Positions 1 to 64,000 of a stretch of DNA of 64,000 bases are shown here, in pieces. Numbering within the stretch: position 1 is the first letter of the stretch; each line of letters opens with the position of its first letter. Where the stretch lies: contig NZ_CP115463.1 in NCBI RefSeq assembly GCF_027912495.1, forward strand, positions 124,001 to 188,000, in the 5' to 3' direction. Both the position numbers and the translations under genes were made by a program. Under the pieces are notes generated by a model that searched no databases, was not told the DNA's origin, and worked only from the letters and a program-made list of their open reading frames with translations. The stretch is from Caulobacter sp. NIBR1757. Lineage in GTDB: Bacteria; Pseudomonadota; Alphaproteobacteria; Caulobacterales; Caulobacteraceae.

Positions 1-1
1 C

Positions 2-505
2 GGCGTCGCGGCCGGCACGGTCCTGTTCGGCTACCGGCTGGGCTCCGGCGTCGCCTACTGCCCGCCCGGCGACCTGTCGCGCGGCGTGGTCACCGTCCAG
101 TGCTTCCGCGACTTCAACCGCGATGGAAAGTTCGAGGGCGCCTACGTCACCGAATACATGGACATGGGCAGCCCCTATCTGGCCGGCTCGGTGCACGCCC
201 TCGCGGGGGCCGGAAACATGCGCTACGAGCGCGTCGCCTGGTCCGAGGCCGCACCGATCGAGGGCGCCTACCGCTTCGAAGGCTTCAAGGCCGGCCAGCC
301 CCGGTTCCGGCTGGTGGTGGACGGCGTCAAGGCCGATGACCTGGTCGCCTGCGAGGCGGCCGAAGACGGCTGCCGGATTTCCGGCCTGACCCTCCGGGTC
401 GAGCCGCAAGGCGACGCCGCCCGCATCACCTTGCTGTCTGCCTCGCCGGATCGCCAGATTCAGCTCAACATGTATGGCCTGTCGCTGCCCGGCCCCCGGG
501 ACTGA
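2..505 (+). CDS. Hypothetical protein, 5' end outside window
   Basis: The reading frame is open from the first bases of the window to a TGA at 503-505, so at least 167 residues are present and the true start is probably upstream. An internal ATG/GTG near 86 is possible but the frame before it also looks coding (...FGYRLGSGVAYCPPGD). No family is recognised. It has an Asp/Asn/Gly-rich stretch DFNRDGKFEG that resembles the first half of an EF-hand or dockerin calcium loop, but the final acidic ligand is missing. It ends 9 bp before pntAB and is probably in the same operon. Confidence 0.6.
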   Translation, partial: GVAAGTVLFGYRLGSGVAYCPPGDLSRGVVTVQCFRDFNRDGKFEGAYVTEYMDMGSPYLAGSVHALAGAGNMRYERVAWSEAAPIEGAYRFEGFKAGQPRFRLVVDGVKADDLVACEAAEDGCRISGLTLRVEPQGDAARITLLSASPDRQIQLNMYGLSLPGPRD

Positions 506-514
506 GGAGTTACC

Positions 515-838
515 ATGGACGTCGATCCCACCATCTTCCGCCTGGCGATCTTCGTCCTGGCCATCTTCGTCGGCTATTACGTGGTCTGGAGCGTCACCCC
601 GGCCCTGCACACCCCGCTGATGGCCGTGACCAACGCCATCTCCTCGGTGATCATCGTCGGCGCCCTGATCGCCGCCGCCGCCCACCCCGCGACGGGCCAG
701 GCCATGACCGGCTCGGTCTGGATCTCCAAGGGCGCGGGCGCCATCGCCGCCGGCCTCGCCGCCGTCAACATCTTCGGCGGCTTCCTGGTCACCCAGCGGA
801 TGCTGGCCATGTACAAGAAGAAGGACAAGGCGGGGTGA
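515..838 (+). CDS. pntAB: NAD(P) transhydrogenase subunit alpha part 2 (PntAB), membrane domain
   Basis: A 107-residue protein made almost wholly of three hydrophobic helices. It matches the separate membrane (dIIa) subunit of three-subunit bacterial transhydrogenases such as that of Rhodospirillum rubrum (conserved features include [14 protein letters not shown] and [13 protein letters not shown]). With PntB it forms the proton channel that couples H+ entry to hydride transfer from NADH to NADP+. A good ribosome site (GAGGAG) lies 6 bases before the ATG. The dI subunit gene pntAA is not in the window and may lie upstream. Its stop overlaps the next gene (TGATG), so the two are translationally coupled. 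Confidence 0.93.
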
Positions 839-1167
839 TGGACGCTCCGTTCGATCTGGTCTTTGGCGGGGTGATCCTGGCGCAAGTCGTCATGATCGGC
901 CTGTGCCTGCTGGTCTACCGCTGGCGGCTGGCGACCTTCCGGTTCGAACGTGAGGTGATGACCATCGCCATGCTGGTCACGGGCCCGCTCGGCATGCTGC
1001 TGATGGACGCCATCCCGCTGGATCCGCCCTACATGGCCGCGCTGAAGACCTATCTTCAGCTGGGTGTGGTCATCCTGCTCGTGCAGGTCCTGTTCTGGTC
1101 CGCCTTCCTGCGGCTCCGCGCCCGCCACATCGCCGAACAGGCTGTGTTGAAGGCGGCTGGCGCATGA
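838..1167 (+). CDS. Small membrane protein of the pnt operon (1 of 5)
   Basis: About 109 residues with roughly three hydrophobic segments and a basic C-terminal tail (RLRARH). The ATG at 838 overlaps the pntAB stop; a GTG at 835 is an alternative start. The stop overlaps the next ATG by 4 bases. I do not recognise a family. The hydrophobic pattern and strict coupling suggest a membrane subunit or accessory factor made in fixed ratio with its neighbours; that role is inferred only from context. Confidence 0.75.
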   Translation: MDAPFDLVFGGVILAQVVMIGLCLLVYRWRLATFRFEREVMTIAMLVTGPLGMLLMDAIPLDPPYMAALKTYLQLGVVILLVQVLFWSAFLRLRARHIAEQAVLKAAGA

Positions 1168-1472
1168 GCTCCCATCTGGTCGCCCAACTGCTCGGCTATC
1201 TGTGCGGTATCGGCGGCCTCGTCGGGGTCGGGGCCTATATCTGGGTGGTGCTCAAGCGCCGCCGCTGGCTGAACAGCGCCGGCCTTCTGCTGACCGCCCT
1301 GGCCCTGATGCAGCTCAGCCTGATGATCCACCAGAACCTCGGCTTGACCGGCCTGATCCAGGCGGGCCTGGCCGTCGCCCTGCTGCTGGCGGCGGTGATC
1401 GTCCAGCTGGTCGCGGCGGTGCGGGCCCGCACGCCCTGGGACGGCGCTGAGCGCCGGGGAGGCGGCGAATGA
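1164..1472 (+). CDS. Small membrane protein of the pnt operon (2 of 5)
   Basis: A 102-residue protein with three predicted membrane segments (about 9-28, 37-55 and 60-86) and a soluble tail ending in TPWDGAERRGGGE. The start ATG sits inside the preceding stop (ATGA) and the next gene starts the same way. The WDGxERR tail resembles a short motif seen at the ends or linkers of several proteobacterial membrane proteins, but it does not identify a function. No family call. Confidence 0.75.
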   Translation: MSSHLVAQLLGYLCGIGGLVGVGAYIWVVLKRRRWLNSAGLLLTALALMQLSLMIHQNLGLTGLIQAGLAVALLLAAVIVQLVAAVRARTPWDGAERRGGGE

Positions 1473-1858
1473 AGGCGCTCTGGGCAAGGACCTGGTTCCG
1501 GGTCACCGTTGGCATGAGCCTGGCTCTCCTGGCGGGGATCATGGGGGCCATAGCGGGGTTCTCCGCTGACCCGAGGCTGGTCTTCTTCATTGAAGCGCCG
1601 TTGACGGTCTACCCGGCGGCGTTTCTCTTCATTGCCTGGGCCTTCGTCCTGATCATCGCCAGCCTTTTCCGGCCCGTTGAGCGCAAAGGGCCGGCGTTTT
1701 TCGCCGCGGTGGCCATGATGATGTTTGCCGGGGTGTTCAGGGAACTGGACACCATCACGCCCTGGGGTCTGACGCAGGCGCTGGCGTGCGCCGGACTGAT
1801 CACCTGGGCTGGCTTTGGCCGCCTGACGCCGAAGACCGACAAGGGAGAGAACGCGTGA
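1469..1858 (+). CDS. Small membrane protein of the pnt operon (3 of 5)
   Basis: A 129-residue protein with about four hydrophobic helices and a short charged C-terminus (TPKTDKGENA). It begins with ATGA overlap to the upstream gene and ends GTGA, so the next gene starts with GTG. No conserved domain is recognised. It is presumably in the cytoplasmic membrane like its neighbours. Confidence 0.72.
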   Translation: MKALWARTWFRVTVGMSLALLAGIMGAIAGFSADPRLVFFIEAPLTVYPAAFLFIAWAFVLIIASLFRPVERKGPAFFAAVAMMMFAGVFRELDTITPWGLTQALACAGLITWAGFGRLTPKTDKGENA

Positions 1859-2319
1859 GCCCCTCCCCCCTCGAACTGGTCGGGATGATCTGCGCCGTCA
1901 TCGGCCTGAACATCGGCTGCTTCTACCTGCTGGAGGCGCTGCCCAAATGGCTGGGAGGCCCACGCCGGACGCTGGCCATCGCCGGGGTGCTGGCGGTCTT
2001 CCTGGCGGCCATGGCGGCCGATGTCGCCGTCGCCCTGCGCGCCGGACATCAGGCGGCCAACTTCGCCTTCCTCGGCCTGCTGCCGCCGGTGATCCTGATG
2101 CGGGCCGCCATCCGGGTTTCGCCGCGCAGCCTGCAGTATGGCCTGTTCGCCCTCGCTGTGGCCGCCGCCGGCGCCGTCGTCGCCGTCCTGCTCAAGAGCC
2201 TCATGGACGGCCCGCAGAACGGCTGGACATGGACCCTGATGGCCCTGTTCGTCACCCTGCCTCTCGCCTTCGCCGGCATGACCCTGCGGCGCATCCTCCA
2301 GCCGGGGATCGCGGCATGA
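1855..2319 (+). CDS. Small membrane protein of the pnt operon (4 of 5)
   Basis: I place the start at the GTG at 1855, which overlaps the upstream stop (GTGA), giving 154 residues; an in-frame upstream start near 1786 would overlap the previous gene heavily and is unlikely. There are four or five hydrophobic segments from about residue 6 onward. No family is recognised. The last codons overlap the ATG of the next gene by 4 bases. Confidence 0.7.
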   Translation: MSPSPLELVGMICAVIGLNIGCFYLLEALPKWLGGPRRTLAIAGVLAVFLAAMAADVAVALRAGHQAANFAFLGLLPPVILMRAAIRVSPRSLQYGLFALAVAAAGAVVAVLLKSLMDGPQNGWTWTLMALFVTLPLAFAGMTLRRILQPGIAA

Positions 2320-2780
2320 GCGCCCTGACCCCCTGGATCGCCGCCGCCGCCATCGGTGCAGCAGCCATCGTTCTGATCTGCTTCCTGATGGCTGTGCTCA
2401 AAGCCGGCCGTCCGCTGTCGCAGAACACCAGCCGGCTGCTGCTCATCACCGTCACGGTCGTCTATGCGGCCGTGGCGATCTCGGCGCAGCGCTGGACGAA
2501 CCTGACGCTGCCGCTCGGCCTGGCGATTATCGGGGCCTATGGGCTGGCTGAAGCCGCCCGGAGCCCCATAGCGCGCTGGTCTTTCTGGGCCGTTGGGCTG
2601 GCTCTGTCGGCCGCCGCCCTCGCCCTGCAGCTTCTCGATGAGCGCCTCGATTTCTGGCTTGGCGTGATCATCGGCGCCCTTGGCCTGCTGCTGACCGTCT
2701 ACGCCGGCCATATCGCCCGCCGGCTGATCCGCAATTCAAGACAGACATCCACGCCCACCGAGACGGGAACCCCCGCATGA
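2316..2780 (+). CDS. Small membrane protein of the pnt operon (5 of 5)
   Basis: A 154-residue protein with about four or five hydrophobic segments and a hydrophilic Thr/Pro-rich tail. The ATG at 2316 overlaps the preceding stop and its own stop overlaps the pntB ATG (ATGA at 2777-2780). An earlier in-frame start near 1947 exists but would lie entirely over the previous gene. Function unknown; placement directly before pntB suggests a link to transhydrogenase assembly or membrane energetics, which is inference. Confidence 0.72.
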   Translation: MSALTPWIAAAAIGAAAIVLICFLMAVLKAGRPLSQNTSRLLLITVTVVYAAVAISAQRWTNLTLPLGLAIIGAYGLAEAARSPIARWSFWAVGLALSAAALALQLLDERLDFWLGVIIGALGLLLTVYAGHIARRLIRNSRQTSTPTETGTPA

Positions 2781-4198
2781 TCGCCAACTTCGCCGCCGTC
2801 GCCTACATCGTCTCGGGCGTCCTGTTCATCCTCGCCCTGCGCGGCCTCTCCAGCCCGGTGACCAGCCAGGCGGGCAACCGCAACGGCATGATCGGCATGG
2901 CCATCGCCGTCGGCACCACCCTGCTGGTGCTGTGGAATTCCAAGCTGCTCGATCCGGTGACCATCGGCCTGATCCTGGCCGGCGTCGTGGTCGGCGGCGG
3001 CATCGGGGCGATCATCGCCCGCCGCGTGGCCATGACCTCCATGCCGCAGCTGGTCGCCGCCTTCCACAGCCTGGTCGGCATGGCCGCCTGCCTGGTCGCC
3101 GTCGCCGCCATCTACTCACCGGACGCTTACCAGATCCTCGATCCGGCCACCGGCCACATCCATGCCCAGTCGCTGATCGAACTGGGCCTCGGACTGGCCA
3201 TCGGGGCCGTTACCTTCACCGGCTCGGTCATCGCCTTCGCCAAGCTCAACGGCAACATGAGCGGCGCGCCGATCCTGCTGCCGGCCCGCCACCTGCTCAA
3301 CATCGTGCTCGGCCTCGCCATCGTCGGCCTTGTCGCCTACCTCGTCTTCACCGGCGGCCAGGCCAAATGGGCCTTCTGGGCCATCTTCGCCCTCAGCCTG
3401 ATCATCGGCATCACCCTGATCATCCCGATCGGCGGGGCCGACATGCCGGTCGTCGTCTCCATGCTCAACAGCTACTCGGGCTGGGCGGCGGCGGCGCTGG
3501 GCTTCACGCTCGGAAACATCACCCTGATCATCACCGGGGCCCTGGTCGGCAGCTCGGGGGCCATCCTCAGCTACATCATGTGCAAGGCGATGAACCGCAG
3601 CTTCATCTCGGTCATCCTCGGCGGCTTCGGGGCCGACGACGCCGCCGCCGCGGCCGGCGGCAAGGTCGAGACCCGCCCCGTCAAGCAGGGCAGCGCCGAC
3701 GACGCCGCCTTCATCATGAAGAACGCCTCCAAGGTCATCATCGTCCCCGGCTACGGCATGGCCGTCTCCCAGGCCCAGCACGCCCTGCGCGAAATGGGCG
3801 ACAAGCTGAAGGAAGAGGGCGTCGAGGTGAAGTACGCCATCCACCCGGTCGCCGGCCGCATGCCCGGCCACATGAACGTGCTGCTGGCGGAAGCGAACGT
3901 CCCCTATGACGAGGTGTTCGAGCTGGAAGACATCAACAGCGAGTTCTCAACCGCCGACGTCGCCTTCGTCATCGGCGCCAACGACGTCACCAACCCGGCC
4001 GCCAAGACCGACAAGACCAGCGCCATCTACGGCATGCCGATCCTCGACGTCGAAAAAGCCCGCACGGTGCTGTTCGTCAAACGCGGCATGTCCTCGGGCT
4101 ACGCCGGCGTCGAGAACGAGCTGTTCTTCCGCGACAACACCATGATGCTGTTCGGCGACGCCAAGAAGATGGTCGAGGGGATCCTGAAGGGGCTCTGA
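2777..4198 (+). CDS. pntB: NAD(P) transhydrogenase subunit beta
   Basis: A 473-residue protein of normal length for PntB. The first ~270 residues are hydrophobic helices (dIIb, proton channel). The C-terminal ~180 residues are the NADP(H)-binding dIII domain, with the glycine-rich VPGYGMAVSQAQH fingerprint and the GANDVTNPAA segment. It is a membrane enzyme that makes NADPH at the expense of the proton gradient. It is translationally coupled to the gene before (ATGA) and after (TGATG). What is odd is the ~1.9 kb of other genes between it and pntAB. Confidence 0.96.
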   Translation: MIANFAAVAYIVSGVLFILALRGLSSPVTSQAGNRNGMIGMAIAVGTTLLVLWNSKLLDPVTIGLILAGVVVGGGIGAIIARRVAMTSMPQLVAAFHSLVGMAACLVAVAAIYSPDAYQILDPATGHIHAQSLIELGLGLAIGAVTFTGSVIAFAKLNGNMSGAPILLPARHLLNIVLGLAIVGLVAYLVFTGGQAKWAFWAIFALSLIIGITLIIPIGGADMPVVVSMLNSYSGWAAAALGFTLGNITLIITGALVGSSGAILSYIMCKAMNRSFISVILGGFGADDAAAAAGGKVETRPVKQGSADDAAFIMKNASKVIIVPGYGMAVSQAQHALREMGDKLKEEGVEVKYAIHPVAGRMPGHMNVLLAEANVPYDEVFELEDINSEFSTADVAFVIGANDVTNPAAKTDKTSAIYGMPILDVEKARTVLFVKRGMSSGYAGVENELFFRDNTMMLFGDAKKMVEGILKGL

Positions 4199-4644
4199 TG
4201 GGTCCACGCCCGCCGCGCCTCCCCAGAGCCCCCCGCAAACGTCCGCCGGACCCCCGGCCGGTCTATGTGCGGTTCGTCTGCTTCCACCTCGTCGAAGGCC
4301 AGCGCACCCGGCTGGGCCTGTTCCAGGCGCTCGATGAGGCGAGGATGAGCGACAACGCCACCGGCTGGGCCCTGGCCCAGCTCAAGGAGAGCGTCGACTG
4401 GTTCAATGAGGAACTAAAGGCGCCGACCCATTTCAATCGCGGACGCTACGGCGCCTGGGGGCAGTCGGCCCTCTGCTGGTTCAAATCCTCGGCCGAGGAC
4501 CATATCCGCCGCATGTACGACCTGAAGGTCGCGCTGGAGGAATGCGGTGTCCATGTCGAGGTGCTGACCACGCGCGAGCCCGGCCACGTCCTCTATGAGG
4601 ACGACCACCAGATCGCCGCGGAGCCGCTGGACGGTCGCTTTTGA
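4198..4644 (+). CDS. Conserved hypothetical protein, end of pnt operon
   Basis: A 148-residue soluble protein that starts inside the pntB stop (TGATG). The basic, Pro-rich N-terminus (~20 residues) is followed by a folded-looking region with Trp and aromatic residues (HLVEGQRTRLGLFQAL, VDWFNEEL, GAWGQSALCWFK) and a C-terminal part ending in HVEVLTTREPGHVLYEDDHQ. I do not recognise the family. It is probably the last gene of the operon, because a repeat region follows. Confidence 0.7.
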   Translation: MGPRPPRLPRAPRKRPPDPRPVYVRFVCFHLVEGQRTRLGLFQALDEARMSDNATGWALAQLKESVDWFNEELKAPTHFNRGRYGAWGQSALCWFKSSAEDHIRRMYDLKVALEECGVHVEVLTTREPGHVLYEDDHQIAAEPLDGRF

Positions 4645-4672
4645 TGGAGACCGGCCCTCCCGCCGAGCCAAA

Positions 4673-4696
4673 ATGAATATGTCTAGACATATTCAT
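4673..4696. repeat. Perfect 24-bp palindrome, copy 1
   Basis: Half-site ATGAATATGTCT followed by its exact reverse complement, centred on TCTAGA. It is AT-rich in GC-rich surroundings. An identical 24-bp palindrome occurs at 49801-49824. The length and perfect dyad fit an operator for a dimeric or tetrameric DNA-binding protein, but no matching regulator is identified. Confidence 0.9.
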
Positions 4697-4903
4697 CGGC
4701 CAAGACGGGCCGACTGCGCGCGGAAGCCGGCCCTGCCTGGACCCGGTGGCGAATGTGGGCCCCGGCAGACCAACATTCCCGGCGTCCATACCAACCGCGC
4801 ACCTACGCGCCGGCCCACGGTCCCAGCGCCCGGACCCACGGCAAAGCCAACGGGACAAGGGATTGCGCCGGCCAAAGGCCGTCATCGCCTTTTTTGTAGC
4901 TGA
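4673..4903 (+). CDS. Candidate small ORF starting in the palindrome (copy 1)
   Basis: An ATG inside the palindrome opens a 76-codon frame beginning MNMSRHIHRP, with a Pro/Arg-rich middle and ending shortly after GQGIAPAKG. The second copy (minus strand, 49585-49824) opens a 79-codon frame with the same first ten residues and GQPLAPQG; both have Gly61-Gln62, and the indel between them keeps frame. There is no clear ribosome site and the composition is unlike a folded protein. It may be only the reading of a conserved DNA element. Low confidence as a gene. Confidence 0.22.
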   Translation: MNMSRHIHRPRRADCARKPALPGPGGECGPRQTNIPGVHTNRAPTRRPTVPAPGPTAKPTGQGIAPAKGRHRLFCS

Positions 4904-4942
4904 GGCCGGCGGCGGTATAATGGTAGGCCGCTTCGATAGGCC
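4853..4942 (+). other. Conserved distal block of the composite repeat, copy 1
   Basis: Starts with GGACAA-N4-TTGCGCC, 156 bp after the palindrome, and ends with GGTATAATGG-N2-GGCCGCTTCGATA at 4914-4938. The same pieces occur in the same order next to the second palindrome near 49.6 kb, on the opposite strand. The 299 bp between the gene at 4644 and ptsN hold nothing else that I recognise. Confidence 0.7.
4894..4921 (+). promoter_or_regulatory. Possible sigma70-type promoter in the composite repeat
   Basis: TTGTAG, a 16-bp spacer and a perfect TATAAT at 4916-4921. It points toward the 3' end of ptsN, so a transcript from it would be antisense to ptsN. The TATAAT is conserved in the second copy, where it points toward hemD. 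No transcript evidence. Confidence 0.4.
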
Positions 4943-4943
4943 T

Positions 4944-5408
4944 TCACGCCGCCGAAGGCTGGGCTTCCCGCTCGAGCAGCGACAGGATCAGTTCCGGCGA
5001 GCGGGCCTGGCGCAGTTGGGCCCGCAGGTCAGCCTGGCGCATCAGCCGCGAGACGCGGGCCAGGGCGCGCAGGTGCTCGGACCCGGCATCGGCCGGGGCC
5101 AGCAGGGCGAACAGCAGATCGACCTTGGCGCCGTCGACGGCTTCATAGGCGATGGGAGATTCCAGGCGCACGAACACCGCCTGCATCTGCTCCACGCCCT
5201 CGATCCGCGCATGCGGCACGGCGACGCCGTGGCCGACACCAGTCGAGCCGGCAGCCTCGCGCTCCAGCAGGGCGTCGAGCACCGCCGTCTGGTCGAGGCC
5301 CCAGGTGCGGGCCGCGACGTCGGCGATGACGGACAGGACCTGGCGCTTCGACCCACCGCTCGCCCGGGGGACGATGGCGCGGGGATCAAGCAATTGACCG
5401 ATGTTCAT
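4944..5408 (-). CDS. ptsN: PTS IIA-like nitrogen regulatory protein PtsN (EIIA-Ntr)
   Basis: A 154-residue EIIA domain. The start is placed at the ATG that gives MNIGQLLDP, the usual PtsN N-terminus; the longer frame upstream has atypical composition. The phosphorylatable histidine is His66 in VAVPHAR. PtsN is the last protein of the nitrogen phosphotransferase relay (PtsP-NPr-EIIA) and usually regulates K+ transport, stress or carbon/nitrogen balance through its phosphorylation state. It follows hpf on the minus strand, the common rpoN-hpf-ptsN arrangement. Confidence 0.92.
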   Translation of the reverse strand: MNIGQLLDPRAIVPRASGGSKRQVLSVIADVAARTWGLDQTAVLDALLEREAAGSTGVGHGVAVPHARIEGVEQMQAVFVRLESPIAYEAVDGAKVDLLFALLAPADAGSEHLRALARVSRLMRQADLRAQLRQARSPELILSLLEREAQPSAA

Positions 5409-5466
5409 GGGTGCGCGGCACTTGGAAAAGGTTGAACCGGGTGGCGAAACTTGACGCCTCGGGGTC

Positions 5467-6096
5467 CTAGCCCTTGGCGCCGGAACCGTTCCCCGACCGC
5501 TTGGTGCGCTCGGGATCGATCCATCCGATATTGCCGTCGCTGCGACGGTAGACGACGGACAATCCGCCGTGCGCGGCGTTCCTAAACACAATTGTTTGCG
5601 ATTCAGTCAAGTCCAGTTCCATAACCGCCCCCGAAACGGTCAAAACTTTCACCTCAGTGTCATTTTCGGCAATGACCATGGCGCTGGGCGCCCCGTCCGA
5701 GACGGGTTCTTCCGCGTCCCAGTCGATGTCGTCTTCCGAGTCATCGGGCGCCCGCAGGGTGGTGTAGATCGCCCGCTCTTCCTGCTTGGCGTTGGCGGCA
5801 GGGCTGTGGTCCTTGAGCCGGCGCTTGTAGCGCCGAACCCGGGTCTCGATCTTGCCCAGCGCATCGGTGAAGGCGGCATGGGCGTCGCCGCCGGACCCGT
5901 GGCTCTGCAGCTTCTGGCCGGAATCGAGCGACAGGGCGCAATCGACCCGGAAGCCATGGCCCGATCGGCTGACGGTCACGTCGGCCGCGCCGCCGCGATC
6001 GAAGTACCTTGCGATGCTGTTGGAGAGGTCGTCGGTGATGCGGTCCCGCAGGGCCGCGCCGACATCGACTTGTTTGCCAGCGACTTGGATTTGCAT
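5467..6096 (-). CDS. hpf: Ribosome hibernation promoting factor, long form
   Basis: A 209-residue long-form HPF. Residues ~1-105 are the S30AE/sigma-54 modulation domain that binds the 30S decoding region. An acidic linker (SEDDIDWDAEEP) leads to the ~55-residue C-terminal dimerisation domain, with the typical ESQTIVFRNA...VVYRRSDGNIGWIDP pattern. Long HPF makes 100S ribosome dimers in stationary phase. It lies 58 bp upstream of ptsN and is separated from rpoN by an exoD-like gene, which is a departure from the usual order. Confidence 0.94.
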   Translation of the reverse strand: MQIQVAGKQVDVGAALRDRITDDLSNSIARYFDRGGAADVTVSRSGHGFRVDCALSLDSGQKLQSHGSGGDAHAAFTDALGKIETRVRRYKRRLKDHSPAANAKQEERAIYTTLRAPDDSEDDIDWDAEEPVSDGAPSAMVIAENDTEVKVLTVSGAVMELDLTESQTIVFRNAAHGGLSVVYRRSDGNIGWIDPERTKRSGNGSGAKG

Positions 6097-6164
6097 ACCG
6101 ACTAGAACGCGCCGCCGTCATCTTGGTGTCAAGAAAACCGAGGTTACCTCGCCCTTTTGTGACG

Positions 6165-6797
6165 TCACCCGAACAGGCGGTCTGCCATCTCGATCAGTTT
6201 CTCGACGGCTTCGATGGCCACCCGGCCGCCGATGAACAGCAGGCCGAAGCTCAGGGCGCTGATCGCATAGGCAAGCAGGGCGAGGATTCCGTCCCGCTGG
6301 ATCATGGCCAGGCCGAAGATGGCGATGGCCGCCGCCGGGGCCATGTTGCCCAGCGGAATCGGCAGGATGAGAACCAGGGAGAGCAGAAAACAGACCAGGG
6401 CGATCACCCGGTCGCCGACCGGCCCGAACAGGAAGGTCAGCCGCGGGCGGGAAACCTTCTCCACCTTCCGCAGCCAGGGGACCAGCTTGCGAAAGGCGTC
6501 GGCCATCTGGGCGCGTTTGATCGGCCGCTCGTCGATGATGTTGGGCAGCCAGGGGCCGCGGACCCCGAAGATCATCTGCGGCGTCATCAGCACCAGGGGG
6601 AAGCCAAGGAAAGTCGAGGCGCCGGGCGGCATCGGCAGCCAGTTGGGGGCCGCGAAGACAAAGAACATCGCTCCGAACGCCCGGTGGCCGAGCCGGTGGA
6701 TGATCTCGCCCAGGGTGACCCTGGGATCGGGATCGGCGGCGATCTCGCTCATCACCTCGGAGAGGGTGAGTTTTCGCTCCTGCTGATGATCGTCCAT
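6165..6797 (-). CDS. ExoD-family exopolysaccharide synthesis membrane protein
   Basis: A 210-residue protein with ExoD family features: LGEIIHRLGHRAFGAMFFVFAAPNWLPMPPG near the N-terminus and several C-terminal membrane helices (about residues 118-205). ExoD of Sinorhizobium is needed for exopolysaccharide production and alkali tolerance, but the molecular role is unclear. It lies between rpoN (41 bp away) and hpf (68 bp away) on the same strand, so it may be co-transcribed with them. Confidence 0.88.
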   Translation of the reverse strand: MDDHQQERKLTLSEVMSEIAADPDPRVTLGEIIHRLGHRAFGAMFFVFAAPNWLPMPPGASTFLGFPLVLMTPQMIFGVRGPWLPNIIDERPIKRAQMADAFRKLVPWLRKVEKVSRPRLTFLFGPVGDRVIALVCFLLSLVLILPIPLGNMAPAAAIAIFGLAMIQRDGILALLAYAISALSFGLLFIGGRVAIEAVEKLIEMADRLFG

Positions 6798-6838
6798 CCG
6801 GCCTCCGGGCGATCAACGCCCGAAGGGCCGATACGGTC

Positions 6839-8326
6839 CTAGACCGCCGCCCTCAGCGCGCGCCGACGCTCAACCGACGACGGAATACGCATCGCCTCGC
6901 GATACTTGGCCACCGTGCGGCGGGCGATGTCCACCCCGGCTTCTTTCAGGATATCGACGATGGTGTCGTCGGAATGGACCTGGGTCTCGTCCCGCTCGGT
7001 TTCGATCAGCTGGCGGATGCGATGGCGCACGCTCTCGGCCGAATGGGCCTCGCCGCCGCTGGAGCTGGCGATCGAGGCGGTGAAGAAGAACTTCAGCTCG
7101 AACAGGCCGCGCGGGGTGGCGATATACTTGTTGGAGGTCACCCGGCTGACCGTGGATTCGTGCATGCCGATGGCGTCGGCCACCGTCTTCAGGTTCAGCG
7201 GCCGCAGGTGCTGCACGCCATAGGCCAAAAAGCCGTCCTGCTGGCGAACGATCTCGCTGGCCACTTTCAGGATGGTGCGGGCCCGCTGGTCAAGGCTGCG
7301 GACCAGCCAGCTGGCAGTGGCCATGCAGTCGCTGAGGAAGGCCTTGTCGGCCTCGGTGCGGGCGCCGCCGCTGACCCGGGCGTGATAGCGCTGGTCGACC
7401 AGCACCCGGGGCAGGGTGTCGGTGTTGAGTTCGACGTGCCACAGCCCGCCCGGTCCCTCGCGGACATAGACGTCGGGCGACACCGGGTGGGCCGGCTCGC
7501 CGCCGAAGGCCGCGCCCGGCCGGGGGGTCAGGGCCCGCAGCTCGGAAATCATGTCGCGCAGGTCTTCGTCATCGACCCCGCAGAGCTTCTTCAGGCCCGC
7601 CATGTCGCGCCGGGCCAGCAGGTCGAGGTTGGCCAGCAGGGCGTCCATGGCCGGATCCAGCCGGTCCTTCTCGCGCAGCTGCAGCGACAGGCATTCGCGC
7701 ACGTCGCGGGCCATGACGCCGGTCGGCTCGAAGCCGTGCAGGACGCTGAGCACCCCCTCGACGAAGGGCATGCCACAGCCCAGCCGCTCGCCGATCTCGT
7801 CCAGGTCGGCGCGCAGGTAGCCGCCCTCGTCGACCGCGTCGATCAGCACGGCGGCGACGCCGCGCTCGGCTTCGCTGAGGCCGGCGACGGCCAGCTGGTC
7901 GTGCAGATGCTCCGAAAGGGTCTTTTCCTTGCTCAGCCGACCTTCGAAATCGTCCTCGCTCTCGAAGCTGCCGCCCTTGCCGGCGCGCGACCAGTCGATG
8001 GCGCCGCCACCGTCGGCCGCCTCGCCGCCCTCGCCGGAATCGCGCTCGCCCGGGCTCAACTCCTCATGGCCGCCGTCCATGTCGGCTGTGGCGGCGGCGT
8101 CGGGCATCTCGTCGGCGGCCGCTTCGGCGCGGTCGACCTTGGGCGCGTCCTGCTCGGCTTCCGGCTCGGCGTCGCGTTGCAGCAGCGGATTGCGCTCCAG
8201 CTCGGCCTCGACAAAGGCCTCGAGTTCGATGTTCGACAGCTGCAGCAGCTTGATCGCCTGCTGCAGCTGGGGGGTGATGACCAGCCCCTGGCCTTGCCGG
8301 AGTTCAAGTCTCGGACCGAGCGACAA
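6839..8326 (-). CDS. rpoN: RNA polymerase sigma-54 factor
   Basis: A 495-residue sigma-54. Region I is Gln/Leu-rich (ITPQLQQAIKLLQLS), followed by an acidic region II (~50-125), the core-binding region, the HTH (KTVADAIGMHESTVSRVTSNK) and the C-terminal RpoN box ARRTVAKYREAM that contacts the -24 element. It directs transcription that needs AAA+ activators, in Caulobacterales often for flagellar and stalk genes. It heads a minus-strand series with exoD-like, hpf and ptsN. The upstream lptB gene seen in many genomes is not adjacent here. Confidence 0.97.
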   Translation of the reverse strand: MSLGPRLELRQGQGLVITPQLQQAIKLLQLSNIELEAFVEAELERNPLLQRDAEPEAEQDAPKVDRAEAAADEMPDAAATADMDGGHEELSPGERDSGEGGEAADGGGAIDWSRAGKGGSFESEDDFEGRLSKEKTLSEHLHDQLAVAGLSEAERGVAAVLIDAVDEGGYLRADLDEIGERLGCGMPFVEGVLSVLHGFEPTGVMARDVRECLSLQLREKDRLDPAMDALLANLDLLARRDMAGLKKLCGVDDEDLRDMISELRALTPRPGAAFGGEPAHPVSPDVYVREGPGGLWHVELNTDTLPRVLVDQRYHARVSGGARTEADKAFLSDCMATASWLVRSLDQRARTILKVASEIVRQQDGFLAYGVQHLRPLNLKTVADAIGMHESTVSRVTSNKYIATPRGLFELKFFFTASIASSSGGEAHSAESVRHRIRQLIETERDETQVHSDDTIVDILKEAGVDIARRTVAKYREAMRIPSSVERRRALRAAV

Positions 8327-8422
8327 AGATCAGCCCTCCCGAGCCGCGTGTTGAAATCGCAGCTTTGGGCCCGGTTGGTTAACAGGGCGCTTAAAACCGG
8401 CGCCCTTCTTGCACGCAAGCGG

Positions 8423-9031
8423 TCAGTCGCCCCGCTTGGCCGCCGTCACCTGGGTGACGATCTCGTCGGGCAGGCGGTAGGGCAGGGCGCGGTCGAACTG
8501 GCCGCGCGGGTTCATCAGATAGACCACCGTCGAATGGTCCATGGTGTAGTCGGGCCCGTCACCGACCTTGATGGCCACCGCCTTGTAGGCCTTCACCGCC
8601 CGGGACACCTCTTCCTGCGTGCCGGTCAGGCCCAGCGTGCCCTCGGGCGCGCCGTTGGCCTCCAGCCAGTCGGCGATGGCCTTGGGGCGATCGCGGCCGG
8701 GATCGATGGAGATGAACACGATCCGCACGTCCTTGCCCTTGGGACCCAGCTGGTCCTTGACCCGGATGAGGTTCTGAAGCGTTCCGGGGCAGATGTCGGG
8801 GCAGTAGGTGAAGCCGAAGAAGACCATGTTCCACTGGCCGTTCAGCACCTTCTCCGTCACCGGCCGGCCGGTCTGGTCGACCAGGCTGAAGGCCCCGCCG
8901 ACGTCGGAGGTCGGGGCCTTGCCCCGGAAGGCGCCGCTGCCGAAGGCCAGGGCCAGCACTACTACCAGACCGAGGGCGACGGCGCCCCAAAGCACCAGCC
9001 GTGTTCTGGGGATCGCGCGGTTAGGGGTCAT
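8423..9031 (-). CDS. SCO1/SenC family copper chaperone / thioredoxin-like protein
   Basis: A 202-residue protein with an N-terminal membrane anchor (~11-31) and a periplasmic thioredoxin fold. It has the CxxxC copper site (Cys77 and Cys81 in FTYCPDICPG) and the distal His in MDHSTVVYLMNP. SCO proteins insert copper into the CuA site of cytochrome oxidase or act as thiol redox partners. It is divergent from regB with 51 bp between starts; SenC/PrrC is a classical neighbour of RegB/PrrB and has been proposed to influence its signal. Confidence 0.93.
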   Translation of the reverse strand: MTPNRAIPRTRLVLWGAVALGLVVVLALAFGSGAFRGKAPTSDVGGAFSLVDQTGRPVTEKVLNGQWNMVFFGFTYCPDICPGTLQNLIRVKDQLGPKGKDVRIVFISIDPGRDRPKAIADWLEANGAPEGTLGLTGTQEEVSRAVKAYKAVAIKVGDGPDYTMDHSTVVYLMNPRGQFDRALPYRLPDEIVTQVTAAKRGD

Positions 9032-9082
9032 CTCATCTCTCGGGTTGGCTTTCGGACCGGATCAGGAGCACAGTTCCGTCGC

Positions 9083-10477
9083 ATGACGACTCTTTCGCCC
9101 ATGACGACGCCGGACGCCGACAGGCGTGGCCTCGATAGGCCGGGGGAAGAAAGCGCGCAAGCCGCCGCGCCCAACCTCTGGGACTTCCGCGGCAGCCGCC
9201 GGGCCCGGCTGCGCATCCGCACCCTGATCACGGTCCGCTGGCTGACGGTCGCCGGCCAGCTGGCGACGGTGGCCTTCGTCGGCCTTGTCCTGCGGTTCGA
9301 GTTCCAGTGGCTGGCCTGCCTGACGCTGATCGGCCTGTCCGCCTGGATGAACTGGTTGCTGCACCTGGCCTCGACCTCGTCGCAACGCCAGGTCGCCGAC
9401 TGGGAGGCCACGGCCCAGCTGGCCTTCGACATCCTGCAGCTGACCGGCATGCTCTATCTGACCGGCGGCGCCATCAACCCCTTCTCCGTCCTGATCATCG
9501 CTCCGGTCGTGCTGGCGGCGGCCACCCTGCCGCTGCGCCATGTGCTGGGCATCGCCTTGCTGGCCATCGCCTGCATCGTGCTGCTGTCGATAACCTTCCT
9601 GCCGCTGCCGGCCCCGGAGGCGGTGGTGCTCAATGTGCCGCTGGCCAATCGCGTCGGCAATGTGCTCAGCCGCATCCTCGGCATCGCCTTCTGCGCCGGC
9701 TACGCCTGGCAGGCGGCCAGCGAGGCGGCCCGCATGGAGCTGGCGCTCGACACCACCAATGCCGTCCTCGCCCGGGAACAGCGGCTCAGCGCGCTGGGGG
9801 CGCTGGCGGCGGCGGCGGCTCATGAACTGGGCACGCCGCTGGCCACCATCTCCATCGTCGCCAAGGAAATGGCCCGCGGCGCGGCCGAGGGCACGGCCGC
9901 CAAGGAGGATGCCGACCTGCTGGTCAGCCAGGCCGAGCGCTGCCGCGAGATCCTGCGCCGGCTGACCTCCGATCCGGACGCCACCGACGATGTCCACGGC
10001 CACATGTCGCTCGGCCAGCTGGTCGAGGAGGCCGTCGCGCCGCATACCAAGGAGGCCGAGGTCCGCGTCGAGGCGGTGATCAGCGGCCCGCGCGGCGAGG
10101 AGCCGCCCGATGTCCGCCGCCTGCCCGAGGTGCTGCACGCCCTGACCAGCTTCGTCGAGAACGCCGTCGATTTCGCCAGGTCCGAGGTGCTGATCACCGC
10201 CCGGTTCGACGACCGGCACATCACCCTGGAGGTCAAGGACGACGGCCCCGGCTTCTCGCCCGACATCATCGCCAAGCTCGGCGAGCCCTATGTCACCAGC
10301 CGTCCGGGGGCGGAGGGATCGCGCAGCGGCCACATCGGCATGGGACTCGGCTTCTTTATTTCCAAGACCCTGATGGAACGAACCGGCGGGGTGGTGACGT
10401 TCCGCAACGGCAAGGCCGGCGGCGCGGTCGTCACCGTCCGTTGGCCACGCGACGCCCTGGAGGCACGGGTTGAATAG
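9083..10477 (+). CDS. regB: RegB/PrrB/ActS-type redox sensor histidine kinase
   Basis: A 464-residue kinase. I take the ATG at 9083 (or 9101); the frame runs far upstream but antisense to rpoN and SCO. Six membrane segments occupy ~46-212, including the quinone-binding signature GGAINPF at 128-134. The phospho-acceptor is His247 in AAHELGTPLATI, diagnostic of RegB. Cys287 in AERCREIL matches the redox-active cysteine of the family. The ATPase N, G1 and G2 boxes follow (ENAVDFA, DDGPGF, GMGLGFF). It senses the quinone pool or oxygen and phosphorylates RegA. regA lies 133 bp downstream. Confidence 0.94.
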   Translation: MTTLSPMTTPDADRRGLDRPGEESAQAAAPNLWDFRGSRRARLRIRTLITVRWLTVAGQLATVAFVGLVLRFEFQWLACLTLIGLSAWMNWLLHLASTSSQRQVADWEATAQLAFDILQLTGMLYLTGGAINPFSVLIIAPVVLAAATLPLRHVLGIALLAIACIVLLSITFLPLPAPEAVVLNVPLANRVGNVLSRILGIAFCAGYAWQAASEAARMELALDTTNAVLAREQRLSALGALAAAAAHELGTPLATISIVAKEMARGAAEGTAAKEDADLLVSQAERCREILRRLTSDPDATDDVHGHMSLGQLVEEAVAPHTKEAEVRVEAVISGPRGEEPPDVRRLPEVLHALTSFVENAVDFARSEVLITARFDDRHITLEVKDDGPGFSPDIIAKLGEPYVTSRPGAEGSRSGHIGMGLGFFISKTLMERTGGVVTFRNGKAGGAVVTVRWPRDALEARVE

Positions 10478-10610
10478 CGTGGAGAGCCTTTCCGCCGGCG
10501 CATCGAAAACTACATCGCCCGATGGGCACGTGTTGAACGTTGCTCGCCCGCAGGTTTAATGCGCCTATATCGGGTAGGGGATTCGGAATTGTGGGAGCTG
10601 CATTAACACC

Positions 10611-11168
10611 ATGACCGACGTTTCCGACACTGTCGCCGGCCTCGCCGACAAGACCCTGCTCGTCCTGGATGACGACGCGCCCCTGCGCACCCGGCTGGGC
10701 CGGGCGCTCGAGCAGCGCGGCTTCGAGGTGACCCTGGCCGGCAGCGTCGCCGAGGGGATCGCCGCCGTCCGCGCCAATCCCCCCGCCTATGCGGTCGTCG
10801 ATCTGAAGCTCGATGATGGATCGGGGCTCAGGGCGGTCGAGACCATCCGCGAGGTGCGTCCGGAGTCCCGCGTTGTCATGCTGACCGGCTACGGCAACAT
10901 CGCCACCGCCGTGGCGGCGGTGAAGGCCGGGGCCATCGACTACCTGGCCAAGCCCGCCGACGCCGACGACGTGGTTCGCGCCCTGCTGGCCCAGGCCGGC
11001 GAAAACCCCAGCCCGCCCGAGAAGCCGATGAGCGCCGATCGCGTCCGCTGGGAGCACATCCAGCGGGTCTACGAGCTCTGTAACCACAATGTCTCGGAAA
11101 CGGCCCGCCGCCTGTCCATGCACCGCCGCACCCTGCAACGCATCCTGGCCAAGAGGGCGCCGAAGTAG
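10611..11168 (+). CDS. regA: RegA/PrrA/ActR-type response regulator
   Basis: A 185-residue two-domain regulator. The receiver has acidic pocket residues DDD near 20-22, phospho-acceptor Asp64 (AVVDLKLDDG), Thr in MLTGYG and Lys in YLAKP. A Pro-rich linker (NPSPPEKP) joins it to a Fis-type HTH (NVSETARRLSMHRRTLQRILAKRAP), nearly invariant in RegA orthologues. It is the partner of regB and controls respiration and other redox-linked genes. A REP-like element begins 17 bp after its stop. Confidence 0.95.
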   Translation: MTDVSDTVAGLADKTLLVLDDDAPLRTRLGRALEQRGFEVTLAGSVAEGIAAVRANPPAYAVVDLKLDDGSGLRAVETIREVRPESRVVMLTGYGNIATAVAAVKAGAIDYLAKPADADDVVRALLAQAGENPSPPEKPMSADRVRWEHIQRVYELCNHNVSETARRLSMHRRTLQRILAKRAPK

Positions 11169-11185
11169 GGGAAGGGCGCGGAAAA

Positions 11186-11247
11186 CCTCCTTCCCCGAAT
11201 GGGGAGGACAGACGCGCGGTATGCGCGTCGGGTGGGGCAGTCGGTCA
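11186..11247 (+). repeat. REP-like element, copy A-left
   Basis: Two hairpins in tandem. The first is CCTCCTTCCCC-GAAT-GGGGAGG. The second is GACGCGC-loop-GCGCGTC. These are followed by GGGTGGGGCAGTCGGT. The end of the element contains the TGA stop (complement of 11245-11247) of the DUF559 gene. Other copies lie at 11617-11676 (inverted), 26384-26447 and 26493-26546 (inverted). Confidence 0.88.
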
Positions 11248-11616
11248 CCAGGCCGGGGGACGATCCCGCAACGCGTCGTAGATCGCATCCACAACGCTCG
11301 GCATGTGGGTATCCATAGTTCGGTTCTGAATCCTCAGGACCGTGAACCCTTCGCGCTCCAAAACCTCATCCCGGATCGCGTCGTGTCGTCGCTGGGCCTC
11401 TTCCCCGCGGCTTGGCCCATCCAGTTCAATGACCAGCTTCCGGCTCAAGCAGACGAAGTCGAGAAAGTATCCGTGGAACGGCGCCTGCCGCCGGAAGTGG
11501 AACCCCTCCTTCCGGAGGGTTCGCAGCCAGCCCCACATGCGCGCTTCATGTCGGGTCATATTCGACCGCAGTTCTCTAGCCCGTTCGACCGGTGGCTTGA
11601 ACGGTCCTTCAGTCAT
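11245..11616 (-). CDS. DUF559 domain protein, Vsr/PD-(D/E)XK nuclease-like
   Basis: A 123-residue DUF559 protein, which belongs to the very-short-patch-repair / restriction endonuclease-like fold. The N-terminus has MTRHEARMWGWLR; the nuclease core is visible as YFLDFVC followed by LVIELDGPS, with Asp and Glu as candidate metal ligands, then DEVLEREGFTVLRI. Cellular role unknown. The gene sits alone between two inverted copies of a REP-like repeat: its ATG lies directly against the right copy and its stop inside the left copy. Neighbours regA and mmcB converge on it. Confidence 0.88.
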   Translation of the reverse strand: MTEGPFKPPVERARELRSNMTRHEARMWGWLRTLRKEGFHFRRQAPFHGYFLDFVCLSRKLVIELDGPSRGEEAQRRHDAIRDEVLEREGFTVLRIQNRTMDTHMPSVVDAIYDALRDRPPAW

Positions 11617-11676
11617 ACCGACTGCCCCACCCGGCGAGGCTCCGCCTCGCCTGCCCTCCCCATTCGGGGAGGGAGG
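11617..11676 (-). repeat. REP-like element, copy A-right (inverted)
   Basis: Read on the minus strand it has CCTCCCTCCCC-GAAT-GGGGAGGG, a second hairpin GGCGAGGC-GGA-GCCTCGCC, then GGGTGGGGCAGTCGGT, running straight into the DUF559 ATG. The second stem differs completely in sequence from copy A-left but is still fully paired. Confidence 0.88.
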
Positions 11677-11690
11677 TTGTCAGCGCTCGC

Positions 11691-12140
11691 CTAGCCACCA
11701 CCCAAGGCCCGCATCGCCGCCAGCCGCCCGAACGCCAGGGTCAGGGCCTTCCGCCGCGCCGGGACCAGGGGCGTCAGGGCCGCGTCCCGCACCACCGCGC
11801 CGCCGAAGCCGTCGGCGACGATCAGTCCGGGCTCCTCCGGCAGCAGGCCTTGCGGAAACTCCGGCCCGACGGCGAAATAGAAGGCGTCGCAGTAGGGCAG
11901 GTACTCCCCCCACTTGCGGTCGCAGAGATAGTCCTCCGGGCTCGACTTGACCTCGACGATGACGATCTCGCCCTTGGGCCCCAGCGCCATCAGGTCGGCC
12001 CGCCGCCCGTTCGGCAGCCCGACCTCGGCCAGGGGCGCATAGCCCATCGCGGCGACCAGCCGCGCGGTCCCGCGGGTGACCGCCGAGGTGGTCTCCGGGC
12101 GGGTCAGGGTGACAAGGGTGAGGACGGCCTCCATGGCCAT
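11691..12140 (-). CDS. mmcB: MmcB family DNA repair protein
   Basis: A 149-residue protein matching MmcB, a nuclease-fold protein (conserved ADLMALGPKGEIVIVEVKSSPEDYLCDRKW, with D, E and K as likely PD-(D/E)XK residues). In Caulobacter it is SOS-induced and contributes to mitomycin C resistance. I start at ATG 12140; TTG 12143 and ATG 12134 are alternatives. A perfect LexA box lies 9 bp upstream of the start, so SOS control is strongly suggested. Confidence 0.9.
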   Translation of the reverse strand: MAMEAVLTLVTLTRPETTSAVTRGTARLVAAMGYAPLAEVGLPNGRRADLMALGPKGEIVIVEVKSSPEDYLCDRKWGEYLPYCDAFYFAVGPEFPQGLLPEEPGLIVADGFGGAVVRDAALTPLVPARRKALTLAFGRLAAMRALGGG

Positions 12141-12148
12141 CAACTTAT

Positions 12149-12163
12149 GTTCCGGTTGTGTTC
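12149..12163 (-). promoter_or_regulatory. LexA (SOS) box of mmcB
   Basis: GTTC-N7-GTTC, the alphaproteobacterial LexA direct-repeat operator, at 12149-12152 and 12160-12163. It lies just upstream of mmcB, where bound LexA would block transcription. Confidence 0.88.
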
Positions 12164-12178
12164 CGGGTCAAGACTCGC

Positions 12179-12700
12179 TTACGCCGGCGGCTGCTGCGGC
12201 ATTTCCAGCCTGGCGGTGTTGTAGCCCAGCGCCTTGATCCGCGCCATCGCCGCCGCCTTGCTGGCCGGAGCCATCACCGCCTTGCGCGACATCAGCCAGA
12301 CGTAGTTGCCGCCCGGGGTGGCCATGATCGCCCAGCCGCCATCGGCGTTGGCGTCGAGAATCCAGTACTCCTGGTTGACCACGCCGAAGAACCGGGCCTT
12401 GAACTTGGCGTTGCCCGAGCCGGGCACGATCTGGCCCTCGGCCTTGAACACCTTGGCGGCGCCCGAGGGCGAGCCCTTCCGGCAGGTCTGGGTCATCAGG
12501 TACTTGCCGCCGGCGGCGCTGGTGAACTGGCTGGTCGGCGCCTGGCAGTCCTTCTGGTTGCTGTTCGGCGTGCGGGCGATCTCGTACCAGGTGCCGGAGT
12601 AGAAGCTCACGGCGATGGGGTGGGCGGGCTGTGGCGCGGCGGCGATAGCGGGCAGGGCGGCGAGCGCAAGAGCGCCAGCGAGAACGAAAGCTGTCTTCAT
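12179..12700 (-). CDS. Lipocalin family protein (Blc-like), secreted
   Basis: A 173-residue protein starting at ATG 12700 (MKTAFVLAG) with a signal peptide of ~21 residues (ALPAIA-AAPQ). The lipocalin signature GTWYEIAR is at 36-43, then a beta-barrel pattern with KAEGQIVPGSGNAKFKARFF and YWILDAN. Bacterial lipocalins bind lipids or hydrophobic ligands in the periplasm or outer membrane. There is no lipobox cysteine at the signal cleavage site, so it is probably soluble. Ligand unknown. Confidence 0.88.
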   Translation of the reverse strand: MKTAFVLAGALALAALPAIAAAPQPAHPIAVSFYSGTWYEIARTPNSNQKDCQAPTSQFTSAAGGKYLMTQTCRKGSPSGAAKVFKAEGQIVPGSGNAKFKARFFGVVNQEYWILDANADGGWAIMATPGGNYVWLMSRKAVMAPASKAAAMARIKALGYNTARLEMPQQPPA

Positions 12701-12733
12701 GCGGTGCAATCTAGAGCGTTGATCGCAAAAGAA

Positions 12734-12759
12734 AACGCCCCGGATCTCTCCGGGGCGTT
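12734..12759 (-). terminator. Rho-independent terminator of the diiron protein gene
   Basis: An 11-bp perfect stem AACGCCCCGGA/TCCGGGGCGTT with a 4-base loop, followed on the minus strand by a T-rich run (GTTTTCTTTTGC). It lies 26 bp after the stop of the gene at 12785-13909. Confidence 0.88.
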
Positions 12760-12784
12760 CGCAGTGGGTTTCGGCCGGTAAGCC

Positions 12785-13909
12785 TTATTCAGCGGCGATG
12801 CTGATCGGCTTGCCCTTGTCCTTGAAGTTGATCTCCTGGAGGTAGCGGATGCCCTCTTCGGCGATGTCGTCGCCGACCATGCGGTCACCCTCGGCCTTCA
12901 GCTCTTCCAGGTCGACATACATGCCGTAGAAGGCCTTGGTGCGCTCGGTGATGATGCCGGCGTTGAGCAGGGTCTTGACCAGCACGCGGAAGATGTTGGT
13001 CTGCTCCTTCATGTTCTCGCGACGGGCGTCGTCGGTCATGATCTGGGCGAACTCGGCGATGACCTTCTCGGGGTCCAGGCCATAGGCCTCATAGAGGTCG
13101 CGCTGCTGGGTCGGACCCACCAGGTTGAACAGCACCGCCTGGAAGCAGTGGGCGGCCCAGTCCTCGATGATGGCATGCTCTTCGGGCGACAGGTGCGGCA
13201 CGGTGCGGTCGGCCCAGATCTTCCCGAATTTGTGGTGGAAGGCCTCGTCGGTCATCACCAGCTGCAGCAGCTTCTTGCCGAGCGGATCGTTGATGGCGTT
13301 GAACAGGCTGGCGAAGGCGCCCATGGCCAGACCCTCGACCAGCATCTGCATGCCGATGATCTTCTTGTAGACTTCCGGCGCGTCGATGATCTCGACCAGC
13401 AGGGCCTTAAGGGTCGGGCCGCATTCGACCGGACGGCCCCAGCGAGCCTTGATGTATTTGGCGAAGGCCGTGACGTGGCGGGCCTCTTCGCGGGTCTGGT
13501 TGGCGGCGTATTCCTGCGCGCCCTGGTCCTTCAGCACGTGGCAGAGGCTGGCCGACAGGTTCAGCGCGCCCTGCTCGCCGTGCAGGATGGAGGAGAAAAT
13601 CCGCAGGGTGCTGTCGTTGATGAAGCGGGTGCGGGTCTTGGGGTCCGACAGGTGGTTGGACACATAGTCGGTCTGCAGGGCGACCACGAACTCCTCGGGA
13701 ACGAGCGGCTCGTTCTCCATGTCGAAGGGCTCGTCGAAGTCGATGTAGGCCTTGTCCAGCGGATCCCAGAAGTGGTCGTGGGTGGCGCTGATGATCTTGT
13801 CGAAGGCGGTCGAGCGGTTGTTGTAGCGGTCGAGTTCGAGCATCGACTCGAAGTCGTTCGGCGCCACCGCGTCGTACATGGCGTCCTTGGTGATGTTCTT
13901 GTCGGTCAT
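12785..13909 (-). CDS. Ferritin-like diiron protein (R2/AurF-like superfamily)
   Basis: A 374-residue helical protein with the full six-ligand diiron set: Glu112, Glu142 and His145 (REEARH), Glu192, Glu222 and His225 (DEAFHH). This is the ferritin-like superfamily that includes ribonucleotide reductase R2 and AurF-type N-oxygenases. It is likely an oxygen-activating enzyme, substrate unknown. I do not call it NrdB: the usual R2 sequence context around the tyrosyl radical is not visible and no nrdA is adjacent. It has its own terminator and a palindromic operator candidate upstream. Confidence 0.8.
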   Translation of the reverse strand: MTDKNITKDAMYDAVAPNDFESMLELDRYNNRSTAFDKIISATHDHFWDPLDKAYIDFDEPFDMENEPLVPEEFVVALQTDYVSNHLSDPKTRTRFINDSTLRIFSSILHGEQGALNLSASLCHVLKDQGAQEYAANQTREEARHVTAFAKYIKARWGRPVECGPTLKALLVEIIDAPEVYKKIIGMQMLVEGLAMGAFASLFNAINDPLGKKLLQLVMTDEAFHHKFGKIWADRTVPHLSPEEHAIIEDWAAHCFQAVLFNLVGPTQQRDLYEAYGLDPEKVIAEFAQIMTDDARRENMKEQTNIFRVLVKTLLNAGIITERTKAFYGMYVDLEELKAEGDRMVGDDIAEEGIRYLQEINFKDKGKPISIAAE

Positions 13910-13960
13910 CGGCTATCCTCCGGCCAAAGGGATGCGGACCCTGTGCCGGGCCTCTGCAAT

Positions 13961-13975
13961 GTGAACAGTGCTCAC
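13961..13975. promoter_or_regulatory. Imperfect palindrome upstream of the diiron gene
   Basis: GTGAACAGTGCTCAC, with outer arms GTGA/TCAC and further internal symmetry. It is 52 bp upstream of the diiron protein start and resembles TetR-type operators. The rest of the 249-bp gap up to acs holds nothing else I recognise. Confidence 0.4.
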
Positions 13976-14158
13976 TTGGGCGCCCAAACGTCAAGAAAAA
14001 ATGACGGGGGCGTCACCTTTGATGAATCGGCCGTTACCGTCGCCGATTGCGACAACCGACCAGGCGTTACCCATGATTGAGGCGCCTCGCGACCGGCCAA
14101 CGCCTTGCGCGGCAAGGCCTCATCCGCATACTCCGCCGCAACAAAAAGGGAGCGCGCC

Positions 14159-16096
<1,938 letters not shown>

Positions 16097-16150
16097 TCCC
16101 CCCTTTCCTATGAGACGCCGGGTCTTCCCTGGGCGTCAAAAGGGGCTAGC

Positions 16151-16681
16151 GTGACAATCATGTGGGCTGCGCTGTTCATCGCCGTCGCCGTTAGCGGCGT
16201 CTACGCGGAGGTTTCCCCCGATCCCGACGGGACGGCCGGTATTGCGCGCGGCCGTGTGGATATCGAGGCCCCGCCGGCCGTGGTCTGGAACGTCATCCTC
16301 GACTGCAAGCGCGCCCGACGAATGGCCCCCAACGTCCACAGCTGCAAGGTGCTGGACCGGGCCGCCGACGGCAGCTGGGACCTGCGCGAGATGGTCGTCG
16401 CCCCGCCCCTGGTTCCCAAGGTGCGGTCGGTGTTCCGCTCGCAGTACGAACCGCTCAAACGCATCAGCTTCAAATGCGCCGGCGGCGACGTGAAGGTCTG
16501 CGAAGGCGAATGGCGGCTGACCGCCCTGCCCAGTGGTGGAACCCGGGTCGCCTATACCAACCGGGCGGCGTCCCCCTACCCGGCCATACCGGCCAGCCTG
16601 ACCCGCGACGCCATGAAGAATGATATGCTCCGGGCCCTCAAGGCCTTGCGGAAGGAATCCATGGCGGCGGCCAGGGAGTAA
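16151..16681 (+). CDS. SRPBCC (START-like) protein with signal peptide
   Basis: 176 residues from a GTG at 16151, which has AAAGGGG upstream. An N-terminal hydrophobic signal (~1-19) is followed by a START/polyketide-cyclase-like fold: RGRVDIEAPPAVVWNVILDCKRARRMAPNVHSCKVL, then beta strands ending in a C-terminal helix (RDAMKNDMLRALKALRKE). Such proteins bind hydrophobic ligands; exported members are poorly studied. It lies between acs and a HAD gene without obvious operon logic. Confidence 0.8.
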   Translation: MTIMWAALFIAVAVSGVYAEVSPDPDGTAGIARGRVDIEAPPAVVWNVILDCKRARRMAPNVHSCKVLDRAADGSWDLREMVVAPPLVPKVRSVFRSQYEPLKRISFKCAGGDVKVCEGEWRLTALPSGGTRVAYTNRAASPYPAIPASLTRDAMKNDMLRALKALRKESMAAARE

Positions 16682-16736
16682 CAAAAGGCAACCGCAGTTG
16701 CCTTGCGCACGGCCGCAACATCGCTAAACCCCGGCC

Positions 16737-17405
16737 ATGTTCGACGCCGTCATCTTCGACGCCGACGGAGTGCTGCTGGACTCCGAGGTCATCTACCACG
16801 TCATCGAGATGGAGGTGCTGGGCGGCTACGGCCTGACCTGGGATCCCCATGACTACCGCAGCCGCTTTATGGGCATGCACGAGCGCAGCTACGTCGCCGC
16901 CCTCGACGCCGAGCACCGCGACCGGCTCGGGACGCCGCTGCCCGAAGACTATCTGAGCACGGTGCGCGCCCTGGCCCATGTCGCCTGCGACGAGCGCCTT
17001 GAAGCCGTCGCCGGCGCCGCCGCGGCGGTCTCGGCTGTCCGGCGCCCCCGGGCCGTGGCCAGCAGTTCGGCAGCCGAGGCCCTGCGCCGCAAGCTGCACA
17101 AGGTGGGTCTCGCGCCGCTGTTCGACCCCCACATCTACTCGGCCGACCTCGTCGCCCACGGCAAGCCCCACCCCGACATCTTCCTGCACGCCGCCGCCGC
17201 CCTCGGCGTCGATCCGACCCGGTCCCTGGCCATCGAGGACAGCGTCAACGGCGTCCGCGCCGCCCGGGCCGCCGGCATGACGGTGTGGGGCTTCACCGGC
17301 GGCGGGCACCTGGATCACCGGGCCGACGAAGGGCTGCTGGGCGCCGGGGCCGAGCGCGTGGTGACGAACTGGGACGAGGCGCAGCGTCTGTTCGCGGCGC
17401 TCTAA
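16737..17405 (+). CDS. HAD-superfamily phosphatase (beta-phosphoglucomutase-like)
   Basis: 222 residues, HAD subfamily IA. Motif I is DADGVLLDS with the nucleophile Asp near 8; motif II Ser in VASSSAAEAL; Lys in HGKPHPDIF; motif III IEDSVNGVRAARAAGM. A helical cap lies at about 15-85. It probably dephosphorylates a sugar phosphate or phosphoglycolate; substrate cannot be told from sequence. Confidence 0.88.
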   Translation: MFDAVIFDADGVLLDSEVIYHVIEMEVLGGYGLTWDPHDYRSRFMGMHERSYVAALDAEHRDRLGTPLPEDYLSTVRALAHVACDERLEAVAGAAAAVSAVRRPRAVASSSAAEALRRKLHKVGLAPLFDPHIYSADLVAHGKPHPDIFLHAAAALGVDPTRSLAIEDSVNGVRAARAAGMTVWGFTGGGHLDHRADEGLLGAGAERVVTNWDEAQRLFAAL

Positions 17406-17414
17406 CTCCCCCTT

Positions 17415-17535
17415 CTGTCATCCTCCGGCGCCCGTAGGGCGACCGGGGGACCCAACTATCCGCGTGAAAACCGCTGGGAGTCCATCCAGAGCCACGCTGG
17501 GTCCCCCGGTCCGCTGCGCGGCCGGAGGATGACAG
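17415..17535. repeat. Long inverted-repeat element, copy 1
   Basis: Outer arms CTGTCATCCTCCGGC / GCCGGAGGATGACAG and inner arms ACCGGGGGACCCA / TGGGTCCCCCGGT enclose a central ~50-nt loop. A related element lies at 32137-32248. It occupies most of the 183 bp between the HAD gene and lysK and could act as a terminator or as a dispersed RNA/DNA structure. Confidence 0.85.
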
Positions 17536-17588
17536 CTTGTGGGTGGCAAACATTGACCCAAAGGCCCCCACGGCCTAATCGCCGCGCC

Positions 17589-19247
17589 ATGTTTGAAGGT
17601 CTCTCCCATCTCGCCCGCGACGCCAAGGCCTGGCCGTTCGAGCAGGCTCGCAACCTGCTGGCCCGCACCCTGCGCATCCGCCTGACCGACGCCGAGCGCG
17701 ACCTCGCGGTTGTCCTGATCAATTCCGGCAAGACGGCCGAGGCCGTCGCGACCTTCCCGGCTCTGGCCAAACCCGTCATCCTTGAGACCGGCTATGGCCC
17801 GTCCGGCCTGCCGCACCTGGGCACCTTCCAGGAGGTGGCGCGCACCACCATGGTCCGCGCCGCCTTCCGCTCGCTGACCGACGACGCCGTCCCGACCCGC
17901 CTGATCTCGTTCAGCGACGACATGGACGGCCTGCGCAAGATCGCCCCCAACCTGCCCAACCAGGCGATGCTGGCCGAGGACATGGGCAAGCCCCTGACCG
18001 TCGTCCGCGATCCCTTCGGCACGCACGAGAGCTTCGGCGCCCACAACAACGCCCGTCTTCAAGCGTTTCTGGACAACTTCGGTTTCGACTACGAGTTCGT
18101 CAGTTCGACCGACTGCTATCGCGGCGGCGTCTTCGACAAGACCCTGCTGGTCGCGCTCGAACGCTTCGACGCCATCCAGAAGGTCATGCTGCCGACCCTC
18201 GGCGAAGAGCGTCGCGCCACCTACTCCCCCTTCCTGCCGATCAGCCCGAAGACCGGCCGTGTGCTGCAGGTTCCCACACTCGAACGCCACGTCGACAAGG
18301 GCACGATCGTCTTCGAGGACGAGGACGGAACCCTGACCGAGGTCCCCGTCACCGGCGGCCATGTGAAGATGCAGTGGAAGCCCGACTGGGCCCTGCGCTG
18401 GACGGCGCTCGGCATCGATTACGAGATGAGCGGCAAGGACCTGATCGACTCCGTCAAGGCGTCGAACCAGATCTGCAAGGCGCTGGGCGGCGTGCCGCCC
18501 GAGGGGTTCAACTACGAGCTCTTCCTCGACGAGCAGGGCCAGAAGATCTCCAAGACCAAGGGCAACGGCCTGACCATGGACGAATGGCTGACCTTCGGCA
18601 CGCCCGAGAGCCTGGCCTATTACATCTTCCAGAGCCCCAAGTCGGCCAAGCGCCTGCACCGCGACGTGGTGCCCAAGGCGGCCGATGAATATCTGCAGCA
18701 GCTCGACGCCTACCAGCGTCAGGAGCCGGCCCAGCAGATCAACAATCCGGTCTGGCACATCCACGGCGGCCGCCCGCCGCAAGAAGGCTCGCCGGTCAGC
18801 TTCAGCCTGCTGCTGAACCTGGTCTCGGCCGCCGACGCCCAGGACAAGGCGGTGCTGTGGGGCTTCCTGTCGCGCTACATCCCCGGCGCCTCGCCGGAGA
18901 CCCACCCGCTGCTCGACACCCTGGCCGGCTACGCGGTCGCCTACTACGAAGACCAGATCAAGCCGAACAAGGCCTTCCGCGCCCCCGACGAGAAGGAGCG
19001 CGCCGCCATGCTCGACCTGCGTGCCCGGCTTGCCGCGATGCCGTCTGACTGCCAGGACGCCGAGCTGATCCAGAACGAGGTCTACTCGGCCGGCAATGAC
19101 GCCGGTTTCGACCCCCTGCGCAGCTGGTTCCAGGCCCTGTACGAGGTGCTCCTCGGCCAGAGCCAGGGGCCCCGCTTCGGCAGCTTCGCCGCCATCTTCG
19201 GCCTGCCCCGTACCCTCGCCCTGATGGACGAGAAGCTGGGGGGCTGA
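17589..19247 (+). CDS. lysK: Lysyl-tRNA synthetase, class I
   Basis: A 552-residue class I LysRS, the type used by archaea and many alphaproteobacteria instead of the usual class II enzyme. The HIGH-like motif is GPSGLPHLG at 70-78 and the KMSKS-like motif KISKTKGNG at 319-327. The ATG at 17589 (MFEGLSHLARD) is the family start; an earlier in-frame start would lie in the repeat. It charges tRNA-Lys in the cytoplasm. nth follows after 11 bp. Confidence 0.96.
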   Translation: MFEGLSHLARDAKAWPFEQARNLLARTLRIRLTDAERDLAVVLINSGKTAEAVATFPALAKPVILETGYGPSGLPHLGTFQEVARTTMVRAAFRSLTDDAVPTRLISFSDDMDGLRKIAPNLPNQAMLAEDMGKPLTVVRDPFGTHESFGAHNNARLQAFLDNFGFDYEFVSSTDCYRGGVFDKTLLVALERFDAIQKVMLPTLGEERRATYSPFLPISPKTGRVLQVPTLERHVDKGTIVFEDEDGTLTEVPVTGGHVKMQWKPDWALRWTALGIDYEMSGKDLIDSVKASNQICKALGGVPPEGFNYELFLDEQGQKISKTKGNGLTMDEWLTFGTPESLAYYIFQSPKSAKRLHRDVVPKAADEYLQQLDAYQRQEPAQQINNPVWHIHGGRPPQEGSPVSFSLLLNLVSAADAQDKAVLWGFLSRYIPGASPETHPLLDTLAGYAVAYYEDQIKPNKAFRAPDEKERAAMLDLRARLAAMPSDCQDAELIQNEVYSAGNDAGFDPLRSWFQALYEVLLGQSQGPRFGSFAAIFGLPRTLALMDEKLGG

Positions 19248-19258
19248 CCGCACGCCGC

Positions 19259-19954
19259 ATGCCCGCCGCGCCGAAGAAAACAAACAAACAGCCTCTACGT
19301 AAGCGTGTCTCGCCCAAAGAGCGCGCCCGCGTCGACGCCCTGTTCGAGCGCTTCTCCACCCTGGCGGAAAACCCCAAGACCGAACTCCACTTCGACAGTC
19401 CCTTCACCCTGGTCGTCGCCGTTGCGCTCTCGGCCCAGGCCACCGACGTCCAGGTCAACAAGGCGACCGACAAACTCTTCGCCGTCTACAACACGCCGCA
19501 AGCGATCTTCGAGCTCGGCGTCGATGGCCTGATCCCTTGGATCAACTCGATCGGCCTGTTCCGCAACAAGGCGAAGAACGTCATCGAACTGAGCCGCATC
19601 ATCCTCGAGAAGCACGGCGGCCAGACCCCGCTCAATCGCGAGGACCTCCAGGCCCTGCCCGGCGTCGGCCGCAAGACCGCATCCGTCGTCCTCAACGAGC
19701 TCGACATCGAACCGGCCATCGCGGTGGACACCCACGTCTTCCGCGTCTCCCACCGCCTGAAGCTGTCAGCCGGAAAGACCCCCGACGCCGTCGAAGCCGA
19801 CCTGATGGCCATCGTGCCGCAGCCCTACCTGACCCGCGCCCACCACTGGCTGATCCTGCACGGCCGCTACGTCTGCCTGGCCCGCAAGCCCAGGTGCGCC
19901 GAATGCCAAGTCGCCGACCTGTGCCCGTCGCGCGAACTGTTCCTGGGAGGGTGA
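19259..19954 (+). CDS. nth: Endonuclease III (DNA glycosylase/AP lyase)
   Basis: 231 residues with all signature parts: helix-hairpin-helix LPGVGRKTA with catalytic Lys139, catalytic Asp157 in AVDTHVFR, and the [4Fe-4S] cysteines 206, 213, 216 and 222 (C-x6-C-x2-C-x5-C). It removes oxidised pyrimidines in base excision repair. It is 11 bp after lysK, probably co-transcribed. A hairpin follows the stop. Confidence 0.97.
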   Translation: MPAAPKKTNKQPLRKRVSPKERARVDALFERFSTLAENPKTELHFDSPFTLVVAVALSAQATDVQVNKATDKLFAVYNTPQAIFELGVDGLIPWINSIGLFRNKAKNVIELSRIILEKHGGQTPLNREDLQALPGVGRKTASVVLNELDIEPAIAVDTHVFRVSHRLKLSAGKTPDAVEADLMAIVPQPYLTRAHHWLILHGRYVCLARKPRCAECQVADLCPSRELFLGG

Positions 19955-19976
19955 CTGCCCTCCGGCGCAGCCGGAT

Positions 19977-20009
19977 GACTGTCACCGTCAGCGCTGAACG
20001 GTGACAGTC
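19977..20009 (+). terminator. Perfect 12-bp hairpin after nth
   Basis: GACTGTCACCGT, a 9-nt loop, then ACGGTGACAGTC. No T tract remains directly after it, because the IS3 element is inserted at its right foot. It may be the original transcription end for lysK-nth, or a repeat that served as the insertion target. Confidence 0.6.
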
Positions 20010-20012
20010 ACG

Positions 20013-20054
20013 TGGAGTGGACCCCTAGATTGAGACAGTGAAATTGGGTGACAG
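20013..20054 (+). repeat. IS3 element left terminal inverted repeat
   Basis: Begins TGGAGTGGACCCC and ends GGTGACAG. It pairs with the reverse complement of 21341-21382. Confidence 0.85.
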
Positions 20055-20074
20055 TTCTCGAAGGAAGGGAACTG

Positions 20075-20425
20075 ATGACCGAGCAATCTGCACCACGGCG
20101 GTTCAGCCGAGACTTGAAGTTGAAGACACTTGAGAGGCTGGCGGCGGGAGAGCGGGCGTCGGTGCTGGCTGCTTCGCTGGGGGTTGCCCGGCAGCTGATC
20201 TACAAGTGGCGGGACGCGGAGCGTGCCGGGACGCTTGGACGGCGGCGTGGACGGCCGACGAAGGTGGAGGCGTTGGCCAAGGCTGGTGACGGCCGTAGCG
20301 AGTTGGAGCAGGCGCGAAGGAAGATTGCCGAGCTTGAGCGCAAGGTTGGCCGCCAGGCGGTGGAGCTGGATTTTTTTCAAGGAGCCTTGCGGCGCATCAA
20401 GGCGTCACGGCAGCCGAGCGAATGA
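20075..20425 (+). CDS. IS3-family transposase OrfA (HTH/leucine zipper)
   Basis: 116 residues starting at ATG 20075, with GGAAGGGA upstream. An HTH (RFSRDLKLKTLERLAAGERASVLAASLGVARQLIYKWR) recognises the terminal repeats, and a C-terminal coiled coil (ELEQARRKIAELERKVGRQ) mediates oligomerisation. It overlaps OrfB by ATGA. A T7 run at 20371-20377 allows a -1 frameshift into OrfB. Confidence 0.93.
   Translation: MTEQSAPRRFSRDLKLKTLERLAAGERASVLAASLGVARQLIYKWRDAERAGTLGRRRGRPTKVEALAKAGDGRSELEQARRKIAELERKVGRQAVELDFFQGALRRIKASRQPSE
20371..20377 (+). promoter_or_regulatory. Slippery T7 site for -1 frameshift (OrfA-OrfB fusion)
   Basis: Seven T residues in OrfA. A -1 shift enters the OrfB frame, which is open from here through the OrfB ATG at 20422 with 17 sense codons. 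IS3-family elements commonly make their OrfAB transposase this way. Confidence 0.65.
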
Positions 20426-21351
20426 GCTGGCGTGACGGGGTCTTCGCCCAGATCCGGGCGACGGCCGGACCGCAGGGCGAGGGGTGGATCGGACAGCTTT
20501 GCGCGGCGTCTGGGGTAAGCCGGGCGAGCTATTACCGGCACTGGAGCCAGGCCGAGCCGGAATGCGAGGAGATGGCGCTGCGGGATCGCATCCAGCATCT
20601 GGCGCTGGCGAACCGCCACTATGGCTACAGGCGGATCGCGGTCCTGCTGCGGCGCGAGGGCTTGTGGGTCAACGCCAAGCGGGTGCTGCGCTTGACGCGG
20701 CAGGACAACCTTCTGTGCCTCAGGAGGAAGGCCTATGTTCCGGCCACCACCCAGTCGGATCATGGCTGGAAGGTGTATCCGAACCTGGCCCGTCGGATGA
20801 TCCCGCTGGCGCCGGACCGGCTGTGGGTCGCCGACATTACCTACATCAGGCTGGAGCGGGCCTTCGTCTATCTGGCGGTGGTTCTGGACGCCTTCAGCCG
20901 CAAGGTGGTCGGCTGGGCCCTGGCCGATCACCTGGGCGCCAGCCTGCCCCTGGCGGCGCTAGACATGGCCCTGGCCGACCGCCGCCTCCCGCCGGGGAGC
21001 CTCGTCCATCACTCTGACCGGGGTGTGCAGTATGCCTGCGGCGACTACGCCCGGCGTCTGGAAGAGACCACCGTCCTGGCCTCCATGAGCCGGGGCGGCT
21101 GTCCTTATGACAACGCCAAGGCCGAGAGCTTCATGAAGACCCTCAAGACCGAGGAGGTGAACGGCTCAACCTATCTCGACCTGACCGACGCCAGGAGCCG
21201 GATCGGCAGCTTTATCGAGGAGGTCTACAACACCACCCGACTCCACTCGGCCCTGGACTATCTCTCCCCAGTGGAGTTCGAACAGCAAACCCACCGTTGG
21301 GACGCGCTAGCGCGTCCCAACGGTGCCATCGCAGCAACCGCTGTCACCTAA
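20422..21351 (+). CDS. IS3-family transposase OrfB (DDE integrase core)
   Basis: 309 residues with an rve integrase core. The DDE triad is Asp138 (WVADITYI), Asp199 (HHSDRGVQY) and Glu235 (NAKAESFMKTLK), with 35 residues between the last two, as expected for IS3. The HYGYRRI motif of IS3 OrfB is at 66-72. No frameshift or stop, so it is likely active, as the OrfAB fusion. Confidence 0.95.
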   Translation: MSWRDGVFAQIRATAGPQGEGWIGQLCAASGVSRASYYRHWSQAEPECEEMALRDRIQHLALANRHYGYRRIAVLLRREGLWVNAKRVLRLTRQDNLLCLRRKAYVPATTQSDHGWKVYPNLARRMIPLAPDRLWVADITYIRLERAFVYLAVVLDAFSRKVVGWALADHLGASLPLAALDMALADRRLPPGSLVHHSDRGVQYACGDYARRLEETTVLASMSRGGCPYDNAKAESFMKTLKTEEVNGSTYLDLTDARSRIGSFIEEVYNTTRLHSALDYLSPVEFEQQTHRWDALARPNGAIAATAVT

Positions 21352-21382
21352 TAACGCCGTCTCACGTACGGGGTGCAGTCCA
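21341..21382 (-). repeat. IS3 element right terminal inverted repeat
   Basis: On the minus strand begins TGGACTGCACCCC and ends GGTGACAG. It includes the last codons of OrfB. Confidence 0.85.
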
Positions 21383-21399
21383 CACGCTGCGCGAGACAG

Positions 21400-22254
21400 T
21401 CACCCCGCTTCGAGCGCCGCCTTCACCGCCGCCCCGAACCGGCCGCCGGCCTTGGGGGCGTATTGCAGGAAGAGGTCCGGTTCGATGGCTTCCAGCTCCA
21501 TCAGCTTCAGCTGTCCATCCAGCCCGCGCAGCAGGTCGATCCGCGCATAGGCCAGCGGCGGCACGGCGGCGAGGATCTCCTGCGCCACCCCTTCCGCGCC
21601 GTCCCAGGGCTTCACGCGTGAGACCTGGCCGCCGAACTGCGGCTGGACGCGGAAGTCGCCCCTGGCGGCCACCTTGGTCACCGCATGGCTGAACTTGCCG
21701 CCGAAATAGAGCAGCGAGATCTCGCCCTCCTTGCCGACTGCCGGCAGGAAGGGCTGGATCAGGGCCGGGCCATCGACGCCGTCGCCGAGATCATCGCCGG
21801 GGGCCAGTTTCAAGGTCTGATGCGAGCCGCCGCTGATCCGGGGCTTGGCCACGACCACGCCGCCGCCGAAGCTGTCCCGCGCCGCTTCCAGGTTTTCGGC
21901 CGTGAGTTTCTCGACACTGATTGTCGGAACCACCGGCGCTCCCTTGGCGCCCAGTTCCGCCAGATAGGCCTTGTCTGTGTTCCACCGCAGCACCGAGACG
22001 GGATTGATCATCCGCTGTCCCGCCGCCTCGAACGCATCCAGCCGCGCCAGCCAGTCGGCCGGCCGCTTGTGATAGCCCCAGGCGATCATCGGCAGCACGG
22101 CGTCGAACGCGCCCTCCAGCGGCTCGGTCCAGATGTGCGGGGTCGCCGCGACGCCGGATGCCGCCAGTCCGGCCTCCAGCTTGGCGAACCACTCGGGCCA
22201 GAACGACTTGTAGAGCAGCTCTTCGACGGCGGGGGTGAGGATGGCGACGTTCAT
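21400..22254 (-). CDS. ATP-grasp domain protein (glutathione synthetase/RimK-like)
   Basis: 284 residues from ATG 22254 (MNVAILTPAVEELLYKSFW); the frame extends upstream but with unlikely composition. It has an ATP-grasp layout: pre-ATP domain, the lysine-containing strand VVVAKPRISGGSH, ALIQPFLPAV, EGEISLLYFGGKFSHAV, and the metal-binding ARIDLL...LMELEAIEPDLFL. It probably forms an amide or peptide bond using ATP, substrate unknown. Its 3' end is only 18 bp from the IS3 element, so any terminator may have been displaced. Confidence 0.85.
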   Translation of the reverse strand: MNVAILTPAVEELLYKSFWPEWFAKLEAGLAASGVAATPHIWTEPLEGAFDAVLPMIAWGYHKRPADWLARLDAFEAAGQRMINPVSVLRWNTDKAYLAELGAKGAPVVPTISVEKLTAENLEAARDSFGGGVVVAKPRISGGSHQTLKLAPGDDLGDGVDGPALIQPFLPAVGKEGEISLLYFGGKFSHAVTKVAARGDFRVQPQFGGQVSRVKPWDGAEGVAQEILAAVPPLAYARIDLLRGLDGQLKLMELEAIEPDLFLQYAPKAGGRFGAAVKAALEAG

Positions 22255-22361
22255 GCGGCGGCTGTAGCGCGCTTTGCGCAATCCCACCAACCCGCCGGGG
22301 ATTGGCGTCCGCCCCCCCTTCCTGTAACGACCCCAGCGTTTGCCCAATTGAAAGTCTGACC

Positions 22362-23357
22362 ATGACCGCCACCTACGACGTCGCCGCCATCGGCAATGCT
22401 ATCGTCGATGTGATCGCCCCGGCGGAGGAAGGCTTCCTGCATTCGGAAAGCCTGGTGAAGGGCTCGATGCAGCTGATCGACGAGGCGCGCGGCGTCGAGC
22501 TGTACGGCCGCATGGCGCCGGGCATGGAAACCAGCGGCGGATCGGCCGGCAACACCATCGCCGGCATCGCCAGCCTGGGCGGCCGCGCCGCCTACCTCGG
22601 CAAGGTGGCGCCGGACCAGCTGGGCGACGTCTTCGCCCACGACATGCGCGCCATCGGCGTCCATTTCGCCACCGCCCCCCTGGTCGGCGGACCGGCCACC
22701 GCCCGCTGCCTGATCAACGTCACCCCCGACGGCCAGCGCACCATGTGCACCTATCTGGGCGCCTCGACCGAACTGACCCCGGAAGACGTTCCCACCGACC
22801 TCATCGAGCAGTCGGCCATCGTCTATCTGGAAGGCTACCTGTTCGACCCCTCGGACGCCCGCCGCGCCTTCGCCAAGGCGGCCGGCATCGCCCATTCGTC
22901 CAACCGCCTGATCGGTATCACCCTGTCGGACAGCTTCGTGGTCGAGCGCCACCGGGGCGAACTGATGGGCTTCATCGAGGGCCAGGCCGACATCGTCTTC
23001 GCCAACGAGGACGAGGTGAAGGCCCTGTTCCAGACCGACGACTTCGAGATCGCCGCCGCGAAACTGGGCGCCATCACCAACATCGCCGCCATCACCCGGG
23101 GCGAACAGGGCTCGCTGATCCTGGCCGGCGCCAACAGCCATCGCATTCCGGCCGATCATGTGGACAAGGTGGTCGATACCACGGGCGCCGGTGACCAGTA
23201 CGCCGCCGGCGTTTTGTTCGGCCTGGCCAAGGGTCTCTCGTTCGACGTCTGTGGCCAGCTGGGTTCGATGGCGGCGGCCGAGGTCATCGGTCACTACGGC
23301 CCGCGTCCGGAAAAGAACCTGCGTGACCTGGCCATCGCCAAAGGGCTGCTGAAATGA
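22362..23357 (+). CDS. PfkB-family carbohydrate/adenosine kinase
   Basis: 331 residues starting at ATG 22362 ([16 protein letters not shown]). PfkB signature regions are present: [24 protein letters not shown] near 60 and [20 protein letters not shown] near 270-290, with the catalytic Asp. The alphaproteobacterial branch is usually annotated as adenosine kinase. It overlaps hisB (ATGA), so it leads the his operon and may link nucleoside salvage with histidine synthesis; that link is inference. Confidence 0.9.
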
Positions 23358-23944
23358 ACCGCACGGCGGAAATCTCGCGCGATACCAAAGAGACCCAGAT
23401 CAAGGTCTGGATCGACCTCGACGGCACGGGCGCCTCGACCATATCGACCGGCATCGGCTTCTACGACCACATGCTGGAAAGCTTCGCCCGCCACGGCGGC
23501 TTCGATCTGAAGATCGAGACGAAGGGCGACCTGCACATCGACATGCACCACACCGTCGAGGACACCGGCATCGTCCTGGGCCAGGCGGTGAAACAGGCGC
23601 TGGACGGCTTCAAGGGCATCAAGCGTTTCGGCCACGCCTACATCCCGATGGACGAGACCCTGACCCGCTGCAGCCTCGACCTCTCCAACCGTCCCTACCT
23701 GATCTGGAAGGTCGACTTCTCGCGGCCCAAGGTCGGGGAGATGGACACCGAGCTGTTCAAGGAATTCCACCACGCCTTCGCCATGAACAGCGGCGCCTGC
23801 GTGCACCTGGAAACCCTCTACGGCGACAACACCCACCACATCGCCGAAAGCGGCTTCAAGGCCTTGGCGCGGGCCTTGCGGGCGGCGGTGGAGATCGATC
23901 CCAAGGCCGGCGGCCAGGCGGTTTCGACCAAGGGCGTGCTGTAG
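23354..23944 (+). CDS. hisB: Imidazoleglycerol-phosphate dehydratase
   Basis: 196 residues, the monofunctional IGPD. Metal-binding histidine motifs are [25 protein letters not shown] and [11 protein letters not shown]. It converts imidazole glycerol phosphate to imidazole acetol phosphate, step 7 of histidine synthesis. It is coupled to the kinase gene upstream and lies 6 bp before hisH. Confidence 0.97.
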
Positions 23945-23950
23945 GATTCC

Positions 23951-24586
23951 ATGACCACCGTCGCCCTGATCGACTACGGGTCGGGCAATCTTCGCTCGGC
24001 TGAGAAGGCGCTGCTCAAGGCGGCGTCGAGCCTGTCGCGCGCGCCGACGATCCTCGTCACCGGCGATCCGGACGCGGTGGCCAAAGCCGACCGCATCGTC
24101 CTGCCCGGCGTCGGCGCCTTCGCCGCCTGCATGGGCAACCTGTCGGCCCGCGACGGCCTGATCGATGCCCTCAACACCGCCGTCCAGCGCGGCGCCCCCT
24201 TCCTCGGCGTCTGTGTCGGCATGCAGCTGCTCGCCGACAGCGGCCTGGAGTTCGGAACCACCCCCGGCCTCGGCTGGATCCCCGGTCAGGTTCGTCGGCT
24301 GGAGCCGCGCGATCCGGCCGCCAAGGTGCCGCACATGGGATGGAACACTGTGCGTCCCGCCAGCCCGCTGTTCGCCGGCCTCGGCTTCGCGCCACACATG
24401 TACTTCACCCACAGCTTCGTCTTCGACCCGGCCGATCCGGGCGACATCGCCGCCACCTGCGACCATGGCGGCCCGTTCGTCGCCGCCGTGGCGCGGGACA
24501 ACGTCATGGGCGTACAGTTCCACCCTGAAAAGTCGCAAGCCGCCGGCCAGCGCCTGCTCGCCAACTTCCTGGAGCTGACGCTGTGA
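23951..24586 (+). CDS. hisH: Imidazole glycerol phosphate synthase, glutaminase subunit
   Basis: 211 residues of class I glutamine amidotransferase. The nucleophile Cys is in [10 protein letters not shown], the His/Glu pair in [10 protein letters not shown]. It supplies ammonia from glutamine to HisF through the complex channel. It overlaps hisA (GTGA). Confidence 0.97.
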
Positions 24587-25308
24587 TCCTTTACCCGGCC
24601 ATCGACCTGAAGGACGGCCGCTGCGTCCGCCTTCTACACGGCGACCTCAGCAAGGAGACGGTGTTCAACGCCTCCCCCGCCGACCAGGCCACAAGCTTCC
24701 AGGCCCAGGGCTTCAACTGGCTGCACGTCGTCGACCTCAACGGCGCGGTCGAGGGCCGGGCGGTCAATATCGACGCTGTGAGCGCCATCCTCGAGGCGGT
24801 TTCCCTGCCGGTCCAGCTGGGCGGCGGCATCCGCACCCTCGAACAGATCGAGACCTGGATCGAGGCCGGCATTTCCCGCGTCATCCTCGGCACCGTCGCC
24901 GTGCGCGACCCGGATCTGGTCAGACGCGCCGCCCGGCTGTGGCCCGAGCAGATCGCCGTCGGCATCGACGCCCGGGGCGGCATGGTGGCCACGCAAGGCT
25001 GGCTCGAAACCAGCGACATCGGCGTCGTCGACCTGGCCCGCAAGTTCGAGGACGCCGGGGTCGCCGCCCTGATCGTCACCGACATCGGCCGCGACGGGGC
25101 GATGACCGGCGTCAATGTCGAGCAGGTGGGCGAGGTGGCCGACGCCGTCTCCATCCCCGTCATCGCCTCGGGCGGCGTCGCCTCGATCCGCGATATCGAG
25201 ATGCTCAAGACCCGCGAGGGCGTCCCCATCGCCGGCTGCATTCTCGGCCGTTCGCTCTACGAAGGCGCCATCGATCCGGCGCAAGCGCTGACCCTGGCCG
25301 CATGCTGA
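24583..25308 (+). CDS. hisA: ProFAR isomerase (HisA)
   Basis: 241 residues of (beta/alpha)8 barrel. The catalytic Asp lies in [13 protein letters not shown] and the second in [12 protein letters not shown]; phosphate-binding loops LGGGIRT and ASGGVAS are present. GTG start within the hisH stop. It opens the aminoaldose ring of ProFAR (step 4 of histidine synthesis). Confidence 0.97.
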
Positions 25309-26069
25309 AAGTTCGCGTCATCCCCTGCCTGGACGTCAAGGACGGCCGCGTCGTCAAAGGCGTCAACTTCGTCGCCCTGCGCGACGCCGGCGACCCGGTC
25401 GAGCAGGCCGCCGCCTATGACGCGGCGGGGGCCGACGAGCTGATGTTCCTCGACATCACCGCCAGTTCGGAGGGGCGGGGCCTGATCCTCGACGTCATCG
25501 CCCGCACCGCCGACGTCTGCTTCATGCCGGTCTCGGTCGGCGGCGGCGTGCGTAACGTCGAGGACGCCCGTCGTCTGCTGCGCGCCGGGGCCGACAAGGT
25601 CAGCGTCAACACCGCCGCCGTGAACGACCCTGACCTGCTGTCCCGCCTCGCCGACGCCTTCGGCAGCCAGGCCGTGGTCTGCGCCGTCGATGCCAAGGCC
25701 CGCGGCGACGACGGCTGGAACATCTTCACCCATGGCGGCCGCACGGACACCGGCAAGGACGCGGTGGAGTTCGCGGCGTTGGCTGTGCAAAAGGGCGCCG
25801 GCGAAATCCTCCTGACCTCGATGGATCGCGACGGCGCCAAGACCGGCTATGATATCCCCCTGCTGCGCGCCGTCACGGCGGCCGCCTCGGTGCCGGTGAT
25901 CGCCAGCGGAGGGGCCGGCAACGCCGCCGACTTGGTCGAGGCCGTCCGCGATGGCCATGCCGACGCCGTGCTGGCCGCCTCGATCTTCCACTTCGGCGAG
26001 GTCAGCATCCGCGAGGCCAAACAGGCCATGGCCGCCGCCGGCCTGCCGGTCAGACTGGAGGCGGCATGA
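25302..26069 (+). CDS. hisF: Imidazole glycerol phosphate synthase, cyclase subunit
   Basis: 255 residues starting at ATG 25302, which overlaps the end of hisA by 7 bases. The HisA/HisF barrel family with catalytic Asp in [14 protein letters not shown] and in [13 protein letters not shown], and VGGGVRN / ASGGAGN phosphate loops. It works with HisH. It overlaps hisE by ATGA. Confidence 0.97.
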
Positions 26070-26383
26070 GCGATCTCGGCGATACCCTGGGCCGCCTGTG
26101 GGCGACGATTGAAAGCCGCAAGGGCGGCGACCCGGCCGCGAGCTGGACGGCGAAACTGTTGGCTGACCCAAAGCTGGCGGCGAAGAAGCTTGGCGAGGAA
26201 GGGCTGGAGGCGGCGCTGGCCTGCGCGCTCGGCGACAAGGCGAACCTGACCGCCGAAGCCGCCGACGTCCTCTACCACCTGCTGGCCGCGTTGGCGGCCA
26301 GCGGCGTCACCCCGGACGAGGTGGCGGCGGTGCTGAAAGCCCGCGAAGGGACTTCGGGTATCGCGGAAAAGGCGTCACGCTAA
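26066..26383 (+). CDS. hisE: Phosphoribosyl-ATP pyrophosphatase
   Basis: 105 residues, MazG-like helical fold with [14 protein letters not shown] and [17 protein letters not shown] metal-binding segments. It hydrolyses PR-ATP to PR-AMP, step 2 of histidine synthesis. Last gene of the operon; its TAA stop touches a REP-like repeat that may end transcription. Confidence 0.95.
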
Positions 26384-26447
26384 CCTCCCTCCCCGAATGG
26401 GGAGGGTAGACGCGCGGTGACGCGCGTCGGGTGGGGAAGTCGGTCAC
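26384..26447 (+). repeat. REP-like element, copy B-left
   Basis: CCTCCCTCCCC-GAAT-GGGGAGGG, second hairpin ACGCGCG-GTGA-CGCGCGT, then GGGTGGGGAAGTCGGTCA. It starts directly after the hisE stop codon. Confidence 0.88.
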
Positions 26448-26492
26448 TGACCTTGAAGACCAAGCGCTTAGAAGCCTAACCGGTGGGGCCGG

Positions 26493-26546
26493 TGACCCAC
26501 TGCCCCACCCGGCCTTCGGCCTGCCCTCCCCATTCGGGGAGGGAGG
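26493..26546 (-). repeat. REP-like element, copy B-right (inverted)
   Basis: Minus strand: CCTCCCTCCCC-GAAT-GGGGAGGG, a short second hairpin GGCC-GAA-GGCC, then GGGTGGGGCAGTGGGTCA. It ends directly against the stop codon of the amidohydrolase gene. Only ~45 bp separate it from copy B-left; no gene is between them, unlike the pair at 11.2-11.7 kb. Confidence 0.88.
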
Positions 26547-28292
26547 TTATTCGGCCGCCAACGCCAGGGGAGCGCTCCGCGCCCCGCGCACCAGCCGCCC
26601 GGGCAACGCCCCCGTCGGCTCCCCGTCGCGGTAAGTCACCTCACCGGCCACGATCGTCGCCACATACCCCTCGGCCTTCTGCGTCAACCGCCGCCCGCCG
26701 GCCGGCATGTCATAGGCAACACTCGGCGCATGCAGTTTCAGGGCGTCATAGTCGATGACGTTCAGGTCCGCCCGCAGCCCCACCTCGATCAGGCCCCGGT
26801 CCAGCAACCCCACCGCCTCGGCGGTGTCGCGCGTCTGCATGCGGATCACCTGCTCGACCGCGAACTTCGGCCCCCGCGTGCGGTCGCGGGTCCAGTGGGT
26901 CAGCATGCTGGTCGGGAAGGACCCGTCGCAGATCATCCCGACATGAGCCCCGCCGTCGGACAGGCCCGGCACCGTGTCGCGGTGACCCAGCATCTCGAAA
27001 GACGGCGCCAGGCTGCCGTCGGCGTAGTTGAGGAAGGGGTGATACAGCATCCCCCGCCCGCCCTGGCTCAGCATGTGGTCGATGGCCAGGTCTTCCGGCC
27101 AGACGCCCATGCCGGCGGCCAGAGCCTTCACGGTCCGCTCCGGCCCCTGCTCGTAGTCGGGGATTTCGCCCAGCAGGTACATGTTGTCCCAGGCCTGCAG
27201 CATGCTGCCCCGGAAGGGCCCCTTGGCGTCGCCGCTCTCGCTCAGCAGCCGGGCGCGGAACGCCGGGTCGGCCAGCATCGCGGCCCGCTCGGCCAGCGGC
27301 AGATGGGCGATCTCCCTGTAGGTCTCGGTCGGGCTGAACGGGTTCATGGTCAGCTCCAGGCCGAACAGCACCCCGACAGGGCGACCACAGACCTGGGCCT
27401 TCATCTCGACCCCCGCGTCGACAGCCTCGGAGACCTTGGCCAGCATGGTCTTGTAGAGTTCGGGCGCCTTGGCGCTCTGGGCCAGGGTGAAGCTCAGCGG
27501 CCGGCCGCTCTTCTCCGAGAGCCGGCGGAACATGGCGATCTCCTCGATCGGATCGGGGGCGAAGTCGCTGACCAGCTGCAGCACCCCCTTGCCGGCCGCC
27601 TTCATGCCGAGCGCGATGCCCATCAGCTCGTCCTCGCCGGCGTTCAGCGTAGGAGTTGGCTGACCGTCGCTGGTGCGGTGGTTGAGGGTGCGGCTGGTCG
27701 AAAAGCCGATCGCTCCGGCCTCCATCGCCCGGCGCGCGATCTCTGCCATCTGGGCGATGTCCTCAGGCGTCGCCGGGTCGCGGTTGGCGCCGCGCTCGCC
27801 CATCACATAGACGCGCAGGGCCGCGTGCGGCAGCTGGGCGGCCAGGTCGATGTCGAACACCCGCCTGTCCAGGGCGTCGAGGTAGTCGGGGAAGCTCTCC
27901 CAGTTCCAGGGCAGGCCCTCGGTCAGCACCGGGAAGGGAATGTCCTCCACCCCCTCCATCAGCCGGATCAGCCGGTCATGGTCCTCGGGCTTGCAGGGCG
28001 CGAAGCCGACCCCGCAGTTGCCCATGACGACGGTCGTCACCCCATGGCCGCTGGAGGGGTTCAGCCGGTTATCCCAGGTCGCCTGGCCATCGTAATGGGT
28101 GTGGATATCGACAAAGCCGGGGGTGACCAGCTTCCCGGTCGCATCGATCTCCGTCGCGCCGGCGGGCAGGTTCGGTCGCACCGCCGCGATCAGGCCGTTC
28201 TTCACCCCGACGTCGGCGACAAACGGCGCCCCGCCGGTCCCGTCCACCACCGTGCCGCCGCGCAGCACCAGATCGTAGAGGTGATCGGCCAT
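26547..28292 (-). CDS. Amidohydrolase, N-acyl-D-amino-acid deacylase (D-aminoacylase) family
   Basis: 581 residues. N-terminal beta domain ([23 protein letters not shown]), the metal motif [23 protein letters not shown], and the C-terminal [16 protein letters not shown] and [11 protein letters not shown] segments. D-aminoacylases hydrolyse N-acyl-D-amino acids with zinc in the cytoplasm; long variants like this one often have unassigned substrates. It converges with the his operon across the REP-like pair. Confidence 0.88.
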
Positions 28293-28387
28293 GGTCTCGC
28301 TCCCGTACCTTATCGTTGTTCAGGCAGGGTCGGACTCGTTGACCGGCGCGTCAAGCGGCGCCGTGGGGGAAGGCCGTGAGAGAACGG

Positions 28388-28759
28388 CTACCTCAGCACC
28401 GCCCCGGCCGCCCGGCGACAGGTCAGCCGGCCGCAGTCGGCCGGGTTCGCCTCTGGGGAAACGACATAGAGGATGCCCAGCGGACGCCCCTTGCTCTTGG
28501 CTTCGATGGCCAGGGTCAGCAGGCCCTCGGTCAAGGGATCGCGGGACTCCACGGCGAAGCGGCGCGGATCCGGCTTCTCTCCGGGCAGGGTCTTGCCGGC
28601 GGCGGCGGGGGCCGCGCAGGTGATCTCGATGCGGTCGCGGTAGGCGGCGATCTCGGCGACGGTGCAGTCGGTCCAGGCGCCGCCTTCAGGGGCATCCTGG
28701 GCGACAACCGGGGCGGCCGGGACAAGGGCGAGGGCAAGCAGAAGCGGCAGATATTTCAT
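28388..28759 (-). CDS. Small secreted hypothetical protein
   Basis: 123 residues with a clear signal peptide (MKYLPLLLALALVPAAPVVAQ, cleavage after ~20). The mature part has four Cys (WTDCTV, EITCAAP, ADCGRLTC), which may form disulfides in the periplasm. No family recognised. It lies between the amidohydrolase and the S9 peptidase on the same strand. Confidence 0.7.
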   Translation of the reverse strand: MKYLPLLLALALVPAAPVVAQDAPEGGAWTDCTVAEIAAYRDRIEITCAAPAAAGKTLPGEKPDPRRFAVESRDPLTEGLLTLAIEAKSKGRPLGILYVVSPEANPADCGRLTCRRAAGAVLR

Positions 28760-28806
28760 TCCATGACCCTCCTTTCCGCCGACGAATTCGTCAATGGCCG
28801 GTGGGA

Positions 28807-30777
28807 TCAGTCGGCCGGATTGTAGCGGGCCAGGAAGTCGAAGGTCAGGGACAGCATCTGGGTGCGGGTCGTTTCGCGGCGCAGGTGATGATCCTCGGCC
28901 TCCAGCTCGGCGAACTCCACCGTCTTGCCGGCCGCCTTGAGGGCGTCGCGCATGTCGGTGCTTTGCGACAGCGGCACCACGGTGTCATCGCGGCCGTGCA
29001 GCAACAGGATCGGCGCCCGGGCGGCGCCGGCCTGATAGCGGGGCGAGACCTTCAAAAGCCGGTCGGCGTCGGCGACCGGATCACCGATGGCCTTGCTCCA
29101 GTAGCGGGTGGCCATGCTTTCGCGACCCCTGGCGTCCCGGCTGTGGCGGATGATGGCCGGCAGATCGCCGACTCCCGCCACCGAAATGGCGCAGCGGTAG
29201 AGGTCCGGCGTCAGGGTGGCCCCGGCCAGGGCGGCATAGCCGCCATAGGACGCCCCGACGATACAGACCCGGGCCGGGTCGGCGATGCCCTTGCCGACCA
29301 CGGCGCCAAGAGCGTCCGACAGGTCCGACTGCATCAGCGCGCCCCACTGGCCGTGGCCGGCTTCCTCGAACACGGCGCCGAAGCCGCTGGAGCCGCGGAA
29401 GTTGGGCTGCAGCACCGCATAGCCGCGCGCCGCTAGGGCCTGGGCCCACCAGTCGAAGCCCAGCGTATCGCGCGACGCCGGTCCGCCGTGCGGCATCAGG
29501 ATCAGCGGCAGGTTCCTGGGCTCCCGGCTGGGCGGCAGGGTCAGGTAGCCGCTGATCTCCAGCCCGTCGCGGGCCGTGTAGCGGAAGGGCTTCATTTCGG
29601 CGACGGAGGCCGCTGGCACGGCTGGATAGAGGTCTCCGACCTTGACGGCCTCGCCGTTCGCCAGCCGGACGATCCAGATGCTGCCCGGATCGCCTGGCCC
29701 CTCGGCGCTCAACAGCACCGACTGGCGGTCCCGCGACCAGGATCTGGCCCAGGCGCGTTTGCCCGGCAGCAAGGCCCGCGCCTGGCGCTCCATCTCGGCC
29801 AGACCGGCGTCGGTCCAGCGGATGCGCTCCTCATCGTCGGCATAGACGTAGCCGACGATGCGGCCGGTGAAGCGGTCCACGACGCCGCCGCTGATGTCAT
29901 AGCCATCGACGCTGACCCGCGCCGGGCCGATCTGGCCGGTGGTCAGGTCCAGGTCGGCCACCGCCGCCCGCCGGCCCGGACCCTCGATGACCCCGACCAG
30001 CCGGTTGGCGTCGTCCTCGAAGCCCAGGGGGGTGAAGCCCTTGATCTCGCCGCCGGCCCCGCTGCTGGTCTGCCGGACCGTGCGCCAGCCGTTCTTGCCG
30101 CCGGCGCTGTCGAGAACCTGGATCTGCAAGCTGGGCGTTGGCGGTCCGGTCATCAGGCTGCGGGCACGCAGCCTGCCATCGGGTCCGGCGTACCAGAGCA
30201 CGGCCCTGGCGACGCCGCCGGCCGGCCTGGGCGCGACATCCAGCCGAACGGCCTTCTTCTCGTTGGGAGCGTCGTACTCGGTCAGGAACAGCGAATGCTT
30301 GTCGGCCAGCGCCAGCAGCGGATAGCCCCGCCCCGATCCCATCGGGGACACCACATAGCCCCACAGCTGTTGCTGTTCGAAGATCGGATCCTCGAACCGG
30401 CCATAGAGGAAGACCCCGTCGAAATCCTCGGGCGGCTTGCCCTTTTCCGGCGGCAGGGTGACCGTATGTTCGACCACCACGCTCTCATCCGAGACCCAGG
30501 ACAGGCTCTTGGGTTTGGGCGGCGGGGCATAGGGGAAGTTCAGGCTCAGCGCCGTGGAGAAGGCCGACCGGCGCGTCTCGCCGGGGGTGATCACCACCAG
30601 CTCGCGGCCGCCGGCGAACTGGCGGATATAGGCGACCCGCCGGCCGTCCGGCGAAATCTCGGCGAAGGCCATGTAGGGCAGACGGCCGTGGGCCTGCGGC
30701 GGCGGCGGCTCGGCTGACCACACCGGACCGCAAAGCGCGGCGACCAGACCGACGACAACGAGAAACACCAGACGCAA
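28807..30777 (-). CDS. S9 family (prolyl oligopeptidase-type) serine peptidase, exported
   Basis: About 656 residues. The frame runs up to 30951, but that would overlap the divergent thiolase gene; a TTG at 30777 gives MRLVFLVVVGLVAALCGPVW, a good signal peptide, so I use it with caution. N-terminal beta-propeller-like region, C-terminal alpha/beta-hydrolase: nucleophile Ser in GASYGGYAAL, Asp in LHGRDDTVVP, His in AEDHHLRR. It probably cleaves oligopeptides in the periplasm. Confidence 0.88.
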   Translation of the reverse strand: MRLVFLVVVGLVAALCGPVWSAEPPPPQAHGRLPYMAFAEISPDGRRVAYIRQFAGGRELVVITPGETRRSAFSTALSLNFPYAPPPKPKSLSWVSDESVVVEHTVTLPPEKGKPPEDFDGVFLYGRFEDPIFEQQQLWGYVVSPMGSGRGYPLLALADKHSLFLTEYDAPNEKKAVRLDVAPRPAGGVARAVLWYAGPDGRLRARSLMTGPPTPSLQIQVLDSAGGKNGWRTVRQTSSGAGGEIKGFTPLGFEDDANRLVGVIEGPGRRAAVADLDLTTGQIGPARVSVDGYDISGGVVDRFTGRIVGYVYADDEERIRWTDAGLAEMERQARALLPGKRAWARSWSRDRQSVLLSAEGPGDPGSIWIVRLANGEAVKVGDLYPAVPAASVAEMKPFRYTARDGLEISGYLTLPPSREPRNLPLILMPHGGPASRDTLGFDWWAQALAARGYAVLQPNFRGSSGFGAVFEEAGHGQWGALMQSDLSDALGAVVGKGIADPARVCIVGASYGGYAALAGATLTPDLYRCAISVAGVGDLPAIIRHSRDARGRESMATRYWSKAIGDPVADADRLLKVSPRYQAGAARAPILLLHGRDDTVVPLSQSTDMRDALKAAGKTVEFAELEAEDHHLRRETTRTQMLSLTFDFLARYNPAD

Positions 30778-30934
30778 GACACCCCCCGGTATGCGCCCCA
30801 AAAATAACACCCTGCCCCTGGCTCGCCAACAGTGCAGGTTGACGCGCGCGTGATCTTTCGCAGGTGCGAAGCTTTCCCTAAGGTCGCCGCCGATCCATTC
30901 AAACCATCGTTTGAATCCCAGCGAAGAGAACCCC

Positions 30935-32125
30935 ATGCGCGACGCCGTCATCGTATCCTACGCCCGCACCGGACTGGCCAAGTCCGTCCGCGGCGGCTTC
31001 AACAACACCCACGGCGCGGCCATGGCCGGCCACGCCATCCAGCACGCGGTCAGCCGCGCCGGCCTCGAAGGGGCCGAGGTCGAGGATGTCATCCTGGGCT
31101 GCGGCGGGCCTGAAGGCGCCACCGGCATGAACGTCGCCCGCAACGCCGCCATCTGGGCCGGCCTGCCGGTGACCACCAGCGGCACGACCATCAACCGCTT
31201 CTGCTCCTCGGGTCTTCAGGCCATTGCTTCGGCCGCCCACTACATCAAGAACGAAGGCGCCGATGTCGCCGTCGGCGGCGGCGTGGAATCGATCTCGCTG
31301 GTCAACGCCGGCGGCCATATGAACCGCTTCCACATCACCGAAGAAAAGCTGATGGAGATCAAGCCGGCCCTGTGGATGGCGATGATCAACACCGCCGACA
31401 TCGTCGCCAAGCGCTACAATGTCGCCCGCGACTACCAGGACGAATACGCTCTGCGCAGCCAGCAGCGCATCGCCGCCGCCCAGGCCGCCGGCCTGTTCAA
31501 GGACGAGATCGTCCCGATGGCCACCAAGATGAAGGTGGTCAACAAGGAAACCAAGGAAGAGAGCTTCGTCGACTACGTGGTCGATCGCGACGAGTGCAAC
31601 CGTCCCGACACCACCCTGGAAGGCCTGCGCTCGCTGCAGCCGGTCATGGGCGAAGGCAACTTCGTCACCGCCGGCAACGCCAGCCAGCTGTCGGACGGCG
31701 CCGCCGCCGTGGTGCTGATGGAATCGAAGGAAGCCGAACGCCGCGGTCTGAAACCCCTCGGCCGCTTCAAGGGCTTCGCCGTCGCCGGCTGCGAACCGGA
31801 CGAAATGGGCATCGGCCCGGTCTTCGCCGTGCCGCGCCTGCTCGAGCGTCATGGGCTGAAGGTTGATGACATCGACCTGTGGGAACTGAACGAAGCCTTC
31901 GCCTCGCAGTGCCTCTACAGCCGCGACACCCTCGGCATCGACCCTGAGAAGTACAACGTCAACGGCGGCTCGATCGCCATCGGCCACCCCTTCGGCATGA
32001 CCGGCGCCCGCTGCGTCGGCCACGTGCTGATGGAAGGCCAGCGCCGCAAGGCCAAGCTGGCGGTGGTCACCATGTGCATCGGCGGCGGCATGGGCGCCGC
32101 CGGCCTGTTTGAAGTGTTCAGCTAA
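30935..32125 (+). CDS. Thiolase family protein (acetyl-CoA C-acyltransferase)
   Basis: 396 residues. ATG 30935 preferred (AAGAGA upstream); a TTG at 30911 is the alternative. The acyl-binding Cys90 is in [10 protein letters not shown], the His in [10 protein letters not shown] and the second Cys in [12 protein letters not shown]. It cleaves or forms 3-ketoacyl-CoA. Family length and [21 protein letters not shown] suggest a degradative beta-oxidation or acetoacetyl-CoA thiolase; exact specificity cannot be assigned. It is monocistronic and followed by a long inverted repeat. Confidence 0.94.
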
Positions 32126-32136
32126 ACACCCCCCAG

Positions 32137-32248
32137 CGTCATCCCGGACGCCCGCAGGGCGATCCGGGACCCAGGGGTGACAGAGCGCGAATAGTTGAGC
32201 CGGGGCCCCTGGGTCCCGGCTCTTCGCTTCGCTCCGGCCGGGATGACG
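32137..32248. repeat. Long inverted-repeat element, copy 2
   Basis: Outer arms CGTCATCCCGG / CCGGGATGACG and inner arms CCGGGACCCAGGGG / CCCCTGGGTCCCGG with a ~35-nt loop. It shares GTCATCC, the sub-hairpin CGCCCG-AGGGCGA, and GGGACCCA with the element at 17415-17535. It begins 12 bp after the thiolase stop. Confidence 0.85.
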
Positions 32249-32379
32249 GGGTTTGTGGTTTGGATCAATAACCTCCATCCCTCTGTCGCTTGGCCGACAC
32301 CGTCAACACCTTACGGGACTTGGGGTCGGCGCCGAAACCACACGGATTCAGCAAACTAAATTGTCTGGCGTCTTCATCC

Positions 32380-32404
32380 GGAACGACAGCGTTTGCGTAT
32401 CGTT
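32380..32404 (+). promoter_or_regulatory. EcfG/SigT general-stress promoter
   Basis: GGAAC at 32380-32384, a 16-bp spacer, CGTT at 32401-32404: an exact match to the alphaproteobacterial EcfG-type consensus GGAAC-N16/17-CGTT. It lies 49 bp upstream of the small ORF at 32454. Confidence 0.75.
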
Positions 32405-32453
32405 AAGGCGGAAGGCGTCATTGTGGCGCCCGACTGAATGGAACGATAACGCC

Positions 32454-32588
32454 ATGGCCGTCAGGGCCCTCTTCGCCGCCGCCGCTGTCTTCGCCATCGC
32501 CTTGGCGATGCTGCTGCCCGTGCCCGGTTCGCAATCCCGCCAGGCCCATGCCTCGCAGATCGAAACCATGGACCTGGGCCACCACTAG
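32454..32588 (+). CDS. Candidate 44-aa stress-induced secreted/membrane microprotein
   Basis: Begins MAVRALFAAAAVFAIALAML, a signal peptide or single membrane helix, then a short polar tail ending ETMDLGHH. The ribosome site is weak. Support comes from the exact EcfG-type promoter just upstream and from a lack of any other gene in the 520 bp between thiolase and mobA. No family recognised. Confidence 0.55.
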   Translation: MAVRALFAAAAVFAIALAMLLPVPGSQSRQAHASQIETMDLGHH

Positions 32589-32645
32589 GCGGCCCGCCTT
32601 CCCAACTTCATTGCCCTCGCCCCGCCGCCGTGGTCGCTTCGCGCC

Positions 32646-33212
32646 ATGATCAGGGCTGCTGACATCGTCGGGCTGGTTCTCGCCGGCGGCCGCTCGCGTC
32701 GCTTCGGGTCCGAGAAGGCTATCGCGCCCTACGAGGGCCGGCTGTTGCTGGACTGGTGCCTGGAGCCGCTGGCTGTTTGCCGCTTGCGGGCGATCAGCGC
32801 CGGGCGGGGATCGGGGGCGGCCGCCAGGGCCGGGGTGCTTGGACTTCCGGTGCTGCCCGATGCGCCGGGCGATCCGGACGGTCCCCTGGCCGGGGTTCGC
32901 GCCGGCCTCGTCTGGGCGCGGCAGGCCGGCGCCGGCTGGCTGGCCACGGCGCCCTGCGACACCCCCGACCTTCCGGGCGATCTGGTCGCCCGGCTGGCGG
33001 AGGCCTCGGCCGGTGGTCCCGGCGCCTATGCCGTCAGTCCCGATGGCCGCCAGCCGCTCTGCGCGCTCTGGTCGGCCGACCTGCTGGCGCCGCTGTCCGC
33101 CATGATCGCCGACGGTCATCCGCCTGTCCGCGACCTACAGGACCGGCTCGGTCTGCGCCCCGCGGTGTTCGCGGAGGCCGACGCCTTCCGGAACCTCAAT
33201 CAGCCTCTTTAG
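32646..33212 (+). CDS. mobA: Molybdenum cofactor guanylyltransferase
   Basis: 188 residues. N-terminal nucleotide-binding motif LAGGRSRRFGSEKA, followed by DAPGDPDGPLAGV and the metal-binding TAPCDTP. MobA attaches GMP to molybdopterin to make the bis-MGD cofactor for DMSO-reductase-family enzymes. Its stop codon overlaps the stop of the small gene on the opposite strand. Confidence 0.92.
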   Translation: MIRAADIVGLVLAGGRSRRFGSEKAIAPYEGRLLLDWCLEPLAVCRLRAISAGRGSGAAARAGVLGLPVLPDAPGDPDGPLAGVRAGLVWARQAGAGWLATAPCDTPDLPGDLVARLAEASAGGPGAYAVSPDGRQPLCALWSADLLAPLSAMIADGHPPVRDLQDRLGLRPAVFAEADAFRNLNQPL

Positions 33213-33394
33213 AAACCGCCCACGGCCCGCAACCGGGCGATTTCCAGTTCCAGCTCCCGCTCGCGCCGGGCGGCCAACCGCGCCTTGCGGTGCTCGCTGC
33301 GCCAGCCGAAGACCAGGGCCGCCAGGGACATCGCCGCCAAGGCCGTCCTGCTTCTCGGCGCCTGCGTGCTCGCTGCATAATCCATCGCGCTCAT
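33209..33394 (-). CDS. Small protein, one hydrophobic segment plus basic coiled-coil tail
   Basis: 61 residues with a strong ribosome site (GGGAGGA 8 bases before ATG). A hydrophobic stretch (ALAAMSLAALVFGW) at ~19-32 is followed by a charged amphipathic helix (RKARLAARRERELELEIARLR). This could be a single-pass membrane protein with a cytoplasmic helix. Unknown family. Its TAA stop overlaps the mobA TAG on the other strand. Confidence 0.6.
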   Translation of the reverse strand: MSAMDYAASTQAPRSRTALAAMSLAALVFGWRSEHRKARLAARRERELELEIARLRAVGGF

Positions 33395-33627
33395 GATCCC
33401 GTCCTCCCTGACGGTTGGCGTTGCTGACGGATGCAGTTGGGCAGAGGCAAGCTGACCGGCGCATGAATGGAAAACCGCTGGTTTCCGTCAGCTTTGGAGC
33501 CTCTGCACGGGCCGTGGACATGCAGGCCCCATAAAGGCCCCGTTCCTCGGGCCTGTTGAGGATGGAGCCGCCGGGGCTGGTGAGATAGAACCGGCTCAAT
33601 CTGCGTTGAAACTTGAAGACGGACACC

Positions 33628-35598
33628 ATGGCGAACGCACAGGCGGGCGGAACCGGCGCTCGGCGCACCCCGCTGCAGGCCTTCCTCTACTGGGGCATGG
33701 TCATCGGCGTCTGGGGGCTGATCTTCCTGGTCGCCTTCCTCGCCGTGTTCGCCATCGACCTGCCCGATGTCTCCAAGCTCAATGACGTCACCCGTCAGCC
33801 TTCGATCTCCTATCTCGATCGCTCCGGGGCCCTGATCGCCGTGCGCGGCAGCCAGTACGCGCCCCCCGTCGATCTCGACAAGCTGCCCGACTATGTGCCG
33901 AAAGCCTTCCTGGCCATCGAGGACCGGCGTTTCTACTACCACCCGGGCTTCGATCCCCTGGGCATGGCCCGGGCCACGGTCGCCAACGTCAAGGCCGGCC
34001 GAATCGTCGCCGGCGGCTCGACCATCACCCAGCAGCTGGCCCGCAACCTGTTCCTGACCCTCGACCAGAACTGGCGGCGCAAGGTGCAGGAGCTGATCCT
34101 CGCCGTCTGGCTGGAGGTGAAGTTCTCCAAGAAGGAGATCCTCGCCCTCTATCTGAACCGGGTCTACTTCGGGGCCGGCGCCTATGGCATCGAGGCCGCC
34201 TCGCAGCGCTATTTCAACAAGCCCGCCTCCAGGCTGACGATCGGCGAATCGGCCCTGCTGGCCGGGATGATGAAGGGCCCGTCGCGCTATTCGCCGGTCT
34301 CCGCCAAGGAGCGGGCCGCCAAGCGGGCCAACGTCGTGCTCGACGAGATGGTCCGCACCAAGGCCATTACCCCCGAGCAACGGGCCGAGGCGGTCAAGGC
34401 GCCGGTGCGGGTTTCCTCGGTGCTGGCCAACCAGCGGGCGCAGTATTTCACCGACTGGATGGATGGCCAGGTCCGCGCCCTGGTCGGCGAACCGACCGAA
34501 GACCTCTATGTCGAAACCACGCTGGACCTGCCGATCCAGGCCGCCGCCGAACAGGCCGTGCGGGCCGGCGCGGCCAGGAACAAGGCGGCCGGCGTGCAAC
34601 AGGCGGCCCTGGTCGCCTTGGACGCCGAGGGCCGGGTGCGGGCCTATGTCGGCGGCGTCGATTACACCGAAAGCCAGTTCGACCGCGCCTCGGTCGCCCG
34701 CCGCCAGGCCGGGTCTGCCTTCAAGCCGTTCGTCTATCTGACCGCCATGGAACAGGGGCGAAACCCCAATGTCATGGTCGTCGATGAGCCGGTGAAGATC
34801 GGCAATTGGGAGCCGAAGAACTACACCGGCAAGTACCTGGGCTCGATGACCCTGGAGACGGCGCTGGCCCAGTCGATCAACACCGTCGCCGCCCGGCTGG
34901 CCAACGAGGTCGGCACCGGCAACGTCGCCTCGACGGCGCGGCGGCTCGGCATCACCTCGAAGATCCAGCTCGATCCGTCGATGGCGCTGGGCGCGGTCGA
35001 GGTCAGTCCGCTGGAGATGGCGGCGGCCTACGCCCCCTTCTCGAACGGCGGCTTCAAGGCCCGCGCCTGGGGCATCAGCCGCATCCGCACCGCCTCGGGC
35101 AAGGTCCTCTACGACCACAACCTCGAAAAGCGCGGCCGCCAGACGGTGATCGGCTCCCCGGCCCTGCCCTACATGAACCAGATGATGCGCAAGGTGGTGA
35201 CCAGCGGCACCGGGACCGGCGCGCGGGTTCCCGGCTTCGACATCGCCGGCAAGACCGGCACCACCAGCGACTACCGCGACGCCTGGTTCGTCGGCTACAC
35301 GGGCGGCTTCGTGGTCGCGGTCTGGACGGGCAAGGACGACAACACCCCCATGCGCCGGGTGACCGGCGGCGGCGCCCCGGCCCAGATCTGGAAGAGCTTC
35401 ATGGCCCAGGCCTTGCCGCGGCTGAAAGCCCAGACCATTCCGGGCGGCGTCATCGCCCCGCCGGAAGAGACCCCCGACCCGATCGGCGACATCATCTCCG
35501 GCATGGGCATCGGCGGCGACGATCCGCCCGACCCGCAGCCCAGGGCCCCGACGCCGGATGCGGACAAGGCCCGGCCGCCGGAAGAGATTCCGTTCTAA
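33628..35598 (+). CDS. Class A penicillin-binding protein (PBP1a-type)
   Basis: 656 residues. ATG 33628 chosen (GAAGACGGA before it); a TTG at 33613 is possible. One membrane anchor (~20-42), a GT51 glycosyltransferase domain (catalytic Glu98 in IEDRRFYYHPG, GGSTITQQLARN) and a transpeptidase domain (Ser363-x-x-Lys366 in SAFKPF, SxN at 416-418, KTG at 542-544). It polymerises and crosslinks peptidoglycan in the periplasm. A Pro-rich C-terminal tail follows. Confidence 0.95.
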   Translation: MANAQAGGTGARRTPLQAFLYWGMVIGVWGLIFLVAFLAVFAIDLPDVSKLNDVTRQPSISYLDRSGALIAVRGSQYAPPVDLDKLPDYVPKAFLAIEDRRFYYHPGFDPLGMARATVANVKAGRIVAGGSTITQQLARNLFLTLDQNWRRKVQELILAVWLEVKFSKKEILALYLNRVYFGAGAYGIEAASQRYFNKPASRLTIGESALLAGMMKGPSRYSPVSAKERAAKRANVVLDEMVRTKAITPEQRAEAVKAPVRVSSVLANQRAQYFTDWMDGQVRALVGEPTEDLYVETTLDLPIQAAAEQAVRAGAARNKAAGVQQAALVALDAEGRVRAYVGGVDYTESQFDRASVARRQAGSAFKPFVYLTAMEQGRNPNVMVVDEPVKIGNWEPKNYTGKYLGSMTLETALAQSINTVAARLANEVGTGNVASTARRLGITSKIQLDPSMALGAVEVSPLEMAAAYAPFSNGGFKARAWGISRIRTASGKVLYDHNLEKRGRQTVIGSPALPYMNQMMRKVVTSGTGTGARVPGFDIAGKTGTTSDYRDAWFVGYTGGFVVAVWTGKDDNTPMRRVTGGGAPAQIWKSFMAQALPRLKAQTIPGGVIAPPEETPDPIGDIISGMGIGGDDPPDPQPRAPTPDADKARPPEEIPF

Positions 35599-35612
35599 AG
35601 CGCGCAGCGCGC

Positions 35613-35637
35613 CCTTCTCCCGACAAGCGGGAGAAGG
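35613..35637 (+). terminator. Hairpin after the PBP gene
   Basis: CCTTCTCCCG-ACAAG-CGGGAGAAGG, a 10-bp perfect stem 15 bp after the stop. There is no T tract. Similar CTTCTCCCG hairpins are common intergenic repeats in alphaproteobacteria. A second set of arms (AAGGAATC/GATTCCTT and AGACTC/GAGTCT) follows up to ~35690 in an interleaved order. Confidence 0.5.
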
Positions 35638-35734
35638 AATCGAGACTCTTCGGGCAACCCTCTGGATTCCTTCAAGGAGTCTGAAATCGGAGGAAACCGG
35701 AGTCTTTTCCGCGCCTTGACTCTCGCGGAAATCG

Positions 35735-35749
35735 GAACAAAACATGAAC
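35735..35749 (+). promoter_or_regulatory. LexA (SOS) box of imuA-imuB-dnaE2
   Basis: GAAC-N7-GAAC, the reverse-complement reading of GTTC-N7-GTTC. It ends 2 bp before the imuA ATG, so it occupies the place where a ribosome site would be. Confidence 0.88.
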
Positions 35750-35751
35750 TC

Positions 35752-36429
35752 ATGGTCCCACTCTCGACCCTTTCCGAACCTTGCGCCAACCCCGCCCTCG
35801 CCCCCCGCGCGGCGCGTCTGGGGCTGGAAGAGGCCTGGGGCGAGGGCGCGCCGGGGCGGGTGGCGGCGACGCTGTTCGGCCTCACGCGGGCGGCCGAGGG
35901 GGATGAGCGGCCGGTGGTCATGGCTGCATCGTCGGTCTGGCTGCGCGAGCAGGGCGGCTGGTTCCGTGACGGGCTGAAGATCGCCGGCCTGCCCGACAAC
36001 CGGCTGCTGTTCATCGAGACGCCGAGGGACACCCAGACCCTGTGGGCGCTGGAGGAGTGCCTGAAATCCGACGCCATCGCCGGGGCGGTGGCCGCCGCCG
36101 ACGCCATCAGCCTCCTGGCCAGCCGCCGGCTGGACATGGTGGCCCGGCAGGCGGGCGCCACCTGCCTGTTGCTGCGCACCCAGCCGGCGAAGGACATCAG
36201 CGCCGCCCGCCGCCGCTGGTCGATCGCCCCCGCCCCGTCCGCCCCGCATCCCTATGACGACGAGGCCCCGGGCGCGGCCCGTATCGCGGTGACCCTCACC
36301 CGCAGCCGGGGCGAGCCGCCCGGCGACTGGATCCTGGAGTGGGACGATGAAGCGCATCGTTTCCGTCTGGCTGCCGGACTGGCCGATCACGGTCTGGTCC
36401 CGGATGGCCGGTCGGTCGTCGCCGCCTGA
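35752..36429 (+). CDS. imuA: ImuA, SOS mutagenesis accessory protein
   Basis: 225 residues, RecA/SulA-like fold without a complete Walker A motif in the usual place. Typical ImuA segments are LGLEEAWGEGAPGRVAATLF, RLLFIETP and LWALEECLKSDAIAGAV. It works with ImuB and DnaE2 in damage-induced mutagenesis. The ATG at 35752 directly follows the LexA box, leaving no clear ribosome site, so a leaderless or re-initiated start is possible. imuB starts 83 bp before its end. Confidence 0.9.
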   Translation: MVPLSTLSEPCANPALAPRAARLGLEEAWGEGAPGRVAATLFGLTRAAEGDERPVVMAASSVWLREQGGWFRDGLKIAGLPDNRLLFIETPRDTQTLWALEECLKSDAIAGAVAAADAISLLASRRLDMVARQAGATCLLLRTQPAKDISAARRRWSIAPAPSAPHPYDDEAPGAARIAVTLTRSRGEPPGDWILEWDDEAHRFRLAAGLADHGLVPDGRSVVAA

Positions 36430-37963
36430 CGACACCCCCTTCGCCCTCGTCGAGAAAGGCCCCCATGGCCTGGTGCTGTCGGCGACCAACCGCGCCGCCC
36501 GCCGGCTCGGCCACGCCATGGGCCAGGCCCATGCGGACGCCAAGGCGGTCAGTCCGACCCTGATCACCCACCCCGCCGAACCCGACCGCGACGCCGAGGC
36601 CCTGCGCCTGCTCAGCCTCTGGGCCGAGCGCTACTCTCCCTGCGTGGCCATGGACGCCGCCTCGCCGGGCCGCGAGGGGCTGCTGATCGACATGACCGGA
36701 GGGGCCCACCTGTTCGGCGGCGAGATCGCCCTGCTGACCGACATGGCCGTGCGGCTGAAGGCCGCCGGCATCCCCGCTCGCCTGGCCATGGCCGACACCG
36801 CCGGCGCCGCCTGGGCCCTGGCCCGCTTTGGTCCGCGCGATACCCGCCGGCTCGTGCCGGCCGGCGGCAATCGCACCGCCCTGGCTCCGCTGCCGGTCGT
36901 CGCCCTGCGGCTGAACGATGCCGATGTGAAGCTGCTGTCGCGGCTGGGCCTGCGGACCATCGGCGACCTCATGGCCCTGCCGCGGTCGGGCCTGGCCCGC
37001 CGGTTCCGGGGCGAGGCGGGCCTCGGCCTGGTGCGGCGTCTCGACCAGGCCCTGGGGGCCGAGCCGGAAATCCTCGAGCCGATCCGCCGCCCGCCCGTCT
37101 GGCGGGTCTGGCGCACGGTGCTGGAGCCGCTGATCGATGCGCCCGGCATCGAGACGGTGCTGGGCGACCTCGCCCCCAGCCTCGCCGAAAGCCTGGAGCG
37201 CGACGGCCAGGGCGCGCGCCGCCTGACCCTGACCGCCTTCCGGACCGACGGCCGCGCCACCCATCTGTCGGTGGCCCTGAGCGCCCCCTCCATCCGCCCG
37301 GCTCACCTAGTCAAGGTGCTCAAGGAGCGCGGGCTGGAGCATCTCGACCTCGGCTTCGGGGCCGACGCGGTGATGCTCAGCGCCGATGTCGTCGAGCCCT
37401 TGACCGCCATCCAGTCCGATCTCGACAAGGGCCGCGACGGCGACCAGCGCCTGGCCCTGGCCGCCCTGCTCGACCGGCTGGGGGCGCGGCTGGGCGAGAC
37501 CGCCGCCTTTCATCTGGAAGCCAAGGCCAGCTGGCTGCCCGAACATAGCCAGGCCCGCCGCCCGGCCGGGGAAGGGCCGCCGGTCGCCGCCGAGCCGCCG
37601 CCGTTGCCCGATCGCCCGCTGCTGCTGCTAGACCCGCCCGAGCCGGTCACCGTGCCCCTGGCCAGCCTGCCGGACGGCCCGCCGGCCAGCTTCGTCTGGC
37701 GCCGGGTGACGCACCGGGTCAGCCGCGCCCAGGGCCCCGAGCGACTGTCGGCCGAATGGTGGAAGCCTTCGAAACGGCCGTTGCCGGAACGCACCCGCGA
37801 CTACTACCGCGTCGAGGACCGCGAGGGCCGCCGCTACTGGCTGTTCCGCGAGGGGCTGTACGAGCGCGAGGACCAGGCCGTGGAACCCCCGGCGCCGGGC
37901 GAGACGCAAGGCCGCCTGATCGACCGCCCCCCCGGCTGGTGGATGCACGGGGTGTTCGCATGA
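36347..37963 (+). CDS. imuB: ImuB, inactive Y-family polymerase-like protein
   Basis: 538 residues with Y-family architecture (KRIVSVWLPDWPITVW at the start, then LIDMTGGAHLFGGE in place of the catalytic palm motif). The catalytic acidic residues of active Y polymerases are largely missing, as in other ImuB. It is thought to bridge the beta clamp, ImuA and DnaE2. It overlaps imuA by 83 bp and dnaE2 by ATGA. Confidence 0.92.
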   Translation: MKRIVSVWLPDWPITVWSRMAGRSSPPDDTPFALVEKGPHGLVLSATNRAARRLGHAMGQAHADAKAVSPTLITHPAEPDRDAEALRLLSLWAERYSPCVAMDAASPGREGLLIDMTGGAHLFGGEIALLTDMAVRLKAAGIPARLAMADTAGAAWALARFGPRDTRRLVPAGGNRTALAPLPVVALRLNDADVKLLSRLGLRTIGDLMALPRSGLARRFRGEAGLGLVRRLDQALGAEPEILEPIRRPPVWRVWRTVLEPLIDAPGIETVLGDLAPSLAESLERDGQGARRLTLTAFRTDGRATHLSVALSAPSIRPAHLVKVLKERGLEHLDLGFGADAVMLSADVVEPLTAIQSDLDKGRDGDQRLALAALLDRLGARLGETAAFHLEAKASWLPEHSQARRPAGEGPPVAAEPPPLPDRPLLLLDPPEPVTVPLASLPDGPPASFVWRRVTHRVSRAQGPERLSAEWWKPSKRPLPERTRDYYRVEDREGRRYWLFREGLYEREDQAVEPPAPGETQGRLIDRPPGWWMHGVFA

Positions 37964-40900
37964 CCTACGCCGAGCTCGACGCCATCACCAACTTCTCCTT
38001 CCTGGAGGGCGGCTCGCACCCGGCCGAGATGGTCTCCCAGGCCCAGTATCTCGGCATGAGCGCCATCGGCATCGCCGACCGCAACACGCTTGCCGGGGTG
38101 GTGCGCTGTCACCGCGAGGCCAAGCGGGTCGGCATGCGGCTGCTGATCGGCTCGCGGCTGGTGTTCAGCGACGGCGCGGTGCTGGTCGTCTATCCGCGCG
38201 ACCGGGCCGCCTACGGCCGCCTGTGCCGGCTACTGTCGCTCGGCAAGAGCGAGATCCTCGGCGACACCCACGGCGACCGCACCATCAAGGGGGAGTGCCG
38301 CCTGACCTTCGAACAGGCGCTGGATTACGCCGAGGGCCTGGTCGCCATCGCCCCCGCCCCGCGCGTCGTCGACGCCGCCTTCGCCGCGCGCCTGCGCGAC
38401 TGGGCCAGCCGCTGGCCGGACAAGCTCTATCTCGGCGCCAATCCCCTCTACGACGGCCGCGACCGGGCCCGGCTGATCCATCTGTCGCGGCTGGCCGACG
38501 CGGCCGGGGCGCCCATGCTGGCCACCAATGCGCCCCTCTATCATCACTACGACCGACGTCCGCTTCAGGACGTGCTGACCTGTATCCGCGAAGGGACCAC
38601 CGTCGATGAGGCCGGGTTCAGGCTGCAGGCCAACGCCGAGCGCTACCTGAAATCCCCGGCCGAGATGGCCCGGCTGTTCCGCGGCCATGAAGGCGCGCTC
38701 GCCCGCTCACGCGAGATTCTCAAGGCCTGCACCTTTTCCCTCGACGAGCTGTCCTACCACTACCCGGACGAGCCGGTGCCGCCCGGCAAGAGCCCTGACC
38801 AGCACCTGTCCGACATGGCCTGGCAGGGGGCCCGCTGGCGCTTCCCCAAGGGCGTGCCCGAGAAGGTCAAGGCGACCATCGCCAGGGAGCTGAAGCTGAT
38901 CGCCGAGCGGCAGTACGCCCACTACTTCCTGACCGTCCACGACATCGTCAAATGGGCGCGCCAGCCCACGGGTCAGGCGAACACCAAACCCATTCTCTGC
39001 CAGGGGCGCGGCTCGGCGGCCAATTCGGTGGTCTGCTACTGCCTGGGCATCACCTCGGTGAATCCGACCGAGATGGACCTGTTGTTCGAACGCTTCGTCT
39101 CGGCCCAGCGGGACGAGCCGCCGGATATCGATGTCGACTTCGAGCACGCCCGCCGCGAGGAGGTGATGCAGTACATCTACCGCCGCTACGGCCGCGATCG
39201 GGCGGCGATCTGCGCCACCGTCATCCACTACCGCCCGCGCTCGGCCATCCGGGAGGTCGGCAAGGCGCTGGGCCTGACCGAGGATGTCACCGGCGCCCTG
39301 GCCGGGACGGTGTGGGGCAGCTGGGGCGCGGAGGTCGAGGACCGCCATGCCGAGCGGGCCGGCCTGTCGAAGGAGGAACAGCGGATGAAGCTGGCCCTCG
39401 ACCTGACCCGCGAGCTGATCACCTTCCCCCGCCACCTGTCGCAGCACGTCGGCGGCTACATCCTCACCCAGGGGCCGCTGGTCGAGCTGGTGCCGGTCGG
39501 CAACGCGGCGATGGAGGACCGCACCTTCATCGAGTGGGACAAGGACGACATCGATGAGCTGAAGATCATGAAGGTCGATGTCCTGGCGCTGGGCATGCTG
39601 ACCGCCATCCAGAAGGGCTTCGACATGATCGAGGCCTTCTACGGCAAGCGCTGGGATCTGGCCTCGGTGCTGGGCGAGACCGACACCACGCCGGTCTACG
39701 ACATGCTCTGCCGCGCCGACTCGCTGGGCGTCTTCCAGGTCGAAAGCCGGGCCCAGATGGCCATGCTGCCGAGGCTGCGGCCGCGCGTCTTCTACGACCT
39801 GGTGGTCGAGGTGGCGATCGTCCGGCCCGGGCCGATCCAGGGCAACATGGTCCACCCCTATCTCGCCACCCGCGCCGCCAAGCGCGAGGCCGAGGCCAGG
39901 GGCGAGGTCTATGAGATCGCCTTCCCCAAGCCTTCGCCGCCGCATGATCCGGACGAGCTGAAGAACATCCTGAACAAGACCATGGGGGTGCCGCTGTTCC
40001 AGGAACAGGCGATGCGCATCGCCATGGAGGCGGCCGAGTTCACCGGCGACGAGGCCAATGGCCTGCGCCGGGCCATGGCCACCTTCCGCCACAACGGCAC
40101 CATCCAGAACTATGAGGAAATGCTGGCCGGGCGGATGAAGGCGCGCGGCTATGACCCCAAGTTCGCCGACGACTGCTTCAACCAGATCAAGGGTTTCGGC
40201 GAATACGGCTTCCCGGAGAGCCACGCCGCCAGCTTCGCCCTGCTGGTCTATGTCTCGGCCTGGATGAAGTGCGTCCACCCGGACGTCTTCTGCGCCGCCC
40301 TGCTCAACAGCCAGCCGATGGGCTTCTACGCCCCGGCCCAGCTGGTCCGCGACGCCCGCGAGCACAAGGTCGAGGTGCGTCATCCGGATATCAACGCCAG
40401 CGACTGGGACTGCACCCTCGAGCCGCGTCAGGGCCAGGCGCAATGCGCCCTGCGGCTGGGGTTCCGGCAGATCGACGGCTTCCGCGAGGACTGGGGCAAG
40501 ACCATCATGGCGGCCCGCGCCGTCCGTCCCTTCGCCTCGATGGACGATCTGCGCCTGCGGGCCGGGTTGCCGGCCCGGGCCCTGGAACTGCTGGCCGCCG
40601 CCGACGCGCTTGGCTCGCTGGAGCTCAGCCGGCGCGGGGCCCTGTGGGCGGCGCGCGGGCTGCCGCGCTCCGCGCCCCTGCCCCTGTTCGCCCAGGCCGG
40701 GGTGGCCGAGGAGGACGGGCCGCCGCCGGCCGGCCTGCCCGCCAGCTCGCCGTCAGAGGACGTCGTGCATGACTACGAGAGCATCCGCCTGTCGCTGAAG
40801 GACCATCCGGTGACCTTCCTGCGCGATCGGCTGGCCCGGGCCGGCGCCATTCCGGCGAACCGGGTGAACACCGACCCGGCCGGCCGCAAGACCGCCGTCG

Positions 40901-41274
40901 GCGGGGTGGTGCTGGTGCGCCAGCGGCCGGGGACGGCCAAGGGGGTCTGTTTCATCACCCTGGAGGACGAGACCGGGGTGGCCAACATCGTCGTCTGGCC
41001 CAAGGTCTTCGAGGCTTTCCGGCCGGTGATCATGGGCTCGCGGATGATCCTGGTGCGCGGCAAGCTGCAGCGGGCCGAGGGCGTCACCCATCTGGTCGCC
41101 GAAAGCCTCGAGGACTGGACCTGGTCGCTGGGCCTCCTGTCGGCCGAGCCGCTGAAGACCGTGCCGGCCCATGGCGACGAGGCTGCGTCCAGCGCTCCTG
41201 GCCGGGGCGAGGATCACCGCATGCGCCATCCACGCGACGTGCGCGTCCTGCCCCGCAGCCGCGACTTCCACTGA
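37960..41274 (+). CDS. dnaE2: Error-prone DNA polymerase DnaE2 (ImuC)
   Basis: 1104 residues from ATG 37960, coupled to imuB. N-terminal PHP domain (YAELDAITNFSFLEGGSHPAEMV), the C-family polymerase palm with PDIDVDFEH, the fingers region and a C-terminal OB fold (GGVVLVRQRPGTAKGVCFITLED). Length and motifs are those of DnaE2 rather than replicative DnaE1. It performs SOS translesion synthesis. Confidence 0.95.
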   Translation: MTYAELDAITNFSFLEGGSHPAEMVSQAQYLGMSAIGIADRNTLAGVVRCHREAKRVGMRLLIGSRLVFSDGAVLVVYPRDRAAYGRLCRLLSLGKSEILGDTHGDRTIKGECRLTFEQALDYAEGLVAIAPAPRVVDAAFAARLRDWASRWPDKLYLGANPLYDGRDRARLIHLSRLADAAGAPMLATNAPLYHHYDRRPLQDVLTCIREGTTVDEAGFRLQANAERYLKSPAEMARLFRGHEGALARSREILKACTFSLDELSYHYPDEPVPPGKSPDQHLSDMAWQGARWRFPKGVPEKVKATIARELKLIAERQYAHYFLTVHDIVKWARQPTGQANTKPILCQGRGSAANSVVCYCLGITSVNPTEMDLLFERFVSAQRDEPPDIDVDFEHARREEVMQYIYRRYGRDRAAICATVIHYRPRSAIREVGKALGLTEDVTGALAGTVWGSWGAEVEDRHAERAGLSKEEQRMKLALDLTRELITFPRHLSQHVGGYILTQGPLVELVPVGNAAMEDRTFIEWDKDDIDELKIMKVDVLALGMLTAIQKGFDMIEAFYGKRWDLASVLGETDTTPVYDMLCRADSLGVFQVESRAQMAMLPRLRPRVFYDLVVEVAIVRPGPIQGNMVHPYLATRAAKREAEARGEVYEIAFPKPSPPHDPDELKNILNKTMGVPLFQEQAMRIAMEAAEFTGDEANGLRRAMATFRHNGTIQNYEEMLAGRMKARGYDPKFADDCFNQIKGFGEYGFPESHAASFALLVYVSAWMKCVHPDVFCAALLNSQPMGFYAPAQLVRDAREHKVEVRHPDINASDWDCTLEPRQGQAQCALRLGFRQIDGFREDWGKTIMAARAVRPFASMDDLRLRAGLPARALELLAAADALGSLELSRRGALWAARGLPRSAPLPLFAQAGVAEEDGPPPAGLPASSPSEDVVHDYESIRLSLKDHPVTFLRDRLARAGAIPANRVNTDPAGRKTAVGGVVLVRQRPGTAKGVCFITLEDETGVANIVVWPKVFEAFRPVIMGSRMILVRGKLQRAEGVTHLVAESLEDWTWSLGLLSAEPLKTVPAHGDEAASSAPGRGEDHRMRHPRDVRVLPRSRDFH

Positions 41275-41391
41275 CCGCCTTCCCGGACCGGGCGCGGCCG
41301 AACGTCGCCTTCGCAGCCGCCCTCGAATCATGCTCCGTTGGTCCCGCAACTCTCAGGGAGGCAGCGCGTTCAGACGCTGGAGGGACTGCAG

Positions 41392-41475
41392 ATGAAAGAT
41401 GTCATGTACTGGACGCTCGGGGTCCCGACCCTCTGTATCCTCGCGCTTGCGGCGCTGAAGCTGATGGGCGCCTAG
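41392..41475 (+). CDS. Candidate 27-aa single-pass membrane microprotein
   Basis: An ATG 7 bases after a strong ribosome site GGAGGG opens a 27-codon frame: MKDVMYWTLG followed by a hydrophobic helix and LKLMGA. It is too short for usual annotation. A charged N-terminus plus one membrane span is the common form of regulatory microproteins. It lies 117 bp after dnaE2 and 325 bp before the hybrid kinase. Confidence 0.5.
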   Translation: MKDVMYWTLGVPTLCILALAALKLMGA

Positions 41476-41660
41476 AGGCTCTTCCTACCCGCAGCACCGG
41501 ACAAGGGCCGTTCCATGGTGCGGCCAGCGCGCTCTGTTGGACGACACACGCCTGTCGTCGGGGTTTCGCCCAAAATGTGCCAGTCGATCCAAACAAAGAG
41601 CAGCTAACGCAGCATTCGCGATCGAATGCCAAAACGAATAACCGCCGCGAATTCTCAAGA

Positions 41661-41685
41661 CTGATTACCCATACAGCGTAATCAG
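41661..41685. promoter_or_regulatory. Inverted repeat upstream of the hybrid kinase
   Basis: CTGATTAC, 9 nt, GTAATCAG: perfect 8-bp arms in an AT-richer part of the 325-bp gap (41476-41800). It may be an operator or a 5' hairpin, ~115 bp before the kinase start. Nothing else clear is seen in the gap. Confidence 0.45.
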
Positions 41686-41800
41686 CGCCTTCGATTGGCT
41701 CACTTTGTGCGCCCATCGCGCCGTTCACCTCTCTCCTTTGCCTCCGGTTAATTGAAGTGCCGCAAGAGCTGCCGCGGACAACAATGAGGCAGGGGTTCCC

Positions 41801-43603
41801 ATGCGGGACACGGAAGGCGGCATCGCCGCGGCGGGCCGGCCCGCCAGGGCCATGGCCGACGTCTATCGGCCGGTGGTGCGCGGCTACGTCCTGGCGGCGG
41901 CCATCTATTACGCCGTCATCAGCGTTTCCCATCCCTTCTACGAGACGGGATCGACCCTGGTCGCGCTCGAAGGCCTGTCCTTCGCCGCCTCGGCATCCGG
42001 CTTCTATTTCTGGTGGACGCTGGGCCGGAAGACCGTTCAGAGCCGCTGGCTCCTGGAGCTGGCGGCCCTGGGCGTCAATGCCCTGTTCATGGCCAATGTC
42101 GTGGCCTACCAGATGGCTCACTTCGAGGCCCCAAAGCTGGTCTATTTCGTCCTGATGGCGTTGGTCTTCGCGACCTCCGCCCCCAGCCTTCGGGTGGCCT
42201 ACTCCAGCTCGGCGGCGGCGATTGTCGGACTGGTGATCATGGCCCAGCGCGCGCCCCATGATTTTGCCGGCCAGTACGTCTTCATCGGCGTCGCGGCGGC
42301 CTTCGCGGCTGTCGGCATCGCCACCTTGATGCGCGGAGCGATCCGCCGCGAGCTACAGGCGCGCCTGGCCTCGGAGGCGCTCAATCGAGACCTCGAGATC
42401 AAGCTGGCCGAGATCGAGCGCCTGCGCGCCGAAGCCCAGGCTCTGGCGACCCGGGCGCAGGCGGCGGATCGCGCCAAGTCGGAGTTCCTGGCCACCATGA
42501 GCCACGAAATCCGCACGCCCCTGAACGGTGTTCTTGGCATGGTCGAGGTCATGGATCGCTCTCCCCTGCCGCCCCGGCAGCGAGAACGGTTGACGATCGT
42601 CAGGTCATCCGCCCGCAGCCTGCTGCAGTTGATCAACGCGGTCCTCGACATCTCCAAGATCGAGTCGGGCAAGATGGAGCTTTCCCCCTCCGTCTTCAGT
42701 CTCGCGAACCTGACCGACGGCCTTGGCCGGCTTTATGGCGGCATCGCCGCGGAAAAGGGCCTGTCGCTGACCCTGGTCCGGGACCCGGACCTGGCTGACA
42801 GCCGCTTCGGCGACGAGGTTCGGCTCCGCCAGATCATCAGCAACCTGATCTCCAACGCTCTCAAGTTCACCGACGAGGGCGCCATCACCGTCGAGGTCGG
42901 CGGCGACCAGACCGTCCTGCGCGTCCGGGTCAGTGATACCGGGATGGGAATTCCGGAGGATCTGCGAGAACACATCTTCGAGCGGTTTGCCCAGGCCGAC
43001 AGCTCGAGCACCCGACGCAGCGAGGGATCCGGACTGGGCCTGGCGATCTGCAGCGAACTGGCCCATCTGATGGGCGGCGAGATCCGCCTCCTCCCCGCCG
43101 ACGGCCCCAAGGGAAGTCGCTTCGAGTTTCAGCTGAGCATGCCGGCCGCCGCCGAAGCGGCCGACCCGGTCGATGCCGCCCCGGATGAGACGGTGGCGGA
43201 CGCGCAGTCGCTCAGAATCCTGATCGTCGATGACAACGCGACAAACCGGATGGTGCTTTCGGCGCTTCTGGGCGAGCTGGGAATCAGCGCCTCGGCAGCC
43301 TGTGACGGCGTCGAGGCGGTCGATGCCTTCGTCGCCGAGCCCTGGGACATCATCCTGATGGACATCCACATGCCCAACATGGACGGCATGAGGGCCTGCC
43401 GCGCGATCCGTGATCTGGAAGCCGCCGAAGGTCGCGACAGGACACCGATCATCGCCGTCACCGCCAGCGCCCTCACCCACGAGACCGAGCGCTATCGGGC
43501 CGCGGGCATGGACGGCTGCCTGCCCAAACCCATCGAGATCGAGCGCCTGATCACCGAGCTTCAGCTGGCCCTGACCCCTATCAACCGGTCCGTGGCGGCC
43601 TGA
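41801..43603 (+). CDS. Hybrid sensor histidine kinase/response regulator
   Basis: 600 residues. An N-terminal membrane region of about six helices (~28-178) is a possible sensor without a recognised domain. A coiled coil leads to HisKA with His235 ([12 protein letters not shown]), HATPase ([23 protein letters not shown]) and a C-terminal receiver with acidic pair DD near 477-478, phospho-acceptor Asp521 ([12 protein letters not shown]) and Lys in LPKPIE. It lacks an output domain, so it needs a phosphotransfer partner. No partner gene is adjacent. Confidence 0.93.
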
Positions 43604-43619
43604 GAGACCCTCAGGTCTC
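43604..43619. terminator. Hairpin between the hybrid kinase and tRNA-Ala
   Basis: GAGACC-CTCA-GGTCTC, directly after the kinase stop. It is a short stem with a weak T-rich tail, and could serve either convergent transcript. Confidence 0.35.
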
Positions 43620-43654
43620 CTGATTTCCTGGATAAACCGGGGTCATCCTGACCC

Positions 43655-43730
43655 TGGTGGAGCCGAGGGGAGTCGAACCCCTGACCTCCTCATTGCGAAC
43701 GAGGCGCTCTACCAACTGAGCTACGGCCCC
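43655..43730 (-). tRNA. tRNA-Ala (anticodon CGC)
   Basis: 76 nt with encoded CCA. Acceptor stem GGGGCCG/CGGCTCC holds the G3:U70 pair that identifies alanine tRNA. Anticodon arm CCTCG-TTCGCAA-TGAGG gives anticodon CGC, reading GCG, a frequent codon in this GC-rich genome. T arm AGGGG-TTCGACT-CCCCT is intact. Confidence 0.96.
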
Positions 43731-43890
43731 CTCCCAGGATGAGGGAAGGGCGGCACATACGGCGGGGGGGCTTGGGCTGTCAAGGCGGGCGCAATAACTT
43801 GGCGGCGCGACAAGTTCTGCGGGGCGCACATTGCCGCCGGGCCCGACGCTCACTAGGTTCCGGGTCAATACGCAACGGAGACGCGCCCAC

Positions 43891-44190
43891 ATGGGTATCG
43901 CCATCGTCTGGCTGGTCAACCAGGTCATCGGCCTGATCATCCTGGTGCTCATCGTCCAGGCGGTGATCAGCTGGCTGGTCGCCTTCAACGTCATCAACCT
44001 GAGCCACCCGTTCGCCCGCAACGTGGTGAGCTTCCTGGACGCTGTCACCGACCCGATGCTGCGGCCGCTGCGGCGCGTGGTGCCACTGCTGGGCGGCGTC
44101 GATATCACCCCCATCGTACTCATCCTGCTTCTGGGCTTTGTGCGGGTGCTGTTCAACGCCACCATCGCCAGGGCCCTGTACGGCTTCTGA
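43891..44190 (+). CDS. YggT family membrane protein
   Basis: 99 residues, two hydrophobic blocks with the YggT features VIGLIILVLIVQAVISWLVAFN and DPMLRPLRRVVPLLGGVDITPIVLILLL. YggT proteins are inner-membrane proteins linked in some bacteria to osmotic tolerance and division-site proteins. ATG 43891 chosen. Followed after 5 bp by the DUF167 gene, a common pairing. Confidence 0.92.
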   Translation: MGIAIVWLVNQVIGLIILVLIVQAVISWLVAFNVINLSHPFARNVVSFLDAVTDPMLRPLRRVVPLLGGVDITPIVLILLLGFVRVLFNATIARALYGF

Positions 44191-44195
44191 CGTCG

Positions 44196-44471
44196 GTGGA
44201 GTCCCGTCTCGCCGTCCGCCTGACGCCGCGCGGCGGCGCCGACCGTATCGACGGCTGGGGCGAGGACGCCCAGGGCCGGCCGCTGCTCAAGGTCAGGGTC
44301 AGCGCCCCGCCGGTCGAGGGCGAGGCCAACGCGGCGCTCGAAAAGCTGCTGGCCAAGGCGCTCGGCCTGCCGAAGTCGGCCATCACCGTGGCGGCCGGCC
44401 AGACCGCGCGGGTGAAGTCGGTGGCCGTCCGGGGCCTGTCGCCCGAAGACATCCGCGCCCGCCTCGGCTGA
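44196..44471 (+). CDS. DUF167 (YggU) family protein
   Basis: 91 residues from a GTG. Family signature is LAVRLTPRGGADRIDG, LKVRVSAPPVEGEANAAL, ALGLPKSAITVAAGQTARVKSVAV. Small conserved protein of unknown function, regularly next to yggT. Confidence 0.93.
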   Translation: MESRLAVRLTPRGGADRIDGWGEDAQGRPLLKVRVSAPPVEGEANAALEKLLAKALGLPKSAITVAAGQTARVKSVAVRGLSPEDIRARLG

Positions 44472-44583
44472 GCCTGCGACGGCATGCCTCAGGGCGGAAA
44501 AGTCCCCGATGCCCCGTTTTGCGTAACCCGGCGCTGAACACCGTTCGCCAATGGCGCTAGGCTGGCGGCGAGGGGGATGACGT

Positions 44584-45525
44584 ATGGGGCAACAGCCGCC
44601 GGCGCGGATGCTGATCCGCAGCTATGCCGACATGACCCTGCGCTATGGCCAGGTCGAGCGCGCGGCCTTCGACGGCGACCCGCTTGACGCCTTCATCTTC
44701 AAGACCCTGTTCAGCGCCAACTGCCGGCATCTTCCCTACGCCTCGGCCGAGTCGCGCCTGCTGGCCCTGACCGGTCCGCCGGCCGCCGCCGCCATGGCCG
44801 AGCGTCGCGCCCTGCTGCGTCCGGTCAGCATCCATGCGGTGTCCCAGTCGCTCAACCTGCCCTACGAGACCGTCCGGGCCCGGACCCGGGCGATGATGGA
44901 GCGGGGTCAGGTGGAGCGGGTCCGCGGCGGCCTGCTGGCCGTGGCCGCCCTGCAGGCCGAGGGGCCCCTGGCCGAGGCCATGCTCGCCACCCACGCCATC
45001 ATTCTCGACAGCTTCCGGGCGCTAAAGGCTCTTGGATTCGACGTCTCGGCCCACGGCCTGCCAGCCCAGGTCGCCGAACCGCCGCCGCCCGGCCTGGTCG
45101 TTCGCATCGTCGCGGACATGAGCAACCGTTACGCCGAACTGCTCAGCCCGACCTTCGGCGGCATCCTGCCCCTGACCATCTGGGGCGGGGCGATGCGGGC
45201 CAATGTCCGTGACCTGATGGCCGACCCGGAGACGGCCTGGCGCTATGCCTGCCAGGACGAGCCGCCGCCCGACCATCTGCGCAAGCCGATCAGCGTCCGC
45301 GCCCTGTCGGCCGAACTGGGGCTGCCGTTCGAGACCACCCGCCGGCATGTGGCGGCGATGATCGACCGGGGCTGGCTGGCCGCCGTCCCCGGTCAGGGGG
45401 TGATCACCCCGGTCTCGGCGCTCGGGGCCGACAGCCTCGGCCACACCAATCTACAGCTGCCTGGCCTCTATGCCCGGATGTTCTGCGACCTGGCCCGGGC
45501 GGGATTCGACCTGGGCGCGCTCTAG
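44584..45525 (+). CDS. Protein with two similar winged-HTH-like segments, unknown family
   Basis: 313 residues with two matching segments about 155 residues apart: [31 protein letters not shown] (~80-123) and [35 protein letters not shown] (~237-277). Each looks like a helix-turn-helix plus wing, so the protein may bind DNA as a pseudo-dimer. The regions before each HTH are also partly similar ([11 protein letters not shown] / NRYAELLSP). No family recognised. It stands alone, divergent from nothing and convergent with yceI. Confidence 0.75.
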
Positions 45526-45532
45526 GCGCCGG

Positions 45533-46156
45533 TCAGCCGACCTTTTTCAGCTCGGCCTCCAGCTCCAGCGTGACCTCGTCGCCCAGCGCCGGGGCGTAGG
45601 CGGTGATGCCGAAGTCGGTGCGCTTGATCTTGGCCTTGCCGGCGAAGCCCAGGCTGTAGGTCTTGTCGACCGGATTGACGCCGCCCTGGTTGAAGGTGGC
45701 GGCGACGGTGACCGGGCGGGTGACGCCGTGCAGGGTCAGGTCGCCGGTGATGTCGGCGGTGCTCTTGCCGGTCAGCTTGATGGTGGTGGCCTTGAAGGTG
45801 GCGGTCGGGAACTTCGCCGTGTCGAGGAAGTCGGCCGACTTCAGATGGGTGTCGAGCGCCGGGTTCAGGGTGCCGACCGAGCCCGCGTCGATGGTCACAT
45901 CGAGCCTGGCGTCGGCGGCTTTCTTCGGGTCGAGGCTGACGGTCCCCTCGACCTTGCTGAACTGGCCGACATAGGTCGAGTAGCCGAAGTGGTTGATCGA
46001 CCAGGTGATCTTGCTGTGGGCCGAATCGAACCTGTAGTCACCGGCCTGGACCTGGGCGGGGTCGCTGCTGAAGGGGCCCTGGGCGACGACGGCCAGCGGC
46101 GACAGGACCAGCACGGCGCCGAGACCGGCGATGGCGAAGGGGCGGAAGTTGGACAA
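45533..46156 (-). CDS. YceI family periplasmic lipid-binding-like protein
   Basis: 207 residues from a TTG start (GGAG upstream); no ATG fits a full signal peptide (MSNFRPFAIAGLGAVLVL..AVVAQG). The YceI barrel has GDYRFDSAHSKITWSINHFGYSTYVGQF, FLDTAKFPTATFKAT and GDLTLHGVTRPVTV. YceI proteins bind polyprenoid or fatty-acid ligands in the periplasm and respond to stress or pH. An inverted repeat lies 58 bp upstream. Confidence 0.92.
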   Translation of the reverse strand: MSNFRPFAIAGLGAVLVLSPLAVVAQGPFSSDPAQVQAGDYRFDSAHSKITWSINHFGYSTYVGQFSKVEGTVSLDPKKAADARLDVTIDAGSVGTLNPALDTHLKSADFLDTAKFPTATFKATTIKLTGKSTADITGDLTLHGVTRPVTVAATFNQGGVNPVDKTYSLGFAGKAKIKRTDFGITAYAPALGDEVTLELEAELKKVG

Positions 46157-46214
46157 GGGGAGGACTCCGGAAAAACGCAGGGAAACCTGGAGATAGGCGC
46201 CCGATTTGAAACTA

Positions 46215-46229
46215 CAACTGTTGCAGTTG
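46215..46229. promoter_or_regulatory. Inverted repeat upstream of yceI
   Basis: CAACTG-TTG-CAGTTG, a perfect 6-bp dyad, 58-73 bp before the start on the minus strand. This resembles sites of MarR/HxlR-type regulators. Confidence 0.45.
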
Positions 46230-46282
46230 AAGATTCGGCGAACCAGCGTCGATTTTTCGCGTCCGGGGCGGAAGGGGGAGAA

Positions 46283-46358
46283 TGGTGCCGCTTACAGGAC
46301 TCGAACCTGTGACCCCCTCATTACGAATGAGGTGCTCTACCAGCTGAGCTAAAGCGGC
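46283..46358 (-). tRNA. tRNA-Thr (anticodon CGT)
   Basis: 76 nt with encoded CCA. Acceptor GCCGCTT/AAGCGGC, anticodon arm CCTCA-TTCGTAA-TGAGG giving CGT for ACG codons, T arm ACAGG-TTCGAGT-CCTGT. All stems pair. Confidence 0.95.
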
Positions 46359-46360
46359 CT

Positions 46361-46376
46361 GACAGACGGGTCTGTC
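46361..46376. terminator. Hairpin between hemY and tRNA-Thr
   Basis: GACAGAC-GG-GTCTGTC, a 7-bp perfect stem with a two-base loop, between the hemY stop and the tRNA 5' end. It may end hemY transcription; no long T tract. Confidence 0.4.
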
Positions 46377-46389
46377 TTCTGGAGGGGCG

Positions 46390-47910
46390 CTATTTAGCCG
46401 GGCGCGGGGCGCTTGCCAAGCGGCGGCGTTTGGCGGGCGGTTTTGGCGGGGGCGGTTCGTCGGGGACGCCCTCGTAGAAACCCTCGACGCCGGGGTCGTC
46501 CGGGATCGGCAGGGCCATGGCCCCGGTCTCGGCGGCGGCCAGGAAGGGGGTCGATTCGACGTAGGAGACGGGTAGCTCGGGCAGGTCGCTCATCGCCCGC
46601 TCGCGGCGCTCCAGGCGCGGGTGGATCAGCTCGCCGGTCTCGGCATAGGTCGAGACCAGCCGGGCCCAGTCGTCGGGCTGGTAGGCGAAGGCCTGGCCCT
46701 CGGGGTCGAGGTCGGACCAGTCGGCCTCCTGCGGGGCGGCGGCGCCCCGGGTGATCCAGGCGCGGGCCTCGTCGACAAAGCCGGCGGCGTTGGCGGTGCG
46801 GGCGAACAGGCCGGCCAGGCGGGCGGTCAACGGTTCGCTCTGCAGGGCGGCGGCGGCCGTGCGGGCGGCGCCGATCTCGCCGGCGATCAGCGCCTGCTCG
46901 ACCATCAGGATGCGGCTCTCGCGATCCGTGGGGTTGAGGGCGGCGAGGGCGGCCAGGCGGCGGGCCCGCTCGCGCGGCGTCTCGGTGGTCTTCAGGTCGC
47001 GATAGGCCAGCCACAGGGCCGGGTGAGGCCGGCTCTTCCAGGCCGCCTCGATGAAGCCGGTGGCGCGGGCGGCGCGGGTCTCGCCGCTCAGGCGCGCGGC
47101 CATCACCGCGCCGGGGGCGAAGTCGGGGGCCAGCTTGGCCGACTGGGCGGCGTAGTCGGAGGCCTGGCGGCGGGCCCGCTCGTCGCCGCCCTCGAGGCTG
47201 GCGGCGGAGGCGGCCAGCAGGGCGGCGCGGGCCCGGTCGGCGACGATCGGCGAGACGATCTTGCGCTCCAGGGCGCTCTTGACCAGCTCCAAGGCCCCGG
47301 CCCAGTCGCCGGCCTCCAGCCGCGCTTCCAGCACCGCCCGCCAGGCCCAGCGGGCGGTGCGGGCCAGGCCATAGGCGGCCTCGGCGTGGCGCAGGGCGGC
47401 GGCCTTGTCGCCCTCGGCCAGGGCGGCGGTCATCAGGCCCTTCTGGCCGGCCAGGCGCATGTCGGGAAAGGCGACCATGGCCCCGTAGGCGCTCTTGGCG
47501 GCGGCGATGTCGCCGGCCGCCTCGGCCGCCTGGGCGGTGAGGATGCGGACCAGGGCGGGGCTGTCGTCGGCCAGCTCGCCGGCCTTCAGGGCCAGGCGGC
47601 GGGCCTCGCCGCCATCGCCGGCGGCGGCGGCCAGGAAGCCGCGGGCCAGGGCCTCGCCGGCCTCGCGGCGCTTGCGCTCGATGCGGGCCAGCTCGGCCCG
47701 GCGGGGGATTTCCAGCAGCCAGATGGCGAGGCGCCACAGCAGGGTGGCGCTCAGGGCCGTGAAGATGACCAGCAGCACGGCCGTCGAGGCGGTCATCTGC
47801 ACCCGCCAGCCCAGCCAGACCAGATGCGCCTCGCCGGCGTCGCGGGTCAGGGCCATCAGGGCGACGGCCGCCGCGGCCAGCAGGAAGACGACGATGGCGG
47901 TGCGGATCAC
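46390..47910 (-). CDS. hemY: HemY-like TPR membrane protein
   Basis: 506 residues from GTG 47910, overlapping the gene upstream by 4 bases. Two N-terminal membrane helices (~4-22, ~38-62) with HLVWLGWRVQMTASTAVLL, a charged helix, then Ala-rich TPR-like helical repeats and a Pro-rich C-terminus. This is the proteobacterial HemY (COG3898) found downstream of hemD, of unclear role in heme synthesis; not the Gram-positive oxidase of the same name. Confidence 0.9.
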   Translation of the reverse strand: MIRTAIVVFLLAAAAVALMALTRDAGEAHLVWLGWRVQMTASTAVLLVIFTALSATLLWRLAIWLLEIPRRAELARIERKRREAGEALARGFLAAAAGDGGEARRLALKAGELADDSPALVRILTAQAAEAAGDIAAAKSAYGAMVAFPDMRLAGQKGLMTAALAEGDKAAALRHAEAAYGLARTARWAWRAVLEARLEAGDWAGALELVKSALERKIVSPIVADRARAALLAASAASLEGGDERARRQASDYAAQSAKLAPDFAPGAVMAARLSGETRAARATGFIEAAWKSRPHPALWLAYRDLKTTETPRERARRLAALAALNPTDRESRILMVEQALIAGEIGAARTAAAALQSEPLTARLAGLFARTANAAGFVDEARAWITRGAAAPQEADWSDLDPEGQAFAYQPDDWARLVSTYAETGELIHPRLERRERAMSDLPELPVSYVESTPFLAAAETGAMALPIPDDPGVEGFYEGVPDEPPPPKPPAKRRRLASAPRPAK

Positions 47911-48779
47911 GGGCGCGCGCCCCCCGCTGAAGCCAGATCCGACAGCGCCTGGGCGCGGATGTTGGCCAGGTGCTGGTCGAGGGTGATGCGCTGCTGGGCG
48001 CGGGCCTTCCAGGCGGTCATCGCCGTGGCCGCTCCGGGCGGCAGGGCGCGCAGGGTGCTGGAGGCGCCGACCAGGTCGCCCTCGGCGGCCTGGCGTTCGG
48101 CCCGGGCCAGGACGGCGTCGGGCGAACTGCCGGTGGTCTCGCCGACCCGGCGGATGCTGACGATGCCGGACAGGGCGAACAGGATGCGGTCGACAACCCC
48201 GGCCCCCTCGCCGGGCTCGCGGGCGGCGGTCGAGGCGCGGGCGGCGATGTCGGCGTACTCGGCGGCGAGGGCGGCGCGGCTGGGCACGCCCGTCTCGGCC
48301 ATCGGCCGCAGGGCGCGCGCGTCCGGCGACAGCGGCAGGATGCGCTCCAGCGCGGCCAGCTCGGCCTCGAAGGGCCGCGAGGTCTGGGCCGCCTCGGCCA
48401 GGCCGGCGGCGGCCAGGGCGGCGCCGGCGGCGACCAGGGTGCGCTGCTGGCTGGCCTCGATATTGGCCAGCCGGAGCTCCAGATCCGCATAGTCGGTCGG
48501 CACGGTCGCGGTCGGCTCCGTCGGCGGGGCGCCGGCCAGGACCGGGGCGGGGAGGCTGGCCGGCCGGTCGAGCCCGGGCGGGGCGGCGGCGGTCGGCTGC
48601 GGCGCGGGCGCGGGTTTGGGCGCCAGCCAGTCGGCGATCTGGCTCCCGGCGAAGCCCAGGGCGACGCAGATCACGCACAGGGCGATGATGGCGACGATGC
48701 CGATGCCGCGTCCCCGGGGCCTGGCGAAGGCGGCCGGATCGCGGGGCGGGGTGATGTCGTCGGTGTCTTGCGCGGTCAT
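47907..48779 (-). CDS. COG4223 membrane protein (mitofilin-like) of the hem cluster
   Basis: 290 residues from ATG 48779. Acidic/Pro-rich N-terminus, one membrane helix (GIVAIIALCVICVALGFAGS) at ~30-50, a Pro-rich linker and an Ala-rich helical periplasmic domain. Alphaproteobacterial COG4223 proteins between hemD and hemY are related to mitochondrial mitofilin (Mic60) and are thought to help organise the envelope. Lies between hemD and hemY. Confidence 0.85.
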   Translation of the reverse strand: MTAQDTDDITPPRDPAAFARPRGRGIGIVAIIALCVICVALGFAGSQIADWLAPKPAPAPQPTAAAPPGLDRPASLPAPVLAGAPPTEPTATVPTDYADLELRLANIEASQQRTLVAAGAALAAAGLAEAAQTSRPFEAELAALERILPLSPDARALRPMAETGVPSRAALAAEYADIAARASTAAREPGEGAGVVDRILFALSGIVSIRRVGETTGSSPDAVLARAERQAAEGDLVGASSTLRALPPGAATAMTAWKARAQQRITLDQHLANIRAQALSDLASAGGARP

Positions 48780-48816
48780 CGGAGGGGCGAATCGTTCCGG
48801 CCAGCCTTGGCGGCTT

Positions 48817-49518
48817 TCAGAGCAGATTAAGCAGGGAAGTCTCGTTGGGAAACGGGGCGACGGCGATCTTCGCATTTTCCAGGGCGCGAAGCGGGGCGGC
48901 GACGGCCTCGGACAGGGCCAGCAGGCGCAAATGCGGGGCGGGATGGGCGGTCAGGGCCCGGGCGAGCAGGGCCGAGGCCCGGGGCGAGTGGGTGAGGACG
49001 ACGGTGATCTGACGGAGTTTCGACAGGGCCGGGCCGGGATCGACCGGGACGGTGTCGTAGAGGGCGACGGCGCGGGCGGACAGGCCCCGGGCGGTGAGGT
49101 CGCCCGTGAGGTCGCCGGCCGGATGCAGGGCCCCGGCATGCAGGATGGGCCCCGGATCGGCGGCGGCGATGAGGCCGGCGAGGGCGGCGACATCGCCGTC
49201 GGCCGACCGCACGGTCCCGAAGCCGGCGGCGCGGGCCGCCTCGGCGGTGGCCTCGCCGACGGTGAAGGCCGGCGGGCGGGCGCCGGTCAGGGCGGCGAAG
49301 GCGCGAACCCCCTGGGCGCTGGTGAAGGCGACGGCGGCGACGCCGGTCAGGTCGAAGGTCGCGTCCGCCAGGGTCCGGGCCTCGAGCAGCGGCGCGGTCA
49401 GCGGCGTCCATCCCATCGCCCGAACCCGGCCGGCCGTCGCCGAGGCGCCGGGCTCGGCGCGGGTGATCCAGACGAGAGGCGAGGGCTTGGGCACGGGCGC
49501 AGGCTGGCCGGTCCGCAT
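48817..49518 (-). CDS. hemD: Uroporphyrinogen-III synthase
   Basis: 233 residues, weakly conserved as is normal for HemD, but with VWITRAEPGASATAGRVRAMG at the start, VAFTSAQGVRAFA and VGEATAEAARAAGF, and VLTHSPRASALLA. It cyclises hydroxymethylbilane to uroporphyrinogen III. The usual upstream neighbour hemC is 13 kb away here. A TATAAT element on the minus strand at 49564-49569 could supply a new promoter. Confidence 0.88.
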   Translation of the reverse strand: MRTGQPAPVPKPSPLVWITRAEPGASATAGRVRAMGWTPLTAPLLEARTLADATFDLTGVAAVAFTSAQGVRAFAALTGARPPAFTVGEATAEAARAAGFGTVRSADGDVAALAGLIAAADPGPILHAGALHPAGDLTGDLTARGLSARAVALYDTVPVDPGPALSKLRQITVVLTHSPRASALLARALTAHPAPHLRLLALSEAVAAPLRALENAKIAVAPFPNETSLLNLL

Positions 49519-49542
49519 CCCCCGATCAATCCCCCTTCCACC

Positions 49543-49644
49543 GGCTTATCGAAGCGGCCCCCCATTATACCCCCTCTGCATTTTTCAAGGTGGCGAAACC
49601 GCGGTCTTCCGGTGCGCAAAGCCTTGGGGCGCAAGGGGTTGTCC
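49543..49644 (-). other. Conserved distal block of the composite repeat, copy 2
   Basis: Minus strand: GGACAA-N4-TTGCGCC starting at 49644, 156 bp from the palindrome exactly as in copy 1, then GGTATAATGG-N2-GGCCGCTTCGATA at 49547-49571. The distance between the two parts is 12 bp longer than in copy 1. It lies 25 bp upstream of hemD. Confidence 0.7.
49564..49569 (-). promoter_or_regulatory. Candidate -10 element for hemD
   Basis: Perfect TATAAT on the minus strand, ~45 bp before the hemD ATG. The nearest -35-like sequence (TTGAAA) is only 13 bp away, too close for a standard promoter, so support is partial. Confidence 0.4.
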
Positions 49645-49824
49645 AGGGGATGGGGGACGGGGATCGGGTGGGGCCCCGGTGGGCCAATGGCGGGGGCGTG
49701 GTGGGCGCCGGGTGAGGCGAAGTGGGCCGCGCGGGGGTGCGCCGGCGGGCCGGCGAGCGAGTTTTGCAGCGAAAAGAGCGTCGCGGCGCGCGCCGGGTCG
49801 ATGAATATGTCTAGACATATTCAT
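49585..49824 (-). CDS. Candidate small ORF starting in the palindrome (copy 2)
   Basis: 79 codons beginning MNMSRHIHRP, Pro/Arg-rich, with GQPLAPQG starting at codon 61. It matches the arrangement of the frame at 4673-4903. No ribosome site is clear; it may be a by-product of a conserved DNA element. Confidence 0.22.
   Translation of the reverse strand: MNMSRHIHRPGARRDALFAAKLARRPAGAPPRGPLRLTRRPPRPRHWPTGAPPDPRPPSPGQPLAPQGFAHRKTAVSPP
49801..49824. repeat. Perfect 24-bp palindrome, copy 2
   Basis: Identical to 4673-4696 (half-site ATGAATATGTCT). Confidence 0.9.
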
Positions 49825-49909
49825 CTAGAGGATGTCCGCGGAGGGATGGAGGGTCCGTCCGTTCCTATCCCCTGCGGACAGGCCCCGGCCGCTGCGCTAG
49901 CCTCCCGCC

Positions 49910-50254
49910 ATGCAGACCCTCGTCATCCCCGTACCCGCCGACCGCATCACGGACTGGGACAGCTTCCACGCGGTCTTTGCGGATTGCCTGGGCTTCCCGG
50001 GCTATTGCGGCGCCAACATGAACGCCTGGATCGATTGCCTGACCTATGCGGACGACGCCGAGGCCGGAATGGTCAGCCGGCCGGTCCCCCGGGGAACGCT
50101 CCTGACCCTCCGCATCGACGAGGCCGCCGCCTTCGCCAGGCGCTGCCCGGCGCAGTACGCGGCCCTGGTGGAAGGCGCGGCGTTCGTGAACCATCGGCGG
50201 GTGGAGATGGGTCAGCCGCCGGTTCTGGCGCTGCTCATGGTTGGGGCGTTCTGA
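49910..50254 (+). CDS. Barstar family protein
   Basis: 114 residues. Barstar-like core: ITDWDSFHAVFADCLGFP then YCGANMNAWIDCLTY, then a strand TLLTLRIDEAAAF and helix. Barstar inhibits the RNase barnase; distant family members are found widely as orphans or immunity proteins. No barnase-like or other toxin gene is adjacent, so it is an orphan here. First gene of the segment between hemD and hemC. Confidence 0.82.
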   Translation: MQTLVIPVPADRITDWDSFHAVFADCLGFPGYCGANMNAWIDCLTYADDAEAGMVSRPVPRGTLLTLRIDEAAAFARRCPAQYAALVEGAAFVNHRRVEMGQPPVLALLMVGAF

Positions 50255-50403
50255 GGGGGGCGTGGAGCCGGTCAAGACGCAGACCGCACCAGCCAGACCG
50301 AGATTTATATAGTGTCCGTGGAATTCCAATGGTCCTTCGGAAACTACGCGAACTAGCCGAAGCGGCGAATGTGTAAACCTGATTTGGGGAAAGAGGGCAG
50401 GGG

Positions 50404-50889
50404 ATGAAGCGCGCAATTGCAGGGGTGGCCCTGGTGGCGGGCCTGATGGTGGCCGGATCGGCAGCCGCCGAAAAGTACCGGCTTGTCACCGGCACGGACG
50501 ATATGGTCGTTTTCATCAACACCGACCGGACCGTTATAGACGGAGATATCCGGACCATCTGGATGACTATCGTTCTGAAGGACGTCCGTGTCGTCGACGG
50601 CAAGGATGGCCGCTACAGCATGGAGCGTTGGGACGTCGATTGCCGCAAGAACCGGCAGAGGCGGCAAACCGTGGCGTTGTACACCGATGATAGTGACCTG
50701 ATCGGGTCTGAATCCATTGACGGGGTTTGGAAAGACATGCTTCCGGACAGTCTCGGGGATGCAGTCACCAAGGGGGCATGCCTGCCGATGCCATCGACCA
50801 AAGTCCTTTACGATGTCGATACGGCTAGATTGCTGACTTTCAGCAAACGATTTTTCATACTTGGCGACCTAGCGGACCAGCCAGAGTGA
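50404..50889 (+). CDS. Secreted hypothetical protein (surface-adhesin E-like)
   Basis: 161 residues with a signal peptide (MKRAIAGVALVAGLMVAGSAAA, cleavage near 22). The mature part (DMVVFINTDRTVIDGDIRTIWMTIVL, YSMERWDVDCRKNRQR) resembles small secreted proteins sometimes labelled surface-adhesin protein E. Base composition is lower in GC than the core genes. Role unknown. Confidence 0.68.
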   Translation: MKRAIAGVALVAGLMVAGSAAAEKYRLVTGTDDMVVFINTDRTVIDGDIRTIWMTIVLKDVRVVDGKDGRYSMERWDVDCRKNRQRRQTVALYTDDSDLIGSESIDGVWKDMLPDSLGDAVTKGACLPMPSTKVLYDVDTARLLTFSKRFFILGDLADQPE

Positions 50890-51005
50890 CCAACAAGGCG
50901 ACTTGTCGCTCACAAGTTAGATCGTTCTATTCCCCGACGGGCGGGTCTTCATCGACAAATAGAAGGCCCCGGCCCGCTACCTGATCCGTTAGCTCGGGGG
51001 ACACA

Positions 51006-51488
51006 ATGAGCACCTACGCATCAAAAGCCTTTCTTCGAACGGCCGCGGTCGTAGCTGCCGTTCTGGTCTGCGGCGCCTGGACGAAGGTAGACAGCAAACC
51101 GATAGACGCCTCGATCTACGCCATCACCACGGTCTGCATCGAGGAAAACACAGAGGTCAAAATCACGGACCTGACGTCTCTCATCCATGAGGGTTTTGAA
51201 CGTCACGGAATTGCGACCGAAATCTACGACAAGCTGCCGGACAGTTGTGATTTCTACGCCAAATACACGGCAACCCGCCGCTGGGATTTCGTGGCGTTCC
51301 TTAGCGATGCACGCATCGCGGTCTACCATCGCGGCAAACTCATCGGCTTTGCCGAGCGGGTCGGAACGCGAGGCGTCTTCGGCGGAGGCGGGGCCAGCCC
51401 TGACAAATGGGCATCCACGAAGTCCAAGATCGACCCGCTTATGGACCGTCTATTGGAAGGCTTTCCCAAACAGGGTGTCAGCAACTAG
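51006..51488 (+). CDS. Secreted protein, Sbal_3080 lipoprotein-like
   Basis: 160 residues with an N-terminal signal (~1-25). The C-terminal half matches the Sbal_3080-type pattern: CDFYAKYTATRRWDFVAFLSDARIAVY, IGFAERVGTRGVFGGGG, KWASTKSKIDPLMDRLLEGFP. A Cys at the end of the hydrophobic stretch (VLVCGAW) is near a lipobox but the -1 residue is Val, so lipidation is uncertain. Lower GC than neighbours, suggesting transfer. Confidence 0.65.
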   Translation: MSTYASKAFLRTAAVVAAVLVCGAWTKVDSKPIDASIYAITTVCIEENTEVKITDLTSLIHEGFERHGIATEIYDKLPDSCDFYAKYTATRRWDFVAFLSDARIAVYHRGKLIGFAERVGTRGVFGGGGASPDKWASTKSKIDPLMDRLLEGFPKQGVSN

Positions 51489-51621
51489 CGGCGCCTGCGA
51501 TACCATTAGCGGGCAGACGTGACTTGGGGATGCGGACCGAGAGTGAAGGTCCGCATCCGACCCATAGCGGACCTTGCTCATTCGCCGTAGCCTGAGAGCA
51601 ACGATTAAGTGAGGGCGGCCC

Positions 51622-52098
51622 GTGCCAGAGAACCCGCTGCAAACTATTGTCCGAGATTGGCTCCCCGAGATCGACTTTGGCGTTATGAGCCACGGCTTCG
51701 CACCGCACGGCCGAGACTACAATTTCATTATTGAGGCCGGGGGTACATACGAGCTGACGCTCACCCACGTGGTCGATCTACACGTCGAGACGCGAGTTCC
51801 TGACGAGGTGTGGCCCTTGTCATGGGATGACGTACTAACCGATTATCCCGCGTGGGAGGCGGCGGGCCATCCAGAGGGATATGTTTGGGGCAACAACTGG
51901 TCTCTCGCCTATCCAGGACTGGATGCGCCGGACGAACACCAGTCGGCTCAGCATTGGTCGAAGCGCTTGAGGAAGCCGATGTTTGCGGCGTCTATAGAGA
52001 CCGATCGGTTCAGGCTCTCTGCAGTCTTCCATAACGCCCGCAGTAGAAAACTTTCCGATCAGGCACCGACTATCGGCAAGGTTCTGATCCCGCTGTGA
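51622..52098 (+). CDS. Conserved hypothetical protein, soluble
   Basis: 158 residues from a GTG at 51622. Trp- and aromatic-rich: FGVMSHGFAPHGRDYNFIIEAGGTYELTLTHVVDLHVETRV, DYPAWEAAGHPEGYVWGNNWSLAYPGL, ETDRFRLSAVFHN. No signal peptide. The regular pattern indicates a real fold but I do not recognise the family. Lower GC than the core. Confidence 0.65.
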   Translation: MPENPLQTIVRDWLPEIDFGVMSHGFAPHGRDYNFIIEAGGTYELTLTHVVDLHVETRVPDEVWPLSWDDVLTDYPAWEAAGHPEGYVWGNNWSLAYPGLDAPDEHQSAQHWSKRLRKPMFAASIETDRFRLSAVFHNARSRKLSDQAPTIGKVLIPL

Positions 52099-52626
52099 CT
52101 ATGGCGGCGATCAAGTGACCGCTTCCCACCCGTAGCCGTCACTACAAGCATCCGCTTCGGTAGGCGCCCTCGCCGCGGTCTTCACCGTCTCAGGGAGCTT
52201 CGAGGGCTCTACACTCCGATCAAGACCATCCTCGCTTCCAAGTGCGTCTGTGACGAAACCCACAACCAAACCCCGCCGTGCCTTGCAGGTCCGCACCCCA
52301 GCCAGCGGCGCCCTACGAAATGGGTCCCGGCGTTCGCCGGGAGGAGCGGGTGGGAGGGGGCTGGAGGTGGGCCTGGGCGGGCAGCGGGATGGCGGCGGCC
52401 TCGCGCCGGGGCAGGTGATCGCGGGGCGCCCGGATCGCCTTGGGGGTGTTGGCGAGCCGATGCAGCGGCGCCGGGACCCGGCCGTCGCGGCTTGAGCGTC
52501 TGGCCTGTCCCGGGAAATCACCCGTGAGGTTTGGCGGCTGGTGTTCGGGGCGCGGGCGGGGGAGGTTGCGTGACGGGCGGCGGCGGCCTCAGTTATGGGG
52601 ACGAGTCGCGCGGAAATCTTGGCGGT
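52099..52626. other. 528-bp gap without a convincing gene
   Basis: The first ~160 bp are mixed in composition; the rest is very GC-rich. A hairpin TCCCGGCG-TT-CGCCGGGA lies at 52325-52342, similar to the GGGTCCCGG core of the long inverted repeats. Open frames on both strands here have biased, low-complexity composition. This looks like degraded or non-coding DNA at a junction. Confidence 0.5.
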
Positions 52627-53718
52627 ATGGACGGAAGAGCTCTTAACGAAGGCGGCCTGGACGGCGAGGCGGTGCAGCGGCTGCTGCAGGGCGCCGTGCT
52701 CAAAGGGCGCGATCCCCTGGCCATCCTGCGGGACGCGGGGATCGAGGCGTCGGTCTACGGCAATGCCCAGGCCTCCATCGACGGGCCGGCGCTGGTCAGG
52801 CTGGCGCGGCAGATCCAGATCGCGCTCGACGATGTCTACTTCGGCTTCCTCGGGCAGGGATGCCGGCTGGCGCTGGAAACCGAGCGGCTGTTGTCCTTCC
52901 TGCACTGCGGCACCTTTGGCGAGGCGCTACGGGTCAGCATCCGCTTCACCGACGCGATGTCGGCCGATGTCGGGCCCTGGATCGCCGAGGAGCACGGGGC
53001 CGGGTTGCAGCATATCTGCAAGTATCAGACGATCCCCGGGGTGGACCGCGACATCCTGGTCTGGATCCGGTTCGTCTGGATCTACCACCTGTTCAGCTGG
53101 CTGATCGGCCGGCCGCTGGCGCTGCGCGGCATCCTGGTGCGAGGCCCGCGGCCGGTGCAGGCCAACGGCTTCGACCGGTTCGCGCTGTTCCGCTGTCCGA
53201 TCACCTACAACGCGCCGGTCGACGCCCTCTGCTACAGCTGGAGCGATCTGGCGGTGCGCCTCGTGCACAGCTCGATCACGGAATACAACGACTACTATGC
53301 GAGCGCCCCGGACTGGTTCGCCTCGCCCGATAGCGCCCTGAGCTGGCGGGAGCAGGCCCAGCAGGTGCTCATCGAGCTGCAGCGGGCGGGCATGTGGTCG
53401 GCGCCGATCGAGGTGGTCGCCGCCCGGCTGCGGACGCGGCCGCGGCGCCTGCGCCAGGGGCTGGCCTCGGAGGGCGAGAGCTTCCAGGACATCCGCACGC
53501 GGCTCCGGGGCGAGCTGGCCGGCGCCTATCTGCTGGCCAGCGACATGCCGATCTCGACGATCGGCGATACGCTGGGATTCAGTGAGCCCGGCGGCTTCTC
53601 GCGCCAGTTCCTGGCCTGGGCCGGCATGACGCCGTCGGCCTACCGGGCCCTGCATCTGGCCGACCCGGCGAAGATCGCCGCGGCCACGGCGCTGTTGAAC
53701 GAGCGGCGCGGGGCCTGA
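52627..53718 (+). CDS. AraC family transcriptional regulator (OruR/ArgR-like N-terminus)
   Basis: 363 residues from ATG 52627; upstream in-frame starts add low-complexity sequence. N-terminal ~200-residue ligand domain typical of the OruR-type AraC group (PLAILRDAGIEASVYGNAQASIDGPALVRLARQIQ). C-terminal double HTH with MPISTIGDTLGFSEPGGFSRQFLAWAGMTPSAYR. It lies just upstream of the TonB receptor operon on the same strand and is the likely regulator of that catabolic cluster. Confidence 0.92.
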   Translation: MDGRALNEGGLDGEAVQRLLQGAVLKGRDPLAILRDAGIEASVYGNAQASIDGPALVRLARQIQIALDDVYFGFLGQGCRLALETERLLSFLHCGTFGEALRVSIRFTDAMSADVGPWIAEEHGAGLQHICKYQTIPGVDRDILVWIRFVWIYHLFSWLIGRPLALRGILVRGPRPVQANGFDRFALFRCPITYNAPVDALCYSWSDLAVRLVHSSITEYNDYYASAPDWFASPDSALSWREQAQQVLIELQRAGMWSAPIEVVAARLRTRPRRLRQGLASEGESFQDIRTRLRGELAGAYLLASDMPISTIGDTLGFSEPGGFSRQFLAWAGMTPSAYRALHLADPAKIAAATALLNERRGA

Positions 53719-53901
53719 CGGCGGCTGGCCGACCGCCGGTCACTTTCGCCAAATTTCTTTGTCACTCCTGCCATGGCGTTTCCCCGGGCGGATGCCACCG
53801 TGCGGCATGCCCGGAGGTTGGCGACAGCCTCCGGATCGACCGCAGCCTTCAAAGAGCGCGGCGCATCAACGAGCGACAAACGGCCTTAGGGGAGGACCGA
53901 C

Positions 53902-56562
53902 GTGACAGGATCCAGCAGGTTTACGAAATCCATCGCGCTTGGCGGCGCATCGCTGCTCGCCATCATGCTTCTGGCGGCGGCGGCGCCCGCCCTGGCCCAG
54001 GCGCCGGCGGCGCCGGACGGCGAGAGCCCGGACAGCGGGGCCGACGTCGAGGAAATCATCGTCACCGGGACCAGCATCCGGGGTGTTCCGCCGACGGGAT
54101 CGAACCTCATCAGCGTGACGCGCGACGACATCGAAATGCTCGGCGGCGCCAATACGCCGGACCTCACCTCGACCATTCCGCAGCTCAGCAGCTTCAACAC
54201 CGCGCCGACGACCAGCGCCGGCACCGGGCCTGGCCTCGGCTCCTTCGCGCCGGCCCTGCGGGGCCTGCCGGCCAACGCCACCCTGCCGCTGATGAACGGC
54301 CACCGGCTGGTCAGCGCCGCGGTGCAGGTGACCAACCCCGACTACCCGCTGATCCCCAACCTGGCGGTCGAGCGGATCGAGGTGGTCGCCGACGGCGCCT
54401 CGTCGATCTACGGCTCGGACGCGGTGGCCGGGGTGGTGAACTTCATCACCCGGCGCAAGGTCGAGGGCGTCGAGGTCTCGGCCAGCTATGGCGCGGGCGA
54501 GGACTATTCCGCCGGCCACGTCTCGGGTCTCGTCGGCGAGGACTGGGGCTCGGGCTCCATCCTGGCGGCCTATCAGTACACCGAGAACAGCAACCTGCTG
54601 GCCGGCGACCGCGACTATCGCATCACCGATTTCAGGCCCTATGGCGGGATCGATTCCCGCTCGGTGGCCTGTCCGTCGCCGACCGTCTATCCCAACCCGA
54701 CCTACACCGCCCCCTACCAGGCGCCGACCTTCACGGCCGGGGCCAACCGCTGCGACAGCGGGGCGCTCAACGACCTGCTGCCAAGCTCGGCCATCCACGC
54801 CCTGTTCGTGTCGGGCCGGCAGGAGCTGGGCGACAGGACCACCCTCTGGGCCGATGTCCTGTATTCGGACCGCCATGACGAGTACCAGGTCGCCGCGCCG
54901 GCGCTGTCGGTCGGCATGCTGTCGCCGGTGTTCGGCGGCAACCCCTTCTTCAAGGGGCCTCCGGGCGCCTTCTACGAGCTCATCTCGTTCCGCGCCGACA
55001 ACCTGATCGGGTCGGACCATCTGACGAACACCAACGACAAGTCGGCCGTCAATTCGTCCTTCGGCATCGACGTCAAGCTGCCCCGGGAGCTGAACCTCAG
55101 CGTCTACGGCACGGTCGACTGGGCCATGAACGACAGCTACGTGCCGGGGCTCAGCCAGGCGGCGCTGGACGCCGCGGCGGCGGGCACCACGACGGCGACG
55201 GCGCTGGATCCGTTCGGCACCGGCACCGCTCCGGCGGTGGTCGCGGCCATCCTCGACTATCCCACCCATGCCAGCGAGGAGCAGCGGGTCAATGTCGCCG
55301 CGGCGAAGCTGGACGGGCCGCTGTTCGACCTGCCGGGCGGGCCGCTGAAGTTCGCCGTGGGGGCCGAGTACCGGTTCGAGTCCTTCGAGCAGCGCGGCTA
55401 CATCGGCACGCCGGCCAACGATATCCCGGAGAACATGGACCGCACCGTTCTGTCGCTCTACGGCGAGGTCTTCGTCCCCATCGTCGGCCCGGGCAACACC
55501 CTGCCGATGGTCAAGGGGCTCGCGCTGTCGCTGTCCGGCCGGTACGACGACTACAGCGACTTCGGGACCACCACCAACCCCAAGGTCGGCGTCTACTGGC
55601 AGCTGGTCGACGGTCTGTCCGTGCGCGGCTCCTACGGCACCTCGTTCCGGGCCCCGGGCTTGCGCCAGATCGGCGCGACCGTCGGCGCCTACTATCTGAG
55701 CGCCCCCAACTCGGCCACCTACGCCAACGACCCGACGCGGGGCGCGGCCCAGGTCGAGACCATCTACCTGCTGGGCGGCAACACGAACCTGCAGCCGGAA
55801 GAGGCCACGACCTGGTCGGCCGGCATCGACGTCAATCCGACCTTCCTGCCGAACCTGCGGGCCAGCCTGACCTACTACAAGCTCGAATACACCGACGTGA
55901 TCGGCACGCCGTCGGTGCCCTATGTGTTCCAGGACCCGACCTTCGACTCGATCGTCTATCGCGGCAATCCGGCAAGCCCGGCCTTCCAGGACCTGCTGGC
56001 GATCGCCACGCCGGTGAACCTGCCGGCCAGCTTCGGCACGGACGCCAACCTGCTCGACCTGCGCAACAACAACTTCGGCGTCCGCGAGACCGACGGCCTG
56101 GACTTCGACGTCAACTACTACTGGACGACCGGCTTCGGCTCGGTGTTCGCCGACCTGGCGGGGAACTACATCCTCAACTTCGACACCCGGATTTCGCCGG
56201 CCTCGCCGGTCACCAACAGCCTGGACCTCGGCCTGGCGCGCTGGACGGCGCGGGCGACGCTGGCCGCCCAGGCCGGTCCGGTGTCGCTGGCGGGTTTCGT
56301 CAACTATCGGGACGGGGTGAAGAGCCTCTACACGACGCCGACCGGGGTGAGTTCCTACCGGGCTGACTCCTACGTCACGGTCGATCTGCGGGCGTCCTGG
56401 ACGCTGCCCGACACCGGCTGGACCAGGGGCGCCGTGGTGGCCGTGCAGGTCAACGACCTGTTCGACGCCGACCCGCCGTTCTTCCCGGCGACCGACGGCG
56501 TCGGCGGCTCCTACAACCCGATCGGCCGCTTCATCGGCCTCAACCTGCGCAAGACCTTCTGA
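53902..56562 (+). CDS. TonB-dependent outer membrane receptor
   Basis: 886 residues from a GTG (GGGGAGGA upstream). Signal peptide ~1-33 (ending PALAQAP), TonB-box-like VEEIIVTG at ~49-56, plug domain (SLISVTRDDIEMLGG..., VEVVADGASSIYGSDAVAGVVNFITRR), then a 22-strand barrel ending LNLRKTF. It imports a substrate across the outer membrane using TonB energy. Alphaproteobacterial receptors of this shape often bring in sugars, aromatics or other non-iron substrates; substrate inferred from downstream enzymes. Confidence 0.95.
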   Translation: MTGSSRFTKSIALGGASLLAIMLLAAAAPALAQAPAAPDGESPDSGADVEEIIVTGTSIRGVPPTGSNLISVTRDDIEMLGGANTPDLTSTIPQLSSFNTAPTTSAGTGPGLGSFAPALRGLPANATLPLMNGHRLVSAAVQVTNPDYPLIPNLAVERIEVVADGASSIYGSDAVAGVVNFITRRKVEGVEVSASYGAGEDYSAGHVSGLVGEDWGSGSILAAYQYTENSNLLAGDRDYRITDFRPYGGIDSRSVACPSPTVYPNPTYTAPYQAPTFTAGANRCDSGALNDLLPSSAIHALFVSGRQELGDRTTLWADVLYSDRHDEYQVAAPALSVGMLSPVFGGNPFFKGPPGAFYELISFRADNLIGSDHLTNTNDKSAVNSSFGIDVKLPRELNLSVYGTVDWAMNDSYVPGLSQAALDAAAAGTTTATALDPFGTGTAPAVVAAILDYPTHASEEQRVNVAAAKLDGPLFDLPGGPLKFAVGAEYRFESFEQRGYIGTPANDIPENMDRTVLSLYGEVFVPIVGPGNTLPMVKGLALSLSGRYDDYSDFGTTTNPKVGVYWQLVDGLSVRGSYGTSFRAPGLRQIGATVGAYYLSAPNSATYANDPTRGAAQVETIYLLGGNTNLQPEEATTWSAGIDVNPTFLPNLRASLTYYKLEYTDVIGTPSVPYVFQDPTFDSIVYRGNPASPAFQDLLAIATPVNLPASFGTDANLLDLRNNNFGVRETDGLDFDVNYYWTTGFGSVFADLAGNYILNFDTRISPASPVTNSLDLGLARWTARATLAAQAGPVSLAGFVNYRDGVKSLYTTPTGVSSYRADSYVTVDLRASWTLPDTGWTRGAVVAVQVNDLFDADPPFFPATDGVGGSYNPIGRFIGLNLRKTF

Positions 56563-56663
56563 TCCGGACCCCGGCGGGCGCAGGCCGTTCCTCGCCGGGG
56601 CTCCCGCCACAGGCTTGCCGCGCCACCACTGCCCCAGCACCGCCAAGGAAGAGACCGTCGAAG

Positions 56664-58706
56664 GTGACCCTCACGAGCGTACCAGACACCCCGGCGCCGA
56701 CATTGGCGGCCGGGTCCCCGGTTCCCCAGATGCGGCTCTACCGGGATTGGCTGGAGCGGGAACGCGGGCTTGGCTTCGCCGACTATGCCGGGCTGTGGAC
56801 CTGGTCGACGACGGACCTGGACGGGTTCTGGCGCAGCATCTGGGACTATCATCAGCTGGCCTCGCCGACGCCGTTCGCCAGCGTCCTGCGGGGCGGGGCC
56901 ATGCCGGGCGCCACCTGGTTCGACGGGGCCAGCGTCAACTATGCCAGGCAGGTGTTCCGCCATGTCGAGGCGGCCGAGGCCCTGGGCCTGCCGGCGATTG
57001 TCGCCGAGGATGAGCAGGGCGGGGTGACGGAGATCGGCTGGGCGGAGCTTCGGCGGCGAAGCGCCTCCCTGGCCCTGACCCTGCGCGACAGCGGCGTTGC
57101 GCGAGGCGACCGTGTGGCCGCCTACCTGCCCAACATCCCCGAGGCGGTGATCGGCCTGCTGGCCTGCGCCAGCCTGGGGGCCATCTGGACCATCTGCTCG
57201 CCCGACATGGGCACGCCGGCGGTGCTCGACCGCTTTCGCCAGGTCGCTCCGAAGGCCCTGATCGCCGTCGACGGCGTCCGCTACGCGGGCAAGGCGATGG
57301 ATCGCAGCGCCGCCGTGGCGGAGATCCGGGAGGCGCTGCCGAGCATCGAGGCCCTGCTGGTCGTGGAAAGCGGGTTCGGGCAGTCCAGCATCGCCGGCGC
57401 CCAGAGTTTCGCCGCCGCTGCCGCGCGCGCCGACGCGGCGGTGGTTGACTTCGAGCCCGAGTGGCTGCCCTTCGACCACCCGCTGTGGATCCTCTATTCG
57501 AGCGGCACGACCGGCCTGCCCAAGGCAATCGTTCATGGCCATGGCGGCGTCATCCTCGCCGCCTGCGCCGGCCACCTGCAGCTGGACATCGGGCCCAGTT
57601 ACGCCGCCAACACCCTGGGCGAGCGGTTCCACTGGTACAGCGCGACCGGTTGGGTGATGTGGAATCTTCAGGTCGGGGCCCTGCTCGGCGGGACCACCCT
57701 CTGCCTGTTCGACGGCGCGCCGAGCGGTCGCAAGGGCCAGCCGGACTGGCTGACGCTGTGGTCTTTCGCGGCCCGGCACGGGGTCACCTGGTTCGGGGCG
57801 GGGGCGGCTTTCTTCGCCAGCTGCCGCAAGGCGGCGATCGACATCGGCGAGGCGGGGGACACCGGCGCCATCCGGGCGCTCGGCAGCACGGGCTCGCCCC
57901 TGCCGGCCGAGGTCCAGCAGTGGGGCACGGACCAGTTCGCCGCCCTCGGCCGCCCCGACATCTGGTGGTGCAACATCAGCGGCGGCACCGATGTGGCGGC
58001 GGCCTTCCTGGCCGGTAACCGGGAGCTGCCGGACACCCCCGGCAAGCTGCAGTGCCGGCACCTGGGGGCCGCCATCGAGGCCTGGAACGATGACGGCCAG
58101 CCGGTCATCGGCCAGGTCGGCGAGCTCGTCTGCACCCGGCCCTTCCCCAGCATGCCGCTCAAATTCTGGGGCGACGAGGACGGCAGCCGCTATCGCGCCT
58201 CCTACTTCAGCGAATGGCCGGGCGTCTGGCGACATGGCGACTGGCTGCGGGTCGACGCCGACGGCAGCTGCACCATCACCGGCCGAAGCGACGCGACCAT
58301 CAACCGGCATGGCCTGCGCATGGGCACGGCCGACCTCTATGCCGCCGTGGAAGACCTGCCCGGGGTGGCCGACACCCTGGTCATCGACCTCGAGGATGGA
58401 CGGGGGGGCAGCAAGCTTCTGATGTTCGTGACGCCGAGCGCCGGACGCACCCTGGACGCGGCGCTGGAGGCCGCGATGGCGTCGGCCATCCGGCGCTCGC
58501 TGTCACCCCGGTTCATCCCGGACCTGTTCATCGCGGCGCCCGGCATTCCGCGCACCCTGTCCGGCAAGAAGCAGGAGCTGCCGATCAAGCGCCTCTTCCA
58601 GGGTTGGCCGATCGCCAAGGTCATCAACCCCGACGCCATCGCCAACCCGGAGATCATCCCATGGTACCAGCATCAGGCGACCGCCTGGCGGGAGCGCGCG
58701 GCATGA
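56664..58706 (+). CDS. Acetoacetyl-CoA synthetase-type acyl-CoA ligase
   Basis: 680 residues from a GTG. The N-terminus (DLDGFWRSIWDYHQL, AMPGATWFDGASVNYARQVFRH) and length fit the acetoacetate--CoA ligase group of AMP-forming ligases. ATP motif SSGTTGLPK at 279-287, then KAIVHGHGG, and C-terminal PRTLSGKKQELPIKRLF with the catalytic Lys. It activates acetoacetate or a related short (hydroxy)acid. The stop overlaps the ATG of the next gene. Confidence 0.88.
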   Translation: MTLTSVPDTPAPTLAAGSPVPQMRLYRDWLERERGLGFADYAGLWTWSTTDLDGFWRSIWDYHQLASPTPFASVLRGGAMPGATWFDGASVNYARQVFRHVEAAEALGLPAIVAEDEQGGVTEIGWAELRRRSASLALTLRDSGVARGDRVAAYLPNIPEAVIGLLACASLGAIWTICSPDMGTPAVLDRFRQVAPKALIAVDGVRYAGKAMDRSAAVAEIREALPSIEALLVVESGFGQSSIAGAQSFAAAAARADAAVVDFEPEWLPFDHPLWILYSSGTTGLPKAIVHGHGGVILAACAGHLQLDIGPSYAANTLGERFHWYSATGWVMWNLQVGALLGGTTLCLFDGAPSGRKGQPDWLTLWSFAARHGVTWFGAGAAFFASCRKAAIDIGEAGDTGAIRALGSTGSPLPAEVQQWGTDQFAALGRPDIWWCNISGGTDVAAAFLAGNRELPDTPGKLQCRHLGAAIEAWNDDGQPVIGQVGELVCTRPFPSMPLKFWGDEDGSRYRASYFSEWPGVWRHGDWLRVDADGSCTITGRSDATINRHGLRMGTADLYAAVEDLPGVADTLVIDLEDGRGGSKLLMFVTPSAGRTLDAALEAAMASAIRRSLSPRFIPDLFIAAPGIPRTLSGKKQELPIKRLFQGWPIAKVINPDAIANPEIIPWYQHQATAWRERAA

Positions 58707-59581
58707 CGCGGGTGGGTGTCGTCGGCGCCGGCCTGATGGGGGCCGAGATCGCGCTTGTGTTCGCCCTGGGCGGGCTCGAGGTGGTCATGACCGACCTCAA
58801 CGACGACGCGTTGCAGCGGGCGATGACCCGGCTCGCGGCGCTGCTGGACAAGGGCGCCGCGCGGGGACTGTACACGGCGGACCAGGGCCGGGACGCCCTG
58901 GCCCGCATCCGGCCGTCCGCAAACCTGTCGGATCTCGCCGACCGCGAGCTGGTCAGCGAGGCGGTGTTCGAGTCGCTGGAGGCCAAGCAGGCGGTGTTGC
59001 GGTCGCTGGATGGGATCTGCCGCCCGGACTGCGTGCTGGCGTCCAACACCTCGACCCTGCCGATCTCGACCCTGGGCGCGGCGCTTGCGCCCGCCCGCCG
59101 CGGCGTCTTCCTCGGCACGCACTACTTTTCGCCCGCCTCGCGCATGCAGCTGGTCGAGGTCATTCCCGGCTTCGACACCGATCCCGGCGTCGTCACGCGG
59201 ATCGGCGAGCTGTTGCGGTCGGTCGGCAAGGCGCCGGTGGTGGTCAAGGACGTCGCCGGCTTCGCGGTCAACCGCCTGCTGCACGCCATGCTGATCGAGG
59301 CGGTCAAGCTGGTCGAGGAGGGGGTGGCGAGCCCGGAGGACATCGATGCGGCCTGCCGGCTGGGGCTCGGGCATCCGATCGGTCCGTTCGCGCTGATGGA
59401 CGCGGTGACGTCCGATCTTTGCCTGCAGGTCCAGGACATCCTGCACGACGCCTACGGCGAACGCTTCCGGCCGCCGGCCCTGCTCAAGCAGAGGGTCGCC
59501 GCCGGATACGGCGGCGGCCGCGGCCGGCCGGGCTGGACCGGCGGCAAACGCGAACCTTCAAACGGGGACTCCCAGGCATGA
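58703..59581 (+). CDS. 3-hydroxyacyl-CoA dehydrogenase family protein
   Basis: 292 residues. Rossmann motif GVVGAGLMGAEIA at 5-17, NTSTLPIS, the catalytic His in GTHYFSPASRMQLVEVI, and the C-terminal helical domain VNRLLHAMLIEAVKLVEEGVAS...GHPIGPFALMD. It oxidises 3-hydroxyacyl-CoA to 3-ketoacyl-CoA with NAD+. Coupled to the ligase upstream (ATGA) and to the transporter downstream (ATGA). Confidence 0.92.
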   Translation: MTRVGVVGAGLMGAEIALVFALGGLEVVMTDLNDDALQRAMTRLAALLDKGAARGLYTADQGRDALARIRPSANLSDLADRELVSEAVFESLEAKQAVLRSLDGICRPDCVLASNTSTLPISTLGAALAPARRGVFLGTHYFSPASRMQLVEVIPGFDTDPGVVTRIGELLRSVGKAPVVVKDVAGFAVNRLLHAMLIEAVKLVEEGVASPEDIDAACRLGLGHPIGPFALMDAVTSDLCLQVQDILHDAYGERFRPPALLKQRVAAGYGGGRGRPGWTGGKREPSNGDSQA

Positions 59582-60882
59582 CCGACGCGACACCCGGCAC
59601 GGGCGGGCAGGTTCCCGTCAACAGGGGGCTGGTGCTCGGCCTGTTGTCCTCCGTCTATGTGCTCAACTTCCTGGACCGCCAGCTGGTCTCCATCCTGGCC
59701 AAGCCGATCCAGGACGCCCTGCAGATCACCGACGGCCAGCTTGGCCGGATCACCGGCTTCTATTTCGCGCTCTTCTACTGCTTCATCGCCATTCCGGTCG
59801 GCTGGCTGGCCGACCGCACGAACCGTGTGAAGGTGTTGTCGATCGCCTGTGGCCTGTGGAGCGCCGCGACCGCCGCCTGCGGCATGGCGGGCGGCTATGG
59901 CCAGCTGGTCGTCGCGCGCATGGCGGTCGGGGTCGGCGAGGCCGGAGGCGTTCCGCCATCCTACGCCATCATCTCGGACTATTTCCCGCGCGAGAAGCGG
60001 GCCTCCGCCCTGGCCATCTTCAATCTGGGACCGCCGCTCGGTTCGGCCCTCGGCGTCGCGTTCGGCGCCTCCCTGGCGGCCGCCTTCGACTGGCGACTGC
60101 CCTTCTATGTCATCGGCGGGATCGGCGTGGTCACCGCCGTCGTGGTCTGGTTCCTGGCGCCTGAACCCCGGCGTGGCGCGCACGATGCGTCGCCGACGGC
60201 GCCGCCGGCCGAGGTGGCGACCGAACGGTTCTTCTCCGTCATCGCCCGGTTCTTCTCCAACCCGCTGTTGCTGCTGGCCGCGATCGCCAGCGGCGCGGCC
60301 AACTTCATCACCTACGGGCTCAGCAATTTCGCCACCCTGTTTCTGATGCGGGAGAAGGGCATGGCGCTGGGCGAGGTGGCCATCTGGTACGCCCTGGTCG
60401 TCGCCATCGGCATGGGCGGCGGCATCTTTGTTTCCGGCCGGCTGATCGACCGCTTCGCGGCCAGGAGCAAGACGGCCTACGCCGTCCTTCCGGCGATCTC
60501 CCTGCTGCTGGCCCTGCCCTTCTTCCTCGGCTTCGTCTGGGCCCCGCGCTGGGAGCTGGCGCTGGTCTTCCTGATGGCGCCGATGTTCCTCAACTCCTTC
60601 TTCCTGACCGCCACCGTGACCTTCGTGCAGAGCGAGGTCCGCCCCGACCAGCGGGTCATCTCCGGGGCCCTGCTGCTGCTGGTCATGAACTTCATCGGAC
60701 TGGGCCTTGGGCCGACGTTTGTCGGCATGGTCAGCGACCTCTTCGCGGCCAACGGCGGCGCCCACGCCCTGCAGTCGGCCTTCTATGCGCTCTCGCCGAT
60801 GTATCTGATCGCGGCCGTGCTGTTCCTCGGCCTGGCGCGCCTGATCAGACGATCCACCGTTTCGATGGGAGACCCCGCGTGA
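59578..60882 (+). CDS. MFS transporter (spinster-like)
   Basis: 434 residues, 12 predicted membrane helices. The MFS motif in loop 2-3 is GWLADRTNRVKVL, and ARMAVGVGEAGGVPPSYAIISDYFPREKRASALAIFN is typical of the spinster-like branch common in alphaproteobacteria. It probably imports the hydrolysed product. ATG 59578 overlaps the dehydrogenase stop; its own stop overlaps the esterase start. Confidence 0.92.
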   Translation: MTDATPGTGGQVPVNRGLVLGLLSSVYVLNFLDRQLVSILAKPIQDALQITDGQLGRITGFYFALFYCFIAIPVGWLADRTNRVKVLSIACGLWSAATAACGMAGGYGQLVVARMAVGVGEAGGVPPSYAIISDYFPREKRASALAIFNLGPPLGSALGVAFGASLAAAFDWRLPFYVIGGIGVVTAVVVWFLAPEPRRGAHDASPTAPPAEVATERFFSVIARFFSNPLLLLAAIASGAANFITYGLSNFATLFLMREKGMALGEVAIWYALVVAIGMGGGIFVSGRLIDRFAARSKTAYAVLPAISLLLALPFFLGFVWAPRWELALVFLMAPMFLNSFFLTATVTFVQSEVRPDQRVISGALLLLVMNFIGLGLGPTFVGMVSDLFAANGGAHALQSAFYALSPMYLIAAVLFLGLARLIRRSTVSMGDPA

Positions 60883-62555
60883 TGACCTTCCCGCGCCACG
60901 TCCTTCGCGCCCTGATCGGCGGTTGCGCCCTGCTCTGGGGCCTTTCGAGCCTGCCGGCCCAAGCCGCCCCGCCGGTCGTGGACATGCCCGCCGGCGTCGT
61001 CAGCGGTGTGCGGGAGGGCGATGCGACCGTGTTCCGCGCCATCCCCTACGCCCTGCCCCCGGTCGGCGAGCGTCGGTGGCGACCGCCGGCGCCGATGCCC
61101 CGCTGGAGCGGCGTCCGCCCAGCCGGGACGATGGGCGTCGCCTGCATGCAGCCGGCGATGGCGACGGGGCCCTACGACCGGGGCCGTCAGGCCATGAGCG
61201 AGGACTGCCTGACGCTCGACATCACCGCTCCGGCCGGCGCCCGCAAGGCGCCGGTGATGGTGTGGATCCACGGCGGCACGCTGATCTGGGGCACGGCGCA
61301 TTCGCGCATGTACGACGGTCAGGCCTTCGCCAAACGCGGCGTCATCCTGGTGTCCATAAACTACCGCCTCGGCGTGCTGGGCTATCTGGCCCATCCCGAG
61401 CTCAGCGCGGAGTCCGCCGACAAGGTGTCGGGAAACTACGGCCTGATGGACCAGGTGGCGGCGCTGAAATGGGTGCGCGAGAACATCGCCGCCTTCGGCG
61501 GGGATGCGAACAACGTCACCATCTTCGGCGAGTCCGCCGGCGCGCTGAGCGTCGAATACCTGCTCACCTCGCCCCTCGCGCGCGGCGTCTTCGACCGGGC
61601 CATCCTGCAGAGCGGCTACCTCTTCACCATGCCGGAACTGCGCAGCGGCCGGTACGAGGAGTTTTCGGCCGAGGCGATCGGCTCCTGGCTCGGCGCGACC
61701 CTGGGCGCGCCCGGCATCGGGGATCTGCGCGCCATGGAGGCGCGACAGCTTGTCGATGGAGCCGCCAAGGCGGGCTATGCGCCGTTCGGCACGATCGACG
61801 GCAAGATCCTGCCGCGCCAGATCGTCGAGACCTTCGATCGCGGCGAGCAGGCGCCGGTCCCCCTGCTGGCCGGCTTCAACAGCGGCGAGGTGCGCAGCCT
61901 CCGCTTCCTTCTGCCGCCGCTCGCCGCCAGCCGGAACGCCTATGTCGCCGACATCAAGGCCCGCTATGGCGATCTGGCCGAGACCTATCTGCGGCTCTAT
62001 CCGCCGACCGATCCGGAGCAGACACGGCTGGCCGCGTCACGCGACGTCGTCTTCGGCTGGGCCGCCGAGCGGCTGGTTCGAAAGCAGGCCGCCGTCGGCC
62101 AGCCCGCCTACCTGTACTATTTCGACCATGACTATCCGGCCGCGGCGGCCGCCGACATGAGGGCCTTCCATGCCGGCGAAGTTCCGTTCGTCTTCGGAAC
62201 CTTCGGCGGCGTTCCGGCCGGGTGGCCAGCCATTCCGGACACCGCCGAGCATCGACTGATCTCCGACGCGATGCTGGACTACTGGACGAGCTTCGCCCGC
62301 AACGGCCGGCCGGTCGCCGAGAACGGTCCGGACTGGGAGGCGTTCGGGACGAACCGGGCCTATGTCACCTTCGGCAAGGCGCCGGTGCTGTCGCGGCAAT
62401 TCATGCCCGGCATGTACGAACTGCACGAGCAGGTCATGTGCCGGCGCCGCCAGGGTGGGCAATCCTGGAACTGGCGCTCGGGCAGCCTCGCGCCGGTGCT
62501 GCCCCCATCATCGGCGGCCTGCATGGCGCCGTACCCGGCGCCCGCCGTGAATTGA
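60882..62555 (+). CDS. Type-B carboxylesterase, exported
   Basis: 557 residues from ATG 60882 (GTG 60879 possible). Signal peptide (~1-28, ending PAQAAPP). Carboxylesterase signatures: SEDCLTLDI, oxyanion HGG in WIHGGTL, nucleophile Ser218 in FGESAGALS, and the His in FHAGEVPFVFG. It hydrolyses an ester in the periplasm. As the last gene of the operon it may generate the acid that the transporter and ligase then use. Confidence 0.93.
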   Translation: MTFPRHVLRALIGGCALLWGLSSLPAQAAPPVVDMPAGVVSGVREGDATVFRAIPYALPPVGERRWRPPAPMPRWSGVRPAGTMGVACMQPAMATGPYDRGRQAMSEDCLTLDITAPAGARKAPVMVWIHGGTLIWGTAHSRMYDGQAFAKRGVILVSINYRLGVLGYLAHPELSAESADKVSGNYGLMDQVAALKWVRENIAAFGGDANNVTIFGESAGALSVEYLLTSPLARGVFDRAILQSGYLFTMPELRSGRYEEFSAEAIGSWLGATLGAPGIGDLRAMEARQLVDGAAKAGYAPFGTIDGKILPRQIVETFDRGEQAPVPLLAGFNSGEVRSLRFLLPPLAASRNAYVADIKARYGDLAETYLRLYPPTDPEQTRLAASRDVVFGWAAERLVRKQAAVGQPAYLYYFDHDYPAAAAADMRAFHAGEVPFVFGTFGGVPAGWPAIPDTAEHRLISDAMLDYWTSFARNGRPVAENGPDWEAFGTNRAYVTFGKAPVLSRQFMPGMYELHEQVMCRRRQGGQSWNWRSGSLAPVLPPSSAACMAPYPAPAVN

Positions 62556-62577
62556 CAGGGTCGACGGGCCGCGGACG

Positions 62578-63531
62578 CTAGTCGTGCAGCACGATGGCGT
62601 CGCCGCCCTCCAGCCGCACCGCGTCGCCCAGCTCGCGCCCCAGGGCCCGGGCCGCCGCCTCGGCGCCGTCCTCCGGCAGCATGATGCCGCCTTCCTTGCG
62701 GAAGCGCCGGGTGCCGTCTGGCGTCAGGGCCTCGACGATCAGGGTCAGGTGGCCTTCGTTGAGCAGGGCATGCGCCCCGATCGCCGTGCGGCAGCTGCCT
62801 TCGAGGGCGGCCAGGGCGCCGCGTTCGGCGGCGACGGTGATGACGGTGTCGAGGTCGCAGACGGCGGCCAGCCAGTCGGCGTGGATGTCGGCCTCGCGGG
62901 TCTGGATGGCCAGGGCGCCTTGGCCGGGGGCCGGCGGGTTGGCGACGGGGTCGAGGAAGCTCTTGACCACACTGCCCAGGCCGAGGCGGTTGAGACCGGA
63001 GGCGGCCAGCAGGATGGCGTCGGCCTCGCCCTGGGCCAGCTTGGCCAGGCGGGTGTCGACGTTGCCGCGCAGCATGATGATCTCGAGGTCCGGCCGGGCG
63101 GCCAGGCACTGGGCGGCGCGGCGCAGGGAGGCGGTGCCGAGGCGGGCGCCGTGCGGCAGGTCTTCCAGCGTTTCCCACTGTTCGCTGATGAAGGCGTCGC
63201 GGGGATCCTCACGCTCGGGGATGGCGGCGATGGCCAGGCCCGGCGGCATCTCGGCCGGGACGTCCTTCATCGAGTGGACGGCGGCGTCGATGCGGCCGTC
63301 GAGCAGGGCCTCCTCGATCTCCTTGGTGAACAGGGCCTTGCCGCCGACCTCAAGCAGGCGGCGGTCCTGGATGCGGTCTCCGGTGGTGGTGATCCGCACC
63401 AGGGGGGCGATCTCGTCGGCCCGGTCGGGGGCGCCGAGGGCGGTGGCGATGCGCAGCTGCATCATGCGGGACTGGGCCAGCGCCAGCTTGGAGGCGCGGG
63501 TGCCGATCCGGACGACAGGTTGCGGCGACAT
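62578..63531 (-). CDS. hemC: Hydroxymethylbilane synthase (porphobilinogen deaminase)
   Basis: 317 residues from ATG 63531 (MSPQPVVRIGTRASKLAL). The dipyrromethane cofactor cysteine is Cys247 in LEGSCRTAIGAH; GKALFTKEIE and HSMKDVPAEMP are in place. It polymerises four porphobilinogens for HemD. hemD, the usual next gene, lies 13 kb away beyond the accessory segment. Divergent from tsaD. Confidence 0.97.
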   Translation of the reverse strand: MSPQPVVRIGTRASKLALAQSRMMQLRIATALGAPDRADEIAPLVRITTTGDRIQDRRLLEVGGKALFTKEIEEALLDGRIDAAVHSMKDVPAEMPPGLAIAAIPEREDPRDAFISEQWETLEDLPHGARLGTASLRRAAQCLAARPDLEIIMLRGNVDTRLAKLAQGEADAILLAASGLNRLGLGSVVKSFLDPVANPPAPGQGALAIQTREADIHADWLAAVCDLDTVITVAAERGALAALEGSCRTAIGAHALLNEGHLTLIVEALTPDGTRRFRKEGGIMLPEDGAEAAARALGRELGDAVRLEGGDAIVLHD

Positions 63532-63604
63532 GGCGGGAGGTCTACCTCGGGCGTTCAACAATGGACGGCTGCTACAGGAGCGGCCCGGGAACCGCAATTA
63601 AGTG

Positions 63605-64000
63605 ATGTCCGCACAGACCGTTCTCGGCCTCGAAACCAGTTGCGACGAGACCGCCGCCTCGGTGGTGCGGCTGCATGCCGACGGGCGCAGCGAGGTGCTG
63701 TCATCGGTGATCGCCAGCCAGATCGCCGAGCATGCGCCGTTCGGCGGGGTGGTGCCGGAAATCGCCGCCCGGGCCCATGTCGAAAGCATCGACGGCATCG
63801 CGGGCCGGGCCATGGCCGAGGCGGGGGTGGGCTATGGCGACCTCAGCGGCGTCGCCGCCACGGCCGGGCCGGGGCTGGTCGGCGGGGTGATGGTGGGGCT
63901 GTCGTTCGGCAAGGCGGTGGCTTTGGCGCGCAATCTGCCGCTGGTGGCGGTCAACCATCTGGAGGGCCATGCGGTGTCGGCGCGGCTGGGGGCCGACATC
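63605..64000 (+). CDS. tsaD: tRNA N6-adenosine threonylcarbamoyltransferase, 3' end outside window
   Basis: First 132 residues of TsaD ([60 protein letters not shown] with metal-binding His). With TsaB/TsaE it makes t6A37 on ANN-reading tRNAs. Divergent from hemC with 73 bp between starts. The window ends inside the gene. Confidence 0.96.

What the first reader, a model, noticed from the sequence alone, without database searches (positions are those of the whole stretch)
4673..4942. Composite repeat with a perfect 24-bp palindrome, present twice and inverted
A perfect 24-bp palindrome at 4673-4696 recurs exactly at 49801-49824. In both places the same parts follow in the same order: 156 bp (identical spacing) to GGACAA-N4-TTGCGCC, then GGTATAATGG-N2-GGCCGCTTCGATA. 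The 156-bp middle has diverged almost completely. Exact spacing with diverged filler suggests selection on layout: a regulator-controlled transcription unit, a structured RNA, or a mobile non-coding unit. The two copies are in opposite orientation 45 kb apart, so recombination between them could invert the segment.
Basis: partly seen in the sequence, partly recalled or inferred. Interest (0 to 1): 0.8.

Follow-up and report, generated by a model that had tools for sequence, protein, structure and literature searches.

The report
Scattered repeats carrying HutC operator sites
The palindrome belongs to a family of roughly ninety non-coding repeats scattered between the genes of this Caulobacteraceae genome, and its core is the same DNA site that sits in front of the histidine-degradation genes beside their repressor HutC, so one metabolic repressor may bind all over this chromosome.

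Summary
The two window copies belong to a dispersed intergenic repeat family: 92 palindromes and 71 TATAAT blocks genome-wide. Of 75 T-block copies read, 59 have the palindrome 218-304 bp upstream, mostly in four spacing clusters 11-12 bp apart. The "diverged middle" hides CC[TCA]AC pentamers every 11-12 bp on a C-rich strand. GGACAA-N4-TTGCGCC is not a family part (2 of 59). The palindrome core TATGTCTAGACATA is the probable HutC operator: the exact site lies 28 bp upstream of hutF beside hutC; in 33 of 33 relatives whose sites are listed, one lies within 1.6 kb of a HutC gene, though 14 of 62 HutC genomes lack it. The family occurs in 7 of 390 Caulobacteraceae genomes, shows no recent copying and favours gene 3' ends (27 of 59 between convergent genes). 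Most likely: an old BIME/Correia-like mosaic repeat that carries a HutC operator, kept because HutC binds it, perhaps as a gene-end roadblock beside a Rho-type tract. HutC occupancy and function are inferred; the array's ligand and the T-block's role are unknown.

The parts
4673..4938 (+). copy A, complete element (266 bp, palindrome to T-block; class with 241-bp spacing), between the stop of a 148-aa ORF (ends 4644) and the convergent ptsN (stop at 4944)
4673..4696 (.). 24-bp perfect palindrome; the HutC operator core TATGTCTAGACATA is 4678-4691
4755..4759 (+). inverted half-site GTGGG (GTNGG module) of copy A
4770..4851 (+). phased CC[TCA]AC array of copy A: starts 4770, 4791, 4802, 4814, 4835, 4847 (steps 21, 11, 12, 21, 12)
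4853..4869 (+). GGACAA-N4-TTGCGCC: shared only by the two window copies, not a family part
4914..4938 (+). T-block GGTATAATGGTAGGCCGCTTCGATA, right end of copy A
49547..49824 (-). copy B, complete element (278 bp; class with 253-bp spacing), T-block about 28 bp upstream of hemD (start 49518)
49801..49824 (.). 24-bp perfect palindrome / HutC operator of copy B
49668..49726 (-). phased CCCAC array of copy B: starts 49726, 49705, 49683, 49672 (steps 21, 22, 11)
49628..49644 (-). GGACAA-N4-TTGCGCC of copy B: not a family part
49547..49571 (-). T-block GGTATAATGGGGGGCCGCTTCGATA of copy B

Best explanation
The two sites are members of an old, dispersed, non-coding intergenic repeat family with a fixed mosaic layout: (1) a HutC operator palindrome at the left end, (2) a linker with an inverted GTNGG half-site, (3) a C-rich, G-poor array of CC[TCA]AC pentamers every 11-12 bp, (4) a right-end block TATAAT...CGCTTCGATA. 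Shown: the layout, its copy number, its gene-end location, its restriction to one group of relatives, the near-perfect palindrome core in this genome, and that this core is the site conserved beside hutC/hutF. Inferred: HutC binds the copies; the family spread in an ancestor as a non-autonomous repeat (in the manner of BIME or Correia elements, with HutC in the place that IHF has there) and has since stayed at fixed loci because HutC binding is under selection in this lineage. The most likely working effect, weakly supported, is at gene ends: a bound HutC dimer, at a median of 32 bp past the stop codon, acts as a roadblock next to a rut-like C-rich tract that could load Rho, so that read-through into the neighbour becomes sensitive to the HutC inducer (urocanate, by recall). 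The ligand of the array and the role of the T-block are not known.
For: Copy number and layout. The 16-bp core is exact at 85 places and has <=2 mismatches at 96 in this genome. Counting from the T-blocks, so without choosing on the palindrome: of 71 T-blocks (<=3 mismatches), 50 have a perfect core 150-340 bp upstream, 5 one mismatch and 16 none (>=5 mismatches), nothing in between; 0 of 75 on the downstream side. HutC identity: one HutC in this genome (TIGR02018, 266 bits, cut-off 220; GntR + UTRA domains) beside hutF, with TATGTCTAGACATA exact 28 bp upstream of the hutF start and 21 of the 24 element bases shared there. In the genus, in each of the 33 other genomes whose sites are listed, one site is on the same contig and within 1.6 kb of a TIGR02018 match (places compared by hand; in G233 that match is partial and below cut-off). 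The Pseudomonas HutC consensus TGTA-N2-TACA (PMC12977541, passages) is a similar palindrome. Phased array: CC[TCA]AC 246 seen against 102 in shuffles; 44 pairs at 12 bp against 0.5. Gene ends: palindrome within 60 bp after a stop codon in 33 of the 39 copies that follow a gene end; convergent neighbours 27 of 59, divergent 9. C-G excess above the 95% control level in 35 of 59 on the forward strand, 0 of 59 on the reverse.
Against: No binding or expression data. 14 of the 62 genus genomes with a HutC over cut-off have no site within 2 mismatches, so the operator varies or is absent there. In relatives, counted from T-blocks, only 6 of 15 have a core with 0-1 mismatch, one of them perfect; the high core identity is biased, because those loci were fetched by the palindrome. 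YC spacing in the array is only slightly above shuffled arrays (5.61 against 4.95), and CC[TCA]AC is more specific than Rho needs, so the Rho step is weak. 20 of 59 copies have the P-side gene pointing away from the palindrome, 9 of them between divergent genes. G185 and G209 have HutC and one such site but no T-block, so elements are dispensable; G179 keeps one full element with a decayed palindrome. Element-bearing genomes are not one clade in the ptsN-region tree (3 changes; 2 in a second, poorly resolved tree), which needs losses or transfer. No mobilising enzyme was found.
Confidence: 0.47

Rival explanations
1. Selfish relic: a non-autonomous mobile repeat in which the palindrome is a transposition or maintenance signal. 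It may use HutC as a host factor or merely resemble the operator, and the copies have no benefit for the cell.
For: Dispersed, intergenic, clade-restricted; the place of copy A has no element in the relatives read; copies differ in modules (palindrome alone in G263 at the place of own 3524566; two inverted T-blocks without palindrome in L129; an extra inverted-repeat module in 5 copies); T-blocks absent from G185 and G209; palindrome often missing beside T-blocks in relatives.
Against: No copy pair is recent (best full-length similarity 0.815 among 75 copies), yet in this genome the core beside a T-block is either perfect or one base off (55 of 71) or gone (16), which points to ongoing selection or conversion. 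The two ends are not inverted repeats (11.4 of 30 matches against 10.4 shuffled). None of 4 Y1 transposase loci holds an element.
Confidence: 0.3
2. HutC titration: the copies act as decoys that set the free HutC level and thus the sharpness of hut induction.
For: About 95 further operators for one HutC gene.
Against: Decoys alone need neither the array, the T-block, nor gene-end placement; relatives with a HutC range from no such site to 19, against 96 here.
Confidence: 0.12
3. One reading: TATAAT is a -10 box, and HutC regulates transcription that starts at the T-block.
For: TATAAT is a perfect -10 consensus (by recall). In 21 of 59 complete copies the T-block points at a gene start, in 18 of them 12-108 bp away, including hemD in the window.
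Against: In 38 of 59 the T-block runs into the end of a convergent gene, in 30 of them within 20 bp. No constant -35 sequence in the alignment consensus. The operator is about 240 bp upstream, far for a repressor.
Confidence: 0.08
4. A structured RNA made from the element.
For: GTNGG and CCNAC can pair; 2 of 23 predicted pairs show a two-sided change.
Against: Covariation term +0.16 kcal/mol, i.e. no support; no Rfam family at gathering score in the window besides two tRNAs. Only one class (10 distinct copies) was folded.
Confidence: 0.03

Closest known systems
HutC operator (GntR/UTRA family repressor of histidine utilisation)
   Same: Palindrome core identical to the site upstream of hutF beside hutC in this genome, and conserved beside hutC in relatives; similar palindrome to TGTA-N2-TACA of Pseudomonas (PMC12977541, passages).
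   Different: About 90 further copies inside a repeat. Reconstructed HutC regulons in Proteobacteria are small (PMC5343134, passages; the HutC table row reads 113 regulons and 7.6, column heads not seen); P. aeruginosa has 172 candidate sites from a matrix scan, with low-affinity binding shown for six, not a repeat family (PMC12977541, passages).
Correia elements / NEMIS of Neisseria (155-bp form with IHF site)
   Same: A dispersed intergenic non-coding repeat that carries the binding site of a host DNA-binding protein (PMC2229807, passages).
   Different: Correia elements have terminal inverted repeats and TA termini; here the two ends are unrelated and the protein is a metabolic repressor.
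CIR1-CIR4 intergenic repeats of Caulobacter
   Same: Conserved intergenic repeats in the same bacterial group, mobility unexplained (PMC2229807, passages).
   Different: CIR are ~110 bp, two inverted-repeat arms with a conserved GANTC site; here 240-330 bp, GANTC in only 14 of 59 copies.
REP/BIME of enterobacteria and pseudomonads
   Same: Mosaic modules in both orientations, gene 3'-end and convergent locations, GTRG-like pentamers (by recall).
   Different: None of the 4 Y1 transposase loci of this genome holds an element.
Rho utilisation (rut) sites
   Same: C-rich, G-poor tract with cytosines every 11-13 nt over 78 nt, as defined in PMC6407284 (passages).
   Different: A specific CC[TCA]AC pentamer and a fixed layout, which the rut definition does not ask for.

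Membership tests
HutC operator | HutC repressor encoded in the genome | tested here: met
   one protein over the TIGR02018 cut-off, GntR + UTRA domains
HutC operator | same site upstream of hut genes beside hutC | tested here: met
   exact TATGTCTAGACATA 28 bp upstream of hutF
HutC operator | site conserved near hutC in relatives | tested here: met
   33 of 33 other genomes with listed sites. The listing was cut: 50 of 75 genomes have a site; 14 of 62 genomes with HutC over cut-off have none within 2 mismatches
HutC operator | HutC binds and an inducer releases it | not testable with these tools
   needs EMSA or ChIP
REP/BIME | associated Y1 (RAYT) transposase flanked by the repeat | tested here: not met
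   4 Y1 matches in the genome, none of the 4 loci (about 1.5 kb each side) holds palindrome, T-block or GTAGGTCG
MITE (Correia-like) | terminal inverted repeats | tested here: not met
   left 30 bp against reverse complement of right 30 bp: mean best 11.4 matches, shuffled 10.4, 59 copies
MITE (Correia-like) | target-site duplication | tested here: inconclusive
   no clean empty site seen; the copy A place in relatives holds another gene
CIR repeats | conserved GANTC in ~110-bp inverted-repeat arms | tested here: not met
   GANTC in 14 of 59 copies; length 240-330 bp
Rho-dependent terminator | 78-nt C>G tract on the strand of the upstream gene | tested here: met
   forward strand above the 95% control in 35 of 59, reverse in 0; upstream gene in sense in 39 of 59
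Rho-dependent terminator | cytosines or YC dimers every 11-13 nt beyond composition | tested here: inconclusive
   chain length 5.61 against 4.95 in shuffled arrays
Rho-dependent terminator | termination lost when Rho is inhibited | not testable with these tools
   needs RNA 3'-end mapping
structured RNA family | covarying base pairs | tested here: not met
   covariation term +0.16; 2 of 23 pairs with a two-sided change, one class only

The most novel reading that the evidence does not exclude
In this lineage HutC has been turned from a local repressor into a chromosome-wide, metabolite-sensitive architectural or insulating protein: about one operator per 47 kb, most of them coupled to an 11-bp-phased array that a second, unknown protein (or Rho on the RNA) fills, marking gene ends and boundaries between transcription units.
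Probability: 0.15. Interest if true: 0.85.

Novelty: new variant of a known kind. Interest (0 to 1): 0.62.

Why it matters
Bacterial intergenic repeats with host-factor sites are known, such as the IHF site of Correia elements. Here a dispersed repeat carries about ninety near-perfect operators of one catabolic repressor, held while the rest of the element diverged. If HutC binds them, it is a test case for how a local transcription factor becomes genome-wide, and it comes with natural controls: relatives that have HutC and no or few elements. The phased array beside the operator also points to a second binding partner that could be found by pull-down.

Tried and rejected
Protein-coding reading: copies A and B are open from the palindrome ATG by eye, but palindrome-to-T spacing is not kept modulo 3 (218, 219, 220, 228, 229, 241, 242, 253), so rejected. 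Structured RNA: rejected on covariation. Replication polarity: an orientation bias suggested by sampled GC skew vanished once the origin was placed by parS-like sites at 75-77 kb: with the terminus assumed opposite, the T-block points against the fork in 39 and with it in 36 of 75 copies; the skew sample is itself biased by the C-rich elements. RAYT mobility: not supported. Phage or plasmid carriage: no match for one copy at blastn level; T-block pattern 0 in viral contigs; 18-bp core in 1 viral contig, AT-rich by eye and without a T-block. Papers: searches listed no report of this repeat; only open-licence PMC text was searched, and the hits for 'hutc' looked like other words.

Limits: not every copy was read. 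Of 92 palindromes I fetched those in the visible rows plus those beside T-blocks (94 records: 78 with palindrome, 75 with T-block, 59 with both, all at <=5 mismatches); three further 16-mer sites seen (202618, 723890, 745780) and others in cut lists were not fetched. Gene calls come from a simple codon-usage script of mine, not an annotation. The orthologous loci were fetched by their palindrome, so the core identity there (249 of 272) is biased upward; one pair (L303) was misaligned (0 of 16) and is kept in the totals; 17 comparisons cover 14 own loci. In one search, 3 of 9 ortholog loci (L277, L279, L297) gave no T-block and were not scored. In one search, 2 of 17 T-blocks of relatives (L121, L123) had too little sequence upstream and were left out. 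Alignment A1 holds one copy twice (L043 and L004), so 10 distinct copies. G300, which carries one element, is a 73% complete bin and may hold a foreign contig.

Full report
Observation. Two details change: GGACAA-N4-TTGCGCC is shared by these two copies only (2 of 59 complete copies), and the distance from palindrome to TATAAT differs, 241 and 253 bp.

Genome-wide family. The window is bases 124001-188000 of a 4,470,728-bp single-contig genome. That genome holds 92 palindromes (<=3 mismatches in 24) and 71 T-blocks (<=3 mismatches), reversed controls 0. I read 94 records: 75 with a T-block (<=5 mismatches), 78 with a palindrome (<=5), 59 with both, 218-304 bp apart. Spacings cluster at 218-220 (6 copies), 227-232 (16), 240-243 (21) and 252-256 bp (9); 7 copies lie outside. 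Some of the copies listed without a T-block do have a more diverged one when read (for example 276991, 1821168, 2873762). The outliers at 281, 303 and 304 bp carry an extra inverted-repeat module right after the palindrome.

Internal anatomy. The middle is a patterned sequence. CC[TCA]AC occurs 246 times in 59 fillers against a shuffled mean of 102; CCTAC alone 106 against 12. Distances between occurrences pile up at 11-12, 21-23, 32-33, 44-45, 56-57, 65-66 and 77-78 bp, with little between (44 pairs at 12 bp, 0.5 expected), a period of about 11 bp. The copies share ancestry, so these are not independent draws, but the register is kept across classes whose other bases differ. GTNGG pentamers are also enriched (103 against 30). 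Copies A and B show the array in register: offsets 97/98, 118/119 and 141/141. The array strand is C-rich and G-poor (0.415 C, 0.246 G).

The palindrome is the probable HutC operator. In five genomes with a single exact core it lies in front of hut-like reading frames (read by eye). In this genome the only HutC over the TIGR02018 cut-off lies next to hutF, and TATGTCTAGACATA is exact 28 bp upstream of the hutF start, with 21 of the 24 element bases shared. Across 75 genomes of the genus, 50 have a site with <=2 mismatches in 16. For 33 genomes other than our own the sites are listed, and in each of them one site is on the same contig and within 1.6 kb of a TIGR02018 match (compared by hand; for G233 the match is partial and below cut-off): 26 of these 33 have ATATGTCTATACATAT, 3 ATATGACTATACATAT, 4 the CTAG form. 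Against this, 14 of the 62 genomes with a HutC over cut-off have no site at this threshold, and four genomes have a second, different site (ATATGTCGCGACATAT) elsewhere. Element-bearing genomes carry the site many times: own 96, G263 19, G251 18, G022 15, G236 10. Pseudomonas HutC recognises TGTA-N2-TACA (PMC12977541, passages). Binding at the elements is inferred.

How well is the palindrome kept? Counted from T-blocks, without choosing on the palindrome: in this genome 50 of 71 T-blocks have a perfect 16-bp core 150-340 bp upstream, 5 have one mismatch, 16 have none, and no intermediate case exists; on the other side 0 of 75. In relatives, 6 of 15 T-blocks with enough sequence have a core with 0-1 mismatch (one perfect) and 9 have none; in G179 neither of 2. 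So the operator is kept strictly here and less so in the relatives. Orthologous loci that I fetched by their palindrome gave core 249 of 272, T-block 189 of 250, filler 1201 of 2079, flanking 50 bp about half, but the first figure is biased by that choice.

Distribution and age. T-blocks (<=3 mismatches) occur in 7 of 390 Caulobacteraceae genomes, all of one genus: own 71, G251 18, G263 17, G022 17, G236 14, G179 2, G300 1; reversed control 0. Several elements are at the same place in different species, so the family is ancestral to these species. G185 and G209 have no T-block, and of the two in G179 one is a full element whose palindrome has decayed, so losses are likely; in the ptsN-region tree the element-bearing genomes need 3 changes, in a second, poorly resolved gene tree 2. 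Within the genome no two of 75 copies are close (best full-length similarity 0.815; random pairs 0.663; shuffled 0.596), about as similar as orthologs are (0.65-0.80 in 6 scored of 9). So there is no recent burst.

Location. With a simple codon-usage gene caller, no called gene overlaps an element by more than about 30 bp. Of 59 complete copies, 27 lie between convergent genes, 12 and 11 between tandem genes, 9 between divergent genes. Where a gene ends on the palindrome side, the median distance from stop to palindrome is 32 bp; where a convergent gene ends on the T side, the stop is within 20 bp in 30 of 38. Copy A follows a 148-aa ORF without Pfam match and faces the end of ptsN; copy B precedes hemD. 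At copy A, the relatives read have another gene (a hydrolase by eye in five of seven) and no element. At copy B, G022 and G236 share the T-block and array (the palindrome only in G236), while G251, G263 and more distant genomes have hemC before hemD without the element (read by eye). Both window copies thus sit at changed gene order; two cases do not prove recombination through the copies.

Mechanism. I commit to this: the repeat spread long ago as a mosaic non-autonomous element, carries a working HutC operator, and is retained where HutC binding is useful or harmless, chiefly at gene ends. There a bound dimer could act as a roadblock (roadblocking by LacI: PMC4132739, start of abstract in the listing), and the C-rich array resembles a rut site as defined in PMC6407284 (passages): forward-strand C-G excess above the 95% control in 35 of 59, reverse strand in none. 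Against the Rho part, YC spacing is hardly above shuffled arrays and 20 of 59 copies have no gene reading in from the palindrome side. The specific pentamer and its period suggest a dedicated protein that I could not identify.

Comparison with known kinds. It works like a Correia- or BIME-type intergenic repeat with a host-protein site, but it fails defining tests of each (no terminal inverted repeats; no Y1 transposase locus holding an element; no CIR-type GANTC). I therefore file it as a new variant of a known kind, not as a member of those families. Searches listed no description of it.

Noticed in passing
L016 (own 3177255), L095 (own 4183332), L098 (own 1686301), L122 (G300), L288 (G251): A ~90-bp inverted-repeat module (GGGACAnnTTGAATTGCC and its inverted partner) sits 15-28 bp after the palindrome core in 5 different elements of 3 genomes; among the loci I held it was found nowhere else with the motif used.
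   Followed up: partly
G182, G215, G134, G266 (places): A second near-palindrome ATATGTCGCGACATAT occurs once in each of four genus members, away from the HutC operator; possibly the site of another regulator.
   Followed up: no
window 48817-49571: hemC and hemD are adjacent in several relatives, but hemD stands behind the element and without hemC directly before it here and in G022 and G236.
   Followed up: partly
own 3371222-3371580 (L092); L129 (G236): Two T-blocks in opposite orientation: in L092 they flank one palindrome, in L129 they flank one array without a palindrome, which shows that modules can be shared or rearranged.
   Followed up: no
L303 (G263) against own 3524347-3524589: At the corresponding gene end G263 has only the palindrome, without array and T-block, where this genome has a complete element.
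   Followed up: partly
own 74980-76623: Three parS-like sites TGTTTCACGTGAAAC cluster here, which places the origin roughly 50 kb before the window.
   Followed up: yes
own 3922167, 671917, 4178914, 648576 (L197-L200): Four Y1-type (IS200/RAYT-like) transposase matches, three over the Pfam cut-off; none of the four loci holds the element.
   Followed up: yes
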